44,829 nt of DNA. It comes from a virus. This document shows, one piece after another, positions 1 through 44,829 of the stretch. Made by a program: the position numbers and the translations under genes. Location: IMG/VR virus record IMGVR_UViG_3300044293_000415, positions 1-44,829 of that record; one strand, written 5' to 3'. A model generated the notes under the pieces. The model was not told the DNA's origin and did no database searches. It saw only the letters and a list, made by a program, of their open reading frames with translations. The first letter of the stretch is position 1. Each line of letters opens with the position of its first letter.

Positions 1-1
1 G

Positions 2-55
2 CAGGACATCTACATCGACCAAGGCAGTCAGTTCTCTGTCTTTCGGACCTCCTGA
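2..55 (+). CDS. C-terminal end of a fibre/jelly-roll protein (partial)
   Basis: Seventeen codons then TGA (QDIYIDQGSQFSVFRTS) enter from the left edge in frame 2. This is the style of the last strand of a C1q/TNF-like jelly roll. The gene that leaves the right edge (43675-44829) ends in ...VTVTNTAQ. If the terminal GCAG at 44826-44829 is the same as bases 1-4, that frame runs straight into this fragment as ...NTAQDIYIDQG. I infer that the two pieces are one gene cut by linearisation of a circular or permuted genome. Confidence 0.75.
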   Translation, partial: QDIYIDQGSQFSVFRTS

Positions 56-58
56 TGC

Positions 59-1873
59 ATGAGCGAAAAGGCTTCCAAACGCTATTCCGATGGATCGTTG
101 GGGTTTGATGGCGGCGTCGATTCCGGGCGCAGCCCTTCACTGATCCAAGCCAACAACGTATCCTTTGCCGTCAACTGCTCTTTCGAGGGTGGCTACGTGT
201 CGCCGCGTCCCGGATTCGTTTATCAGGACTACACCTACGGAAATACCAGCGGACTTTTTGACGGACCACTCCCAGCTGGAAACCTTCAATGTGCCCATTC
301 GTACATCTCAGACGACGGCAGGCTTTTCATCGTGCTCCACGTCGGCGGGAACACATGGCTGTACGACGTGCTCCAGAAGACGATGACGCTCATATCGGAA
401 GACGCGGAGCTGCTAAACCCAAGTTACTGGGTGCAGGCATGGATGGTTCAGGCGGAAAAGTTCTTGATCATCCAGAACGGATTCAGCAAGCCGCTGATCT
501 TCGACGGGGCGAAACTGCGGCGGGCGAAGGATGACGAGATCAAGACGGGGAAACAGATGGCCTACGTCAACGGGCGCATCTGGTATGCCTTGCCCAACGG
601 ATTCAGCTTCCGGGCAACAGACCTTGTCTATGGAGATGGAACCCGCGAAAGCGTCCTGAAAGAGACCGAAAACACCTTCTTGAACGAGGGTGGTGATTTT
701 GCGGTTCCGTCCGATTCTGGCGGCATCACGGCGATGGCCGTTCCAGGGAACCTTGACACCGCCTTGGGGCAGGGCCCGCTGCTGGTGATGACGCCCAAGT
801 ACATCTTCAGCATCAACGCCCCGGTTGATCGTGAGGTGTGGAAGGCTGTCAATTACCCCATTCAGGCGATCAGCCAAGTCTCCAATGGCGCTCTGGGTTC
901 TCGATCTGCTGTCACTGTCAATGGCGACGTTTTCTATCGTGCTGTTGACGGCATACGCTCTTTCATCATTGCCCGCCGGGACTTCGGCACATGGGGGAAC
1001 ACGCCCATTTCGAGCGAAGTCATTCGTCCGCTCGCGTCCGACCAAACCGATCTTTTGTGGGCGTCCTCCGCCATCGTGTTCCAAAACCGATTGCTGATGA
1101 CCTGTCAGCCCTTCTGGAACAGCGTTTCGGGCATCAACTGGGGCAATACCGGGGTTCTGCATCGCGCCATTGCCGTGCTGGAATTCGATCCCGTGACTGG
1201 AATGCGCCAAAAGTCGCCGCCAGCATGGGCGGGCATCTGGACCGGGTTAAACGTCCTGCAACTTCTCAAGTGCGAAAATGCATTTGGAGAACGAGCGTTC
1301 ATCCTGTCCCGCAATGCGACCGGAGGAATCGAGATTTGGGAAATCAGTAAGTCCGACATCAACGATACCAATTCCGAAGGGGCCAACCCCATCGAATGGT
1401 TTTTTGAGTCGAAATCGTACAATTACAACTCCTCGTTCGGATTGAAGCGGCTCGATTCCGGCGACCTCTTCGTGGACAACATTGTCGGAAGCGTCGATTA
1501 CGAAGTCTGGTATCGCCCCGACCAGTATCCGTCGTGGATTGATTGGACCAGTTGGAACATTTGTACCAATGACCAATCATGCGGGCTGACGCTGGCGTGC
1601 CCGGTTCCGACACTCGCGCAACCGCAATACCGCACAAAGATGCGTCTTCCAACGCCATCCGATTCGTGCAACCAATCCTTGGGAGTGAACTTCAGGAACA
1701 TGTACGAGACACAGGTGCGCGTTTCGATTACGGGCTATTGCCGTGTTCGGTCGGTGCGGGTTCACGCTTACGATGTCACGGAGCCGGTTGTCGGTGAATG
1801 CCTGCCGTCCCAAGGGGAATGTGTTGCAGTTACTTCGTGCGATCTTAGTCCGTTCACCTATTCATCTGAATAA
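59..1873 (+). CDS. Virion structural protein, probable tail/neck (nozzle-like) protein
   Basis: A 604-residue protein with no recognisable enzyme motif. Its N-terminus (FDGGVDSGRSPSLIQ, then GGYVSPRPGF near residue 45) is a pattern I associate with large tail/neck proteins of short-tailed environmental phages. The rest is aromatic, beta-rich sequence with recurring WYA, FRA and WASS-type strands, suggesting beta-propeller or beta-sandwich folds. The C-terminal part is rich in cysteines. It starts 4 bp after the preceding fibre gene and is followed at 3 bp by a collar-domain protein, so it belongs to the tail module. The role is inferred from context and composition; a head-tail connector or adhesin stem is also possible. 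Confidence 0.6.
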   Translation: MSEKASKRYSDGSLGFDGGVDSGRSPSLIQANNVSFAVNCSFEGGYVSPRPGFVYQDYTYGNTSGLFDGPLPAGNLQCAHSYISDDGRLFIVLHVGGNTWLYDVLQKTMTLISEDAELLNPSYWVQAWMVQAEKFLIIQNGFSKPLIFDGAKLRRAKDDEIKTGKQMAYVNGRIWYALPNGFSFRATDLVYGDGTRESVLKETENTFLNEGGDFAVPSDSGGITAMAVPGNLDTALGQGPLLVMTPKYIFSINAPVDREVWKAVNYPIQAISQVSNGALGSRSAVTVNGDVFYRAVDGIRSFIIARRDFGTWGNTPISSEVIRPLASDQTDLLWASSAIVFQNRLLMTCQPFWNSVSGINWGNTGVLHRAIAVLEFDPVTGMRQKSPPAWAGIWTGLNVLQLLKCENAFGERAFILSRNATGGIEIWEISKSDINDTNSEGANPIEWFFESKSYNYNSSFGLKRLDSGDLFVDNIVGSVDYEVWYRPDQYPSWIDWTSWNICTNDQSCGLTLACPVPTLAQPQYRTKMRLPTPSDSCNQSLGVNFRNMYETQVRVSITGYCRVRSVRVHAYDVTEPVVGECLPSQGECVAVTSCDLSPFTYSSE

Positions 1874-1876
1874 GCC

Positions 1877-2680
1877 ATGCCTCTTTCAAACCTCATCACG
1901 CTCACGCCGCCCACGTTGCCGACAGGCTACTGCCCGGCATCGTACCAGGAGCTTGTCAACGTCATCATCCAAAACACGGTGGCGACGTTCAATTCCAACA
2001 TCGGGAACAGCTTCTTCAACACCGGATCGTCGGCACCAACAGTCGCCAACCAGATCTTCCCGTGGCTCGACAACGACGGCTTTTGGTGGAATTTCCAAGG
2101 CGGTTACTGGGCCCGGTTGAATCCGGTTTCAATCACATCTGGTGAGCGTCGCATCTATGTCGGGAACACCACCGATTTGCTTTCTTACGACGGCGGAGAC
2201 GGAACATCGACCACACCGACCGATTACACCGGGGCCATGTGGGAGGTGGATACCGCATTCGCGGCCAAATTCCCTGTTGGTGCGGGCGCGTTCGCCGCAA
2301 GCGGAACGGTCAATGTTGCCACCAGCGTCACCACGACTTCGGTTTCCGGCGAAGACAAGCACACGCTGGTGATCGGGGAAACCCCCTTCAACGAGCACAC
2401 TCACGGGTTTGCTCAACGCATCGCCACCAACAACGACGATTTCTACTTTGTCGGGAAAACGTGGAACAATCTTGGATCCTACCCCACGTTTGCCATTACC
2501 GGCGCTGAAGGCACTGGTGGCGGTGGTCCGGGCCCCAACATCACAACCGGCGAGTGTTCCACGACCACAGCCGATGTGAGCGACAGCGACTCAAATGACA
2601 CGCAGGGGCACAACAACCTGCCTCCGTTCTACGGTGTCTATTTCATCAAGCGAACCGCCCGGCGTTATTACACGAAATGA
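1877..2680 (+). CDS. Phage tail-collar-domain protein
   Basis: A 267-residue protein whose second half carries the phage tail collar signature: FPVGAG near residue 131, then GEDKHTLVIGETPFNEHTHG (about 158-177), and a final HNNLPPFYGVYFIKRT block. In T4 gp12-like short fibres and gp10 C-terminal domains, the H-x-H pair binds metal at the trimer axis and the N-N-x-P-P-Y/F block closes the knob. Before this lies a short stalk region with WLDNDGFWWNFQGG. It follows the large tail protein at 3 bp and its stop overlaps the next start. It is probably a receptor-contacting or collar knob component. Confidence 0.7.
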   Translation: MPLSNLITLTPPTLPTGYCPASYQELVNVIIQNTVATFNSNIGNSFFNTGSSAPTVANQIFPWLDNDGFWWNFQGGYWARLNPVSITSGERRIYVGNTTDLLSYDGGDGTSTTPTDYTGAMWEVDTAFAAKFPVGAGAFAASGTVNVATSVTTTSVSGEDKHTLVIGETPFNEHTHGFAQRIATNNDDFYFVGKTWNNLGSYPTFAITGAEGTGGGGPGPNITTGECSTTTADVSDSDSNDTQGHNNLPPFYGVYFIKRTARRYYTK

Positions 2681-3654
2681 AACTCATTGTTTCAGAAGTC
2701 GCACCATCCGTTGCCCGCGTTCTCGGCTACTGCGAGACCGATTCGCGTGTGTACGACTACATCAACGAGGCTTGTCGGCGTCTTCTTCACAAGGGCCTGT
2801 TTGCAGGAACGTATGGCAGGTTCACGATCTACCCGACCGATGGGTGCATCACTTGGCCTCGCCAGATCGAGACAATCGAGAGCGTTGCAACCTGCTGCGG
2901 GGGCCCCGGCCAGGTGCGGAACCAATGGTACGAATTCCAAGAGGCTGGCTACGGACTCATATCCTCTGATACGTGCATCGGCGATCAACTCATTGATCGC
3001 GGAACCGTCTGCACATATCGCGATATGTCTGCTGGTACGAACTCCTATGTTCGTGCCTATCCGGGACACGCTTCGGATGCTGGTAAGACATTGATTGTCC
3101 AAGGGTACGACGCCAACGGCCAATGGGTCCGAACCTTGGACGGTTCAACGTGGATTGATGGAGAGAAACTTACGTTGGCCCTCACGTACGTCCAATCTAC
3201 CAACAAGTTCACATCCATTACCGGAGTCATCCGCGAGGCAACGAACACGGTGACGCGGCTTTACGAGTACAACGCGACGGATTTGACCGAGTTGGACCTT
3301 GCCGTGTACCAGCCGGACGAAACCCTTCCTCAGTATCGGAGGTCGTTTCTGACTGGTCGTTGCAACAGCGATTCGGACACCGACAATCCGGTCACCGTAA
3401 TGGCGAAACTGCGGTACGTGAATGTTTCCACCGCCAACGACTACGTGATTCCGCCGTGTGAACCGGCCATCAAGCTGATGGTTCAGGCCATCCGGAAGGA
3501 GGAATGCGACCTGCTTCAAGACGCATCCGTCTTTGAGGGCAAAGCCGTTCAAACCTTGCAGGAGCAGACCATGCACTACCTAGGGGACGCCGTGGCCACG
3601 ATCCGAATGGTTGGTTATGGACTCAGTGGCGGCGGTGGTGCACAATGGTTCTGA
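2677..3654 (+). CDS. Virion structural protein, probable head-tail adaptor/tail component
   Basis: A 325-residue protein that starts with ATGA on the stop of the collar protein. The N-terminus has an RVYDYINEACRRLLHKG helix. It is followed by GTYGRFTIYPTDGCITWPRQ (about residues 47-66) and RNQWYEFQEAGYGL, a conserved-looking block that I associate with neck/adaptor genes next to the large tail protein in environmental podovirus-like genomes. The middle is beta-rich, and the C-terminus is helical (ALKLMVQAIRKEE-type helix) and ends in a glycine run. No catalytic motif is seen. The assignment rests on neighbourhood and style and is not tied to a named family. Confidence 0.5.
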   Translation: MKLIVSEVAPSVARVLGYCETDSRVYDYINEACRRLLHKGLFAGTYGRFTIYPTDGCITWPRQIETIESVATCCGGPGQVRNQWYEFQEAGYGLISSDTCIGDQLIDRGTVCTYRDMSAGTNSYVRAYPGHASDAGKTLIVQGYDANGQWVRTLDGSTWIDGEKLTLALTYVQSTNKFTSITGVIREATNTVTRLYEYNATDLTELDLAVYQPDETLPQYRRSFLTGRCNSDSDTDNPVTVMAKLRYVNVSTANDYVIPPCEPAIKLMVQAIRKEECDLLQDASVFEGKAVQTLQEQTMHYLGDAVATIRMVGYGLSGGGGAQWF

Positions 3655-4223
3655 TGCAAATTGAACAGCTTTTCCCATTTGCCAGAAACATTGACGACAA
3701 ATCGGCGGCCCTTCTAGGGAAGGTCATGGCGGCACACTCCTGCTCCGCCTCAAACAACCCCAACGCAAGCACGGCAGCCGCCGTCAATTCCTATTGCGGC
3801 AGCCGCTCGATCAACCACGCCATCTGTTCGGCCATCCTGTCAACGGGAACGGTTCACGGTCCCGTTACGGATGCGAGGATGGTCTTTGCTCAGGTTCGGA
3901 TGGGAGGCGACCCGTTGATGGTGGTCGATTCCTTTCTCAATGCCGGATTGCCGGTTCCAGGGTTTGGGAATTCCTTCTTCAAGGACCAAATCGACCCGTG
4001 CTGGGAAGAGGTCAACGACCTGTTCCAGTCGGATTTCCCAACTGAAGCCAGCGCCATTGCAAAACTTAGGTGGGCGCTGGGAGATCGAAAAAAGCCACTC
4101 CACCCCAATGCTGCCATGTTCACCGGCGCAGCCGCTTGGGTGGCCGGATTTCCGGTTGGGACAGAGCCTGCGCTTTTCATCATCCCGCGCATCGGCGCTT
4201 GGGTCCAAGCATCCATCCAATGA
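3654..4223 (+). CDS. Hypothetical protein of the tail module
   Basis: A 189-residue protein. The ATG at 3654 shares its A with the preceding TGA (TGATG), which suggests translational coupling; an in-frame ATG at 3645 is the alternative start. The sequence starts MQIEQLFPFARNIDDKSAALL, has several Cys and Ala-rich helices in the first half, and ends with a conserved-looking HPNAAMFTGAAAWVAGFPVG block and a hydrophobic tail. There is no signal peptide and no known motif. Its place between adaptor-like and internal-virion genes suggests a minor virion protein or morphogenesis factor. Confidence 0.5.
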   Translation: MQIEQLFPFARNIDDKSAALLGKVMAAHSCSASNNPNASTAAAVNSYCGSRSINHAICSAILSTGTVHGPVTDARMVFAQVRMGGDPLMVVDSFLNAGLPVPGFGNSFFKDQIDPCWEEVNDLFQSDFPTEASAIAKLRWALGDRKKPLHPNAAMFTGAAAWVAGFPVGTEPALFIIPRIGAWVQASIQ

Positions 4224-4777
4224 AAGGAACCATCATTCAAATTACCGGGCTACCTCGATTCGGGTCAGCATTCATGTCTGTAATCTTTTCTTTGCGCCCG
4301 GATTCAATCGGGCTTCACGAAGAAGCGACACTAGACCCGGACTGGATGAAGACCATCGACGGTTTGCGGCGGCAATATGCTTGGGTTGCAGATTGTTGCA
4401 CCTACGGATGTTTTGGCAAAGCCACCCAGCCGGAGGGACCGAAGGTGTACGTTTTCCATGATCCGACCGAATCGGCGACCGAATGCCAAGAGCGGTTCGG
4501 GTATCATGTTGATCCGGAGATGTTCAAAGAGGTTTTGAAGATTGGCCACGCATGGGCAATCGAGCAGCGGGCCCTGATGGTCAACCGGAATGACTTGTTC
4601 ACGCTGGATTCCCAAAGGGCTATCTGGAAGCATTGTTACGGAGAAGATGACAGTTTCCCGCTTGAAAAAGTCAAAAGGTTGTTGACGCTCAACATCCAAA
4701 GGCACAAGCCAGAAACTGTTTTCACAATAGAAAACGGGCAACGGCTTGCGACAACACTTTTTGACGTATGGGCTTAA
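4220..4777 (+). CDS. Sulfotransferase-like P-loop protein
   Basis: A 185-residue protein. The start at 4220 overlaps the previous stop as ATGA; a longer frame upstream is only a shadow of the preceding gene. The N-terminus IIQITGLPRFGSAFMS followed by LHEE matches the 5'-phosphosulfate-binding loop and following helix of sulfotransferases (consensus ITGLPRSGTTFLS...HE). A later VYVFHDPTESATEC block fits the family's RDPREVAAS segment. Sulfotransferases move sulfate from PAPS to sugars or other hydroxyls. The loop is variant (FGSA for SGTT) and the protein is short, so activity is uncertain. It lies within the virion gene cluster and could decorate a surface or virion component. Confidence 0.5.
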   Translation: MKGTIIQITGLPRFGSAFMSVIFSLRPDSIGLHEEATLDPDWMKTIDGLRRQYAWVADCCTYGCFGKATQPEGPKVYVFHDPTESATECQERFGYHVDPEMFKEVLKIGHAWAIEQRALMVNRNDLFTLDSQRAIWKHCYGEDDSFPLEKVKRLLTLNIQRHKPETVFTIENGQRLATTLFDVWA

Positions 4778-5679
4778 TTGCAGGTGGGCTTCTAGGGGCT
4801 GGCTTGATGATTGGCGGATCCGCCATGTCAGCCGGAAGACGCGCCCGCATACCCAATATCGCCCGCGTTGACACAAATCGCGAACAGCAAGAGGCGATCC
4901 GTCAAAACATCGCTTCCATCGAGTCTGCAACGGAACTTTCCCGCAAGGCTACCGAAGCGGATCAGGCTACGCTCGAAGCCCAGCTTCGCCGAGCCATTCC
5001 CGGTTACGACCAACTTGTCCAGCAGGCTAGCAGCAACATCGGCGCAAGTCTGCGCGGGGAACTTTCCCCGGAAGTCACATCGCAGGTTCAACGGTCAACG
5101 GCGGGGCGGGCCTTGATGTCTGGAGCTGGCGCAAGCTCTGGTTTTGGTCGCGCATTGACCGCCCGCGACCTTGGCCTGACAAGCCTTAACCTGCAACAGC
5201 AGGGACTGAATCAGGCGATGGGATTCATTCAGAGCCAGCGTGCTACAGGAATGGTTCAGCCAATGTCGGTAGCGTCCATGTTCGTCAGCCCGACGCAGCG
5301 CATCAACTTGGCGTTGCAAGAGAACTCGATGCAGTACAACCGGGATCTGGCGGCTGCTCAAGAGGCCGCAAGACCTGACCCCATGATGGCGGCATTCGGT
5401 GGATCGCTTTCAAATATCGGCGGAACGCTGTTTGGGCAGGCGCTTGGCGGAATGAATTGGGGTCGGTCTTCGCCAATGCCAATGCAAACGACGGCTCCTG
5501 TTTCTGGGTCGTATTCCTCCAGCCCATACGCCATATCCTCGCCGGGGCCCGTCTCCTACGGTGCCGGGCTGTACGGCGGCGGCACCTACAACGGATTCAG
5601 TTCGCCGCGTCCCTCCAGCTTCTATGCGGGCGTTCCAGGCATGACCCGCGACGAAATCTCGTTCGGCTACGGCCACTAA
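4768..5679 (+). CDS. Putative internal virion (ejection) protein
   Basis: A 303-residue protein. It opens with a glycine-rich hydrophobic segment (GLIAGGLLGAGLMIGGSAMS). Long Gln/Ala-rich helices follow at about residues 35-200, then a Gly/Ser/Tyr/Pro-rich low-complexity tail. This composition is typical of small DNA-ejection proteins of podoviruses (T7 gp14 or P22 gp7 style), which insert into the host envelope. It overlaps the preceding gene by 10 bp and is followed at 1 bp by the next, so the three downstream genes form one translational unit. The function is inferred from composition and context. Confidence 0.5.
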   Translation: MGLIAGGLLGAGLMIGGSAMSAGRRARIPNIARVDTNREQQEAIRQNIASIESATELSRKATEADQATLEAQLRRAIPGYDQLVQQASSNIGASLRGELSPEVTSQVQRSTAGRALMSGAGASSGFGRALTARDLGLTSLNLQQQGLNQAMGFIQSQRATGMVQPMSVASMFVSPTQRINLALQENSMQYNRDLAAAQEAARPDPMMAAFGGSLSNIGGTLFGQALGGMNWGRSSPMPMQTTAPVSGSYSSSPYAISSPGPVSYGAGLYGGGTYNGFSSPRPSSFYAGVPGMTRDEISFGYGH

Positions 5680-5680
5680 T

Positions 5681-6934
5681 ATGGAAAACGTCGCCCTTCA
5701 AAACCAGCTTCAGGCGATCAGCTTGGGGGCCTCCTTGGCCCAACGAGCCATCGAGAATCGCCGCATCCAGCAACAGATGGCTGTTCAGGCTGGAGAGCAA
5801 CTGATGCGGCAACGGTCGCAGGAACTCCAGATGCGCGTGCAAGAGAACGCGCTTGCCCAATCCCTGAAAGAACAGGAGGCGATGAACACGGAGTTCGATG
5901 CCTTCAACCTGTTCAACCAGCAGGTGGCCGACTTCCTGAACAATCCGGATCCACAGGGCAAGATCCCTCAAGCTCCGGTCTTCAAATCAAAGACCTACCA
6001 GCAGGAAGCATTCAGGGCCATCCAAGGACTTGACCAGTATTCGGCGCGGGCTCGCGCCATGAAGGCTGCCGATTCTGCTCGGATTCAAGCCGACAAGTTT
6101 GACGCCGACCTCATTGCAGATGCCGTCAAGTACGGGGCTTTCCAAATTGATCCTGAGACCGGGTTTCCAAAGCGCGGCCCGAATGGGGTGCCAATCATCG
6201 ACATCCAAGCATTGCGGACAAAGCAGGAGGAGGATCGCACCATGCGGAGGCGGAAGGATGAAGCCCTTCTGGCCGGCGGTGTTTCCAACACTAAGATCCA
6301 GAACGCGATTGATTCGCTGGCAAAGCAGGGGTTGGTTGATATGGCAGACCAAGAGGCTGTCGCCGAAGCCTCTAACATCATCCGCACCGGGGCCAAGGTG
6401 CCGTCAAAGACGCTTTCGTCGATGACCGCTGCGGACAACGCGGCAATGCAGATGGATTCCGCATTGCAGAGAATCAGCCAGTTCAATCAGAAGTACGGCG
6501 ACAATGCTTTCAACGAATACGTTGGACCGATTGATGCACCCGTGTTTCGTCTTCGCGGCAAGTACAGCGGGTTGTCCGGTGAAGAACAGAAGGAAGCGCG
6601 GTTAATCCAGCAGCAGATTGCCAAGGTCATCCAGGATTACCGGAAAGACGTGTTTGGTGCCACGTTGACAGCCAACGAAGAGCGGAACATGAATGACGTT
6701 GTCGGCACCGCCAGAGGCAATGACTACGTCCTTCTTTCAAAGGGGTTTTCGGACACACTCAAGTCCGCCCTGACAAATCAATCGAAGACGTATCGGTATT
6801 ACCCGGATGTTCCTTCTGCCCTGAAGCGCCGGTATTCCCCAGAAATTTTTGTGAGCGAAACCGTTGTGCGACCGCCTGCACAGCCAGCACCAAGCGGCGG
6901 TTTCAAGATCGAAAACATCGAAGTTTTGCCGTAA
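5681..6934 (+). CDS. Putative internal virion protein, helical
   Basis: A 417-residue, mostly alpha-helical protein rich in Gln, Ala, Glu and Arg. It has a long N-terminal coiled-coil-like stretch (about residues 1-90) and a conserved-looking region near 300-350 (YVGPIDAPVFRLRGKYSG, then FGATLTANEERNMNDVVG). The latter resembles the AFG..LTxxE-type segment near the C-terminus of phage injection proteins. It sits between two other internal-virion candidates with 1-4 bp gaps. I recognise no enzyme motif. A role in the ejectosome or as an internal core protein is the most economical inference. Confidence 0.5.
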   Translation: MENVALQNQLQAISLGASLAQRAIENRRIQQQMAVQAGEQLMRQRSQELQMRVQENALAQSLKEQEAMNTEFDAFNLFNQQVADFLNNPDPQGKIPQAPVFKSKTYQQEAFRAIQGLDQYSARARAMKAADSARIQADKFDADLIADAVKYGAFQIDPETGFPKRGPNGVPIIDIQALRTKQEEDRTMRRRKDEALLAGGVSNTKIQNAIDSLAKQGLVDMADQEAVAEASNIIRTGAKVPSKTLSSMTAADNAAMQMDSALQRISQFNQKYGDNAFNEYVGPIDAPVFRLRGKYSGLSGEEQKEARLIQQQIAKVIQDYRKDVFGATLTANEERNMNDVVGTARGNDYVLLSKGFSDTLKSALTNQSKTYRYYPDVPSALKRRYSPEIFVSETVVRPPAQPAPSGGFKIENIEVLP

Positions 6935-6937
6935 CCT

Positions 6938-9697
6938 ATGCCTCGATTTGCCGTAACCGTGAACGACAACGGCACGCGCAAGCGTGTTGTTCTAACGGCT
7001 GATTCTCAACCAACCGAGGATCAGGTGCTCGCTGCATTACGCGCCCAATCTGAAACTTCTGCACAAACAGAAACGGCGCAAACGAATCCTGTTCAGCAGG
7101 CGGACTCGCAACTCATGCAAGCGGTAAACAGGTCGGCAGGAATTGCCGATCCGTTGCTCAATTTCGTCAAGCAGTCCCAACAGCCACCAGAAGCCCAGCA
7201 GCCTGTTTCTCAATACGTCAACCCGGCAATCGAGGGTGGGCAGGAAGTCCAGCCTCCCCCCGCTGTCGCTTCTCCAGAAGCCAAACAGCGGCTTGAGCAG
7301 GGGCTGGAAAGCATCCCTCGATATGCTGGCCCTATCGTTGCCGGGCTCGCTTCTGGTGGAATGGGGCCCGTAGCTGCTGCCGGGATAAGTGGGCTCGGTG
7401 CCATCATTGGAGAGACCGTATCACAGGTGCTGGAAAGGGTTGGTGGGTCTCGTCAGGAAATGAGCGGCAGGGAGGTCGTCGCTTCCGGCGTCCAAGGATC
7501 TGTTCCGGTCACCAGAGGAGCCGGAATTCTTCGCGGCATCGGCAATGTCGCCATGCAGACCGGCGGAGGCATGGCCGCTGAAGCCATCAGGACCGAAGGC
7601 GAAAACGTCTTGAGCGGCGGCGTCATTCCAGGGGCTATTTCTGCCGTTACAGAAAGTGCTGGAGGAGTTGCAAGGGGATTGGGTGCCCTTGCCGGTCGCG
7701 CTGCCGAAAGGGCTGTTCCGCTAGAAAAGATCGGAGTGACGCCAACTTTGGGGCAGGTTATGCCGTCAATGGCGGCTTTGGAAACAAGGGTTTCATCGCG
7801 TGCCGGGCAACAAGACCTGCGACGCGCCCTTGAACAGCAGGGGGAAAACATTTCAGCCACCGTTCGATCCCTAACTGGTCTTGAGCCACAAGGCGCGGAC
7901 AAGTTGACCCGGAGACTTCTTGAGGATCTTGGGGCGGAGGAGGCGCAAGCCGTGGCTAACGCTTCCGCCAACCTTTCCAACGCCTCCGCCATCCTCGAAA
8001 AGGTGCGCGGCACTGTTCAGGAACAAACCGCTGCCCGCGCTGTCCAAGACGCCACGCAAGCCTTTGAGCAGTCTATCCAGAACACGCTGTTCAAGGGGGC
8101 CCAACCGGGCGCGTTCCGGATCGTCAAAGCGGGTCGCAAGATCGAGTCCGTTGTTGAAGACGCCAAGAGCGCCTTTAAGGCAAAGGCTGATGACCTGTAC
8201 GCTCCGGTGCAGCCGTTCGAGAACATCGAGGGATTTGACCTTGCGCTCCGAATCGGAACGGGCCCGTCCGTCACGCAGGAGGCGGCCCGCATCTTGACCG
8301 AATATCCTCAGCTTCGGTCGGGTGGTGTTAATCCGGCATTTGCCAGCTTGGCTTCCGACATTCAGGCATTGCGTGACTCGGCAAACCCGCTTTCGCTCAA
8401 CCAGCTTCGGCAGGTTCGCGAAAAGCTGTACAACTATGCCGACCATGCCGGAGAAGCCTTCGGGACCAAGGCGCAAAGGGACATCCGGGACTTGGCCGGG
8501 AAAATAACCCAAAGCATTGACGGACAGGCTTCGACCGTCTTCGGTGCTGCCGCCAACAACGCCGCGCAAGGCGCAAAGATTGCCAAGCAGCTCAAGGAGG
8601 CTAACAAGTTTTACCGCGAATTCCGCCAGCGGTTTGACGAATACGGTGTCGCGCAGGCGTTTAAGCCTGAAACCCAAAGAACCGGGCAGATGGCTGCGAC
8701 AATGGCTTCCGAGGTCCAACGCCAAGGCATCGAAGCGCCAGCATACGACAACCTTGTTTCTCTGTTGGACGACCTTGGAAAGCGTGGAGCAAAGAATGTT
8801 CCCGCATCCAGTGATGTGGCAACGGCTGTCCGGTCATCGCTGATCGAGCCGTCTGTCAACATCAACACGGGTGACATTGACTTTGTGAAGCTGGCGGAAA
8901 CGCTCAACAATGTTGAGCGCCAATCGCCCGGTGCACTCAAGAAGCTGGGGTTTGGCTCCAAGGATCAGCTCGACAAGTTCGTGGCCTTTACGGCCAAGCT
9001 CAAGGAGAAGCCTGGACCGGAAAAACTTGCCGCCCTTCTGGACCCCAACAATCCAATAGGCATTTCTGTTGCATCTACTGCCATTGCGGATTTGCCGAAC
9101 CTTGCAGATGTCGGATCCCTTGTATCGAAGTTGGAGAAGTTGGCTGCAAGCAACCCGCAGGCCCGTGCTGGGCTTCAATCTCTTCGGGCATCCGAAATTG
9201 AACGCCTGTTGATTGAGACAACCGCATCTGGCGGACGCGGGGCACGTACTGACATTATCGGTGAACTTTCAAAGCCGGAAGTCGCAGACCGTTACCGTAC
9301 CATTCTGGGCGACAACCTGTTCAGACGAATCGTTGACGATTTCCTTCCGGGTTACAAAATGCTTTTGGAATACCGCCAAGCTGCCGGACAGGCTGGCGCT
9401 ACCGTTCGCGGTTCTGCCGAAGAACAGCTTGTTGCTGGAGCGGGCAAAGCCGTCACAAGTGCCGCTTCGGGGCAACCCGCTGCTGGCGCTTTCGGCATTG
9501 TTAAGGATCTCGTCAATCTTGGGATGTACTCGACGGCTGCCAAGCTGCTCGCTCGCGCAGGAGGCTCCACTGGTTACAAGTCCCGTGCTGATTTTATGAA
9601 GACAATCGAAGACGTTTCCAGGCGCATCGGTTCTTCAGGAAACATCACGGCGATCCAGAAATTCGCCGATTCAGGTGAGCTTCCGGAAGAGAAATAG
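6938..9697 (+). CDS. Large internal virion/ejection protein
   Basis: A 919-residue protein, the largest virion candidate. A short N-terminal domain (PRFAVTVNDNGTRKRVVLTA) is followed by a Gln/Pro linker. Next comes an amphipathic Gly/Ala segment near residues 120-165 (GPIVAGLASGGMGPVAAAG), then about 650 residues of Ala/Glu/Gln helices. There is no lytic transglycosylase motif (no clear E-S-x-x-x catalytic block), unlike T7 gp16. Last gene of the plus-strand module; it ends 7 bp before a convergent minus-strand gene with no visible terminator between them. It is most likely a DNA-ejection protein. A tape-measure protein is less likely given the lack of tail-tube genes. Confidence 0.5.
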   Translation: MPRFAVTVNDNGTRKRVVLTADSQPTEDQVLAALRAQSETSAQTETAQTNPVQQADSQLMQAVNRSAGIADPLLNFVKQSQQPPEAQQPVSQYVNPAIEGGQEVQPPPAVASPEAKQRLEQGLESIPRYAGPIVAGLASGGMGPVAAAGISGLGAIIGETVSQVLERVGGSRQEMSGREVVASGVQGSVPVTRGAGILRGIGNVAMQTGGGMAAEAIRTEGENVLSGGVIPGAISAVTESAGGVARGLGALAGRAAERAVPLEKIGVTPTLGQVMPSMAALETRVSSRAGQQDLRRALEQQGENISATVRSLTGLEPQGADKLTRRLLEDLGAEEAQAVANASANLSNASAILEKVRGTVQEQTAARAVQDATQAFEQSIQNTLFKGAQPGAFRIVKAGRKIESVVEDAKSAFKAKADDLYAPVQPFENIEGFDLALRIGTGPSVTQEAARILTEYPQLRSGGVNPAFASLASDIQALRDSANPLSLNQLRQVREKLYNYADHAGEAFGTKAQRDIRDLAGKITQSIDGQASTVFGAAANNAAQGAKIAKQLKEANKFYREFRQRFDEYGVAQAFKPETQRTGQMAATMASEVQRQGIEAPAYDNLVSLLDDLGKRGAKNVPASSDVATAVRSSLIEPSVNINTGDIDFVKLAETLNNVERQSPGALKKLGFGSKDQLDKFVAFTAKLKEKPGPEKLAALLDPNNPIGISVASTAIADLPNLADVGSLVSKLEKLAASNPQARAGLQSLRASEIERLLIETTASGGRGARTDIIGELSKPEVADRYRTILGDNLFRRIVDDFLPGYKMLLEYRQAAGQAGATVRGSAEEQLVAGAGKAVTSAASGQPAAGAFGIVKDLVNLGMYSTAAKLLARAGGSTGYKSRADFMKTIEDVSRRIGSSGNITAIQKFADSGELPEEK

Positions 9698-9704
9698 TCG
9701 CACG

Positions 9705-11516
9705 TCACTTCCGCTTCCCCTTCGTATCCACCTTGAACTTTGGGGTCTCAGCGTAATCCCACGTTAGAGAATTTGTGCCGTGTTGCAGGCAGATTTGGCC
9801 GACTGAATTCCCGTTTGCGTCCTGCATTCCGGAGCGTTTTCCGCGCTTTGTAAGGCCCAACAAAAACTTGCGCGGCGTGAACATGCCGATCTCCTTCAAC
9901 ACACACACCTCCCGGGCCCAATTCGTCAGTTCGGACGACCCCATGCCAGAGTAGGCCATGTCTGCGATGGATTCAGGTTGTGAATCCTTGCCCTTGGGTT
10001 TCGGAAAGTGATGCGCCACGACAAGGATCGCGCCCGTCTCAAGCAGGATTGGCTGGAGCATGTTCCGCAGGAACTTCGACGCCACCTCCTGCTTCGATAT
10101 GTCCCCGCCAATGTACGACAACAACGGATCAACATAAACGACATCCGCCTGTGTTTTCTTTATCAGCTTCCGAAGCATCACCGTGAAAGCCTCACCCGTC
10201 TTCACCGTTTCCCTGAAAAATTCAATCCCGGACGTTTTTGCTGCGTGTATCACGTCCCCTCCGGGGCGGTTCCCGAACGCTGTCCGGACGGCCCCGGTGT
10301 ACTGGTCATAAAGATCAGCGATGTCGTTCTCGGCCTGCACAAAGATGATCTTCAATCTCCGCTTAGGGGAGATCCCGTACCAAGGGATCCCAAACGCCCA
10401 CTTCATCGCTTGATCCAACAGCATGGTGCTTTTACCTACGCCAGACTGGCCAACGAACAGCAGACTTGAGCCGCGTCGTAACCATCGGTCACCAATCAGG
10501 TTGTCCGGATCATTCTCCGGATCGTAAGCAAGGATCTGCGCTGGGCCGATTGATTTGGGGAGATCAATCGTTTCAAGGTGGTCGATGAATTCATCCCACG
10601 TTCCACACCCTTGGTTGACTGCAACGAGTCGCTGTTGCTTCCCATCACGCATCACACCCGGAAGCCGCGAGAACCTGGAGGCGTTCTTGTTCTTGGGATC
10701 AACCCCCAAGTGCTCGATATGCTTGTAGATGACATCCCGGCGCTGCTGCCACTCCTCGCGGCTGGAGGCGTTGACCCTAACCCAGCCGTGGAGGCTCTTC
10801 CCCCCAGAGTCAATGACCACACTCAGCGGAAGCCTCGAATCCTTCAGGATGGCCCATTGTTCCTCCTTCGTCCTTTCATCCATTTCGATCAGGACGTGGC
10901 GAAAGATGGACACGCCAGAATCGGTTCCGCTTGTGTCCGAACACGGATTGATTCTGACGTAGGCACCACGAAACCCTTCCGACAGAAATAGCGGGTTGGT
11001 CTTGCCAGAGAAGTGCTTTTCAAGCCACTCGTCCCGCTTCAGATAAATGCCGCCGTTGGCGGGACCACTTCGGCCGTCATCGGCCTTAAACATCTCCGTA
11101 CAGATGCACACCAGCTCGTCCGGCTCAAAGCAGTGACGCAGGAACTTTTCGGCCATGTTCTCGAAGGAGTCCTCCTCTGGCGGGAGGCATTCTGAACGGC
11201 AAACGATGAACTTGCCGATCGGCGAAACAGGTGTCAGTGCGCTGTGTCCACCAACCTTGAGCCAACCGCGAGGGTTGGAGTGTGGTTTTGTTGCGGCTTC
11301 GCGCACCTTGTGCAGCAGCTCGCGCTGCGACCAAGGTGGTTTACAGGCGCGATTCCATTCTTCCAGAAGGGCCAGCGCGTCCTGTTCCGACAACTCAAAC
11401 CCGTGCACCAGCCCGGTTGAAGCGACAAACGCTTGAGAGTGACCGTTCTGGCCGGATATGGACGGGGGAACCTTTGCGAGCCAGCGTCTGGCGCGCTCTT
11501 TCGTGTCGATTTGCAT
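9705..11516 (-). CDS. Bifunctional primase-helicase (AEP-like primase + RepA-like ATPase)
   Basis: A 603-residue replication protein. Residues about 20-85 resemble a PriCT-type helical domain (ALLEEWNRACKPPWS). Residues 150-310 look like an archaeo-eukaryotic primase fold with an acidic pair E211-x-D213, SGGKSLHGW at 237-245 and NKNASRFSRLPG at 276-287. Residues 345-560 are a RecA-fold helicase with Walker A GQSGVGKS (356-363), Walker B DVVYVDPLL (458-466) and VVAHH (499-503), as in RepA/AAA_25 helicases. It would prime and unwind phage DNA. No DNA polymerase is present, so a host polymerase would extend. It is the last gene of the long minus-strand block. Confidence 0.8.
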   Translation of the reverse strand: MQIDTKERARRWLAKVPPSISGQNGHSQAFVASTGLVHGFELSEQDALALLEEWNRACKPPWSQRELLHKVREAATKPHSNPRGWLKVGGHSALTPVSPIGKFIVCRSECLPPEEDSFENMAEKFLRHCFEPDELVCICTEMFKADDGRSGPANGGIYLKRDEWLEKHFSGKTNPLFLSEGFRGAYVRINPCSDTSGTDSGVSIFRHVLIEMDERTKEEQWAILKDSRLPLSVVIDSGGKSLHGWVRVNASSREEWQQRRDVIYKHIEHLGVDPKNKNASRFSRLPGVMRDGKQQRLVAVNQGCGTWDEFIDHLETIDLPKSIGPAQILAYDPENDPDNLIGDRWLRRGSSLLFVGQSGVGKSTMLLDQAMKWAFGIPWYGISPKRRLKIIFVQAENDIADLYDQYTGAVRTAFGNRPGGDVIHAAKTSGIEFFRETVKTGEAFTVMLRKLIKKTQADVVYVDPLLSYIGGDISKQEVASKFLRNMLQPILLETGAILVVAHHFPKPKGKDSQPESIADMAYSGMGSSELTNWAREVCVLKEIGMFTPRKFLLGLTKRGKRSGMQDANGNSVGQICLQHGTNSLTWDYAETPKFKVDTKGKRK

Positions 11517-11522
11517 TTGTGC

Positions 11523-11768
11523 TCATTCCATTTCGGACGGTCCTTCGGACAGCCCTAATGCTTCACGGGCTATTTCCCCGGATCGGAGAACATCCGTTGA
11601 AGCGATGATTTGAAGTGCCTTTTCGTATTTGTCCTGTTTCTTGAAAATGAGTTCAAGTTCCAGAGGGGTCAACATGGCCTTGCTCCAGAACTTGACATGA
11701 AGCGTGTGCTTCCGGAAGGCGTCAAAAAGGGTTTTCTGCGCCCTGATTTGTTCAGCCCTTGTCGCCAT
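11523..11768 (-). CDS. Hypothetical small helical protein
   Basis: An 81-residue charged protein (MATRAEQIRAQKTLFDAF...) with two predicted helices and no cysteines. It overlaps the upstream gene by 17 bp and ends 6 bp before the primase-helicase start, so it belongs to the replication operon. No motif is recognised. A helicase-loader or accessory role is possible from position only. Confidence 0.55.
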   Translation of the reverse strand: MATRAEQIRAQKTLFDAFRKHTLHVKFWSKAMLTPLELELIFKKQDKYEKALQIIASTDVLRSGEIAREALGLSEGPSEME

Positions 11769-11943
11769 CGGTCACGGGCTCAAAAATGCGATGGAATTCC
11801 CCCTTGGGGCGCGTGCACACCTCGCCATTGCGGACATCCATGTACACGATTCCATCCCATTTGGTTTGCGCGATCCGAATGATGGCGTTGTCGCTTATGA
11901 TCTCCACCACCACGGAACGCTTCTCTCGATTACGATAGCGCAT
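11752..11943 (-). CDS. Hypothetical small protein
   Basis: A 63-residue protein, basic at the N-terminus (MRYRNREKRS) and then beta-rich (VVVEIISDNAIIRI, WDGIVYMDV). It overlaps both neighbours by 14-17 bp, as do most genes in this operon. No known family is recognised. The overlap pattern and balanced composition support a real gene. Confidence 0.5.
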   Translation of the reverse strand: MRYRNREKRSVVVEIISDNAIIRIAQTKWDGIVYMDVRNGEVCTRPKGEFHRIFEPVTDGDKG

Positions 11944-12103
11944 TGGTATCCGGTTGCGGCTTCTTCTGATACCACGCTAGCGGCTCTTTCTTGGGAGGCT
12001 TGATCCATCCCATGTCAATTCCGTACTTCACCAACTTGGGCGCGGCGTCGAGAATCGCCTGTCGTTCTTCAGGCGTAATAGGTTGCGGTGGTAGTGCTCT
12101 CAT
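11930..12103 (-). CDS. Hypothetical small protein
   Basis: A 57-residue protein starting MRALPPQPITPEERQAIL. The ATG at 12103 overlaps the upstream stop as ATGA and follows a strong GAGGAGG ribosome-binding site, so I prefer it to the longer reading from 12136. It has a Pro-rich ends and a central helix, and contains the segment GIDMGWIKPPKKE. No function is recognised. Confidence 0.55.
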   Translation of the reverse strand: MRALPPQPITPEERQAILDAAPKLVKYGIDMGWIKPPKKEPLAWYQKKPQPDTNALS

Positions 12104-12738
12104 TTCAAAACCTCCTCCAAGTTCGGCTTCTTCCAAGAAGGGCTTTTCCGCACCTTCCCGTTGGCGTCCTTGACCACGTAGCCGTCACCGTAGGTCAACT
12201 CCCTCGTCCAATCCGCTGGCGCAGAGGCAATCTCGTCCGGGGTCCAAAACTTTGACATGTTGCTCCGGTGCACCTCCTCGAAACATGCGTCCAGCTTGGT
12301 GGCGTCAACGCCCATCTTCTCGCCCCACGAATACACGGCGTCGATGATTTCCGACAGCCAGTAAGCGATCCCGTCCACGGTGAACGAGACGGCAGCGCCC
12401 ATGCAGCATTGCGCCAGCCACTTGAAATGCTTCTCGTCGTCCACGTCTGACGGCAGGGTGTCGGCTTCGTTTTCGCTCACCTTGGTCAGCCGGACGCCAA
12501 CCGTCTCCGCCCATCCGTAGGTGGTGTAGAGCAGGTCGCACAGCCCATCCACGCGCTCCACCAGATCGGTGGCTGCCATGATCTCGAAAAGCTCTTCAAG
12601 GTTCAGCGAAAGCCGAAATCCCTGCTGCTTGATGCCGGGCATTTTGGGCCGGTCGTTCACCTCCTGCCCAAAGCCCAGCATGAACTCCCGGACCATGTCT
12701 TGTTTTGTTCTTATTTGCGTATGCGGTTTGTTTTCCAT
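12100..12738 (-). CDS. MazG/PRA-PH-like NTP pyrophosphatase
   Basis: A 212-residue all-alpha protein. It shows MVREFMLGFGQ and then LNLEELFEIM with E48-E49-x-x-E52 and D64/D68 in VDGLCDLLYTTYG. A second similar segment (VDGIAYWLSEIIDAVYSWG) ends in the tell-tale FEEVHRSNMSKF. This matches phage phosphoribosyl-ATP-pyrophosphohydrolase/MazG-type enzymes, in which acidic residues bind Mg for (d)NTP hydrolysis to the monophosphate. The likely role is nucleotide-pool or alarmone control during replication. A good AAGGAG site precedes the ATG. Its 5' end lies 36 bp from a divergent plus-strand gene. Confidence 0.75.
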   Translation of the reverse strand: MENKPHTQIRTKQDMVREFMLGFGQEVNDRPKMPGIKQQGFRLSLNLEELFEIMAATDLVERVDGLCDLLYTTYGWAETVGVRLTKVSENEADTLPSDVDDEKHFKWLAQCCMGAAVSFTVDGIAYWLSEIIDAVYSWGEKMGVDATKLDACFEEVHRSNMSKFWTPDEIASAPADWTRELTYGDGYVVKDANGKVRKSPSWKKPNLEEVLK

Positions 12739-12774
12739 TTGCTTGTTCTCCTTTTGGTTTTTCCACTAAGACCC

Positions 12775-13026
12775 ATGAACCTGCCACGGGTCAAAATCGT
12801 CGAGCGAAAGCTGGGTCGCGAACGCTGTGTGGGTCAAGCTGTGCACGGCATCAACCTCGTCGAAATCGACCCGCGCCAGTCAGAATACGAACGCCTAGAC
12901 ACCCTCGTCCACGAACTTTTCCACATTTCTTTTCCTCACGCCACCGAGGAGGAGGTCATCGTCATTTCCCGCTGGTTTTCGCGCATCCTTTGGCGGCAAC
13001 ACTATCGTCGTCTTCATTCTCCTTGA
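12775..13026 (+). CDS. HELxH metallopeptidase-like protein
   Basis: An 83-residue protein on the plus strand inside the minus-strand operon. It begins VKIVERKLGRERCVGQ, has an IDPRQ strand, and carries VHELFHISFP, a zincin-type HExxH-like HELFH motif. It ends LWRQHYRRL. This three-part pattern (strand, HExxH helix, WRxxYRR tail) recurs in small SprT/zincin-like phage proteins. Whether it cleaves peptides is unknown, since it is little more than the metal-binding core. No clear ribosome-binding site precedes the ATG. Its 3' 65 bp overlap a convergent minus-strand gene. Confidence 0.65.
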   Translation: MNLPRVKIVERKLGRERCVGQAVHGINLVEIDPRQSEYERLDTLVHELFHISFPHATEEEVIVISRWFSRILWRQHYRRLHSP

Positions 13027-13237
13027 AGTGGGGCACTACCTGTTTCCCGCCCTCTGGTCGATACATCCCGGTCTGCATCAAGCCGTTCTTCACGCCAGTG
13101 TTCAGGTAGGTTCTGGCCGTCCGGTTTGCCACGCCCCATTTCCGCGCCCATTCCTCCGTTGTGTACCACCCCTCCGGAGGTGGGTTTTTGACGACGGTTA
13201 AGTCGCGCAGCAGCATCAAAAGTTCGGAAGTCTCCAT
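12962..13237 (-). CDS. Winged-helix/HTH small protein
   Basis: A 91-residue protein. I chose the ATG at 13237 because AAGGAG lies 7 bp upstream; an in-frame upstream extension is shadow. METSELLMLLRDL is followed by PPEGWYTTEEWARKWGVANRTARTYL, a helix-turn-helix with a TARTYL recognition helix, and a beta-wing like GLMQTGMYRPEGGKQVVPHF. It resembles phage HTH DNA-binding or accessory replication proteins. The start overlaps the phosphoesterase stop by 22 bp, and the 3' end overlaps the convergent metallopeptidase-like gene. Confidence 0.6.
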   Translation of the reverse strand: METSELLMLLRDLTVVKNPPPEGWYTTEEWARKWGVANRTARTYLNTGVKNGLMQTGMYRPEGGKQVVPHFKENEDDDSVAAKGCAKTSGK

Positions 13238-13965
13238 TCGTTTTCTCCTTGTTTCCATTGGTGTACCAAAAGTTCCGAGGAATCGTCGTCGTACCAGCCG
13301 AAGACTACGCCGTGGCTCCACGCCAGCGTGGATCGCCTTTTCTTTGCGTACTCCATCGCAGGCACATTCGCCAGTGTCCCCGGCGACAGGCAAATCGAGT
13401 GATCACTTGTCCTGGCAGTGGCCATCCCGGCCCGGTGTGCGTGGGCTATCACACAATTTCCAAACGTCTCGGCGGAGTCCCGGATGAAGTTCTCTCCGTA
13501 CAAGACGCCGTGCCCCCACTTGAACCCGCCCAGCCGATACCAGGAATGATCATGGACGTCGTTGTGTGCAATGAACGTGTGGCAATGTTCCTTTATGGGT
13601 GCCATCATCCGGTCCCAAAGCATCTGCGCGTAACCCCTGATCACGGCGTTGTGGTGGTGCCGCAGACGCTCTGCGCGTTCGTCGTGATTTCCCATGCAGA
13701 ACACCGTTGGTCGCAACTGGTGTAGAAAGTCGATTCCCTCGTCGATGTCCTTTTCGTAATCGTCCACTGAATCGGGATCCTTCTCATTCCCGATGGACCC
13801 CGTCCGCAGGCTCGCAAGATCGTATGCATCTCCAAGGTGAATGACTTCGTCCGGTTTGAACTGATCCCGGAAAAGCAGCGCAGCCGCCAAAGCGTCCTTG
13901 TTGGCCCGATTGCCGTGCGAGCAACCAACAGCCATCACCCTTTTCCTTGTGGATATCACATTCAC
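13216..13965 (-). CDS. Calcineurin-like metallophosphoesterase
   Basis: A 249-residue protein with the family's dimetal motifs in order: CSHGN (15-19, a variant of D-x-H-G), GDAYD (46-50), GNHDE (92-96), a central H-N-D around 134-136, GHG (151-153) and AHAH (174-177). Such enzymes hydrolyse phosphomonoesters or diesters, and phage members include nucleases and phosphatases. The first Asp is replaced by Cys, which may be a subfamily trait or reduce activity. Start is supported by AAGGAAAAC upstream. The substrate is unknown. Confidence 0.8.
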   Translation of the reverse strand: MNVISTRKRVMAVGCSHGNRANKDALAAALLFRDQFKPDEVIHLGDAYDLASLRTGSIGNEKDPDSVDDYEKDIDEGIDFLHQLRPTVFCMGNHDERAERLRHHHNAVIRGYAQMLWDRMMAPIKEHCHTFIAHNDVHDHSWYRLGGFKWGHGVLYGENFIRDSAETFGNCVIAHAHRAGMATARTSDHSICLSPGTLANVPAMEYAKKRRSTLAWSHGVVFGWYDDDSSELLVHQWKQGENEWRLPNF

Positions 13966-13975
13966 ACTGTTTTCC

Positions 13976-14095
13976 TTACATGGGTTCGCTCTCCTCCTGC
14001 AAATCTTCTTCTTTTTCGGGAATCAGGTCAGGCCGACACGTTTCACAGTCTTCCGCACCGCAAAACCCATCTGAACACGCAAAACGACGTTTCAT
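13976..14095 (-). CDS. Cys-rich microprotein (39 aa)
   Basis: A 39-codon frame reading MKRRFACSDGFCGAEDCETC then an acidic tail rich in E. The ATG overlaps the upstream TGA (ATGA). Four cysteines in C-x4-C-x4-C-x2-C spacing look like a tiny metal-binding knuckle. The CSDGFCGAxDCxTC style is one I associate with other phage genomes. It fills what would otherwise be a 126-bp gap in a gap-free operon. Function is unknown. Confidence 0.6.
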   Translation of the reverse strand: MKRRFACSDGFCGAEDCETCRPDLIPEKEEDLQEESEPM

Positions 14096-14292
14096 TCCTT
14101 GGACCCAATTCGTTGTTTCAGCATCTCAATCTCGATGTACTGCGCTTTCGTCAGGCGAACCAATGCCTCGATCCTGTCCGCAGCGTCAACCAGCAGGTGT
14201 TCCAAAAGCCCGTCTTCAGTCTCAATCCTTTCAGACATCGCACGTAACGCGCCCGCAATGGCTTCCGTTGGAACGACAATGTCCTCTTCCAT
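14092..14292 (-). CDS. Hypothetical small coiled-coil protein
   Basis: A 66-residue acidic helical protein (MEEDIVVPTEAIAGALRAMS...). The ATG at 14292 shares its A with the TAA of the resolvase gene (TAATG), which fixes the start; the longer frame upstream is shadow. Heptad-like Leu/Ile spacing in LVRLTKAQYIEIEMLKQRI suggests a coiled coil. No family is recognised. Confidence 0.55.
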   Translation of the reverse strand: MEEDIVVPTEAIAGALRAMSERIETEDGLLEHLLVDAADRIEALVRLTKAQYIEIEMLKQRIGSKE

Positions 14293-14747
14293 TATTTGGT
14301 GGGGTTGTTGATTCCATGCCGAAGAATCAACAGTGCGTCCGCCGTCTTCAGCGTCACGTCCAATTCCGGGTACAGCTCGCAAGCCTTGTTCTTCAGTTTG
14401 CGTTTCCATTCATCCTGTGAATTACATGACTTGCGACCGCCAAGCCCCAGCGGCTCCTGCCATTCTGTTGGTCGAACACGGTTCAGCGCATAGCCAAACG
14501 CCACAGCGAGCCCCTCGCATTGGCCCATGTTCCGGAACAGCACGGCGGTCGTGCTGGATGGGATGTTCTTCCCTGTGAACTTCGGAATCTCTTCAATCCA
14601 AAGTTCTGACCCAGAGCGTTTCGCCCTGTAAAGCAGGTCCGAAATCTCGGTTAGCGTCTCCGGCATCGGATGTAGTTCAATGCCATCGGGGCTCCATATC
14701 GCAACGCCTCCTGAAACACCTGGGTCGATTGCCACGATGGTTTTCAT
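14292..14747 (-). CDS. RuvC-like Holliday junction resolvase
   Basis: A 151-residue protein. The ATG at 14747 overlaps the SSB stop as ATGA. The N-terminus KTIVAIDPGVSGGVAIW carries the first catalytic Asp of the RNase H/RuvC fold (D8). WIEEIP supplies the Glu on strand 4, and the C-terminal KTADALLILRHG gives the final Asp. It probably resolves branched phage DNA before packaging. The neighbours (SSB, SF2 helicase) are consistent with a recombination module. Confidence 0.85.
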   Translation of the reverse strand: MKTIVAIDPGVSGGVAIWSPDGIELHPMPETLTEISDLLYRAKRSGSELWIEEIPKFTGKNIPSSTTAVLFRNMGQCEGLAVAFGYALNRVRPTEWQEPLGLGGRKSCNSQDEWKRKLKNKACELYPELDVTLKTADALLILRHGINNPTK

Positions 14748-15082
14748 TCCGACACCTCGCAGGCGGCCTGAACGGAATCGACAGCAAGGCGCATGGATTG
14801 ACGCATCTCTCCATTGTCGGTCCATCGTTCCAGCTTCAGCTTGCCGATGACCAGAACGGGTGTCCCGTGCCTTACGGCCTCCATGTCCTCGGCAACGCGG
14901 CCCCACGCACACAACTCGAATTCATCGTGTGATTCCTCGTAAAGCCCCGTATCGGGGTTATGCCACCCCCTCGGCACTGAAATCACGCGCCGACAAAGCA
15001 GTGTTCCCGTGCGGGTTTCCTTCATTCGCGGATCGGTCACAAAGGCACCGAACAGCTTCCATTCATTCAATTTCACACTCAT
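14744..15082 (-). CDS. Single-stranded DNA-binding protein (OB fold)
   Basis: A 112-residue protein with OB-fold order: NEWKLFGAFVTDPRM, then RRVISVPRGW, ELCAWGRVAEDMEAVRHGTPVLVIGKL, and LERWTDNGEMRQSMRLAV. The AWGRVAE...V..G..V.V.GKL pattern is diagnostic for bacterial/phage SSB. No acidic C-terminal tip (DDIPF) is present, so it may not recruit host SSB partners. The start overlaps the helicase stop by 4 bp. Confidence 0.85.
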   Translation of the reverse strand: MSVKLNEWKLFGAFVTDPRMKETRTGTLLCRRVISVPRGWHNPDTGLYEESHDEFELCAWGRVAEDMEAVRHGTPVLVIGKLKLERWTDNGEMRQSMRLAVDSVQAACEVSE

Positions 15083-17238
15083 TTTTTGACCACGAATTTG
15101 TTACCAGTCTCGATCAGGCACCCCAGAGACCTGTAGCTGGCCATCCGTTTCTTCGCCTGACGCTCCGCTATTGGATGGAATCTGTCGGCGAAATCAAGTA
15201 TCGTCGCCAAGTTTTTTCCCGGAAAACTCCGAAGCACGCGGCTCGCACGCTGGATCGTCTTCTGCGAAGACCTCCCGCCGCTCACCATCACCAACATCTC
15301 CGCATTTGGCAGATCAAGCCCTTCGTCGGCCAAGGAAGTGGCCACGATGCACTTCAAATCTCCTGCACGGAAAGCATTCACAATCTCGCGACGCGACTTT
15401 CTGGATACGCTTGAATGCAGCAGTGCAGAACCGGGTATCTTTCGTTCGTATTCCTCGCCAAGCGTCACGCGAGGCACAAGGACGAGCCGCTGCGAATCCG
15501 GATGGCTGTTCGCATAAGCCACGCAGGCGGCGTTGCGCGTCACGTTGGCCGCAATGCCGATGTCAACGATGGACTCCCAAGCACACATCGCTTGCAGTTC
15601 CTCTTTCGGAACCCTCATGTACCGAGACCGAGCCGACATCAGCCGCTCGATATTCATGTCGATTCGCCTGTCCAGCCCCCCATCGGTGTCGTCGCGCCAG
15701 ACGAGCTTGGCGTCCGCAAGTGATTCACCGATCTCGTCGCGGCTGATCTCGAAAATCTTCGGGAACATCTCCCTCAACGCCGCATTGCGATCCACGTCCC
15801 GGTCATGCCAGGGGGTTGCATCAAGCCCAAACCAAAGACCGGGACATGAGCGTATGTTTCTGGACCAAATTTCAGCCGGTGCGTGCTTGCAGTTATGAAC
15901 AAGCACCTGTCGTCCGCCTGTTCCTACAAAGAAGTTTTCGTTTCCTTCAATCGAGAGATTGTAAACGAAATGGTCTCCCGCCATTTGCTTTCTCCACCGA
16001 GGATCTCCTTGTTGGAGAATCTCAACACTGTCCAGCCTAGATTGGACAACGCCTTTCCCTTCTTCGCGTCCCTCTCCTTCACCAGCCCTGAATTGTGAGA
16101 GGATCCGTCCACCTCGATTGCCAGCATCGTTTCTAGGCAGGCCAAATCCACCTTGTAGCAATTCGGAACACACTGAACGCCACAGCCAGCCGTTGCGATT
16201 GCGTGTTCCATTTTGAAGCCAAACTCCAAGGCGAGTTTTTTCTGGGCTTCTGTCGGCCCCCTTCCGTTGCCGCCAATTACAACCGGCCTGTGATTGATCC
16301 CCCTTAACGACCTGGAAATCTTCAATCTGGTTTCGTCCGAAACCTTCCTCGCCTTCATCCACTCCGAAATTCTTGGCCCCATTCTCTTGTTTGTTTCCGA
16401 CATCCGCTCTGAACTCATTTTTGAAACCATCAAATCCCTGCATTTCTCGCTGCAATAAGCACGACCGCGACGAAATGCATCCAGACTCTGGTAAGACGGA
16501 TTCAGGTTTGAGCACTCCACCTGAATTGAGCACCAAGCGCAAACCGACTGAACACGCCTCCTTCGCTGATTCCGAAAATCCGCGAAGCATTCCGAGCAGA
16601 TTGGACGCCTTGTTTTTGAAAAATGACCACCGCGTTCGATTCCAGTTTTGCAGACACGACAGCATTCCATTTTCATAAGGTGGAATGGTAAGCAGTGATG
16701 CCCCGGCGTCCAGCGATAATGCTGGCGAGTACGTTCCATCGTTCCAAAACGGATGATTTGGAGTGGAGAAAACCTGTGTGCCGGAATAGGAAACGACGCA
16801 TAGTGGGCCGTTGTGTCGTGTCTTGAAGACATTCAAAACGCGCCTTTTCTCTACAAGGCCAGTTTTGTGATTGAACGAATCAACCATGTCGCCTTTTTTA
16901 ACCCTGCTGATTTGAATGCCAGACACCACTGTTTCTGGCGGAAAGCATTCATCGACTACCAGGAAGTCGCAGTCGCTGAATGTCACACTTTCGTGGGGGC
17001 AGCGCACTGTCACTCTGTCCAATATGGATGCCCTTCCGAGCGCAATCCTCGCCTGGTCGCAGGTGTCGAGCGTTGGCGCAAGCCATCCAGCCTTTGTGCC
17101 GACAGCCAGTTCCAGGTGGTGTTTCAGGATGTTTGCAGCAATCACCGTCTTGCCGCTTCCTGCCGGAGCAATGATTAATCCGCCACCGGAAGTCTTTGCC
17201 CACTCAACCGCAGCCCGCTGGTAGGAACGAAGTGTCAT
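15079..17238 (-). CDS. SF2 DNA helicase interrupted by an intein
   Basis: A 719-codon frame. Extein residues 1-97 and 450-719 form a DEAD/ResIII-type SF2 helicase: APAGSGKT (Walker A, about 24-31), VVDE|CKH (motif II), GLDATPW (471-477), ATSLADEGLDLP (633-644) and QRASRVLR (663-670, motif VI). Residues 98-449 are a complete intein beginning with Cys98 and ending His448-Asn449 before Cys450. Removing it restores DECKHAPAEIW, a DEAH-like box. The mature helicase would be about 367 residues. It probably acts in branch migration or replication restart with the adjacent SSB and RuvC-like protein. The inserted region also encodes a separate endonuclease in another frame. Confidence 0.9.
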   Translation of the reverse strand: MTLRSYQRAAVEWAKTSGGGLIIAPAGSGKTVIAANILKHHLELAVGTKAGWLAPTLDTCDQARIALGRASILDRVTVRCPHESVTFSDCDFLVVDECFPPETVVSGIQISRVKKGDMVDSFNHKTGLVEKRRVLNVFKTRHNGPLCVVSYSGTQVFSTPNHPFWNDGTYSPALSLDAGASLLTIPPYENGMLSCLQNWNRTRWSFFKNKASNLLGMLRGFSESAKEACSVGLRLVLNSGGVLKPESVLPESGCISSRSCLLQREMQGFDGFKNEFRADVGNKQENGAKNFGVDEGEEGFGRNQIEDFQVVKGDQSQAGCNWRQRKGADRSPEKTRLGVWLQNGTRNRNGWLWRSVCSELLQGGFGLPRNDAGNRGGRILSQFRAGEGEGREEGKGVVQSRLDSVEILQQGDPRWRKQMAGDHFVYNLSIEGNENFFVGTGGRQVLVHNCKHAPAEIWSRNIRSCPGLWFGLDATPWHDRDVDRNAALREMFPKIFEISRDEIGESLADAKLVWRDDTDGGLDRRIDMNIERLMSARSRYMRVPKEELQAMCAWESIVDIGIAANVTRNAACVAYANSHPDSQRLVLVPRVTLGEEYERKIPGSALLHSSVSRKSRREIVNAFRAGDLKCIVATSLADEGLDLPNAEMLVMVSGGRSSQKTIQRASRVLRSFPGKNLATILDFADRFHPIAERQAKKRMASYRSLGCLIETGNKFVVKK
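15892..16947 (-). mobile_element. Intein in helicase motif II
   Basis: A 352-residue Hint-type intein. Block A is CFPPETVVSG at the N-terminus. Block B, GTQVFSTPNHPFW, contains the T-x-x-H motif. Block F is VYNLSIEGNENFFVG, and block G is VLVHN followed by Cys+1. All splicing residues (Cys1, block-B His, penultimate His, terminal Asn, Cys+1) are present, so it should splice. In-frame residues between blocks B and F do not look like a DOD or HNH endonuclease: they are Gly/Arg/Gln/Asn-rich with no motif. That stretch is the alternate-frame reading of the nested nuclease gene. Confidence 0.9.
15924..16676 (-). CDS. Nested Vsr/DUF559-like homing endonuclease in alternate frame of intein
   Basis: A 250-residue protein encoded wholly inside the intein, one base out of phase with it. 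It has zinc knuckles C6xxC9/C27xxC30 and C46xxC49/C75xxxC79. A NUMOD3-like helix follows at about 101-126 (ISEWMKARKVSDETRLKISR). A Vsr/PD-(D/E)XK-type nuclease core comes last: KVD177, EVDGSSH (188-194), RD203, KK, GWTVLRFSN (214-222). The codons before its stop double as intein block F. The first plausible ATG is 16676 or 16670, with only a weak ribosome-binding site. It would cut intein-free alleles of the helicase gene to drive homing. The frame extends upstream without a stop to 16832, but the conserved part starts at the zinc finger. Confidence 0.85.
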   Translation of the reverse strand: MKMECCRVCKTGIERGGHFSKTRRPICSECFADFRNQRRRRVQSVCAWCSIQVECSNLNPSYQSLDAFRRGRAYCSEKCRDLMVSKMSSERMSETNKRMGPRISEWMKARKVSDETRLKISRSLRGINHRPVVIGGNGRGPTEAQKKLALEFGFKMEHAIATAGCGVQCVPNCYKVDLACLETMLAIEVDGSSHNSGLVKERDAKKGKALSNLGWTVLRFSNKEILGGESKWRETISFTISRLKETKTSL

Positions 17239-17278
17239 GTTTTATGGACCAAGAACGGGATTGAGCCACACATGGTTG

Positions 17279-18286
17279 TCACAAGAGTGTTGTTGGGGTG
17301 GTTGTGTTCTTAATACAATGCGGACTGCACCAAAGCGTTTCGCTTTTGGAGTTTTCTTTCGCGGCGTCTGTGAGGGCATAACCCTTTTTGGCGGTCCAAC
17401 TGCGCGTCCGCCATCCCTTTGAAAGCAAATCATCATGCTCTCCAGCGTGACCGCATAAAACGATTCTCAGCTTTGGATTGTCGCCATTCTCTTTGCACCA
17501 ATCACGAACCGAAGATGCCAGCACACCCCCCGTTCCCTTTGCGGAATAATCCATATCCCCTTTCGTGTACGGCGGGTCAAGAAACACGCCCGTTAGCCCG
17601 TGGCGTATGGTAACACTGTCGGCGAGAACACGGGACCAGTCTCCAGCAGCTACCCGGACGTTTCTTGTCCTGTCCCTCAAGGCTCGGAACCATTCAAAAA
17701 TGTAATCCCGACGTGCGCCTTCACGCGCATCGTCCAGCTTGCGGTTGATGCCTTGCCCGGCGCTCAAATGCGGGAGCTGGCGGTTGATGCCTCGCCCGGC
17801 GTTCCCCAAATGCGGGAGCTGGCGAGAGTCAACAATCCGCTCCCCATCGTGGACCCAAGGACCGTCCCCGCTGCACCATCCAGAGCCGATCCAGTTGCAG
17901 GCCCCCCAGCACCACCAACCGGCAATCTTTGGGTCAAAGAACTCAGGGTCGGCGTGCAGCTTGTCCAATAGTGGGGCCGACTGCCTTACAAGCCATGAAT
18001 GCCTAGCAAAAAGGTCCACTTCATTGACCGGCCAATCCGCAAAAATTGCCGTGGCATCGGGGTCCATTGATACCGCCCTCCAGAAGTTCGCAACAAAACC
18101 ATCGGCGTCATTTATCGTCTCGATGTCCCCTTGGGTTGGCCTACCAAGCAGCATGGCCGCCGATCCAGCAAACGGCTCGACGTAGTTCTTTGGATCGCCC
18201 AATGCGGCCCATACTTCATTGCAAGCAAGGGATTTGCCGCCAAACCACGGAAACGGAGCGGCCAGGTTGCCTTTGACGGTTTTCAT
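17279..18286 (-). CDS. Dam-like DNA adenine N6-methyltransferase
   Basis: A 335-residue D12-class methylase. AAPFPWFGGKSLACNEVW and YVEPFAGSAAMLLGRP form the SAM-binding motif I region, and GVFLDPPYTKGDMDY contains the catalytic DPPY. The ATG at 18286 follows AAGGAGG. A low-complexity insertion between them holds two tandem copies of RQLPHL-x-AGxGIN. It probably methylates adenine in a short site to evade restriction. No cognate endonuclease lies next to it. Confidence 0.9.
   Translation of the reverse strand: MKTVKGNLAAPFPWFGGKSLACNEVWAALGDPKNYVEPFAGSAAMLLGRPTQGDIETINDADGFVANFWRAVSMDPDATAIFADWPVNEVDLFARHSWLVRQSAPLLDKLHADPEFFDPKIAGWWCWGACNWIGSGWCSGDGPWVHDGERIVDSRQLPHLGNAGRGINRQLPHLSAGQGINRKLDDAREGARRDYIFEWFRALRDRTRNVRVAAGDWSRVLADSVTIRHGLTGVFLDPPYTKGDMDYSAKGTGGVLASSVRDWCKENGDNPKLRIVLCGHAGEHDDLLSKGWRTRSWTAKKGYALTDAAKENSKSETLWCSPHCIKNTTTPTTLL
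17744..17826 (-). repeat. Tandem repeat inside the adenine methylase gene
   Basis: Two imperfect direct copies of about 40 bp, each holding GCGGTTGATGCC, CGCCCGGCG-like sequence and AAATGCGGGAGCTGGCG. The two units differ by a few substitutions and one 3-bp step. They encode RQLPHLGNAGRGIN and RQLPHLSAGQGIN, and the frame is kept. It looks like an expandable target-recognition or linker repeat. Confidence 0.7.
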
Positions 18287-18423
18287 TCTTCCTCCTTCTT
18301 GTTGCTTTTCGTGGCGACAAAACAGGCACCCTCCTGGTTCCTGTTGCCCCAACGACTTGAAACATCTGTTTCCGGATGTTCAATGGAGCTATTCACACGG
18401 CACCTCCAACCTTCAATAGTCAT
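18283..18423 (-). CDS. Hypothetical small protein
   Basis: A 46-codon frame beginning MTIEGWRCRVNSSIEHPETD and ending in a KKEEE tail. The stop overlaps the methylase ATG (ATGA) and its last codons form the methylase ribosome-binding site. The start follows GGAAGAAGG. No function is recognised. Confidence 0.45.
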   Translation of the reverse strand: MTIEGWRCRVNSSIEHPETDVSSRWGNRNQEGACFVATKSNKKEEE

Positions 18424-18541
18424 ACCTTCTTCCTTGCAATTTGTTTTCGTATCTCTGCTGGCGGATTTCCTGCGCGACCATCCCAAACACGAAGCCGCAC
18501 CCGAAAATAACCGCCAGCAATCCAATGTGGATCCAGTTCAT
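18413..18541 (-). CDS. Small single-pass membrane protein (42 aa)
   Basis: A 42-codon frame starting MNWIHIGLLAVIFGCGFVFG, which is one transmembrane helix, followed by a basic/polar tail (VAQEIRQQRYENK). It overlaps the next gene by 11 bp and fills a gap between two genes. No clear ribosome-binding site is visible. Small membrane proteins of this kind in phage early operons are often host-envelope effectors, but here that is only a guess. Confidence 0.4.
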   Translation of the reverse strand: MNWIHIGLLAVIFGCGFVFGMVAQEIRQQRYENKLQGRRYDY

Positions 18542-18579
18542 GCAGAGCGTTGGAAGTATGCGCTCCCCACTCGTTCCAA

Positions 18580-19008
18580 TCAGATGTCCACGTCGTTGCC
18601 GCCGGGGGCGGCAGGCACGGGCTTTACATCCTTGACCTTGAAGTTCGACTTCTGCGTGCCGTCGCTGCCCTCGAACGTCTCCTTCCGGACGACAACCACG
18701 GCTGGCAAATCGAGCAGCATCCGCAGGAAACGCCCGAACTCGCCACGCTTGTTCAGCAGGTCGAACTCCTCCCCGTCCGGGATGTCAGCGCCAGTGGCAA
18801 GCACCAGCTTGTTCAGCCAGAACCAGCAGTTCTCCTGATTCCAGCAGCGTTGCGTGATCATCTGACCGTCTTCGGTCTTCCAAGAAAGATCCGCCTCTTC
18901 GCGACCGTTCTTGCCGATCACCTCCTTCACGTCCGTAATGGACATGACGTACTCGCCCTCCTCATTGATGAAGCGGCTTCCCGCTTCCTTACGGTTCACT
19001 TTGAACAT
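18580..19008 (-). CDS. DUF669-like recombination-cassette protein
   Basis: A 142-residue protein: FINEEGEYVMSITDVKEVIGKNG at the start, TQRCWNQENCWFWLNKLV in the middle, and FLRMLLDLPAVVVVRKETF then NFKVKDVKPVP at the end. This layout (OB-like strands, a helix, then the V-K-x-V terminus) and its position just after the exonuclease and annealing protein resemble phage DUF669/SSB-like proteins. It probably assists strand annealing. The family assignment is moderate because it rests on style and context. Confidence 0.55.
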   Translation of the reverse strand: MFKVNRKEAGSRFINEEGEYVMSITDVKEVIGKNGREEADLSWKTEDGQMITQRCWNQENCWFWLNKLVLATGADIPDGEEFDLLNKRGEFGRFLRMLLDLPAVVVVRKETFEGSDGTQKSNFKVKDVKPVPAAPGGNDVDI

Positions 19009-19011
19009 ATG

Positions 19012-19785
19012 TTAATCTTCGCTTGTTGAATCGACGGCCCATGCGGGCATCGAAAGTTTCTTCGGTTCGGTGCTGTAGCTGCTCCAGGCATCCACCTTGC
19101 AGCAATCTTCAAAAATCTGGATCGCACGGTTGCGTAGCCGCATACCCTCTGCGAGCCAGTTGTCGTCCAGCCAGTACACCTGAACGGCATACGGCGGGAA
19201 AGTCTCAACTGCGATGAACACAAACTCTGTTGCCCCGGTCATCGCCATGTAATGTGCCGCTTGGATGTGGTATCCAAAGTTGAGCACCGTGCGGTTGAAT
19301 GCGCGTTCACGCACATCCGTAGTGGTCTTGATGTCCACTAATCGGCTTCCAAGGACGATGTCGGGGCGGCATTTCAGCATCACTGGTGCCGTCTCGAAGT
19401 AGGAGACCTCGTAGGATCCATCCAACAGCCCCTGTTCAGAGACCGCGTTCTTGATGGATTTCGCAGCGCCCACGATGTCCAATCCGTCCTCCCACGAAAT
19501 GATCTCTTGATCTCCAACGCTCTCTTTCCACTCCTTCCCCTCCTTTGTTGACAGCTTCAGGCCGTTCGGTTGGCAGGCATAGCGCGTCCTGAACAGGTGG
19601 GGCTCCAAAACCATAGTGTGCAGCGCGGATCCAAACAGCATTGAATGTGTCTGTTCCCACTGCTGTTGAGTGTACGCTTGGTAGTGCGCCGGGCTTTTGA
19701 GGATTTCCACCATGCCGCTCTTCGAGAGGTGCGGTTTGGCGTGGTATTCCTCGGCAGACATTCCGTAGATCTTGGTCACGCTCAC
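19012..19785 (-). CDS. RecE/exodeoxyribonuclease VIII-like PD-(D/E)XK exonuclease
   Basis: A 257-residue protein. The start is GTG 19785, overlapping the annealing-protein stop as GTGA, with GGAGGTG 6-8 bp upstream. MSAEEYHAKPHLSKSGMVEI and FGSALHTMVLEP are the N-terminal helices that shape the active site. KCRPDIVLG...LVDIKTTTD gives the D-x(n)-D-I-K catalytic core, and FGYHIQAAHYM follows, as in the YqaJ/RecE families. It would resect double-stranded ends 5'-3' to feed the adjacent RecT-like protein. Confidence 0.85.
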   Translation of the reverse strand: MSVTKIYGMSAEEYHAKPHLSKSGMVEILKSPAHYQAYTQQQWEQTHSMLFGSALHTMVLEPHLFRTRYACQPNGLKLSTKEGKEWKESVGDQEIISWEDGLDIVGAAKSIKNAVSEQGLLDGSYEVSYFETAPVMLKCRPDIVLGSRLVDIKTTTDVRERAFNRTVLNFGYHIQAAHYMAMTGATEFVFIAVETFPPYAVQVYWLDDNWLAEGMRLRNRAIQIFEDCCKVDAWSSYSTEPKKLSMPAWAVDSTSED

Positions 19786-20597
19786 GGCTGCACCTCCACC
19801 TTGGGTGCCAACACCTTCTTCAACCACGCATCCAAGTCGCCGAGGATCCTGTTGGCCAGTTTCGCGTCCAGATCGCGGAAGGTTTGGCCCTCTCCAATGG
19901 CCCGCTTCTCCAGCAGGTACGCATTGACGCTTTCCTCATGTGGCTCCAAGGCTGCTTCCAGCCGCTCAACAATCGAGAACTCCTGCTTCTTCGGTGTCAC
20001 CGGCACTTCCGTGTTGACGGCAATGGGAACGGGCGCGGATCCAACAGGAGTCGCCGGATCGGTGAAATCCGACTGTTCCTCCGGGGTGTACACTCCAAAC
20101 ACAATTTCCGGGGCCAACAATCGCACCCCCTCCGAGATGCACCTGGCGGTCAACATCTGGCGCGGAAACTTCCGCCAGTTGTCCTTGAGTTTCCCGTTGG
20201 GCCCAACGGCAACGCCGCTCGCCGTGTGTTCCTCCAGCGTGTGCTGGATCTCGACGCTTTGGTTCCGGTGTTCAAACACAGCCGTCACCTTCTCGTTCGT
20301 CCGGACCTTCCATGTGACCTTCCCGCCGCTCAACTGGAACTTCGCCAGCATGGCGTCGGCCTTCATCGACAGTTTCCCGTCGATCATGTGGTAGGTCTTC
20401 GCTAGCTCCAGCGGCGGCTTCCCTTCGGTCAAGCATTGCATGGCCAGCACCTGGCCCTGCTCCTTTTTGGAGCATCCAAAGAGCCCGCTGAAGGCGATCA
20501 TCTCGCCCAGCTTCTCGATGGCCTCGATTGGATTCTGGATCTTCTGGTACACGTCCAGCGATGCGCTGGTTGTTGCGATTTGCATTTCAGGTTTCAT
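19782..20597 (-). CDS. RecT-family single-strand annealing protein
   Basis: A 271-residue protein. A Q/A-rich start is followed by KEQGQVLAMQCLTEGKPPLE, YHMIDGKLSMKADAMLAKF, strands around KVTWKVRTNEKVTAVF and RQMLTARCISEGVRLLAPE, the RecT core. A Pro/Val linker leads to a helical C-terminus. It pairs with the RecE-like gene directly downstream, giving a two-gene recombination system for annealing and concatemer formation. ATG 20597 is chosen; ATG 20585 is the alternative. Confidence 0.85.
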   Translation of the reverse strand: MKPEMQIATTSASLDVYQKIQNPIEAIEKLGEMIAFSGLFGCSKKEQGQVLAMQCLTEGKPPLELAKTYHMIDGKLSMKADAMLAKFQLSGGKVTWKVRTNEKVTAVFEHRNQSVEIQHTLEEHTASGVAVGPNGKLKDNWRKFPRQMLTARCISEGVRLLAPEIVFGVYTPEEQSDFTDPATPVGSAPVPIAVNTEVPVTPKKQEFSIVERLEAALEPHEESVNAYLLEKRAIGEGQTFRDLDAKLANRILGDLDAWLKKVLAPKVEVQP

Positions 20598-20808
20598 TTG
20601 TCTCGTTCGTCTTGTTTTTGCGTGCCCAAGGATTGAAGTCCTTGGAAATTGTGAACACATCCAGCAGCCCGGCGACATCCGCCTCGCTCAAGATGATCTT
20701 GCGCCCAACCCGCCGATGGGGAACCCCGCCAGCCCGGATCTTGCGCTTGATTGTTTCGGTGCAGACTCGCAGCTTCTCTGCGGCCTCCTTCACGGTGTAG
20801 AACTTCAT
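20587..20808 (-). CDS. Excisionase/MerR-like helix-turn-helix protein
   Basis: A 73-residue protein: MKFYTVKEAAEKLRVCTETIKRKI RAGGVPHRRVGRK with a following SEADVAG block. This is the HTH_17 excisionase-type winged helix. With no integrase in the window, it is more likely a transcriptional or accessory DNA-binding factor than a true Xis. It overlaps the RecT-like gene by 11 bp. Confidence 0.75.
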   Translation of the reverse strand: MKFYTVKEAAEKLRVCTETIKRKIRAGGVPHRRVGRKIILSEADVAGLLDVFTISKDFNPWARKNKTNETNET

Positions 20809-20895
20809 TCTTTTGCTTTGGTTTTGGTTGGTAAATCACTGCCTATTATTACTTTCCATTCGTTTCAATTGTGTATCTTTGGATTGCGGCTCTGG

Positions 20896-21762
20896 TCACA
20901 ATCCGCACATGCCTTCACACTCGTTTACGAACCCCATTTCGTACTGCGTCCACGCGGACTGCGGTTCGTCGATGGGGGCTTGATTTAATGGCAAACAAGA
21001 CCTGTGGAGATACAGCTTCTCCTCCAATCCCCGCGCACACACAGATGCCGTAGAGCGGATGGCCTCGTCGATTTTGAGAGCCCGATTCCAGCCTTCCGGA
21101 TCATTGTCCCGAAGCGACCGCCACTCCTTGTTGCTCTTGTACGGACAGAAGACGCACGCAGAGCGTGGGACAATGTGGGGTATGCCGTAGCGTTCTAGGT
21201 ACTTGACGCAATGAGTCCGCGTCAGCCTGGAGTCGTAGAGTGGGAAATGTGGGGTCGATTTCCCATCACTGATCAAGCGTTCGCGGACCTTCAAGACCCG
21301 CCGCCCCTCGTCAAAGGACAACCCGAAATACTGATGGACCTCTACGTCCTTCGGCCAGCGCTGACGAGGCTGTAGCCCAAGGATTTCCTGCCGGATAGTC
21401 TTCTCAACAACCTCGATCTTAAACTCCTTGGTGCATTGCCGACGCACTATTCCGCCCGGCTTTCCGGGAACGCTTGAAGTGAAAGCCGGTATGGAGGCAA
21501 CCCTCTGTCCTGTGGAGTTTGTGCCACGAACCAAAGACTCGCTCAGGGTGATCCCCTTGCTTCGGATCAAGACAGGGAATGACGGGGAGACCTCGCGAAC
21601 AAGCCACTCCAGATGATCGTACACGGATCGCGGCTCATCCCCAACGTCCGCGAAGATAGCGCAGGTGAATTTGGGAACTCCAAACTCACGGCGATGGGAT
21701 ATGAGGGCGAGCGCCGTTGACTGAATTCCGGCCCCAAGGTTGAGGATATGGTGGGTGCTCAC
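20896..21762 (-). CDS. PAPS-reductase-like PP-loop protein with four conserved-position Cys
   Basis: A 288-residue protein from a GTG start at 21762 that overlaps the upstream stop (GTGA). ILNLGAGIQSTALAL is a PP-loop (N-type ATP pyrophosphatase) motif. DEPRSVYDHL, RRQCTKEFK (C110), C185 and SACVFCPYKSNKEW (C203, C206) follow the PAPS/APS reductase layout. The Cys quartet could hold an Fe-S cluster. Phage proteins of this type are common and their true reaction is unclear; sulfur transfer or DNA/RNA thiolation are options, and sulfate reduction in the host pathway is unlikely. Confidence 0.75.
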   Translation of the reverse strand: MSTHHILNLGAGIQSTALALISHRREFGVPKFTCAIFADVGDEPRSVYDHLEWLVREVSPSFPVLIRSKGITLSESLVRGTNSTGQRVASIPAFTSSVPGKPGGIVRRQCTKEFKIEVVEKTIRQEILGLQPRQRWPKDVEVHQYFGLSFDEGRRVLKVRERLISDGKSTPHFPLYDSRLTRTHCVKYLERYGIPHIVPRSACVFCPYKSNKEWRSLRDNDPEGWNRALKIDEAIRSTASVCARGLEEKLYLHRSCLPLNQAPIDEPQSAWTQYEMGFVNECEGMCGL

Positions 21763-22019
21763 GGCTTGGCCTCCTTGGCTTGGGTCCAGATGTCCAACGC
21801 ATCACCTAAGCGTGTCCCACTCCAGTCCTGCACGCTGTGAGCGGCGTCCTCGACCACATCCCCCGCCTCCTCCAGCCGCTTCACACGGGCGCGGGCCTCG
21901 TCGCGTTCCTTGGTCATGGCGGCGAGTTCTCGCTCCATCGTTCGGCACAGGTTACCAACCGCGGCGACTGGATCGTGTTCATCCAACACGGCCGCATCCG
22001 TCCTTGGGGTGTCGCTCAC
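21759..22019 (-). CDS. Hypothetical coiled-coil protein
   Basis: An 86-residue protein from GTG 22019 (VSDTPRTDAAVLDEHDP), overlapping the upstream TGA and preceded by GGAGGGAGA. The SDTPRTDAA start, a central RTMERELAAMTKERDEA coiled coil and an acidic tail are a widespread phage small-protein pattern with no known function. Confidence 0.65.
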   Translation of the reverse strand: MSDTPRTDAAVLDEHDPVAAVGNLCRTMERELAAMTKERDEARARVKRLEEAGDVVEDAAHSVQDWSGTRLGDALDIWTQAKEAKP

Positions 22020-22462
22020 TTGTCTCCCTCCACCACCCCGCACGGGTGCCACGTTTTCCCGCAGTCGGTGGAGTGCTCGAACTTTTCTGGATGGCTTTTG
22101 ATTTCGTCGAATGGGCTGTTGACGTCGGGCTGACGGAGCACGCCCAGCTTCAGCAGCCCTCCAAAACGGGCTGTGACGACAACCCAATAAGAGTGATCCG
22201 CCTTTAACCGGATGACGCATCCCGGAGGCACCTCGTCACGGGTCCACGGACGCAGCTTCGGTTCCGCTGCGGGACGCCAGATGAAACCCGGGGTGTAAAA
22301 GACCGGGGACTCACCAGTGAACAAGGTCCATTGTGAAGACTCTTTGTTCGTTGCGTATTCGATTGGCTTGCCATCTACCCACGCTTGCACAGCGCCACTG
22401 TTAACGGCGTCCTTGAGCGCCCGGTTGTAGCTGCGTGTTGTATCAATTTTGATTTCGCTCAT
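22016..22462 (-). CDS. Hypothetical protein
   Basis: A 148-residue protein from ATG 22462 (AAAGGAAG upstream). The segments VNSGAVQAWVDGKPIEY and FIWRPA, and the later PPGCVIRL block, suggest two small beta domains. The C-terminus has Cys and Trp (STDCGKTWHPCG). It overlaps the next gene by 4 bp. No family is recognised. Confidence 0.55.
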   Translation of the reverse strand: MSEIKIDTTRSYNRALKDAVNSGAVQAWVDGKPIEYATNKESSQWTLFTGESPVFYTPGFIWRPAAEPKLRPWTRDEVPPGCVIRLKADHSYWVVVTARFGGLLKLGVLRQPDVNSPFDEIKSHPEKFEHSTDCGKTWHPCGVVEGDK

Positions 22463-22550
22463 TTCGTTCTTCCTTTCAATTTGTTTAACCGTCGTTTCGT
22501 TTAGTTTGCAGCAACACCTAGTCGCCACAAGTCTTTTCCTGAAAAATCTT

Positions 22551-23135
22551 TTACGCCGCCACTCCGCAGTACGGAAGATTGCAGCCACCGCATCTCAGAT
22601 TCGGTTCTGTGCCAACAACTTCCGGGAACCCGCATCCATCGCAGCATCCGGCCCACAATCTGGAACCGGAAAGCTCGCCTTTTGCGCTCGATGCCTCGCG
22701 AGATTTCTTCAGTGCGACATCGAATGAGTCCTCCCGATCCGGCGCTGGATCTGGATTCTCCCCCCGCTTCTCCCGCTCCTTCCCACGCTGGCCAGACACC
22801 TTCTTCTTGAGCTTGCGGAACTCGGCCCTCAACACGGCGAAGTCCCGGTGCAGCGCCATCATCTCACGCCAAATCTTCCGATCCCGCGACTCCTCCTCCG
22901 GTGGCGTCCAGTAGCACCCATGCCAAGTCTTGTCCACGCCATCAAAAACCAGCACCCGGCTCCGATGATTACGCATGGAATCGAACGCCTTCGACGCCCG
23001 TTCCAGGTCGCACCCCAGCACACCCTGAACGTGGGCCAAAACAGCCGACCCCCCCGGCTCCCGGCTATGCCGCAGAGGCGGCATCCCACCGAACAACGAA
23101 CGCAACGACGCATCACGCTTTTCTTCGTTTCCCAT
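22551..23135 (-). CDS. DNA-binding-like protein with C-terminal zinc ribbon
   Basis: A 194-residue protein. The N-terminal part contains a winged-helix-like segment (GSAVLAHVQGVLGCDLERASKAF, shown here only by its ends: GSAVLAHVQ to RASKAF). A basic coiled coil (about residues 90-130) and a disordered Arg/Pro/Asp stretch follow. It ends in a CCDGCG...CGGCNLPYC zinc ribbon. GGAGGGAG sits 6-8 bp before the ATG. It is the first gene after a control region with two operator-like palindromes and could be autoregulated (inference). Confidence 0.6.
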   Translation of the reverse strand: MGNEEKRDASLRSLFGGMPPLRHSREPGGSAVLAHVQGVLGCDLERASKAFDSMRNHRSRVLVFDGVDKTWHGCYWTPPEEESRDRKIWREMMALHRDFAVLRAEFRKLKKKVSGQRGKEREKRGENPDPAPDREDSFDVALKKSREASSAKGELSGSRLWAGCCDGCGFPEVVGTEPNLRCGGCNLPYCGVAA

Positions 23136-23577
23136 AAAACTCCCTCCATTCTCCCCATGGGCACTCCTAAGAGAACTCCCACGAAACTCCTTTTCAGCTC
23201 ACAACCCACACAATCATGTTCTTTTTTGTTCCCCAAAACTCCCCATAGACCCTCCTAATATCCCCTAAAGGGAATACAATATTCCCTTAAAAGGGAATAG
23301 TTTTTACGGAAATCCTCTCGCCCCTGCTGAGGCGGGGCGCGGATTCCGCAAAAACCCACCCCTGCTTCCGACCAACCAAGCATCCAAAAATCCCACCACC
23401 CCCTCCTCCGTCCCCGAAACCGGGGTTCAACCGCCAACCGGGAATGCCCCGCGCTGCGCCGGAAAGGGGTCGCCAAGCGTTCGGAAGGCGCGAATCGAAT
23501 CGGCGCAAAAGAACGGAAATCGAGCCGTAGAATTGATTGGGCTTGTTTTTGTGGTTTTGGGGCTCCATTTTTCGGGA
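23136..23577. promoter_or_regulatory. Divergent control region (442 bp without a gene)
   Basis: The region lies between the minus-strand gene starting at 23135 and the plus-strand HNH gene at 23578. It holds the palindromes at 23259-23299, several short ACTCC(C/T) blocks at 23140-23250, and an otherwise C-rich stretch. No good -35/-10 pair is obvious, so exact promoters cannot be placed. Confidence 0.45.
23259..23299. promoter_or_regulatory. Two tandem operator-like palindromes
   Basis: Site 1, 23259-23276, is TATCCCCTAAAGGGAATA (one mismatch between arms). Site 2, 23280-23299, is TATTCCCTTAAAAGGGAATA, a perfect 9-bp dyad around AA. Their centres are 22 bp apart, about two helical turns, so both sites face the same side of the helix. 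This is the geometry of a repressor operator pair. The cognate regulator is not identified. Confidence 0.65.
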
Positions 23578-24126
23578 ATGAAGGCTCAAAACTTTAAAAA
23601 CAAGACCATTACCGAACAGCAATGCCTGCAAATCGTGAACTGGATGCCGAGGCGCTTCAACTTTGGGACGTGGGCTCACTGTTTTTACTGCGGCGTGCAG
23701 CCGACCGACAGGGACCATGTCATCCCGTTCTCGATGACACGGCTTTACGAACGCGGCGGACAAGACGCCTTTGCAACTAGCGGCCCGCTTGTTCCGTCGT
23801 GTCACGAATGCAACCTCCTGCTTTCGGCGTCCTATTTCGACACGCTCCAAGCGAGAGCTGATTTTGTGAACAAGCGGCTTCGGCGAAGGTACTCGAAACT
23901 GGTTCACCTTGAAACTTGGGCGGATTGGGAAATTTCCGAAATCAAGGGAAAGCTGCGCGGCCACGTCGTCCAAAAGCAGGAGGAAAGGAAAATCGCTGTC
24001 AATCGGGTTTCCTGGCAGGTCGGAAGCGAGTTCGTCGCAGACTTTGAGTCCGCTTACGAACAGGCCGTCATCAATTTTCCTGAAAACAAACATTTTCACG
24101 ACTTCATGCGCCCTCGATGGTTGTAA
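23578..24126 (+). CDS. HNH endonuclease
   Basis: A 182-residue protein on the plus strand (start 23578; the longer reading from 23533 adds a hydrophobic, unsupported leader). HCFYCG, then TDRDHVIPFS (catalytic DH), then VPSCHECN gives CxxC...DH...CxxCN, a zinc-stabilised HNH domain at about residues 33-80. A basic helical C-terminus follows. It faces the C5-methyltransferase gene with a 29-bp convergent gap, and a 442-bp control region lies upstream. It could be a homing nuclease, a packaging nuclease or part of a methylase-nuclease pair. Confidence 0.8.
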   Translation: MKAQNFKNKTITEQQCLQIVNWMPRRFNFGTWAHCFYCGVQPTDRDHVIPFSMTRLYERGGQDAFATSGPLVPSCHECNLLLSASYFDTLQARADFVNKRLRRRYSKLVHLETWADWEISEIKGKLRGHVVQKQEERKIAVNRVSWQVGSEFVADFESAYEQAVINFPENKHFHDFMRPRWL

Positions 24127-24155
24127 TCCAATCCCTCGCGAGCTTGTGGGGCATT

Positions 24156-25340
24156 TTAAAGGGGGTTCAAAAGTTCTGCGAAAAGTGTCCGAAACGCGAT
24201 CTCCGCAGTGGCCGGGACTACCCCGTTGCCGAGGAGTCGGAGTTCGTCGGTTCGATTGTCACCGGCGACGTACAGCTCGGCATGGTCCAGCCGACTGGAA
24301 GCCCCATAAGCGTCTCCACCCAGCGGGGGTTGAGTTTCGCGTTGTTGATTCCCATCTTCGCGCTCATTTCCCTGCGGAATTGGCCGCTCATTTGTCCGTG
24401 GGACTTTTCCCCAAGTCCGACAAGCGGTGTCGGCCATTGCTGAATTTGAATTGCCAGCGGAGTTCCCGACCCATTCCCATTCCGATGCTTCTCCTTGTTC
24501 AAGGCTTGGCGCCTGTTCCAACTCTCTAGCGTCTCCATTTCGTTTGGATTCGATGCACACGGCGTGGCCCACTGCTTGACCTGTGCCGTCAGCGGCATCG
24601 TCGAGACGTCGCCTCTCCTTTGTCTCTCGGCCCATGTTTCGGGATTCTCGTCCGTCGTCTTTCCGGCCCTCGGTGTCGCCCACTGCTTTGACAGTCCTTG
24701 GTGGCTCCCATTCGTGCTGTGGTTGTCCCGGGCGGGATGGCCAACATGGACTGCTCTGGCTAGCAGACAGTTCACCGGGACATTTGCGCAGGATTGTGCT
24801 GTGCCATCCTTCCAGTCCCGCGCTGTTGCAGTGGGCCAGGATGAAGACCCGCTTCCGCTGGTGCGGAGCGCCGACTTCAGACGCGCTGAATATGCCCCAC
24901 GTCGTTCTGTAACCCAGTCTTCCCAGGTCCTCAATGACGTCGCGCAACCCCAAGCTGATATGTCCTTCGACGTTCTCGAAGAAGCAGAGCCTAGGTCGCA
25001 TGGCAGCAATTCCATCTGCGATCCAAGGCCAGAGGTGGCGGGGGTCGTCCTTGCCAGCCCGCTTGCCGGCTGCGCTGAATGGCTGGCAGGGGTAACCTCC
25101 AGTGAGGATGTCCACGCCGCCACGAAACGATCCCCAAGGGAAGGTTTTAAGATCCGGCCAGATAGGTGCCGGGTCCATGAGTCCCGCTTCCATTTTTGCG
25201 ACCAAGTTCGCAATGGCAAACGCTTCGATCTCACAAAGAGCGACTGAGCGCAGATTTGGGACGACTCGCTTGAGTCCAAGCTCAATGCCTCCGTATCCAG
25301 CGCACAAGCCGACGTGTGTAACTGCCTTGGTAGAATCCAT
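24156..25340 (-). CDS. C5-cytosine DNA methyltransferase, large (alpha-like) frame
   Basis: A 394-residue frame. LCAGYGGIELGLKR (motif I), GGYPCQPFSAAGKRAG with the catalytic PCQ at 84-86 (IV), FENVEGH (VI, ENV 122-124), GAPHQRKRVFILA (VIII) and RLLGNGVVPATAEIAFRTL (X) are all present. Motif IX and a TRD-like region are not convincing here: the segment from 175 to 355 is low-complexity. Motif IX lies instead in an overlapping frame. The enzyme would transfer methyl from SAM to cytosine C5. This is the two-polypeptide arrangement known from M.EcoHK31I. Confidence 0.85.
   Translation of the reverse strand: MDSTKAVTHVGLCAGYGGIELGLKRVVPNLRSVALCEIEAFAIANLVAKMEAGLMDPAPIWPDLKTFPWGSFRGGVDILTGGYPCQPFSAAGKRAGKDDPRHLWPWIADGIAAMRPRLCFFENVEGHISLGLRDVIEDLGRLGYRTTWGIFSASEVGAPHQRKRVFILAHCNSAGLEGWHSTILRKCPGELSASQSSPCWPSRPGQPQHEWEPPRTVKAVGDTEGRKDDGRESRNMGRETKERRRLDDAADGTGQAVGHAVCIESKRNGDARELEQAPSLEQGEASEWEWVGNSAGNSNSAMADTACRTWGKVPRTNERPIPQGNEREDGNQQRETQPPLGGDAYGASSRLDHAELYVAGDNRTDELRLLGNGVVPATAEIAFRTLFAELLNPL
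24218..25015 (-). CDS. C5-methyltransferase motif-IX (beta-like) frame, overlapping
   Basis: An open frame inside the alpha gene, shifted by one base pair relative to it. It carries SGSGSSSWPTATARDWKDG, repeats of W-x-T-P (QWATPRAG, QWATPCAS, QWPTPLVG), and LNPRWVETLMGLPVGWT (24284-24334), which is C5-methyltransferase motif IX. In M.EcoHK31I and M.EaeI the beta polypeptide begins inside the alpha gene in another frame and supplies motif IX. Start is uncertain: ATG 25015 gives 265 residues, and the frame is open up to 25345. Ribosome binding is weak. It stops just inside the region encoding alpha motif X. Confidence 0.65.
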   Translation of the reverse strand: MELLPCDLGSASSRTSKDISAWGCATSLRTWEDWVTERRGAYSARLKSALRTSGSGSSSWPTATARDWKDGTAQSCANVPVNCLLARAVHVGHPARDNHSTNGSHQGLSKQWATPRAGKTTDENPETWAERQRRGDVSTMPLTAQVKQWATPCASNPNEMETLESWNRRQALNKEKHRNGNGSGTPLAIQIQQWPTPLVGLGEKSHGQMSGQFRREMSAKMGINNAKLNPRWVETLMGLPVGWTMPSCTSPVTIEPTNSDSSATG

Positions 25341-25435
25341 GTCATTGTTTTCCGTTTTTGTTGTTCTGAATTTTCACCACATACTCATTCGCTTCCTGTA
25401 ATCCACTTGGAACGACGTAATCACATTGTCTGCTT

Positions 25436-25669
25436 TCACGTCGCAGGGGCCTCCACAGGCTCAACGTACACGTCCACATCCTCCTCCACCTTCGCCAGCA
25501 CCACCCGGTAGTTCTCCTCGCGGTGCTTCAACGCCCACCAGTCCCGCTCACGGTACGCCTCCCGCTCGCCCGCAATCAGCCACGGTCGCCACGCCCCATC
25601 CACCTGCATCTTCAAATCGCACCAACCCATCCCGGTATGAAACTGGAGTTTGAACAGCTTCGCCTTCAT
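25436..25669 (-). CDS. Hypothetical small protein
   Basis: A 77-residue protein whose ATG overlaps the upstream stop (ATGA). MKAKLFKLQFHTGMGWCDLK and WRPWLIAGEREAYRERDWWA suggest a beta-hairpin plus an aromatic/charged helix. It ends in an acidic VEEDVDVYVEPVE. No family is recognised. The 95 bp between its stop and the methyltransferase start hold only a short unsupported frame. Confidence 0.55.
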   Translation of the reverse strand: MKAKLFKLQFHTGMGWCDLKMQVDGAWRPWLIAGEREAYRERDWWALKHREENYRVVLAKVEEDVDVYVEPVEAPAT

Positions 25670-25854
25670 TCCCGCACCTCCACCCATCTCTCCAGCAGTT
25701 CGGACACGCTCGCCTCATGGCTCAAGCAGTGGCCGTTCCACAGTGGAGCTTCCAAATACACCGTTGCCCCCTCGATTGCCGTAACGCGCATCGAAAAACT
25801 TCCGCGCACGTCCTCCTTCGGACTCCACCAGGTTCCAATTCCGATTTCTTTCAT
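25666..25854 (-). CDS. Hypothetical small protein
   Basis: A 62-residue protein starting MKEIGIGTWWSPKEDVRGSF at an ATGA overlap with the upstream stop. It has beta-rich sequence with SMRVTAIEGATVYLEAPLW. An upstream in-frame extension to 26067 is Gly-rich and is the shadow of the neighbouring gene. No family is recognised. Confidence 0.55.
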   Translation of the reverse strand: MKEIGIGTWWSPKEDVRGSFSMRVTAIEGATVYLEAPLWNGHCLSHEASVSELLERWVEVRE

Positions 25855-26084
25855 CGCACGCCCTCCAGGTTGTCCCGATCCAAAGCCAACAGCTGGGCGC
25901 GTGGCCAACTCGACACCTCCATCCGGAATTGTTCCGGCGTCAGCTCCTCCGCCGCAGCCTCCGCCAGCACCGGAAACCGCGCCAAAGCGTCTTCCGCACT
26001 GGTCGCATCCACCACCGGAGCAATGCGGACACCCGTTCCACGCACCACCCCGCGCACCCGAAACCAACGAGAAGGTTCTTTCAT
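25851..26084 (-). CDS. Hypothetical small protein
   Basis: A 77-residue protein, MKEPSRWFRVRGVVRGTGVR, then an Ala/Glu helix (ATSAEDALARF) and a C-terminal region with SSWPRAQLLALDRD. An AAAGG precedes the ATG. It resembles small phage proteins that pair a beta-hairpin with a UIM-like helix, but no function is known. Confidence 0.55.
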   Translation of the reverse strand: MKEPSRWFRVRGVVRGTGVRIAPVVDATSAEDALARFPVLAEAAAEELTPEQFRMEVSSWPRAQLLALDRDNLEGVR

Positions 26085-26180
26085 GGTAACCCTTTTATGT
26101 TATTTGATTGTGTGTTTACGCGGGCCTGTATTGGCCACGCCCACGCCGTCCCCGGAAACCCAGGGGCGGCGATGGCGGGG

Positions 26181-26828
26181 TCAGATACCCTTTGCTTTTG
26201 CGATGGTGGCGCGGGCTTGCTCGATTGCCGCATCCAGTCCATGGTTGTCACAGTCTTCAGGCTCCTCGTCCCGGGCAGCCTCAAGCCAACCAAGCGCCAC
26301 CTCCAACGCCCCCAGCAGTTCCGGCGCTGCCGCAATCAGGTTGGCATTGGCCCTCACGGCTTTCCCAAATGAAATGCCGCCGGCGCGGCTACCAGGCATC
26401 GCCGCTACATAAATCCCGCCAGCGCGGATCGTGGCCGGGGCGTCACCGCCTTCATAACAGGAGCCATTTCCAGGCACGAAAACCGCCCACGGCCCAGGTG
26501 TATGCGTCGCCCTAAGCACCGCGTCCCGCCACGTCGGCTCGTTCCCCGTGTCGTCTGGCCCTAAATAGGTGGCTCCGCTTCGGGCGTGGCCATTCAGCGA
26601 CCCCCGGAAATAGTCACACACCTGGAGCCCGTCCGGATCCCCAGTCCAGCCAGTTGGTTCAACAATGCAGTAAACCAGGCCCGGATCCCAAGCCGCCACC
26701 CTGTCGGCTTCCTCCACAGAAAGCCCATCCCGAAAACCCTCCGTGGGATCCGCCGCCTTGTACAGTGTGACCCCGTCCCGCTCTGCGATCCGGATGGCGT
26801 GGTGGCCAGATATTTTCCATGCGTTCAT
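26181..26828 (-). CDS. Phage hypothetical protein with NANLIAAAPELL motif
   Basis: A 215-residue protein from ATG 26828 (AAGGA upstream). The N-terminal half has ISGHHAIRIAERDGVTLYK and DPTEG. The C-terminal half has HTPGPWAVFVPG and RANANLIAAAPELLGALE, a very common tail motif in phage proteins of unknown role. The N-terminal half may be a separate small domain. Function is unknown. Confidence 0.65.
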   Translation of the reverse strand: MNAWKISGHHAIRIAERDGVTLYKAADPTEGFRDGLSVEEADRVAAWDPGLVYCIVEPTGWTGDPDGLQVCDYFRGSLNGHARSGATYLGPDDTGNEPTWRDAVLRATHTPGPWAVFVPGNGSCYEGGDAPATIRAGGIYVAAMPGSRAGGISFGKAVRANANLIAAAPELLGALEVALGWLEAARDEEPEDCDNHGLDAAIEQARATIAKAKGI

Positions 26829-26847
26829 TTTGTTCCTTTTGGTTGGT

Positions 26848-27057
26848 TTACTTGATCCCCATGAAATCCTTCTGGCGGAGTGTCCCGTAGTGCCGGACCC
26901 ATGCCGCCACCTCCCCATCAGTCCACGGCCCCACCCCGTCCCGATCGGTGCGCGGGAGGTTCCCGTTGGTTTGCACGGAGAATCCGCGCCAGCCCGGGAA
27001 AGTCACCCGAACCCTTTTATTGCCGTTGGAATCACGGCCTATGGTAAATTGATGCAT
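26848..27057 (-). CDS. Hypothetical small protein
   Basis: A 69-residue protein starting MHQFTIGRDSNGNKRVRVTF, a beta-rich fold with GFSVQTNGNLPRT and a C-terminal helix containing VRHYGTLRQ. It starts just inside the 20-bp spacer after the neighbouring gene. No family is recognised. Confidence 0.55.
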   Translation of the reverse strand: MHQFTIGRDSNGNKRVRVTFPGWRGFSVQTNGNLPRTDRDGVGPWTDGEVAAWVRHYGTLRQKDFMGIK

Positions 27058-27077
27058 GGCTGTTTCTGTTTGGCGGT

Positions 27078-27500
27078 TCAGAAGCAAACCGGAACCAGGT
27101 CGGTGTAACAGGTGGAGATGTTGGGGCCGGACAGCATCTCAGGCCGCCCGACATACAGGGAGCACCCACGTGGGTCCGTTTGATGGTACCAAACAAGGCC
27201 CAGCGGTTCCGCAATCTCCCGGACCCAGCGCAGCGCGGCACGTTCCATGTCGCGGATGGGGTAGCGGCGGTCCTTGGTAGTTCCACGGTGGGGGATTGTC
27301 ACCCGATACGGCTTCCCAGTCTTTTCGTCGCGCTCCACATGCCACGACGCCCACTCGTTGGAATCTCCACATTCCAGCTCCGCCCAACGCTGGAGAGCCC
27401 GCTCCGCCTTTAGGAGCCGCTCCGCCATGGCGGAGGCAATGCCCAGTTTGGCCAGCCGTTCCAGCAAGTTGTCCCGTCGCATTTGCTTTGTGTATCGCAT
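27078..27500 (-). CDS. Hypothetical phage protein
   Basis: A 140-residue protein from ATG 27500 (MRYTKQMRRDNLLERLAKLG). A long basic helix is followed by AELECGDSNEWASWHVERD and beta strands (KPYRVTIPHRG). It ends in a WYHQTDPRGCSLYVG block. This helical-start, WHxERD, then YHQTDPRG layout is common among phage proteins of unknown function. Confidence 0.6.
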   Translation of the reverse strand: MRYTKQMRRDNLLERLAKLGIASAMAERLLKAERALQRWAELECGDSNEWASWHVERDEKTGKPYRVTIPHRGTTKDRRYPIRDMERAALRWVREIAEPLGLVWYHQTDPRGCSLYVGRPEMLSGPNISTCYTDLVPVCF

Positions 27501-27570
27501 AGGTTGATTCGTTTTGTTGTTTTGTGTCCCGACTTCGCCCGCGCTCCGAAGGAACGGGGCGCTTGTCGGG

Positions 27571-27801
27571 TCACGGAAAAAACTCAAGAGCCTTCTCCTC
27601 CCGCGTGCGGAATTCGTCCGACTCCAATTCGTGGCGTGCACAGATTTCCATAATCTGGAAAGCTCGCGCACGCTCACACGTTGCACGGATTATCTCTGAT
27701 AGTTTCTTGTCCCGCTCCAACCCCTCGCGTTGACAGTCAACGCAAAGCCACCCACCGGAACACTGGCGACAAGATCCATCGGGCCGGAATCTGGTTTTCA
27801 T
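27571..27801 (-). CDS. Cys-containing small protein
   Basis: A 76-residue protein: RPDGSCRQCSGGWLCVDCQREG (CxxC...CxxC knuckle) followed by a charged helix. A small zinc-binding protein is likely. It starts 6 bp after the stop of the preceding gene. Confidence 0.6.
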   Translation of the reverse strand: MKTRFRPDGSCRQCSGGWLCVDCQREGLERDKKLSEIIRATCERARAFQIMEICARHELESDEFRTREEKALEFFP

Positions 27802-27807
27802 GTGGAA

Positions 27808-28134
27808 TTAAGCGGGAAGATTGTCGGAGATTTGATCGGCGCATTCCCGGGCCAATTCGGATGGTTCCGAATCCCGGAACAGGGAGACGACGCCCCATAC
27901 GGGGTGTCCGTATGCCCCGCCAGTGAACGAGTTGTCCCCCGTCTGGTAATTCCAGACGATTTCCCCATCGGGCTGCACCGTGGCACCGATGGTGACCAGC
28001 ATTCCCGGGGTTTCGTCGTCGAGGTCATCCGAGGCCCGGTATTCGTCCCGGATGTCCGGAATCAGGCTCCGAAAGAGCACCGACAAGCCGGCTTCAAAGG
28101 ATGCCCACTGGTCGGTGGTGGTGGTGGTTTTCAT
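27808..28134 (-). CDS. Hypothetical acidic protein, first gene of the minus-strand block
   Basis: A 108-residue acidic protein: SFEAGLSVLFRSLIPDIRDEYR, then TIGATVQPDGEIVWNYQTGDN strands and an ARECADQISDNL C-terminal helix. It is the most upstream gene of the minus-strand operon, so an early promoter should lie in 28135-28404. No ribosome-binding site is obvious. No family is recognised. Confidence 0.55.
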   Translation of the reverse strand: MKTTTTTDQWASFEAGLSVLFRSLIPDIRDEYRASDDLDDETPGMLVTIGATVQPDGEIVWNYQTGDNSFTGGAYGHPVWGVVSLFRDSEPSELARECADQISDNLPA

Positions 28135-28404
28135 GGGTGGCGTTGGATTTATCGGACGTTGTCCGGGCTTGTGTTGGTTTTAGCGGGCAATGGTGGCGTT
28201 GAATTGATTTGCTTCCGACATGGACACGTTGCTACTTTCAACGATTTCGCGCAACAAGTTTTTGCAGAAAAACGCATTTTCATTCTAAGCGGCTCCATGC
28301 TAACAGCTTGCGTCGTGGAACGTTTGCATGGTTGGGAATTCTGAGTGTTCCACGTGGAACAAATGCCGTTGCCGCCCCGGTCAAATGGATAATACTGCCG
28401 CTGT
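28135..28404. promoter_or_regulatory. Divergent control region between early and late modules
   Basis: These 270 bp separate two opposite transcription units. They contain the parS-like palindrome (28346-28361), a half-site CGTGGAAC at 28314-28321, and GGATAATACT just before the plus-strand ATG. That last element could be a -10 box (28390-28395). If it is, the small-terminase transcript would be nearly leaderless. No strong minus-strand promoter was found by eye. Confidence 0.5.
28346..28361. promoter_or_regulatory. parS-type palindrome
   Basis: TGTTCCACGTGGAACA is a perfect 16-bp palindrome. It matches the bacterial chromosomal parS consensus, bound by ParB, which is usually quoted as TGTTYCACGTGRAACA. 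No parA or parB gene is present in the window. Possible roles are capture of host ParB for partitioning or silencing, or binding by an unrelated phage regulator at this divergent promoter. Confidence 0.7.
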
Positions 28405-28899
28405 ATGGCGAGAATCTCAAAACAACAAATTGCCAAAGCCAAGGCCCGATACGAAGCCGGGGAATCACTCCAGGTAATTGCAAATGATTTGCAATGCCAC
28501 ATGACCGCCGTGCGCTATCATGCAGTGAAAGGTGGGTGGCAGAAGTCGGCAAATTCTGTTAGGCAAACTTTGCCTAGCAAAGAGATCACCCAATCAGAGA
28601 AAAGGGGAATTCCCCCGGCAATCCCCCAAAAACCCATCGAGGAAATCGGGATCCAGGTCCGCTCGAAACTGGCGTCTAACATCCAGACAACCCTGGATCG
28701 GGTATCGGAGTTGCGGCCCGACGACATGAAGGAGGAGGTTCAGCTCGAAACGGTGCTCGGAAGCCTTACCAAGCGGGCCGCGACCGTTTTTGGGTGGTCG
28801 GAAGCGCAGGCGATCCCAGCTGTAAGCCTCACCCTGCTCGGAGCGTTGCCTGACCGGGAGATCACCGTGTCGCCGAGCAGGGAGGAGGCGTCCGATTAA
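28405..28899 (+). CDS. Small terminase subunit (putative)
   Basis: A 164-residue protein. The N-terminal HTH (about residues 4-45) reads ARYEAGESLQVIANDLQCH then MTAVRYHAVKGGWQ, typical of small terminases that bind the packaging site. A basic linker and a helical C-terminal half follow (LASNIQTTLDRVSEL, AATVFGWSEAQA). Two copies of a GGCAAA-N-TTTGCC palindrome lie in the middle of this gene and just after it. It is upstream of the major capsid gene, but far from the large terminase, which is on the other strand. Confidence 0.6.
   Translation: MARISKQQIAKAKARYEAGESLQVIANDLQCHMTAVRYHAVKGGWQKSANSVRQTLPSKEITQSEKRGIPPAIPQKPIEEIGIQVRSKLASNIQTTLDRVSELRPDDMKEEVQLETVLGSLTKRAATVFGWSEAQAIPAVSLTLLGALPDREITVSPSREEASD
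28560..28576. repeat. Palindrome TAGGCAAA-C-TTTGCCTA, copy 1
   Basis: A 17-bp odd palindrome inside the small-terminase gene. Its 13-bp core is GGCAAACTTTGCC. The core recurs at 29011-29023 in the opposite orientation. Pac sites can lie inside small terminase genes, so this is a candidate packaging or regulatory site. Confidence 0.6.
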
Positions 28900-29010
28900 A
28901 TATAATATGTGTTGTGCGACACGGTGGTCGGACATTTCGCGTCCTACCAGCCTGGCCGCTTTGCTTCACAAAGCGTGCCGTTCGCGCACGTAAAAGATAG
29001 TTTCCTGGTG

Positions 29011-29023
29011 GGCAAAGTTTGCC
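29011..29023. repeat. Palindrome GGCAAA-G-TTTGCC, copy 2
   Basis: The 13-bp core is the exact reverse complement of the copy at 28562-28574. It lies 112 bp after the small-terminase stop. Confidence 0.6.
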
Positions 29024-29149
29024 GAGCGTGGGCTCCGGGCCCCCCTTTTGGGGGTGGTTCACTTTTACATACCCCCCACAAAAATTTTTGGGATTTTAGG
29101 AATTCAACCCCGCAGGGTTTGGCTTGACATTTGGTGGCGGTGTCCCTTG

Positions 29150-29308
29150 ATGTTGACGACCCTAAACGTGAAGCCTTGCGGGTTGGTCGCCGGGGCGTGG
29201 GCCATATTGGGCTGGTTGTGGCTCGACCAGCGGGGGTGGTTGGGGGTGGTGTTGGCGGCTCCCTGTGTGGGGAGGCTGGCCTGCCCTTGGTGTTTGGTTG
29301 AGCAGTAG
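29150..29308 (+). CDS. Possible small membrane protein upstream of the capsid
   Basis: A 52-codon frame MLTTLNVKPCGLVAGAWAIL, then two hydrophobic stretches and a Cys-rich end (ACPWCLVEQ). Its stop abuts the capsid ribosome-binding site. Codon use (TTG, GTG, GGG-rich) matches the capsid gene. No convincing ribosome-binding site of its own precedes it. It may be a chance frame in a skewed region. Confidence 0.35.
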   Translation: MLTTLNVKPCGLVAGAWAILGWLWLDQRGWLGVVLAAPCVGRLACPWCLVEQ

Positions 29309-29320
29309 GAGGAAAAGAAT

Positions 29321-30565
29321 ATGGCATGTCCCAATGTTTTTGACGCTTTTGCGGTGGCGACGGAGTCGCTGGCGCAGGACGTTTACAAGAGGGCCTCGTA
29401 TCGGTCGATGTGGCTGAACATGATCGAGCGTGGCGAGTATCCGCAGGGAACGGGTCTGACGCAGACGAGTTTCCTGACGACCAGCATTGAGCCTGTGAGC
29501 GCGGAGCAGTGGAGCGCGATCACGTTGGCTACGGGGTCGAACGGGGGTGCGTGTGATGTGACGTACTCCGAGGTGCCTGTTGGTTTCAACACGCAGACGT
29601 GGAGCCCGGAGCGGTTCGCGTTGAAGGGCCCGGTGCTGTGCAAGGATGATCTGACGTTCGATCATCGAGTGGAGGCGTTTCTTCGGGTGTATCTGGAGAA
29701 GCTGTCGATCCGGGCGCAGCGGACGTGGGAGGTTCGGTATCAGAACCTGTTCTCGAAGTATGCGTTGAAGGCCGTGGCCGACGCGAGCTTTACGACGGTG
29801 AGCACGATTCCGTCTGGTGTGAACGAGTTGCCGTGGGTGCAGAGCGGGTCTGTGGGTCAGGCGCTGAACCAAGCGACGAGCGAGTTGACGCAGGAGATGC
29901 TGGATTCTGCTGCGGCGACGTTGATCCAGAATGGTGCGACGAATCCGGACTCGTCTGGGTTCATCAGCTATTCGAGCGACGGGCCGGTGTTCCCGTTGTA
30001 CATCGGGTTGGAGGCGAGCCAGCGGATCGCCCAGAACAACTCGCAGTTCCGTGACGACCTGCGGTACGCGGAGATGGGAGAGGGTGATGGGGCGCAGTTG
30101 CTGAAGCGCATTGGTGCGAACCGTGTGATCAAGAACTTCCGCCATGTGCCGAACCTGTACCCGCCCCGGTTCTCGTACAGCGGCGGCAAGTACACGTTGA
30201 TTCAGCCGTTCACCAGTTCGGCTGGATCGAAGGGAACGGTGTTCGATGTCAATTCGTCTTGGACATCGGCGCAGTACGAGGGTGCGTACATCGTGACCCC
30301 GTTCGTGTTCAAGTCGCACATCGTGCGGCCTGTGAATCGGGTTGGTGATCTGGCTTGGATGCCGACCAACTACATGGGCGAGTGGCAGTGGGTGACCGGC
30401 GGCTACAAGCTGGCCGACAGCATCGACTGTCCGGACCCGCTGGACAAGAAGGGCCAGCACTACGCGGAGTTCATCCATGCTCCGGAGCCGATCTTCACGA
30501 ACCAGGGTTACCTGATCATCTTCCGGCGTTGCACGGGATCGTTCAGCCGGATCATCTGTTCCTGA
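29321..30565 (+). CDS. Major capsid protein
   Basis: A 414-residue protein with an optimal AGGAGGAAAAGAAT leader. It begins MACPNVFDAFAVATESLAQD, has an early basic helix, and is otherwise a mixed alpha/beta sequence (e.g. TWEVRYQNLFSKYALKAVAD, PLYIGLEASQRIA, KGQHYAEFIHAPEP). The length, the strong ribosome-binding site, a terminator directly after it and distinctive high-expression-like codon use (GTG, CTG, GAG, CGG) all support the main capsid subunit. The fold is not proven from sequence alone. Scaffold and portal candidates are on the other strand. Confidence 0.65.
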   Translation: MACPNVFDAFAVATESLAQDVYKRASYRSMWLNMIERGEYPQGTGLTQTSFLTTSIEPVSAEQWSAITLATGSNGGACDVTYSEVPVGFNTQTWSPERFALKGPVLCKDDLTFDHRVEAFLRVYLEKLSIRAQRTWEVRYQNLFSKYALKAVADASFTTVSTIPSGVNELPWVQSGSVGQALNQATSELTQEMLDSAAATLIQNGATNPDSSGFISYSSDGPVFPLYIGLEASQRIAQNNSQFRDDLRYAEMGEGDGAQLLKRIGANRVIKNFRHVPNLYPPRFSYSGGKYTLIQPFTSSAGSKGTVFDVNSSWTSAQYEGAYIVTPFVFKSHIVRPVNRVGDLAWMPTNYMGEWQWVTGGYKLADSIDCPDPLDKKGQHYAEFIHAPEPIFTNQGYLIIFRRCTGSFSRIICS

Positions 30566-30587
30566 GTTGTTGTTGTGGGGATTGCGG

Positions 30588-30618
30588 GCCCGTCCGGTGT
30601 ATGCCGGGCGGGCTTTTT
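30588..30618 (+). terminator. Intrinsic terminator after the capsid gene
   Basis: A 10-bp stem, GCCCGTCCGG / CCGGGCGGGC with one G-U pair, a six-base loop, then TTTTT. It lies 23 bp after the capsid stop and would limit capsid readthrough into the fibre/spike genes. Confidence 0.85.
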
Positions 30619-30656
30619 CGTTTGACTTGGATTGTGGATAAGTGGGTGATGTGTGC

Positions 30657-30908
30657 ATGCCGAAGTTCATGTTGCCAGAAGGGGTTGAGGTTCCCGAGGG
30701 GTTGGCGAAGGGGGACAGCTTCCAGGTTGTGGCCACGCTTGTGTTGGGCGATGGCGGGAACGCGGAATTGATCGAGGTGGACGGGACTCCCCTGAAGGGG
30801 TACGAGTCGAAGGGGGGTGAGAAGAAGAAGGGTGGTATGGAGGTGGAGGAGGAGGAGCCTCGGCTTGGCGGGTTTGTGGAAGAGGTGATGGCCCGGAGCC
30901 GGATGTGA
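30657..30908 (+). CDS. Small charged structural-type protein
   Basis: An 83-residue protein (MPKFMLPEGVEVPEGLAKGD). The N-terminus is beta-rich and resembles the short decoration/accessory proteins that follow capsid genes. Next is VDGTPLKGYESKGGEKKKGG, and an acidic EVEEEEPR helix forms the tail. An upstream GTG at 30642 is an alternative start. A capsid decoration or head-completion role is plausible but unproven. Confidence 0.5.
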   Translation: MPKFMLPEGVEVPEGLAKGDSFQVVATLVLGDGGNAELIEVDGTPLKGYESKGGEKKKGGMEVEEEEPRLGGFVEEVMARSRM

Positions 30909-30911
30909 TGC

Positions 30912-31457
30912 ATGGACTGCACGGAGACAGCGGCGTTGTTGGCACAGGCGCAAGCGCCTGGCTGCAAGTCGCTGCTTGAGCGGGACATGTTGGAGATCGC
31001 CTTGTTGTGGGCGATAGCTGAGAACGAGTCTGGCGTGGGCGGGATTTCGTGTGACGAGGCGGCGGAACTGTTGACGGAGTCTGTTGCGGCTGGGTGCAAG
31101 AGTATCCGCGAGCGGTCGTTGCTGGAGATAGCCCTGTTGAATTTGGCTAACGAAGAGGCTGGAGGATCGACTATGGCGAACTTGAGTTGTACTGAGGTTG
31201 AGGCGCTTTTGGCGCAGGTGCAGGCTGCTGGGTGCCGCAGTCCGTGGGAGCGCGAGTTGATCAAGCTCGCGTTGCTTTCGCGCATTGCTGGTGCTGGCGC
31301 GATTACGCCGACCGGCATTCAGATTTATGTTGGTATCGGGAGTCCCGAGGGCGTGCAGACGGCGAATCCGGGTTCCATCTACTTCGATTTGACAACGCCA
31401 TCTGCGCCGATTCAGTACATCAAGGGTTCTGGAACTGGAAACACTGGTTGGATCTGA
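30912..31457 (+). CDS. Triple-repeat protein with fibre-type C-terminus
   Basis: A 181-residue protein. Three repeats of about 35 residues (2-36, 46-80, 92-126) share the pattern C-x-E-x-x-x-L-L...G-C-K/R-S-x-x-E-R-x-L/M-x-x-I/L-A-L-L. Each has a Cys pair 15 residues apart (C3/C18, C47/C62, C93/C108). The C-terminus GIGSPEGVQTANPGSIYFDL and KGSGTGNTGW is the assembly-type domain seen before tail spikes. It is followed by the spike gene and is probably a spike adaptor or virion linker. Confidence 0.6.
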   Translation: MDCTETAALLAQAQAPGCKSLLERDMLEIALLWAIAENESGVGGISCDEAAELLTESVAAGCKSIRERSLLEIALLNLANEEAGGSTMANLSCTEVEALLAQVQAAGCRSPWERELIKLALLSRIAGAGAITPTGIQIYVGIGSPEGVQTANPGSIYFDLTTPSAPIQYIKGSGTGNTGWI

Positions 31458-31459
31458 AC

Positions 31460-33988
31460 ATGAAAATCTTCCTTTTTGCGCTGCTGACATGCGTCGCAGC
31501 GTTGGCGCAACAAACGGTCAACAACTTCACTGTTAAGACCAACTTAACGGTAGCGGGTGCTGGTGTAACACTTGAAGTTGGTACGGTCGCAGAGCTTGTT
31601 GCTTTGACGGCGGTTCCTGCTGGCTCGATCATATCCGTAGGTGGATATTCTGCAAACGGCGACGGTGGCGGTGGGCAGTTTTTCCTAGATGGATCTGACA
31701 CAACGTCAGCAAGCGATGGAGGCATGATTTTTGTCACAGCCGCCGGTCAGCGGATGAAGAGACTTTGGTCTGGTGGAATTGTAAATCCGCTTTGGTTTGG
31801 CGCAGATGCTTCGGGCGCAAACAATTCAACCACTGCAATACAAGCCGCTATTAACTTTGCGTCTGCACCAACATACGGGCCACGCAATGCAGTAGATAAG
31901 AGTACTGCGATTGTTTTTCTGCCTTCTGGAACGTATGCGGTATCCAGTCTTTCCATTACAAATCTTGCTGAATTTTGCGGGGTTTCGCCATTGCAAAGCA
32001 ATCCCAATAACGGCACTGTGTTGTATCAAATTTCAGGCACTACAGCTCCTCTTATTCGCATTTCACCCGAAGGTTCGGCCGTAACATACACTAAACCGCA
32101 CATTCACGACTTGTGGATTTTAGGCCGAAAGGAAGCTAACGCATCTGGCAAGGTTGCGATCTCCGCAGTTGGATCACGCCTGTCATTTACAGTGGCGACC
32201 AACGATTTGCCAACCTACAATGCTGCTGGCGCAGTCTATCCGTATTACAGCCATTGCTTTTTTTACACGACCGAGGGTTACTATCTGGGCAGCGGTTGGG
32301 TGCAGACCGTTGATCATACAACTGGAGTAGTGACGCTTCGGAGTGGTACGGATTGGTATGCAACAGTTGGCGGATCGTCTTTAACCACGTCGGATAAAGT
32401 GATTTTTTCTCCGTTGACGACAACCAATGGTTGGACGGGATATTCTGCGGTGTTTGCTCCGGCGGGAAATACGGGTATTCAGCATGAAGGAACAGGCTGG
32501 TCTCGTTTAACGCGACTGCGGATTTCTAACTTTCATGTCGGCATAAACATGATAAGTGGATTTACCACTGGAATTGATATCAACATTACAGGCAGTCAGT
32601 TTGCCTGCTTGGCCAATTACAGGCCCGGAGCCACTAGTGATTCTTTGTGGCAGAGCAGCTACTGGCAGTGCTATTACAATCGCGATTACGCACTTCCCCC
32701 TGCTCCAACAACTTTTGTCAACAATTTGTACAGGCGCACGGCGTTTGGTGTGTACATGCCCGGGTATTTAGATTTGTTCACGGCCATGACAATGGATTCG
32801 GCGATTGTTGGTGTCATTCAAGCAACGTCTTGGGGTGTTCAATATGACACGCTGTTGACTGACAATGTGCTTGTTGGTGGCTATTGGGTTGACGGTACTT
32901 CTGCTATTTCTGGCCAAGCATTTGGCGCAAATGGATTCCGTGTTCGTCCTTTGTTTATTACATCAGGCGCAGAGCAAGTGCAGCTTCCAACGACGGGCCA
33001 CACTACATTCGGGCTCAAGTCGTCAGTTGCAATGAATGCAAACATTGGATACATGGACGTACGAAAGACTTGGACCTACATCAATAACAATGCAGCAAAT
33101 CCAGCAATTCCGAACATCGGTGTATTGACTGATCTTGCGGCGTCTTCTGAGGTTCAAAGCGATCAGCTTACTGCTGGCACAATCGCCAATGTAACCCTCG
33201 TTAAGTCTGTTGGTACGCCGTCTGTGCGCTTTGGCGCATCTCGTAACGAGATGACAACTATTGCCAATGCGTTTGATAATTGGTTTTTCCCTACAACTAC
33301 TTCTATTGGTTATGCTATTGGCGGCTATGAGACGTTCCGCCTTTCTTCTACTGGTTTATCTACTACAAATGCGGTTACCGTATCAGCTTCTGGAGCCCAG
33401 GGGGCTTTTAAGGCAATCAATGCTTCGTCAGGCTACGCAGCAAGCATGGGTTCGGCGTATGGTGGCCCAGTGTTTTACAATGACGTGACTGGAAGTTCTG
33501 TGCTGCGTGCAGTTGAGAATGGCGACATAGTAGTTCTTTGGGCTGGTAAAGATTTTGGTACTACCGGAGCGAATATTCTCGGACTCAGTCCTGAACCGGC
33601 CACAGGAACAGATACGGCAGGCAGTTCTTTGCGCCTTCTTGGCGGCCTTGGTACTGGTGCGGGTACTCCAGGACCAGTCCAGATATGGACATCTCAAGCA
33701 TTGGCATCTGGATCGACTTCACAAGCCGTTATTAACACTGGCATTTTTTCGTCAGCGGGCGCTGTTTGGTCACCGTCCGCAACAGCGTCACTTGTATCTT
33801 CGTCGGCTTTTACGGTTACATCTACTACGCAGGGATTTCTACCTCCGCGAATGACCACAGTTCAACGAAATGCAATCGGGTCGCCGGCAACTGGCCTTGT
33901 GGTCTTTTGTACCGACTGCACAGCCACCGATGGATCGACAGGTGTTTCACAGACTTACTCTTCGGGAACGTGGAAAAATCACTATTAA
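31460..33988 (+). CDS. Tail spike, beta-helix, with N-terminal signal peptide-like segment
   Basis: An 842-residue protein. An MKIFLFALLTCVAALAQQ start looks like a Sec signal peptide with an AxA-Q cleavage site. NPLWFGADASGANNSTTAIQ begins a pectate-lyase-type beta-helix (about 115-500), and Ser/Thr/Gly-rich strands follow. The C-terminus TTQGFLPPRMTTVQRNAIGS then TGLVVFCTDC is a capsule-spike/fibre terminal motif. It probably binds and depolymerises a surface polysaccharide. The start at 31460 overlaps nothing and follows the previous stop by 2 bp. Confidence 0.8.
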   Translation: MKIFLFALLTCVAALAQQTVNNFTVKTNLTVAGAGVTLEVGTVAELVALTAVPAGSIISVGGYSANGDGGGGQFFLDGSDTTSASDGGMIFVTAAGQRMKRLWSGGIVNPLWFGADASGANNSTTAIQAAINFASAPTYGPRNAVDKSTAIVFLPSGTYAVSSLSITNLAEFCGVSPLQSNPNNGTVLYQISGTTAPLIRISPEGSAVTYTKPHIHDLWILGRKEANASGKVAISAVGSRLSFTVATNDLPTYNAAGAVYPYYSHCFFYTTEGYYLGSGWVQTVDHTTGVVTLRSGTDWYATVGGSSLTTSDKVIFSPLTTTNGWTGYSAVFAPAGNTGIQHEGTGWSRLTRLRISNFHVGINMISGFTTGIDINITGSQFACLANYRPGATSDSLWQSSYWQCYYNRDYALPPAPTTFVNNLYRRTAFGVYMPGYLDLFTAMTMDSAIVGVIQATSWGVQYDTLLTDNVLVGGYWVDGTSAISGQAFGANGFRVRPLFITSGAEQVQLPTTGHTTFGLKSSVAMNANIGYMDVRKTWTYINNNAANPAIPNIGVLTDLAASSEVQSDQLTAGTIANVTLVKSVGTPSVRFGASRNEMTTIANAFDNWFFPTTTSIGYAIGGYETFRLSSTGLSTTNAVTVSASGAQGAFKAINASSGYAASMGSAYGGPVFYNDVTGSSVLRAVENGDIVVLWAGKDFGTTGANILGLSPEPATGTDTAGSSLRLLGGLGTGAGTPGPVQIWTSQALASGSTSQAVINTGIFSSAGAVWSPSATASLVSSSAFTVTSTTQGFLPPRMTTVQRNAIGSPATGLVVFCTDCTATDGSTGVSQTYSSGTWKNHY

Positions 33989-33990
33989 CA

Positions 33991-34332
33991 ATGAAACGTA
34001 TCGTATTGTCCGCAATCATGGCCGCAACGCTTGTTGCGGATACCAACAACGTGCCTTCAACGGCAGTCGTGGTCTCTACCGAGACCGTCACCAAAATAGT
34101 CGCACGCGAACCAAGACTGGTCGTGTTCGTCTTCAACCGGGACACCGGAGACGTGATGGCGGAAGTCACCTACGAAACCGTGACCCGCGTTGATGGTCAA
34201 GTCGCCAAGCAAGACCCGTTCAAAACGGTGTCCATGACGTGGACACAGATCACCAATGCTGTTCCGTCGATGACGGCGGCACTCGTCGAGTTTAGGGCAG
34301 CCGCTGCTGCGTCGATGACCAATAGTCCCTAA
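33991..34332 (+). CDS. Small secreted-type protein after the tail spike
   Basis: A 113-residue protein starting MKRIVLSAIMAATLVADTNN, a second signal peptide-like N-terminus. The body is beta-rich (STETVTKIVAREPRLVVFVF, VTYETVTRVDGQ) and ends Ala-rich. It starts 2 bp after the spike stop, suggesting co-translation. It may be a spike chaperone or a periplasmic partner; no family is recognised. Confidence 0.55.
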   Translation: MKRIVLSAIMAATLVADTNNVPSTAVVVSTETVTKIVAREPRLVVFVFNRDTGDVMAEVTYETVTRVDGQVAKQDPFKTVSMTWTQITNAVPSMTAALVEFRAAAAASMTNSP

Positions 34333-34367
34333 GAAAACAGCCCTTACGCGCCTTTGAGGTTGCAAGT

Positions 34368-34571
34368 ATGAATGCGTCCTCCAACCATCCGCGAATGAGC
34401 GATGAAGCGGCAGCCGGGGTCGGGGGCCTCGCCAGTGTGCTTTCCGTCCTTTTGGGATGGCTGAAGCCGCTTGGTGAGATCGCTTCCAGCCTGTCGGCCA
34501 TCTTCGGGTGCTGCATCGCGGGCGTCATGCTTTGGCGCTTGATTCGTTCCAATTCTAAACTTAAGAACTGA
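34368..34571 (+). CDS. Putative holin-like membrane protein
   Basis: A 67-residue protein. A Gly/Leu-rich hydrophobic segment (GGLASVLSVLLGWLKPLG) and a second one (IFGCCIAGVMLWRLI) with a charged C-terminal tail match small holins in size and layout. It lies next to another small membrane protein and a lipoprotein, a lysis-cassette order. It is preceded by a weak GAGG site. Confidence 0.55.
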   Translation: MNASSNHPRMSDEAAAGVGGLASVLSVLLGWLKPLGEIASSLSAIFGCCIAGVMLWRLIRSNSKLKN

Positions 34572-34576
34572 TTCGT

Positions 34577-34759
34577 ATGAAAAACTGGAAGACAACTCTT
34601 GCTGGAGTCGGAGCTATCTTGGTTGCTGTTGGTGGCGCGTTGACCGCCATCTTTGACGGAGATCCCAAGACCGAGTTCAATCTGACGATGACCATCGCTG
34701 CGATCAGCGCCGGTGTCGGCCTCATCCTCGCCAAAGACGCCCCGTCTACTGACAAGTGA
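34577..34759 (+). CDS. Small membrane protein (holin-like)
   Basis: A 60-residue protein with two hydrophobic stretches: TTLAGVGAILVAVGGALTAI and MTIAAISAGVGLILA, a Lys-rich N-terminus and a short polar tail. It resembles phage-encoded membrane proteins near lysis genes; this or the preceding gene could be the holin, the other an antiholin. Confidence 0.55.
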   Translation: MKNWKTTLAGVGAILVAVGGALTAIFDGDPKTEFNLTMTIAAISAGVGLILAKDAPSTDK

Positions 34760-34938
34760 ACTGGATTGAGCAAATCCTGACGGCCATCTTTAAGTGGCTT
34801 CAGGGTATCGCCCAATCCGACACCCGGTCTGAAGATGCGAAATCTCAGGCGAAACTTCGTGACGACTTGCGGCGGATCATTGATCGCCATGAGTCTGGGC
34901 GGGTGCGCCAGCCGGGTGATCCTGGTTCCACACGGTGA
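34756..34938 (+). CDS. Small amphipathic protein (i-spanin-like position)
   Basis: A 60-codon frame from GTG 34756, overlapping the upstream TGA (GTGA). NWIEQILTAIFKWLQGIAQ is amphipathic and SEDAKSQAKLRDDLRRII is a charged helix. A lipoprotein is encoded in another frame from 34835, within this gene: the embedded arrangement of Rz/Rz1 spanins. The hydrophobic segment is too short for a certain membrane anchor. Confidence 0.45.
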   Translation: MNWIEQILTAIFKWLQGIAQSDTRSEDAKSQAKLRDDLRRIIDRHESGRVRQPGDPGSTR

Positions 34939-35062
34939 GCCGGTTCGGCTTGCCGAGCCGGTGAAGGCCAGGGTCTTCGTTCTTGATTCCGAGGGCAAGT
35001 CGGTGCGGTCGCAAAACCGTGTGACGATCCCAGCCGGTTGGTACGCCCTGCCGAAAGAATAA
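34835..35062 (+). CDS. Lipoprotein (o-spanin-like candidate)
   Basis: A 75-residue protein with a basic start and a lipobox SLGGC (Cys24) after MRNLRRNFVTTCGGSLIAMS. The mature part (about 51 residues) is ASRVILVPHGEPVRLAEPVK and later TIPAGWYALP. It starts inside the preceding gene in another frame and ends directly before a terminator. Small phage lipoproteins in this place are often Rz1-type outer-membrane spanins. The mature part lacks the proline-rich signature of Rz1, so this is tentative. Confidence 0.55.
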   Translation: MRNLRRNFVTTCGGSLIAMSLGGCASRVILVPHGEPVRLAEPVKARVFVLDSEGKSVRSQNRVTIPAGWYALPKE

Positions 35063-35085
35063 AAGCCCGGCGTGAACCGGGCTTT
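35062..35085. terminator. Bidirectional intrinsic terminator
   Basis: AAAGCCCGG, loop CGTGAA, CCGGGCTTT: a perfect 9-bp stem with A-tract and T-tract. It sits between the convergent lipoprotein gene and the scaffold-like gene and would work for both strands. Confidence 0.9.
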
Positions 35086-35102
35086 GTTGTTTCAGGATCC
35101 TT

Positions 35103-36242
35103 TCAGCGGATCTTCGACATCACGCTCTTTATGAAGTCGTCCGACTTCGCGTTTGGCTCCTGGGCGGGAGACTTCTGGCTGGTCGCCTTGCTTTCAATGC
35201 CGGGTTGGGCCCCCTTGAACTTGGAAAGCTCGGCCTGCAACCGCTTGTTGACCTCGATCTGAGCGTACAACGCTTGGCGGTAACGCGGTGCCGCAACGGC
35301 CCAAAGAGCGGCCTTCGCCAAGTCTTCCTCGCTGTTGTTCCCGGCAAAGATGTCCTTGGCCAACTGGAGGCTCTGGTTGATGTCCTCAGTGGATTTCGGA
35401 TCGCCTTCGACGGGCTGGAAAACTTCCAATTCCGGGGCCAGCTTGGCAACGGATTGCCATGTCGCTTCGGCGCGGCGGACTGCTTCCTGATCCTTGCGGG
35501 TGGCGTCCTCGCGGTAGCGGGCGACGGTGCGGTCGTAGTCCTTCTTGGCGGATTCGATTTCAGCGCCACGCTCCTGTTGCAACTGTTCCTGCTGAACGAG
35601 CAGGGCACCGAGCTTCGCCCGCTTGGCCGGGGTCAAAGACTCCACGATCTCGTCGATCTGCTGGTTGCGATAGTCGGAATCAGGCTGTTTCAGGAGTGAA
35701 TCCAGCTTGGTGGCGTCGGTGCCGACAACACTGCGGATGGATTCGTTGATCTGCCCCAGCTTGGTCTCGTATTTCTTGACGAACTCTGGGTGCCGTTCGA
35801 TGTCGAGCAGCTTCAGCTTTTCACTGAACTGGTCGCGTTCCTCCTGAAGCGCCTTCAGCTTCGCCTCGTAATCGTTCGCGGCAGGAGACTTCTTCAAGTC
35901 CTCGATCTGCTTGGCGAGCGCGTCGCGTTCGGCCTTGATCGCCTTGAAGTCGTCTGCCGCCTTGGTGGACTTGATGGTCTTGGGAACCTCCGGATCCTGC
36001 GCGGGCTGTTGCTCACGCTTCGGGATGTCCAAGGGCTTCTTGGTATCAGGCGGAGTTGGCGGAGCAGGATCAGCCTTGGCGGGAGGTTTCTGTTGCTCCT
36101 GTTGTTTCTGTGCAGCCTGCGGATCAGGCGCGGGCGCAGGCGATTCCTTGGCCTCCAGGCGCTTGAATGCGTCCAGAAGCGAGTTGCCGAATTCGGGCGT
36201 CTTGTCGCCCTTCACAACCGGGCTGTTGATGGGTTCGTCCAT
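35103..36242 (-). CDS. Scaffolding-like coiled-coil protein
   Basis: A 379-residue, highly charged helical protein. A Pro/Gln/Lys-rich disordered region is at residues 30-95. Long coiled coils (ADDFKAIKAERDALAKQIED, KALQEERDQFSEKLKLLDIE) occupy about 95-260, and the C-terminus DDFIKSVMSKIR is basic. Scaffold proteins show this composition and the C-terminal basic coat-binding helix. It lies in the portal-terminase transcription unit but on the strand opposite to the capsid gene, so the pairing is inferred. Confidence 0.6.
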   Translation of the reverse strand: MDEPINSPVVKGDKTPEFGNSLLDAFKRLEAKESPAPAPDPQAAQKQQEQQKPPAKADPAPPTPPDTKKPLDIPKREQQPAQDPEVPKTIKSTKAADDFKAIKAERDALAKQIEDLKKSPAANDYEAKLKALQEERDQFSEKLKLLDIERHPEFVKKYETKLGQINESIRSVVGTDATKLDSLLKQPDSDYRNQQIDEIVESLTPAKRAKLGALLVQQEQLQQERGAEIESAKKDYDRTVARYREDATRKDQEAVRRAEATWQSVAKLAPELEVFQPVEGDPKSTEDINQSLQLAKDIFAGNNSEEDLAKAALWAVAAPRYRQALYAQIEVNKRLQAELSKFKGAQPGIESKATSQKSPAQEPNAKSDDFIKSVMSKIR

Positions 36243-36245
36243 GTT

Positions 36246-36569
36246 TTATTCCTCCACAGCCGCAAAACGGGCTTCGGGCTCTTCGTCTTTCGGGGCGGCG
36301 GCAAGACGGCGCAGGTTATCCAACGCCATCGAGTAGCCGAGCGAAACGCCGGCGGCGAAGATGATGTCGCTTTCCTTGCTGTTTGCTGCGGGCATCGGGA
36401 TGGGGATTGAGTCGGCGACGATACGCATTGCCATTACTATTTCCGGGTCGTTGAGTTTGGAGCGAAGAATGGCGTTCTGGCCATCCTCAAACCACTCCTT
36501 CGCGTTCACCTGCGGAACCCTCCGCAAGTAGTTTCTGTTCCACTTCAAGCCTCTGAACCAGTCGATCAT
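36246..36569 (-). CDS. Hypothetical small protein
   Basis: A 107-residue protein from ATG 36569 (AAGGAGAA upstream). MIDWFRGLKWNRNYLRRVPQ leads into DGQNAILRSKLNDPE and MRIVADSIPIPMPA, then a small hydrophobic helix, and it ends acidic. The first 83 bp overlap the end of the propeller gene in another frame. No family is recognised. Confidence 0.5.
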   Translation of the reverse strand: MIDWFRGLKWNRNYLRRVPQVNAKEWFEDGQNAILRSKLNDPEIVMAMRIVADSIPIPMPAANSKESDIIFAAGVSLGYSMALDNLRRLAAAPKDEEPEARFAAVEE

Positions 36570-37845
36570 ATCTGGAGTTCTCCTTTTTCTGTTTGTGAAA
36601 CGGCGGGACAAGGTCTTCGCCGTACTCGATTGATTTGCGTCTTTCCTCGCTGACGATGTCCATTGGATACCGAAGCTGCTTGCTTGCGGATTCAAGGTCC
36701 GTAAGCGGAATCTTCAAGTAGCCACAAAGGACATCGTTGACGCCATAGGATACGACAAACTGTTTGTTGTCGCCATCAAAATAGGCTCCGCATGGGAAAA
36801 CCACCTCTGGAAGTCCGGGCCACCAGTGTTCGGCGCTTGTGCCGGTCAGCAACGGGATGCCGGTGAATCGGACGATGCGGAACGGCGGCTTTGCCTCAAA
36901 GGCGTAGGCTCCCAGGAAATACCTCCGCTTGTGGACGGCCCACTTCACGCTGGAATGGAAGAAGGTCCAGAACACGTCATCGACGCGGATCGGGTTGGTT
37001 CCACCACGCACCTCGCCGTACTTCCAATGCTGATCGAACACGTTCGTTTCAAATTCTTTGACCGGGTTCAGCAGGCCATCCATCTGGATCACCTTGTGCG
37101 GTGATGCCGAGTAGATCATGTGCGGGGATCCATCGTGGGAAAACCAGAGCCAGTTCTTTTCGTGCCCCGAATTGCCCATTGCCTGAGCCATGTTGTGCCC
37201 GTAGATCGGGTCGTAACGGTTGACGCAGTTGAAGTTTTCATCCAGCAGGAACAGGGATTGGTGCGCGTAGCTCCTTCCTTGGACAAAGGCGCAGCAGGAA
37301 AGCCCGTATCCGTTTCCGAATCGGATGATTCGTGGATCCTCAAACTGCTCCATCGGTTCCTGCTTTCGCAGACCCAAGGGGGTCATCGAGGTGGCCCGCA
37401 TGGTTTTCTCGTCCAAATCGAACACGACAATGTCGTTCTTCTCTCGGAAATAGTCGGAGTCCTCCCTGCGCTTGTCCTTGCAGCGGCGGGTGAACATCAA
37501 AACCCTGCCATCCGGGGCCTTTGTAATGGCGGGATTGAAGTACGTGTAATCGGGATGGCTCGGAAGACCGACGATGCCTGTCTCCCAGAGCGTCTGTTGC
37601 CCGATTGGCGGTATCTGTTTCGGGGCAAATTTCATCAGTTCTGCCACCAATCGTGCGCTCTTACGGAATTCTTCTGCCAAGTCCATGATGTCCTTCCTTG
37701 CAGACCGCAGATGCAGTTCGTGCTCATGTTTCAGGGTTTCAATCGCCTCCAAAAGCCGCGTTTCCGTCCAGCCATCAAATGCAAATCGCCTCAGCTTTCT
37801 TCGGAATGACCGCTTGATTCGTTCAATCGTGGATTTCAGTCCCAT
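36487..37845 (-). CDS. GH130/GH43-like beta-propeller protein (putative glycan-processing)
   Basis: A 452-residue protein. A basic N-terminal helical region (1-80) precedes a five-bladed-propeller-like domain: YFNPAITKAPDGRVLMFTRR, FEDPRIIRFGNGYGLSCCAF, GHNMAQAMGNSGHEKNWLWF, GGTNPIRVDDVFWTFFHSSV, FPCGAYFDGDNKQFVVSYGV. The D-P-R-I, GGTNPIR and YGVNDVL-type elements match the GH130/GH32-type glycosidase or phosphorylase propellers found in polysaccharide loci. It is downstream of a glycosyltransferase and a methyltransferase. Start uncertain: ATG 37845 or GTG 37860. Confidence 0.6.
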   Translation of the reverse strand: MGLKSTIERIKRSFRRKLRRFAFDGWTETRLLEAIETLKHEHELHLRSARKDIMDLAEEFRKSARLVAELMKFAPKQIPPIGQQTLWETGIVGLPSHPDYTYFNPAITKAPDGRVLMFTRRCKDKRREDSDYFREKNDIVVFDLDEKTMRATSMTPLGLRKQEPMEQFEDPRIIRFGNGYGLSCCAFVQGRSYAHQSLFLLDENFNCVNRYDPIYGHNMAQAMGNSGHEKNWLWFSHDGSPHMIYSASPHKVIQMDGLLNPVKEFETNVFDQHWKYGEVRGGTNPIRVDDVFWTFFHSSVKWAVHKRRYFLGAYAFEAKPPFRIVRFTGIPLLTGTSAEHWWPGLPEVVFPCGAYFDGDNKQFVVSYGVNDVLCGYLKIPLTDLESASKQLRYPMDIVSEERRKSIEYGEDLVPPFHKQKKENSRYDRLVQRLEVEQKLLAEGSAGEREGVV

Positions 37846-38431
37846 ATTGATCCGCAACACGCGGGAAAAGGATGTAAGATTTCAGCAGGTGGGCTGTTTT
37901 GAATTGGATTTGGAGGTCGATTGGGGCCCACACCTCCTCGTTTGTTGAGATCAGCGTCGGCAATGCCCTGCGGTGAACGATGTAACAGTGCGTACACAGC
38001 GGCACCCCCTCAAAAAGACCGTCCCCAACCTCCTTCCCGCGTCGGCCAATGGTGCAGCACGATCCAGGGTAGATCATGTCCCATCCAGGCGGCACGGTTT
38101 CCAGCGCCTTTTCAACACGTTCCCTCCAGTTTTCCCGGAAAACGACATCGTCCTCCACAACCATCCAGAAAGGTGTGCCGCATTCACCAAAGTCCAACGC
38201 TTTCCACAGCATCCAGTGGCTCAACGAACACCCAATGTGCTTGGCGTCGATGGTGTATCCGGATCCAGGATTGTCGATTTCGTATGGAATCGAAGCCTTC
38301 AGCCCCGATTTTTTGCCGTTGACTCCGCAAAAGACGCGGTAGTTTGTGATTCCGGCATCAGACAGGTTCTTGTGGTAGATCCCAGACCTGTCTGACCCGC
38401 TGCTGGTCAGCACAATGGTTGGGATATTCAT
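37823..38431 (-). CDS. GT25-like glycosyltransferase
   Basis: A 202-residue protein from ATG 38431 (AAGGA upstream; overlaps the upstream stop as ATGA). IPTIVLTSSGSDRSGI, then HIGCSLSHWMLWKALDFGE, then FWMVVEDDVVF (catalytic DxD/EDD-type acidic motif), and PPGWDMIYPGSCC and APIDLQI match family 25 (LPS glycosyltransferase) layout. It probably transfers a sugar to a phage or host glycan. It overlaps the propeller gene by 23 bp. Confidence 0.75.
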   Translation of the reverse strand: MNIPTIVLTSSGSDRSGIYHKNLSDAGITNYRVFCGVNGKKSGLKASIPYEIDNPGSGYTIDAKHIGCSLSHWMLWKALDFGECGTPFWMVVEDDVVFRENWRERVEKALETVPPGWDMIYPGSCCTIGRRGKEVGDGLFEGVPLCTHCYIVHRRALPTLISTNEEVWAPIDLQIQFKTAHLLKSYILFPRVADQYGTEIHD

Positions 38432-39045
38432 TTTTCCTTCCGGTAGATGGCAAAACAGGATTCCGACAGGTCGAACCGGGCGATTTTCGTGCAGAACTTC
38501 TCGGCAAACTTCACCGCCGTTTGCGTGCTCTCCCAATTCACGTCGTCCAAGACGATGATGCCGCCAGTCTTGACCTTCGGAAGCCACTGAACCACGTCAC
38601 TGGTGCTCGGCCACTCGGCATGATTGGCGTCAATGTGGACCATGTCCAAGTCGGGCAGTACGTAGGACGCCTGCCGTGATGTCATGCGGCACACGTTGAT
38701 CTGCCGGACCACTTCAGCGCGTACCATGTGGCGGACAAAGCTCTCGTAATGACCGTCGAGGTCCAATGCCGACCACCATTCGGCGTTTGCGGACGATTCG
38801 GTCTCCACACAGTCGGTCTTGCACCACGAATCCACGGCGTACACGACGCCGGAACCGTTGAGCTTGCAGGCGTAGGCCAGCGCGAGTGTTGATTTGCCTT
38901 CGAAAACGCCGATGTCGGCGATTTTCTGCGGCTTTTGTTCAAGGACCAGCTTGGAAAGTTCAATGGCCTTGCGTTGGTCGCACCAGCCGCCCATTTGTGG
39001 AAGCTGGGTCGAAATGAATGTCTCCGCGAGTTGAATGTGAGTCAT
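38428..39045 (-). CDS. SAM-dependent methyltransferase (class I)
   Basis: A 205-residue protein from ATG 39045. IADIGVFEGKSTLALAYACK is motif I (the G-x-F-x-G type of Methyltransf_24 proteins), and VVYAVDSWCKTDC, DMVHIDANHAEW and GGIIVLDDVNW follow. It lies directly upstream of a GT25 gene, so it may act on sugars or a carbamoyl-type product. The start is uncertain: an in-frame TTG at 39078 is upstream and neither has a clear ribosome-binding site. Confidence 0.7.
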   Translation of the reverse strand: MTHIQLAETFISTQLPQMGGWCDQRKAIELSKLVLEQKPQKIADIGVFEGKSTLALAYACKLNGSGVVYAVDSWCKTDCVETESSANAEWWSALDLDGHYESFVRHMVRAEVVRQINVCRMTSRQASYVLPDLDMVHIDANHAEWPSTSDVVQWLPKVKTGGIIVLDDVNWESTQTAVKFAEKFCTKIARFDLSESCFAIYRKEK

Positions 39046-39087
39046 GGAACCAATGTGTTGAACCGTTTTCCGAACCAAATTGATGTT

Positions 39088-41334
39088 TTATTGGCGCATC
39101 ATCTGGGATTCCGCCTGCGCGTTGCTGCGATTGATGTCCGACGTTGTCTTTGCCGTCTTCCGCACGATGTCGGCCTCCGCCTTGGCGTTGTCCCGCTGAA
39201 TCTTCGCCAACGCTTGCGCGTTGTCCCGCTGGATCGCCGCCTGCGTCTCCGCATTCAGGATCATGGTTTCGGGATCCATGCCGGATTGAATCGCCTGAAC
39301 ACGCTGCTGTGCCTGAGCCGACTGCATTTGCTCTTCAATCATGCGCCCAAGCTCAACGGTCACCTGCTGAACCTCACGAAGCTGCGCGACATACTGTTTC
39401 ACCATGTCCGCATTCGCCGGGTTCGCCTGCAACCGCTCCAGATGGCCCTGAGAATGCATCGTGATCCCTTGCAGGAAAAGTGCAATTTCCTGCGGATTTC
39501 CTCCTTGCTGCAATGACGCCGCCGCCGCGTTTGCGGCACCGATGTGGGTGTTCAGGTGTACCGTGTGATCCTGCGTATCCGTCACCACGGCGACGTTGCC
39601 CTGCTTCAGCGACGTGTGCTCAAGGACCGCAAGCGCGGCCTGGTCCTGTTCACGCGCAGACGGCTGGCTTACGGGCAGGTAGCGGTCCACCATCTGCTGT
39701 CCGACCTGTGCAGCAACGTAGTCTTTCAGGAGGTTCATCTTGCCGCTTTCCGGAAGCGTCCCCAAGAGTCCGAGCAGGTTGCCAAGCAACTGCTGCTTCG
39801 CGAATTGCGAGCCTTGGCCGACCGTGCGGGTTGCCTGAACCAGATCCACCTTCACCAAGGCTTCCTTGGGAACGCCGCGCTCAAAGCATCGGCGCTGGAA
39901 TTCGAGCGCCTCGCGTTCCGACCGGGTGGTTGGAGTAAGTGATTGGTTCGATGCGCGTTTGAAACGCTCCTCAAAGAAAGAATCGAGTTGGGTGTAATAC
40001 CGTGAAAGCTGGGTTTTGCCGATTGCGCTCTGCTGGGCAATGATGGCCTGGATTTCGGTGGCGGTGCGCGGGTTGCCCTCAGGCTTGTTCAGCGTCTGGC
40101 GATACTGCGAAAGGTTGTTCTGCAACACCCCTTCAATGTCGGCGTTGACCGCCATTGGAGCGTCAAGAACGCCCGAAATGTTCTGTTGAACCACGTCGTA
40201 ATCCGGGGGGACGATGGCGTATGGCCCCTGCTGTACCACGCTGGTCTTGTTCAGGGCGTTAGGATTGAGCGGCTTGAACAGGATCTGTGATCGTGCGAAT
40301 GCCGCATCGACCATAGCACAACGGAGCCGGTTCTTCAGTTCCATCGCCCTCAGCATCTTGATGCCAAGCCCCTTCACGCCGTAATGCTGCCCGTCGCCAC
40401 GGTCGTAATACATGGGGTGAATCACCTGTTCCCACCGATTGAATCGGCCAATTTTCCGATACAGGAACTGATCCCCGCCACGTTCGTCGATGATCGCGTG
40501 ACTGATCTTCCCGTCGAATTCCCGGTAGAAAACGTGGGTCAACAGGATCACGTCGCAACGCGCCGTGTAACTGATGTCATTTGTCCGAAGCTGCTGCTGG
40601 AACCATTCCCAGTTGTACTGTTGTCCGGAGCGGTAGGGTTCGGGCATCGCTTGACGGATACTGGCCTGAACGGCCTTGACATCCCAACCAACCGCCGAGG
40701 CAGCCTCGCTGTCGCGGATCTTCTCGTACATGTCGTCCACGCCCATGCGGACCCGTACGCAAGCCACCTTCCAGTCCGAGACGTTGGACTTGGTTCCGTC
40801 CGGGACCAACAGGTCTCCCGCCATGATGGACTTGCAGCGCCAATCGGTGGCATCCTCGAATATCATGGGGCCGCATCCGATCAGCACCATCTCCCGCTGG
40901 GAGAGCTGCATTAGGTAATCGAAATCGCGGTCCTGCTTCTGCAAGCGGTCGAACTCTTCGGTGATGATCTTCGACCACTCGTCCTTCTTGTCCGGATCGG
41001 TTCCGAAATCAGTGTGAACCGTCGCGTATGTGGGCACCTCGGCGAACACGTCATAAAACGCCGATTGTGCCGTCATCAGGAACGCCTCGGAATCCCGGAA
41101 GTTGACGTTGGTTCGGTACGACTGATTGTTTTTCCGCAGTTCCGCAGGGTTGTATGGCGGATTACCGTCAACCAACCCCCGCAGCTTGGCCCGCGTCTCG
41201 TTCCGGAGTTGGTCGGCGGTAACTAGCTTCGTCAGAATGTCTCGCGCTGACTGGGCGTCTTGCAGCCTCGTTTCTGGCGGCTTTCCGCTGGCCGAGATCG
41301 TCTCCAGCGGAATCTGCGTCATCGTTCCAGTCAT
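39088..41334 (-). CDS. Portal protein
   Basis: A 748-residue protein. NNQSYRTNVNFRDSEAFLMT, FYREFDGKISHAIIDERGG and DRGDGQHYGVKGLGIKML occur in the clip/stem region, with later helical residues TATEIQAIIAQQSAIGKTQL. The C-terminal 200 residues are an Ala/Gln coiled coil (barrel-like). Portals of short-tailed phages such as P22 are this size and have a C-terminal helical barrel. It lies two genes after the large terminase in the same operon; stop-start overlaps by 4 bp with the zinc protein gene. Confidence 0.8.
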   Translation of the reverse strand: MTGTMTQIPLETISASGKPPETRLQDAQSARDILTKLVTADQLRNETRAKLRGLVDGNPPYNPAELRKNNQSYRTNVNFRDSEAFLMTAQSAFYDVFAEVPTYATVHTDFGTDPDKKDEWSKIITEEFDRLQKQDRDFDYLMQLSQREMVLIGCGPMIFEDATDWRCKSIMAGDLLVPDGTKSNVSDWKVACVRVRMGVDDMYEKIRDSEAASAVGWDVKAVQASIRQAMPEPYRSGQQYNWEWFQQQLRTNDISYTARCDVILLTHVFYREFDGKISHAIIDERGGDQFLYRKIGRFNRWEQVIHPMYYDRGDGQHYGVKGLGIKMLRAMELKNRLRCAMVDAAFARSQILFKPLNPNALNKTSVVQQGPYAIVPPDYDVVQQNISGVLDAPMAVNADIEGVLQNNLSQYRQTLNKPEGNPRTATEIQAIIAQQSAIGKTQLSRYYTQLDSFFEERFKRASNQSLTPTTRSEREALEFQRRCFERGVPKEALVKVDLVQATRTVGQGSQFAKQQLLGNLLGLLGTLPESGKMNLLKDYVAAQVGQQMVDRYLPVSQPSAREQDQAALAVLEHTSLKQGNVAVVTDTQDHTVHLNTHIGAANAAAASLQQGGNPQEIALFLQGITMHSQGHLERLQANPANADMVKQYVAQLREVQQVTVELGRMIEEQMQSAQAQQRVQAIQSGMDPETMILNAETQAAIQRDNAQALAKIQRDNAKAEADIVRKTAKTTSDINRSNAQAESQMMRQ

Positions 41335-41936
41335 GGTGTTTTTTTCCAGCAGTGTGCTGGTAAAGCGTTGTTTTCCTCAGAATTGGTGAACCGTGAAAGC
41401 GTTTCAATCGGAAACCAGACTATACTTCTGGTCAAACAGCCACAGAACTCGCACGCCTTCAACTGTTCATCGACGGGCGTAGTGCCGTGTTGGACCAAAG
41501 ATTGGACGATTCGCTTCAATGGGGCCGAGTTGCAGCCAAAGCAACCGGACGTTTCCACATTGTGCGGACAACCAGCGCAAATGGATGCCCTGCGATTAGC
41601 CTCCGCCTGATCGACCTTCCCCCCGGTTGCGTACAGGTGAAGAAGGCTTCCCGTGAACCTGACCACGTCACTGATTTCAAGGGATTTCCCGCGCCTCATG
41701 GAGTTGACCGGGACTTCGTCATACTCACAGTCCGCGCCGTTCTTGCACATGAACTCAACCAACAACTCCTCAAGGTTTGCCGGAACTGGCTTCGAGTTGG
41801 CTACGTAATGGTTGCGTACAAACAGGTTAAGTTGGACAAAGGAGCCGCCCTTGACCAAGTAGCCTGTTTCCGGAACCCGATACCGCCATCCCCCGGCAGG
41901 AGTTTTGTGGTCGTTGACCAATTTGTACTTCGTCAT
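41331..41936 (-). CDS. Zinc-ribbon-containing hypothetical protein
   Basis: A 201-residue protein from ATG 41936 (AGGA upstream), 1 bp after the terminase stop. TKYKLVNDHKTPAGGWRYRV and VKGGSFVQLNLFVRNHYVAN form a beta-rich start. The C-terminal half has CAGCPHNVETSGCFGCN and CEFCGCLTR, two CxxC-type metal clusters. Such a protein between the large terminase and portal in environmental phage genomes is of unknown role. Confidence 0.65.
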   Translation of the reverse strand: MTKYKLVNDHKTPAGGWRYRVPETGYLVKGGSFVQLNLFVRNHYVANSKPVPANLEELLVEFMCKNGADCEYDEVPVNSMRRGKSLEISDVVRFTGSLLHLYATGGKVDQAEANRRASICAGCPHNVETSGCFGCNSAPLKRIVQSLVQHGTTPVDEQLKACEFCGCLTRSIVWFPIETLSRFTNSEENNALPAHCWKKTP

Positions 41937-41937
41937 G

Positions 41938-43620
41938 TCATTCCTGGGTTTCGTGATACAATGAATCGGATTCCCGGACGAGTCGCTCCCAAACGGCGTC
42001 CAGACGACCGGAATTAGAGCCCGGATCCGCCGTCTTGCGAGCCAAATCCAACACAATCACGGCGGCGTCGGCAAGGTCGGGTGACTTGTTTGTCCGCAGT
42101 TTCATTACCGATTTAGGCTCGACGGCGATCTTCCTTTTCGTGTCGTCAAACATCCGGGCACAGAACTCCTGAAGCGTTGGCAAATCTACGCCTCCAATCC
42201 GCTCCTCAATCACCCATCGGCGCATCGAAAACCAAAGCTCGGTCACCTTCCGGTCGTAGGCTTCATTACACGGCTTCGTATCCTCTTCCGAGACTGGCAG
42301 GATCGAAGGAACGCCGCCGAACTCAACGCGGTGCATCGGGCCCCATTCACGGGTCAGAATGTCGGCCAAGCCTCCCCCTTCGCCGGATGCGTCCATTGCA
42401 AAGTCCTGCGGCGAAACGCCCCTTGAGAGGCATTCCTGTTTAACCCGTGCGGCAATCTGGTAGTGAACAGGGTCGCTTAGATTCGCGTTCACCGAAATGT
42501 GAACAATGTCGTCGAACAGGATGCACTGCTTGTTCTCAACGGATTCGCCGAGTTTGGCGAACCGGAGGATACATCGGTCCCCACCAAACGCCGGATCCAG
42601 CCCCGCTATGCGCCGGAACCTGTCCTTGAACACGATTCCTCGCATGGGGCGATGGGTTTCAATAAGCGATTCGGAAAGCACCGTCTTGACCATCCCGTCA
42701 GGGGCCCAGAACCCACGGGTGTACTTCCAGAACGTGGGGCTTTGCTCGCCTTCATGTCGAATCGCGGCGTCAACCTGCTCCCTTGTAATCAGGTACTTGT
42801 ACTTGGTGCGCCCCTCGATGATGTTGGGTGACTTTGTTCCGTCAAACCGCACGCACACTCCGCGCTGGGTGATCCATTGCGTATCTTCGATGGTTACGGA
42901 TCGCCACCCCTTGTCAGGTGTGCAAAATTTGCCGTGCGGATCAAATTTGGACGCCGGATTCCCGATCACCAGCATCTTGAACTCCTTGCAGCCTTTGGAA
43001 AGGTTCGTGCAAGCCTCGAAGGCCGCTTCCGGGGTGTCGGTGGCCTCGTCGATCACTACCATCACCCGTTCGGCATGGATACCTTGGATGTTGGCAACAG
43101 CCTTCGCGGTATTTCCTTCAGCCACAGCGATTGCGCTGATCGAGTGCCGGTCGTCGCCCTTTACCGCCTGCAAGGACATCTTTGAATCCACCATGTTTCC
43201 GGGGTAGCCGGGGGCTTTCCGGTAAAGCTCCTGCAAGTTGGCCCACATACGTTTGCGGATCATCTTCGCGGTCGTGGATGTCAGCACCACCGCGCTGGAG
43301 GTCGGCTTTGACACCCACCAAAGCATCGCAAACAGGGTTGCACCAAAGGTTTTCCCAGAGGCACCGCATCCGGCCCACCCAACGTAGTCGTCGTCACAAA
43401 GGGATTCCAACTGATCCTCCAACCACGGATTCCATGACAGGTTGGGCCACAGCATCCCGATTGCCTTCTTGCCGTGGGAAAATGTCCCCAAGCCCCCGTC
43501 CTTCGGCTGGAGGCGGTTCCGGAAGCAGTACAGTTCCAGTTCCAGGTCCGGAACCTTGATGGGAAGGCGGATTCCGTATTTGTGCTCGAAAATCTGCGGT
43601 TCAACTTGTTCGTCTGACAT
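41938..43620 (-). CDS. Terminase large subunit
   Basis: A 560-residue packaging motor. VGWAGCGASGKT (residues 80-91) is Walker A and VMVVIDEATD the Walker B with the catalytic Glu. AGLDPAFGGDRC is the first nuclease Asp, ASGEGGGLAD the second and SPDLADAAVIVLD the third. AAGGA lies 7 bp before the ATG. It translocates DNA into the capsid and cuts concatemers. The small subunit is not adjacent but on the opposite strand at 28405. Confidence 0.9.
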   Translation of the reverse strand: MSDEQVEPQIFEHKYGIRLPIKVPDLELELYCFRNRLQPKDGGLGTFSHGKKAIGMLWPNLSWNPWLEDQLESLCDDDYVGWAGCGASGKTFGATLFAMLWWVSKPTSSAVVLTSTTAKMIRKRMWANLQELYRKAPGYPGNMVDSKMSLQAVKGDDRHSISAIAVAEGNTAKAVANIQGIHAERVMVVIDEATDTPEAAFEACTNLSKGCKEFKMLVIGNPASKFDPHGKFCTPDKGWRSVTIEDTQWITQRGVCVRFDGTKSPNIIEGRTKYKYLITREQVDAAIRHEGEQSPTFWKYTRGFWAPDGMVKTVLSESLIETHRPMRGIVFKDRFRRIAGLDPAFGGDRCILRFAKLGESVENKQCILFDDIVHISVNANLSDPVHYQIAARVKQECLSRGVSPQDFAMDASGEGGGLADILTREWGPMHRVEFGGVPSILPVSEEDTKPCNEAYDRKVTELWFSMRRWVIEERIGGVDLPTLQEFCARMFDDTKRKIAVEPKSVMKLRTNKSPDLADAAVIVLDLARKTADPGSNSGRLDAVWERLVRESDSLYHETQE

Positions 43621-43674
43621 GATTTGTCCTTGATTAAGCAGAGCAGCGTCTTGACTTTATGGCAAAGGTTAAAG
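43621..43674. promoter_or_regulatory. Divergent spacer between terminase and fibre gene
   Basis: 54 bp hold the ribosome-binding sites of both divergent genes (AAGGA for the terminase, AAAGG for the fibre). At least one promoter is expected here or upstream, but no good -35/-10 pair is visible. Confidence 0.4.
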
Positions 43675-44829
43675 ATGTCCCAAGAACTTCTTCCATCCTC
43701 TGGATGCTGCACCCCGTGTTCTGACACGCCGGTCACGGTGAATGTTCCGGGCCCGCAGGGGCCGGCGGGAGCCAACGGCACCAACGGCACCAATGGGGAC
43801 AACGCCTACACGACGCTGGCCGCCAAGTTTACCATCCCGGCGTTGGGATCGACCGCAAGCTGCTCCGTCGTTGATGGAGATCCGATTCCCACTTCGGCCA
43901 CCGGGCAGATTTGGGTTGCCATTACAGGGGCCGGGTATTTCCAGGTGATGTCCAAGATTGGAGATACGCTGACCCTCAAGAACCCATCTTCCGGCATCCT
44001 TGCTGTGCCCAACACGGCACCTGCAACCGATATTTCGGCTGGGACTCTTGTGGCCGTTTCCGGAGCCGTTGGGGCAGCCGGTGCGGCGGGGTCTTCGGGG
44101 GCACCCAATTCCGCCCTTTACGTTACAACAATTCCAGATGCTGGGCTTTCGGCTGAAATTGCCCTCAGTTCGTTTTCGGCTGGATACGTGAAGACTGCCG
44201 GATCGGGCGGTGCTGGTGCTGTTTCGACGGTTTCGGTAATTCCGGTTGGCGACATCTCCGGAACCCTGCCAATAGCAAAAGGTGGAACCGGGGTCACCAC
44301 GGTTCCGGCAAACGGAGCAATTCCTATCGGAAATGGATCTGGATACGTTGTCACAACCATCACGGCTGGGTCTGGAATCACCATTACCAACGGGGCCGGT
44401 TCAATCACCATCGCGGCACCAGCGGCAACCACGCCGACAGCCACATTCACCAGGCAGGTTTCAGGTTCATCCGGAAGCCTGACAGCTCCGTTTTCGTTAA
44501 CTGGAACCACTAGCAATCCTTTCAATGCAACCACGTATCCAGCGGCTGGATACTCTGGAATCGACACCGCAGCCGGATTCACTTCAGCAAACGGGCGGTA
44601 CACGGCGCAGACAAGCGGTCAATACCGCATATCTAGCTGCCTGAACATCAAGTCCACTGCCGGAACGGCCACTGTCACGTTTCGCATCCAAAAGAATGGA
44701 ACCCCGGTTTACACCTCTTTCCCGGCCAGCGTGGGTTCTACCGGATTCCATTCTATGTGCATGGAGTGGTTCGACACTGCGGTTGGTTTGACTGATTATT
44801 ACGAGGTAACAGTCACCAACACGGCGCAG
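43675..44829 (+). CDS. Collagen-like/jelly-roll tail fibre (3' end on the other side of the window)
   Basis: 385 codons run off the right edge. A Cys-rich start (SSGCCTPCSDTPV) is followed by GPQGPAGANGTNGTNGD, a short collagen-like Gly-x-y stalk. Next come beta-rich repeats with GDISGTLPIAKGGTGVTT, typical of tail fibres. From about residue 275 a C1q/TNF-like jelly-roll region begins with TTYPAAGYSGIDTAAGFTSANG. The remaining 17 codons are at 2-55. It would be a receptor-binding fibre. The ATG at 43675 has AAAGG 7-8 bp upstream. Confidence 0.8.
   Translation, partial: MSQELLPSSGCCTPCSDTPVTVNVPGPQGPAGANGTNGTNGDNAYTTLAAKFTIPALGSTASCSVVDGDPIPTSATGQIWVAITGAGYFQVMSKIGDTLTLKNPSSGILAVPNTAPATDISAGTLVAVSGAVGAAGAAGSSGAPNSALYVTTIPDAGLSAEIALSSFSAGYVKTAGSGGAGAVSTVSVIPVGDISGTLPIAKGGTGVTTVPANGAIPIGNGSGYVVTTITAGSGITITNGAGSITIAAPAATTPTATFTRQVSGSSGSLTAPFSLTGTTSNPFNATTYPAAGYSGIDTAAGFTSANGRYTAQTSGQYRISSCLNIKSTAGTATVTFRIQKNGTPVYTSFPASVGSTGFHSMCMEWFDTAVGLTDYYEVTVTNTAQ

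Follow-up and report, generated by a model that had tools for sequence, protein, structure and literature searches.

In textbook homing inteins, nuclease and intein share one reading frame, and the EDxHD homing endonuclease I-Bth0305I is encoded by a group I intron. In the fractured genes described by Dassa and colleagues in 2009 (NAR 37:2560; cited in PMC12350094), a freestanding Vsr-like/EDxHD nuclease reportedly lies between the two halves of a split intein, in phage genes of DNA metabolism. A further arrangement is known from actinobacteriophages, in which insertions in methylase genes (the ShiLan domain and Pacc40) hide HNH endonucleases (Arsenault, Gosselin, Gogarten 2025, PMC11855218).

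We analyzed a viral contig in IMG/VR (record IMGVR_UViG_3300044293_000415), of which the whole 44,829-nucleotide stretch is referred to here as the window. An earlier note, made from the letters of the window, had read a helicase gene as carrying an intact intein and, out of frame within it, a separately encoded Vsr-type nuclease. A check of open reading frames, motifs, and profile matches confirmed the coordinates given there for both elements (Table 1). The helicase ORF (15079-17238(-)) matches Helicase_C (9.5e-14) and a PHROG DNA helicase (2.7e-33), and is open through the entire intein. All residues of a class 1 Hint intein were found (C1, T62, H65, HN, and the +1 Cys): the Cys1 codon is at 16945-16947, block B reads STPNHPF, the C-terminus ends in VLVHN at 15892, and the +1 Cys is encoded at 15889-15891. 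Pfam and NCBIfam profiles recovered the two Hint/intein halves in the helicase frame (TIGR01443 above its cut-off, PF14890 with an E-value of 7.5e-5 that falls short of the curated one), and a PDB sequence search with the intein returned only weak Hint matches. Rfam gave no match to a group I or group II intron RNA at the locus.

Table 1. Coordinates of the helicase gene, its intein, and the nested nuclease in the window
Feature	Position	Strand	Details
Host gene: SF2 (ResIII/Helicase_C) phage DNA helicase with intein	15079..17238	(-)	719 aa precursor
Intein, 352 aa	15892..16947	(-)	Inserted at Walker B between DE and CKH; Cys1, TxxH, HN, +1 Cys
Intein N-terminal splicing half (Hint, blocks A-B)	16675..16947	(-)	AlphaFold pLDDT 96-98, residues 1-90
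Intein C-terminal splicing half (blocks F-G), residues ~301-352	15892..16047	(-)	AlphaFold pLDDT 93-98; TIGR01443
Intein-frame linker, residues ~92-300	16048..16674	(-)	No domain; predicted disordered; open, not conserved as protein
Nested EDxHD/DUF559 homing endonuclease gene, 250 aa	15924..16676	(-)	+1 frame relative to intein; two zinc fingers, NUMOD3, Vsr-like nuclease domain
Nuclease upstream extension, alternative start ATG 16832	16677..16832	(-)	Not conserved; homologues start at the position of 16676/16670
Last 16 nuclease codons and stop, overlapping intein block F	15924..15974	(-)	Seen in the sequence

The full ORF in the nuclease frame (15924-16832(-), 302 codons) is in the +1 frame relative to helicase and intein. 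The nuclease starts at ATG 16676 (or 16670), stops at 15924-15926, and matches DUF559 in Pfam (7e-13), with a weak NUMOD3 match just under the cut-off. Block F of the intein C-half is double-coded with the nuclease C-terminus, and the sharing of the last 16 nuclease codons, which the earlier note had pointed out, can be read directly from the sequence. Its statement that the intein frame has no endonuclease domain between the blocks likewise agrees with the linker, in which no domain was recognized and which is predicted to be disordered. In AlphaFold2 models, the nuclease reached a mean pLDDT of 91.6, and its best PDB fold match was the catalytic domain of I-Bth0305I (probability 1.00, with an E-value of only 6e-3). 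The intein model had pLDDT values of 93-98 at residues 1-90 and 301-352 and of 42-63 between them, and its best Foldseek matches were intein/Hint structures. The models thus predict an intein in which the Hint halves alone fold around a disordered middle.

Elsewhere in the window, a C5-methyltransferase ORF (24156-25340(-)) is overlapped over almost its full length by a 375-codon ORF on the same strand in another frame (24218-25345(-)), which had no Pfam match and is probably a shadow ORF. Large phage ORFs without a Pfam match are also present at 6938-9697, 39088-41334, and 59-1873.

A tblastn search with the nuclease against 50,697 phage records matched 43 of them. Among the matches listed (30 places), all were within genes annotated as helicase, P-loop NTPase, coil-containing protein, or hypothetical protein, and none had the nuclease annotated as a gene of its own. 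The eight phage matches that were fetched (Pseudomonas MR14; Vibrio CP-T1, 104E43.1, 159E43-1b, K391, 1.194.O, and 1.088.O; Corynebacterium phi673) all had the nuclease in the +1 frame within an intact intein ORF. Further scans with the nuclease, covering viral contigs and one genome per bacterial or archaeal species, added dozens more loci, from bins labeled Verrucomicrobia, Elusimicrobia, Cyanobacteria, Pseudomonadota, Riflebacteria, Dependentiae, Firmicutes, Bacteroides, Polyangiaceae, and Planctomycetota. The related intein and nuclease occurred together at 126 fetched loci (87 nonredundant), with the nuclease stop usually 4-22 codons before the intein C-terminus. Across these loci, the nuclease was in the +1 frame in 126/126 and in frame in none, and the intein frame had no stops.

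To avoid selecting on the nuclease, viral contigs were also searched with the intein N-half alone. The 80 loci obtained comprised 72 with a full +1 nuclease, five with a shortened one, three without any (mini-inteins of 130-138 aa), and none in frame. In-frame homologues were found neither when sought with the nuclease nor when sought with the intein N-half. The two-frame layout that the earlier note had proposed to look for in homologues was thus found at 126 loci, none of them with the in-frame nuclease that would have spoken against it; with the phase constant and no in-frame homologue, the core reading of an intact intein and a separately encoded nuclease is well supported. The same note had considered a base-calling error. 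A sequencing or assembly frameshift is excluded by recurrence in many independent genomes: a single-base error does not account for the same +1 phase in phages sequenced by different groups, in metagenomes, and in MAGs.

Most insertions into helicases were at DE^C(H), and a few were at a second site, DEAH^C.KN. Two loci (L057:3001-5394 and L058:3397-5508, from bins labeled Clostridia and Lachnospiraceae) had the nested-nuclease intein in the Walker B motif of a DnaX-like clamp-loader gene. No close relative of the window was present in the data searched, and plasmids yielded generic DUF559 genes only. Fractured (split) versions of the nested-nuclease intein were not seen among the loci examined; two candidates for such a version, L013 and L015, proved to be freestanding nucleases beside intein-free helicases.

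For the two long open frames, the earlier note had given a chance of roughly 6 per million. That figure is a rough one; the conclusion drawn from it holds, as codon permutation and conservation in relatives rule out a chance double-open frame. Synonymous shuffling of the nuclease codons in the window introduced a mean of 17.6 intein-frame stops and gave no stop-free sequence (0/2000), and shuffling of the intein codons introduced a mean of 4.0 nuclease-frame stops (P = 0.0035). Over 81 loci, permutation led us to expect ~647 intein-frame stops (~8 per locus), and none was observed. The reverse permutation gave 289 expected nuclease-frame stops, in a set defined by open nuclease ORFs. Stops in the third frame of the overlap DNA numbered 2-35 per locus. 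Chance is untenable because the double frame is conserved across relatives.

Selection in the two frames, a comparison that the earlier note had called for, was estimated from related pairs elsewhere in the family. Within the overlap, the ratio of observed to expected nonsynonymous differences was 0.13-0.81 in the nuclease frame versus 1.1-1.45 in the intein frame, and differences fell mainly at nuclease third positions; in the intein N-half outside the overlap, the ratio for the same pairs was 0.18-0.68. This pattern of substitution argues that the nuclease is kept as a protein, and that the intein frame across the overlap is kept only as an open ORF. The residues on which function would depend are well conserved. 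In the nuclease, the zinc-finger CxxC cysteines were invariant (alignment of 57); E188, D190, H194, and D203, which we take to be the EDxHD motif residues, were conserved in 79-81/81; and D177 was also invariant or nearly so. In the intein, conservation was 87/87 for C1, 80/81 for T62, 81/81 for H65, and 84/87 for HN.

Sites resembling a Shine-Dalgarno sequence (AAGGAG, GAGGT, AGGAGG) precede the nested start in many loci, those of Pseudomonas phage MR14 and Vibrio phage K391 among them, ranking in the top 5% of background positions in 11/41, and the signal relative to synonymous shuffles was modest (Wilcoxon P = 0.009). The nuclease start in the window has no such site, and a strong one is likewise missing from most genes of the contig, the helicase among them. 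Internal initiation of the nuclease is the reading we favor.

Evidence for mobility came from Vibrio phages related to K391, in which a single helicase site (Walker B, DE^C) is polymorphic. An empty allele was found in phages 234P10 and 141O35-1; a nuclease-free mini-intein in K389, K453, and 268E42.1; and the nested-nuclease intein in K391, 1.194.O, and 1.088.O. The exteins of the empty and mini-intein alleles are ~92%-94% identical to K391 at the DNA level. Intein-free alleles, which the earlier note had suggested looking for, thus exist in Vibrio phages; the only intein-free homologue of the window's own helicase was that of the distant Verrucomicrobia phage P8625. Nuclease, intein, and extein distances were correlated (Mantel r 0.50-0.55), consistent with a composite of intein and nuclease that travels together and mostly stays in related genes. 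The two freestanding nucleases (L013:3355-3996 and L015:3983-4627) each lie immediately upstream of an intein-free SF2 helicase gene, the arrangement expected of an intergenic homing endonuclease. The L015 helicase (L015:4934-4960, IMGVR_UViG_3300031867_000701) has a 1-base length change exactly at DE^C that breaks the frame, which could have been left by repair after nuclease cutting or could be an assembly error. Two further loci (L165:201-3332, from Vibrio phage PS65A.1, and L168) have two inteins in one helicase, a mini-intein at Walker B and another intein at Walker A, the latter with an in-frame LAGLIDADG in L165 and shortened in L168.

Given the anatomy, conservation, selection, and polymorphic insertion demonstrated above, we consider it very probable that the locus combines a mobile intein with a homing endonuclease gene overprinted on it; its splicing, internal initiation, cleavage, and homing are what we infer. 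The helicase would be translated in frame 0 across the entire insert, and the two Hint halves would assemble around a disordered loop of ~200 residues and self-excise, and splicing would rejoin the helicase within Walker B (DE^C). Separate translation of the same mRNA, begun at an internal start codon in the +1 frame, would yield the nuclease. The predicted targets of its cutting are Walker-B alleles without the intein, and recombination would then copy intein and nuclease together into the break. Selection acts on the nuclease protein and on the openness of the intein frame, leaving the looped-out intein-frame peptide unconstrained.

A different route to the nuclease would be a programmed +1 shift of the ribosome close to where the intein N-half ends, yielding a fusion of helicaseN, inteinN, and nuclease. 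This would fit the +1 phase of all 126 loci and the opening of the nuclease ORF near the end of the Hint N-half in most of them. The fixed phase is explained just as well by descent of the loci from a single ancestor, however, because a change of phase needs two compensating indels. The existence of same-length freestanding homologues (L013, L015) and of the Shine-Dalgarno-like sites before the start codon in many loci also argues against frameshifting, and no shared slippery sequence was noticed in an unsystematic look around the starts; we regard it as quite unlikely. Somewhat less unlikely, yet still improbable, is that intein and nested nuclease are real and that the nuclease serves the phage beyond its own homing, for example by cutting the helicase genes of rival phages. 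It is intact in 72/80 intein-selected loci, which seems high if homing were the sole pressure, but the polymorphic empty and mini-intein alleles fit ordinary homing.

The remaining two accounts are less likely still. If the intein were really split, as in a fractured gene, its halves would trans-splice around a freestanding nuclease gene and the open intein frame would be incidental. The nuclease type is reportedly that of the split-intein fractured genes, but the absence of intein-frame stops from all 126 loci, against the ~8 expected per locus, makes this very improbable, the more so as the freestanding relatives do carry stops in the intein phase (29 in L013 and 31 in L015). Nothing beyond the unusual layout itself suggests that the nuclease is a degenerate relic, dead since indels moved it out of an originally shared frame, or that sequencing error produced the shift. 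This account is contradicted by the recurrence of the layout in genomes of isolate phages that different groups sequenced, and at the level of the family it is refuted by purifying selection on the nuclease frame, constant phase, and conserved catalytic residues, leaving it scarcely credible for the window.

Returning to the overprinted mobile intein, its relatives make up an out-of-frame nuclease family that spans phages and prokaryotic genome bins of about ten phyla or more and occupies helicase, SNF2-type, and DnaX genes. It clearly exemplifies, for prokaryotic viruses, two genes that overlap on one strand over a long, conserved stretch and whose products can both be identified. The layout may plausibly stand midway between bifunctional inteins and fractured split-intein genes, and it is a reason to re-examine inteins that have been called endonuclease-free or described with an unknown linker domain. 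A broader interpretation, which we offer tentatively and hold to be possible but doubtful, is that these loci form an old and widespread class in which the overlap is itself an adaptation: the host frame would police the nuclease against frameshifts, and the nuclease would be made independently of splicing. Such a class would bridge ordinary HEN-inteins and fractured split-intein genes, with a single stop in the linker as a first step from the former to the latter. Unexplained linkers of other inteins may also hide such genes.

The earlier note knew of no described case of this layout. Our literature search, conducted largely without subscription papers, turned up no splicing-type intein described with its nuclease out of frame; the ShiLan insertions are a partial precedent, and the layout belongs to a widespread family and is not a single case. 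Like ShiLan/Pacc40 (PMC11855218), the present loci have a homing-type endonuclease out of frame in an insertion that is open in the host frame, an in-frame product without recognized function, and a freestanding homologue upstream of an uninvaded host gene. The two differ in that a full Hint intein here surrounds an EDxHD nuclease, whereas the ShiLan/Pacc40 enzymes are HNH endonucleases with no splicing domain, and in that the hosts here are Walker-B ATPase genes of many phyla rather than methylase genes of actinobacteriophages.

With fractured genes, the loci share the nuclease superfamily, its position between the intein N- and C-halves, and the setting in phage DNA-metabolism genes; here, by contrast, the host gene is unbroken, and the intein frame is one continuous ORF with which the nuclease overlaps in the +1 frame. 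The match to I-Bth0305I and other EDxHD homing endonucleases extends to fold and to NUMOD-type DNA-binding modules, but I-Bth0305I is intron-encoded and no intron RNA was found here. Taken alone, the intein frame resembles a HEN-less mini-intein whose Hint domain has a long loop. True mini-inteins (130-150 aa) are found at this insertion site in L105, L110, L112, L164, and L167; they lack the nuclease that is encoded here by the loop DNA in a second frame. As in canonical bifunctional (LAGLIDADG) inteins, a Hint domain is combined with a homing endonuclease between blocks B and F; there the two form an in-frame fusion polypeptide, whereas here the nuclease is a separate overlapping gene, without exception in the +1 frame. 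Vibrio phage PS65A.1, with its in-frame LAGLIDADG intein at Walker A of the same gene, provides a within-gene contrast of the two architectures.

Follow-up and report, generated by a model that had tools for sequence, protein, structure and literature searches.

A phage helicase intein with a putative homing endonuclease gene nested in its +1 frame

In the textbook intein, the splicing and nuclease domains form a single in-frame composite. In classical large inteins such as PI-SceI and PI-PfuI, the HINT domain is interrupted by an in-frame homing endonuclease, which forms part of the intein polypeptide. The EDxHD nuclease family is also known to contribute homing enzymes, e.g. I-Bth0305I, which is encoded by a group I intron (PMC3943268, together with general knowledge). 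Out-of-frame HNH endonucleases have been described in phage DNA methylases, where they are found in the ShiLan domain and in the insertion of Pacc40 gp60 (Arsenault, Gosselin and Gogarten, 2025; PMC11855218). The ShiLan insertion is reported to be neither an intein nor an intron, and it is not removed (PMC11855218). Searching the literature for intein nucleases encoded out of frame brought up the ShiLan paper alone; a preprint of 2025 that it cites, on non-canonical inteins of actinobacteriophages, lay outside the search.

The phage locus described here resembles ShiLan in that the host frame stays open through an insertion with an out-of-frame homing-type endonuclease, and in its apparent spread between phages. 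Unlike ShiLan, which has an HNH nuclease and no intein motifs, it has a carrier with full intein splicing blocks and a nuclease of the DUF559/EDxHD type; the nested intein also spans several host protein families and has a doubly constrained 3′ tract. As in PI-SceI and PI-PfuI, the HINT domain is split between blocks B and F by a homing-type nuclease, and the insertion site is a motif conserved in an essential-type enzyme. However, the nuclease is here in the other frame, and its place in the intein polypeptide is taken by an unrelated linker that is predicted to be disordered. By sequence profile the catalytic domain belongs to the same family as those of I-Bth0305I (3r3p) and the DUF559 protein 3hrl, but unlike I-Bth0305I the window gene lies out of frame within an intein, and a zinc-finger-like CxxC region precedes its catalytic domain.

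The favoured reading, to which a probability of about 80% is given, is that of a mobile intein whose homing endonuclease gene is carried out of frame and not as an in-frame domain. It joins computed properties, i.e. the nesting, the fixed phase, selection in both frames and the mobility pattern, to splicing, separate initiation and cleavage, which we infer.

The helicase intein and its nested gene

The window is the whole 44,829-nt stretch of IMG/VR record IMGVR_UViG_3300044293_000415. Its minus strand, on which all features of the locus lie, has a 719-aa open reading frame (15079–17238) for a phage SF2 (ResIII/Helicase_C) helicase that contains an intein, with Pfam matches to Helicase_C (E 9.5e-14), ResIII (1.5e-5) and Intein_splicing (3.9e-4). 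The N-extein (16948–17238) ends with FLVVDE at Walker B, the C-extein (15079–15891) starts with CKHAP, and the intein splits the helicase within the Walker B motif, after DE and before C (FLVVDE^CKHAP).

The intein (15892–16947) is 352 aa in length, with C1 at 16947 and N352 at 15892, and shows the class 1 motifs C1, T62xxH65, H351-N352 and a +1 Cys. Block residues are conserved in alignments; T6, H65, H351 and N352 are invariant. Structural modelling, with alignments from which loci retrieved only by annotation were excluded, predicts a HINT fold for the N-terminal half (residues 1–90; 16677–16947; pLDDT 96–98) and for the C-terminal half with blocks F and G (residues 301–352; 15892–16047; pLDDT 93–98). 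The middle (16048–16676) is predicted to be a disordered linker in the intein frame (pLDDT about 36–66) and is the nuclease in the +1 frame (mean pLDDT 85.7). The best PDB matches of the intein model are inteins or BIL structures (2lwy, NpuDnaB and other HINT structures, E about 2e-4). An empty-site allele in a Vibrio phage close to K391 (L170) reads QDE^CHHV and is rejoined exactly at DE^C. The carrier appears to be an intein of class 1 type that is presumably spliced.

A DUF559 (EDxHD/Vsr-like) nuclease of ~250 aa is entirely nested in the intein open reading frame, one base out of phase (15924–16676; PF04480, E 1e-12). Its putative start is at 16676 (ATG AAA ATG); the +1 open reading frame extends over 15924–16832, with further in-frame ATGs at 16739 and 16832. 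The DUF559 catalytic core is at 15972–16163 (Pfam match, residues 224–287 of P0002). All 82 aligned nuclease relatives match PF04480, and in alignments of 77–82 diverse sequences D176, H193 and D202 are invariant, with E187 and D189 near-invariant. Foldseek places 3hrl and 3r3p among the top matches of the nuclease model at weak E values (0.014–0.018). Since the fold search gave no match below E 0.001, the DUF559/EDxHD assignment is based on sequence profiles (3hrl, 7.5e-13; 3r3p, 0.0086). The window protein may be an EDxHD homing endonuclease that would cleave intein-less alleles site-specifically.

Elsewhere on the minus strand of the window, at 24156–25345, the open reading frame of a C5 DNA methylase (394 aa) shares about 1.1 kb with another long open frame on the same strand (375 aa). 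The 375-aa frame has no Pfam match, and its second half had no tblastn match in phages. A phosphoadenosine phosphosulfate reductase gene (20896–21762, minus strand; phrog_424, E 1.3e-39) is found beside RecT-like and exonuclease genes.

Fixed phase and selection in both frames

Single-sequence searches of viral contigs found no relatives of the window nuclease and only two distant ones of the helicase, and alignments were used for searching because these queries found so little. A nuclease profile search that was blind to frame retrieved 37 viral and 41 genomic loci, and a profile of the intein N-terminus, blind to the nuclease, retrieved 79 viral loci. In addition, tblastn of phage genomes detected relatives in Vibrio, Pseudomonas and Corynebacterium phages. 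Both profile searches and the phage records, with duplicates removed, give 89 distinct loci that carry intein and nuclease. The nuclease phase is +1 in all 89; in-frame and +2 variants were sought and none was found. In no locus does the nuclease share the frame of the splicing blocks, as it does in large inteins with an in-frame endonuclease. In all five phages inspected (CP-T1, MR14, 104E43.1, phi673 and K391), one annotated CDS, recorded as helicase or hypothetical protein, holds the nuclease in its +1 frame.

The proteins that carry the intein include SF2 helicases, SNF2-type proteins (among them N6 methylase fusions), an XPD-like helicase and DnaX. The intein is at or adjacent to Walker B, and the DE^C site is common to most of the 89 loci. 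The DnaX cases (L059, L060 and L061) are clamp-loader genes of bacterial metagenome-assembled genomes from Bacteroides, Clostridia and Lachnospiraceae, apparently outside phage helicases. Four shortened inteins of 168–200 aa (L065, L120, L126 and L140) have a nested nuclease that consists of the catalytic core only, minus the zinc-finger-like and linker parts. Mini-inteins at L100 and L154 keep block F and have no nuclease, and deletion forms at L114 and L129 retain only the nuclease C-terminus; the nuclease region is thus dispensable for the splicing domain. In the nuclease tree, where the deep order is not resolved, the window protein is on a long branch with no close kin, and free-standing relatives fall within the nested set with modest support. 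Three relatives (L011, L018 and L049) are free-standing genes directly upstream of intein-less helicases. At L018 (4093–5623) the intein-less phage helicase beside the free-standing relative is disrupted by a frameshift exactly at the DE^ Walker B site, the insertion point of the intein in related loci; faulty repair of a cut may have caused it, or else an error of assembly.

Selection was assessed by shuffling synonymous codons within each sequence, with the nuclease amino acids and codon counts fixed. The intein frame of the window has 0 stops vs 11.1 expected over 199 codons, and none of 1000 shuffles was stop-free. For 46 loci together the shuffles predict 362 intein-frame stops and not a single one occurs, whereas the third frame has 655 vs 576 predicted. 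The overlap of the frames is not due to chance.

Codon-position variation identifies the protein under selection. Across 42 loci, variation at intein codon positions 1/2/3 is 0.50/0.42/0.70 in the N-terminal splicing part, highest at position 3, whereas in the nested part it is 0.48/0.41/0.64 at nuclease positions 1/2/3, with the maximum at the third (intein position 1). The close pair L166/L167 differs at 75/41/261 sites of the extein (intein codon positions 1/2/3) and at 31/3/0 of the nested part. Substitutions in the nested part are strongly nuclease-synonymous; selection there is thus on the nuclease protein, and all that is required of the intein frame is the absence of stops. Structure prediction is concordant, as the nested bases are modelled as a confident fold when read as nuclease and with low confidence when read as intein.

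Strict co-inheritance of nuclease and splicing domain receives no special support from distance correlations, which are 0.30 for nuclease and intein, lower than the 0.42 for nuclease and extein. The idea that the intein frame was favoured for hydrophilicity was dropped, as both alternative frames average a GRAVY of -0.97. The nested gene also does not qualify as a de novo overprinted gene, because homologues of both folded proteins exist without the overlap, as free-standing DUF559 genes and as mini-inteins; only the intein-frame linker is frame-derived.

How would two proteins be made from this DNA? Ribosomes on the helicase would traverse the nuclease region in the intein frame and produce a roughly 200-residue unstructured linker between the splicing halves; the intein would then excise itself, and the helicase would be rejoined at the Walker B motif. 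Just past the N-terminal splicing half, separate initiation within the intein would yield a free DUF559/EDxHD nuclease. The free nuclease would cut intein-less alleles at the Walker B codons, and repair would copy the intein in. At the 3′ end, ~90 nt would be needed by both proteins, as the strand and last helix of the nuclease and as the splicing strand and start of block F.

Separate initiation is the simplest reading of the junction sequences. A Shine-Dalgarno-preceded ATG is present there in the nuclease frame at 31 of 44 loci, whereas the third frame has one at 2 loci and the intein frame at 6 (Fisher p 1e-4); among the candidate nuclease starts examined in the window, none has a convincing ribosome-binding site. 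The latter, and the finding that the nuclease frame is often open for some distance upstream of the conserved core, would also fit a nuclease fused to the N-extein and N-terminal intein half via programmed +1 ribosomal frameshifting. In general this is rather improbable, given the Shine-Dalgarno-ATG enrichment and the existence of free-standing relatives (L011, L018 and L049) as separate genes; moreover, no conserved slippery site was noticed in an unsystematic inspection. It may nonetheless hold for loci that lack a good start.

It may also be asked whether only the intein still matters, the +1 nuclease being a dead remnant or an in-frame domain that was frameshifted. Decay is indeed seen in some relatives (L114, L129, L100 and L154). 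Nevertheless, the conserved catalytic residues in 77–82 diverse sequences and nuclease-synonymous substitutions even in the close pair (31/3/0) make this very improbable; in addition, no in-frame ancestor was found, and a single phase is common to 89 loci, which include complete genomes of isolated phages. Those genomes also bear on an assembly or sequencing artefact. Single-base errors are able to shift domains out of frame, yet independent genomes, including the isolated phages CP-T1, MR14, phi673, K391 and 104E43.1, have the same phase with both frames open, and an artefact can be given almost no weight.

The shared 3′ end

The initial annotation described 48 bp in which intein block F and the nuclease C-terminus share the same bases, and this is borne out on the minus strand: FVYNLSIEGNENFFVG is encoded at 15922–15969 in the helicase/intein frame, and SFTISRLKETKTSL plus TAG at 15924–15968 in the +1 frame. 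The overlap extends well beyond 48 bp, since the entire nuclease (15924 to about 16676) sits inside the intein open reading frame. The further claim that the nuclease end is constrained to evolve around block F holds for the first ~19 nt of the 48 bp and not for the remaining tail, where third bases are free.

Alignment of homologues, the check that had been proposed for both frames, places the double constraint at roughly 15951–16037, about 87–90 nt from nuclease 'GW' to 'TISR', and finds none downstream. This tract (~87 nt, with limits set by homology with relatives) comprises nuclease GWTVLRFSNKEILGGESKWRETISFTISR, an intein strand and the start of block F. Here the nuclease strand and last helix coincide with the splicing-domain strand and block F start. 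Third-base heterozygosity at nuclease fourfold sites is 0.34 at 7 sites in the tract (last ~131 nt) vs 0.71 at 35 sites upstream, with a p of 1.5e-7 that is indicative, as related sequences were treated as independent. Neighbouring sites of the same sequences serve as internal control for the third-base tests. In a matched-residue test, third bases are frozen at block F codons -24 to -17 (counted from the intein end) and not downstream. Thus Val at codon -21 is GTC in 67 of 75 sequences, while the third base is free at Val -16 (20A/40T/19C/1G) and at Val -3 (36T/15A/11G/24C); likewise Gly -23 is GGT in 51 of 54, and Gly -6 is free. In the nuclease frame, these frozen bases are second positions of the TV(M/L)STISK codons.

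The stop codon behaves differently from the tract. It is found at discrete scattered sites, the earliest 65 nt ahead of the intein end and the latest 37 nt beyond it, and it is TAG in 73 of 89 loci because blocks F and G have V, I and L codons ending in TA ahead of G-initial codons. In the window the TAG (15924–15926) consists of Val GTA plus the G of Gly in the intein frame. Free third bases downstream, together with scattered stop sites, suggest that the last 27 nt (15924–15950), which encode the tail LKETKTSL and the stop, are probably an incidental read-through of block F. At one locus, unique among the 89, the nuclease frame is unstopped at the intein end and enters the C-extein by 37 nt (L110, 3535–4566).

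Could the 48-bp overlap itself be functional, with selection on the nuclease tail where it runs over the later half of block F? The last nuclease helix of the window (15930–15986) is predicted with good confidence to residue 248, which would favour such a role. It is nonetheless unlikely, because codons -15 to -9 are equally free at the third base whether the nuclease is open (diversity 0.58) or already stopped (0.62), and because stops scatter over about 100 nt at sites set by block F/G codons. The precise nuclease border that had been placed at block F is correct for the fold, as the DUF559 match reaches 15972 and the last helix ends nearby, and not for the stop, which has no fixed position. 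Relatives with block F intact and an early nuclease stop had been named as a sign of incidental overlap; the nuclease stops of L060 and L061, at 65 and 62 nt, coincide with the beginning of block F, and no intact nested locus stops well before it. Block F is kept without any nuclease in two mini-inteins, L100 and L154.

Mobility and significance

Vibrio phages with helicases 92–94% identical to that of K391 have an empty site (L170), a mini-intein or the nested intein; the mini-intein alleles (L168 and L171) are of another lineage. L008 and L166 differ at 246 of 1632 nt in the extein (15%) and at about 28 of 1065 in the intein (2.6%). This lower divergence indicates that the intein moved after the helicases diverged or was homogenized by conversion. 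Presence/absence polymorphism and low intein divergence are consistent with homing, although the low divergence could in part reflect constraint or ordinary recombination. The suggestion of long co-evolution rather than recent insertion combines two matters: the pairing of intein and nuclease is old and conserved, with the same phase in 89/89 distinct loci, whereas the presence of the intein in a given helicase can be recent, as in this Vibrio phage pair.

Two other Vibrio phages have unusual arrangements. In PS65A.1 (L169, 301–3432) the helicase apparently has two inteins, a large one at Walker A that ends ..VTHN^TVVAAEL and a mini-intein at Walker B. In K459 (L171, 2382–2592) a gene annotated as endonuclease is directly downstream of the mini-intein helicase, and it might drive the mini-intein in trans.

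It is likely, if somewhat less so than the reading of this single locus, that these elements constitute a widespread and previously unrecognized class of phage and bacterial inteins, in which the homing endonuclease is a separate +1-nested gene, splicing and homing are decoupled at translation, and the nuclease 3′ end and the intein strand and block F form one ~90-nt double-coding tract under joint selection. The nested gene is unannotated in the inspected phage records ('helicase' or 'hypothetical protein'), and such inteins have therefore probably been overlooked. The allele series of the Vibrio phages (empty, mini-intein and nested) makes homing directly testable, and the tract, in which one set of bases serves two folds, lends itself naturally to studying the tolerance of overlapping coding. 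With the two functions in separate genes that share DNA, nuclease dose and intein splicing would be independently controllable, and the nuclease would no longer need to fold within a precursor protein.
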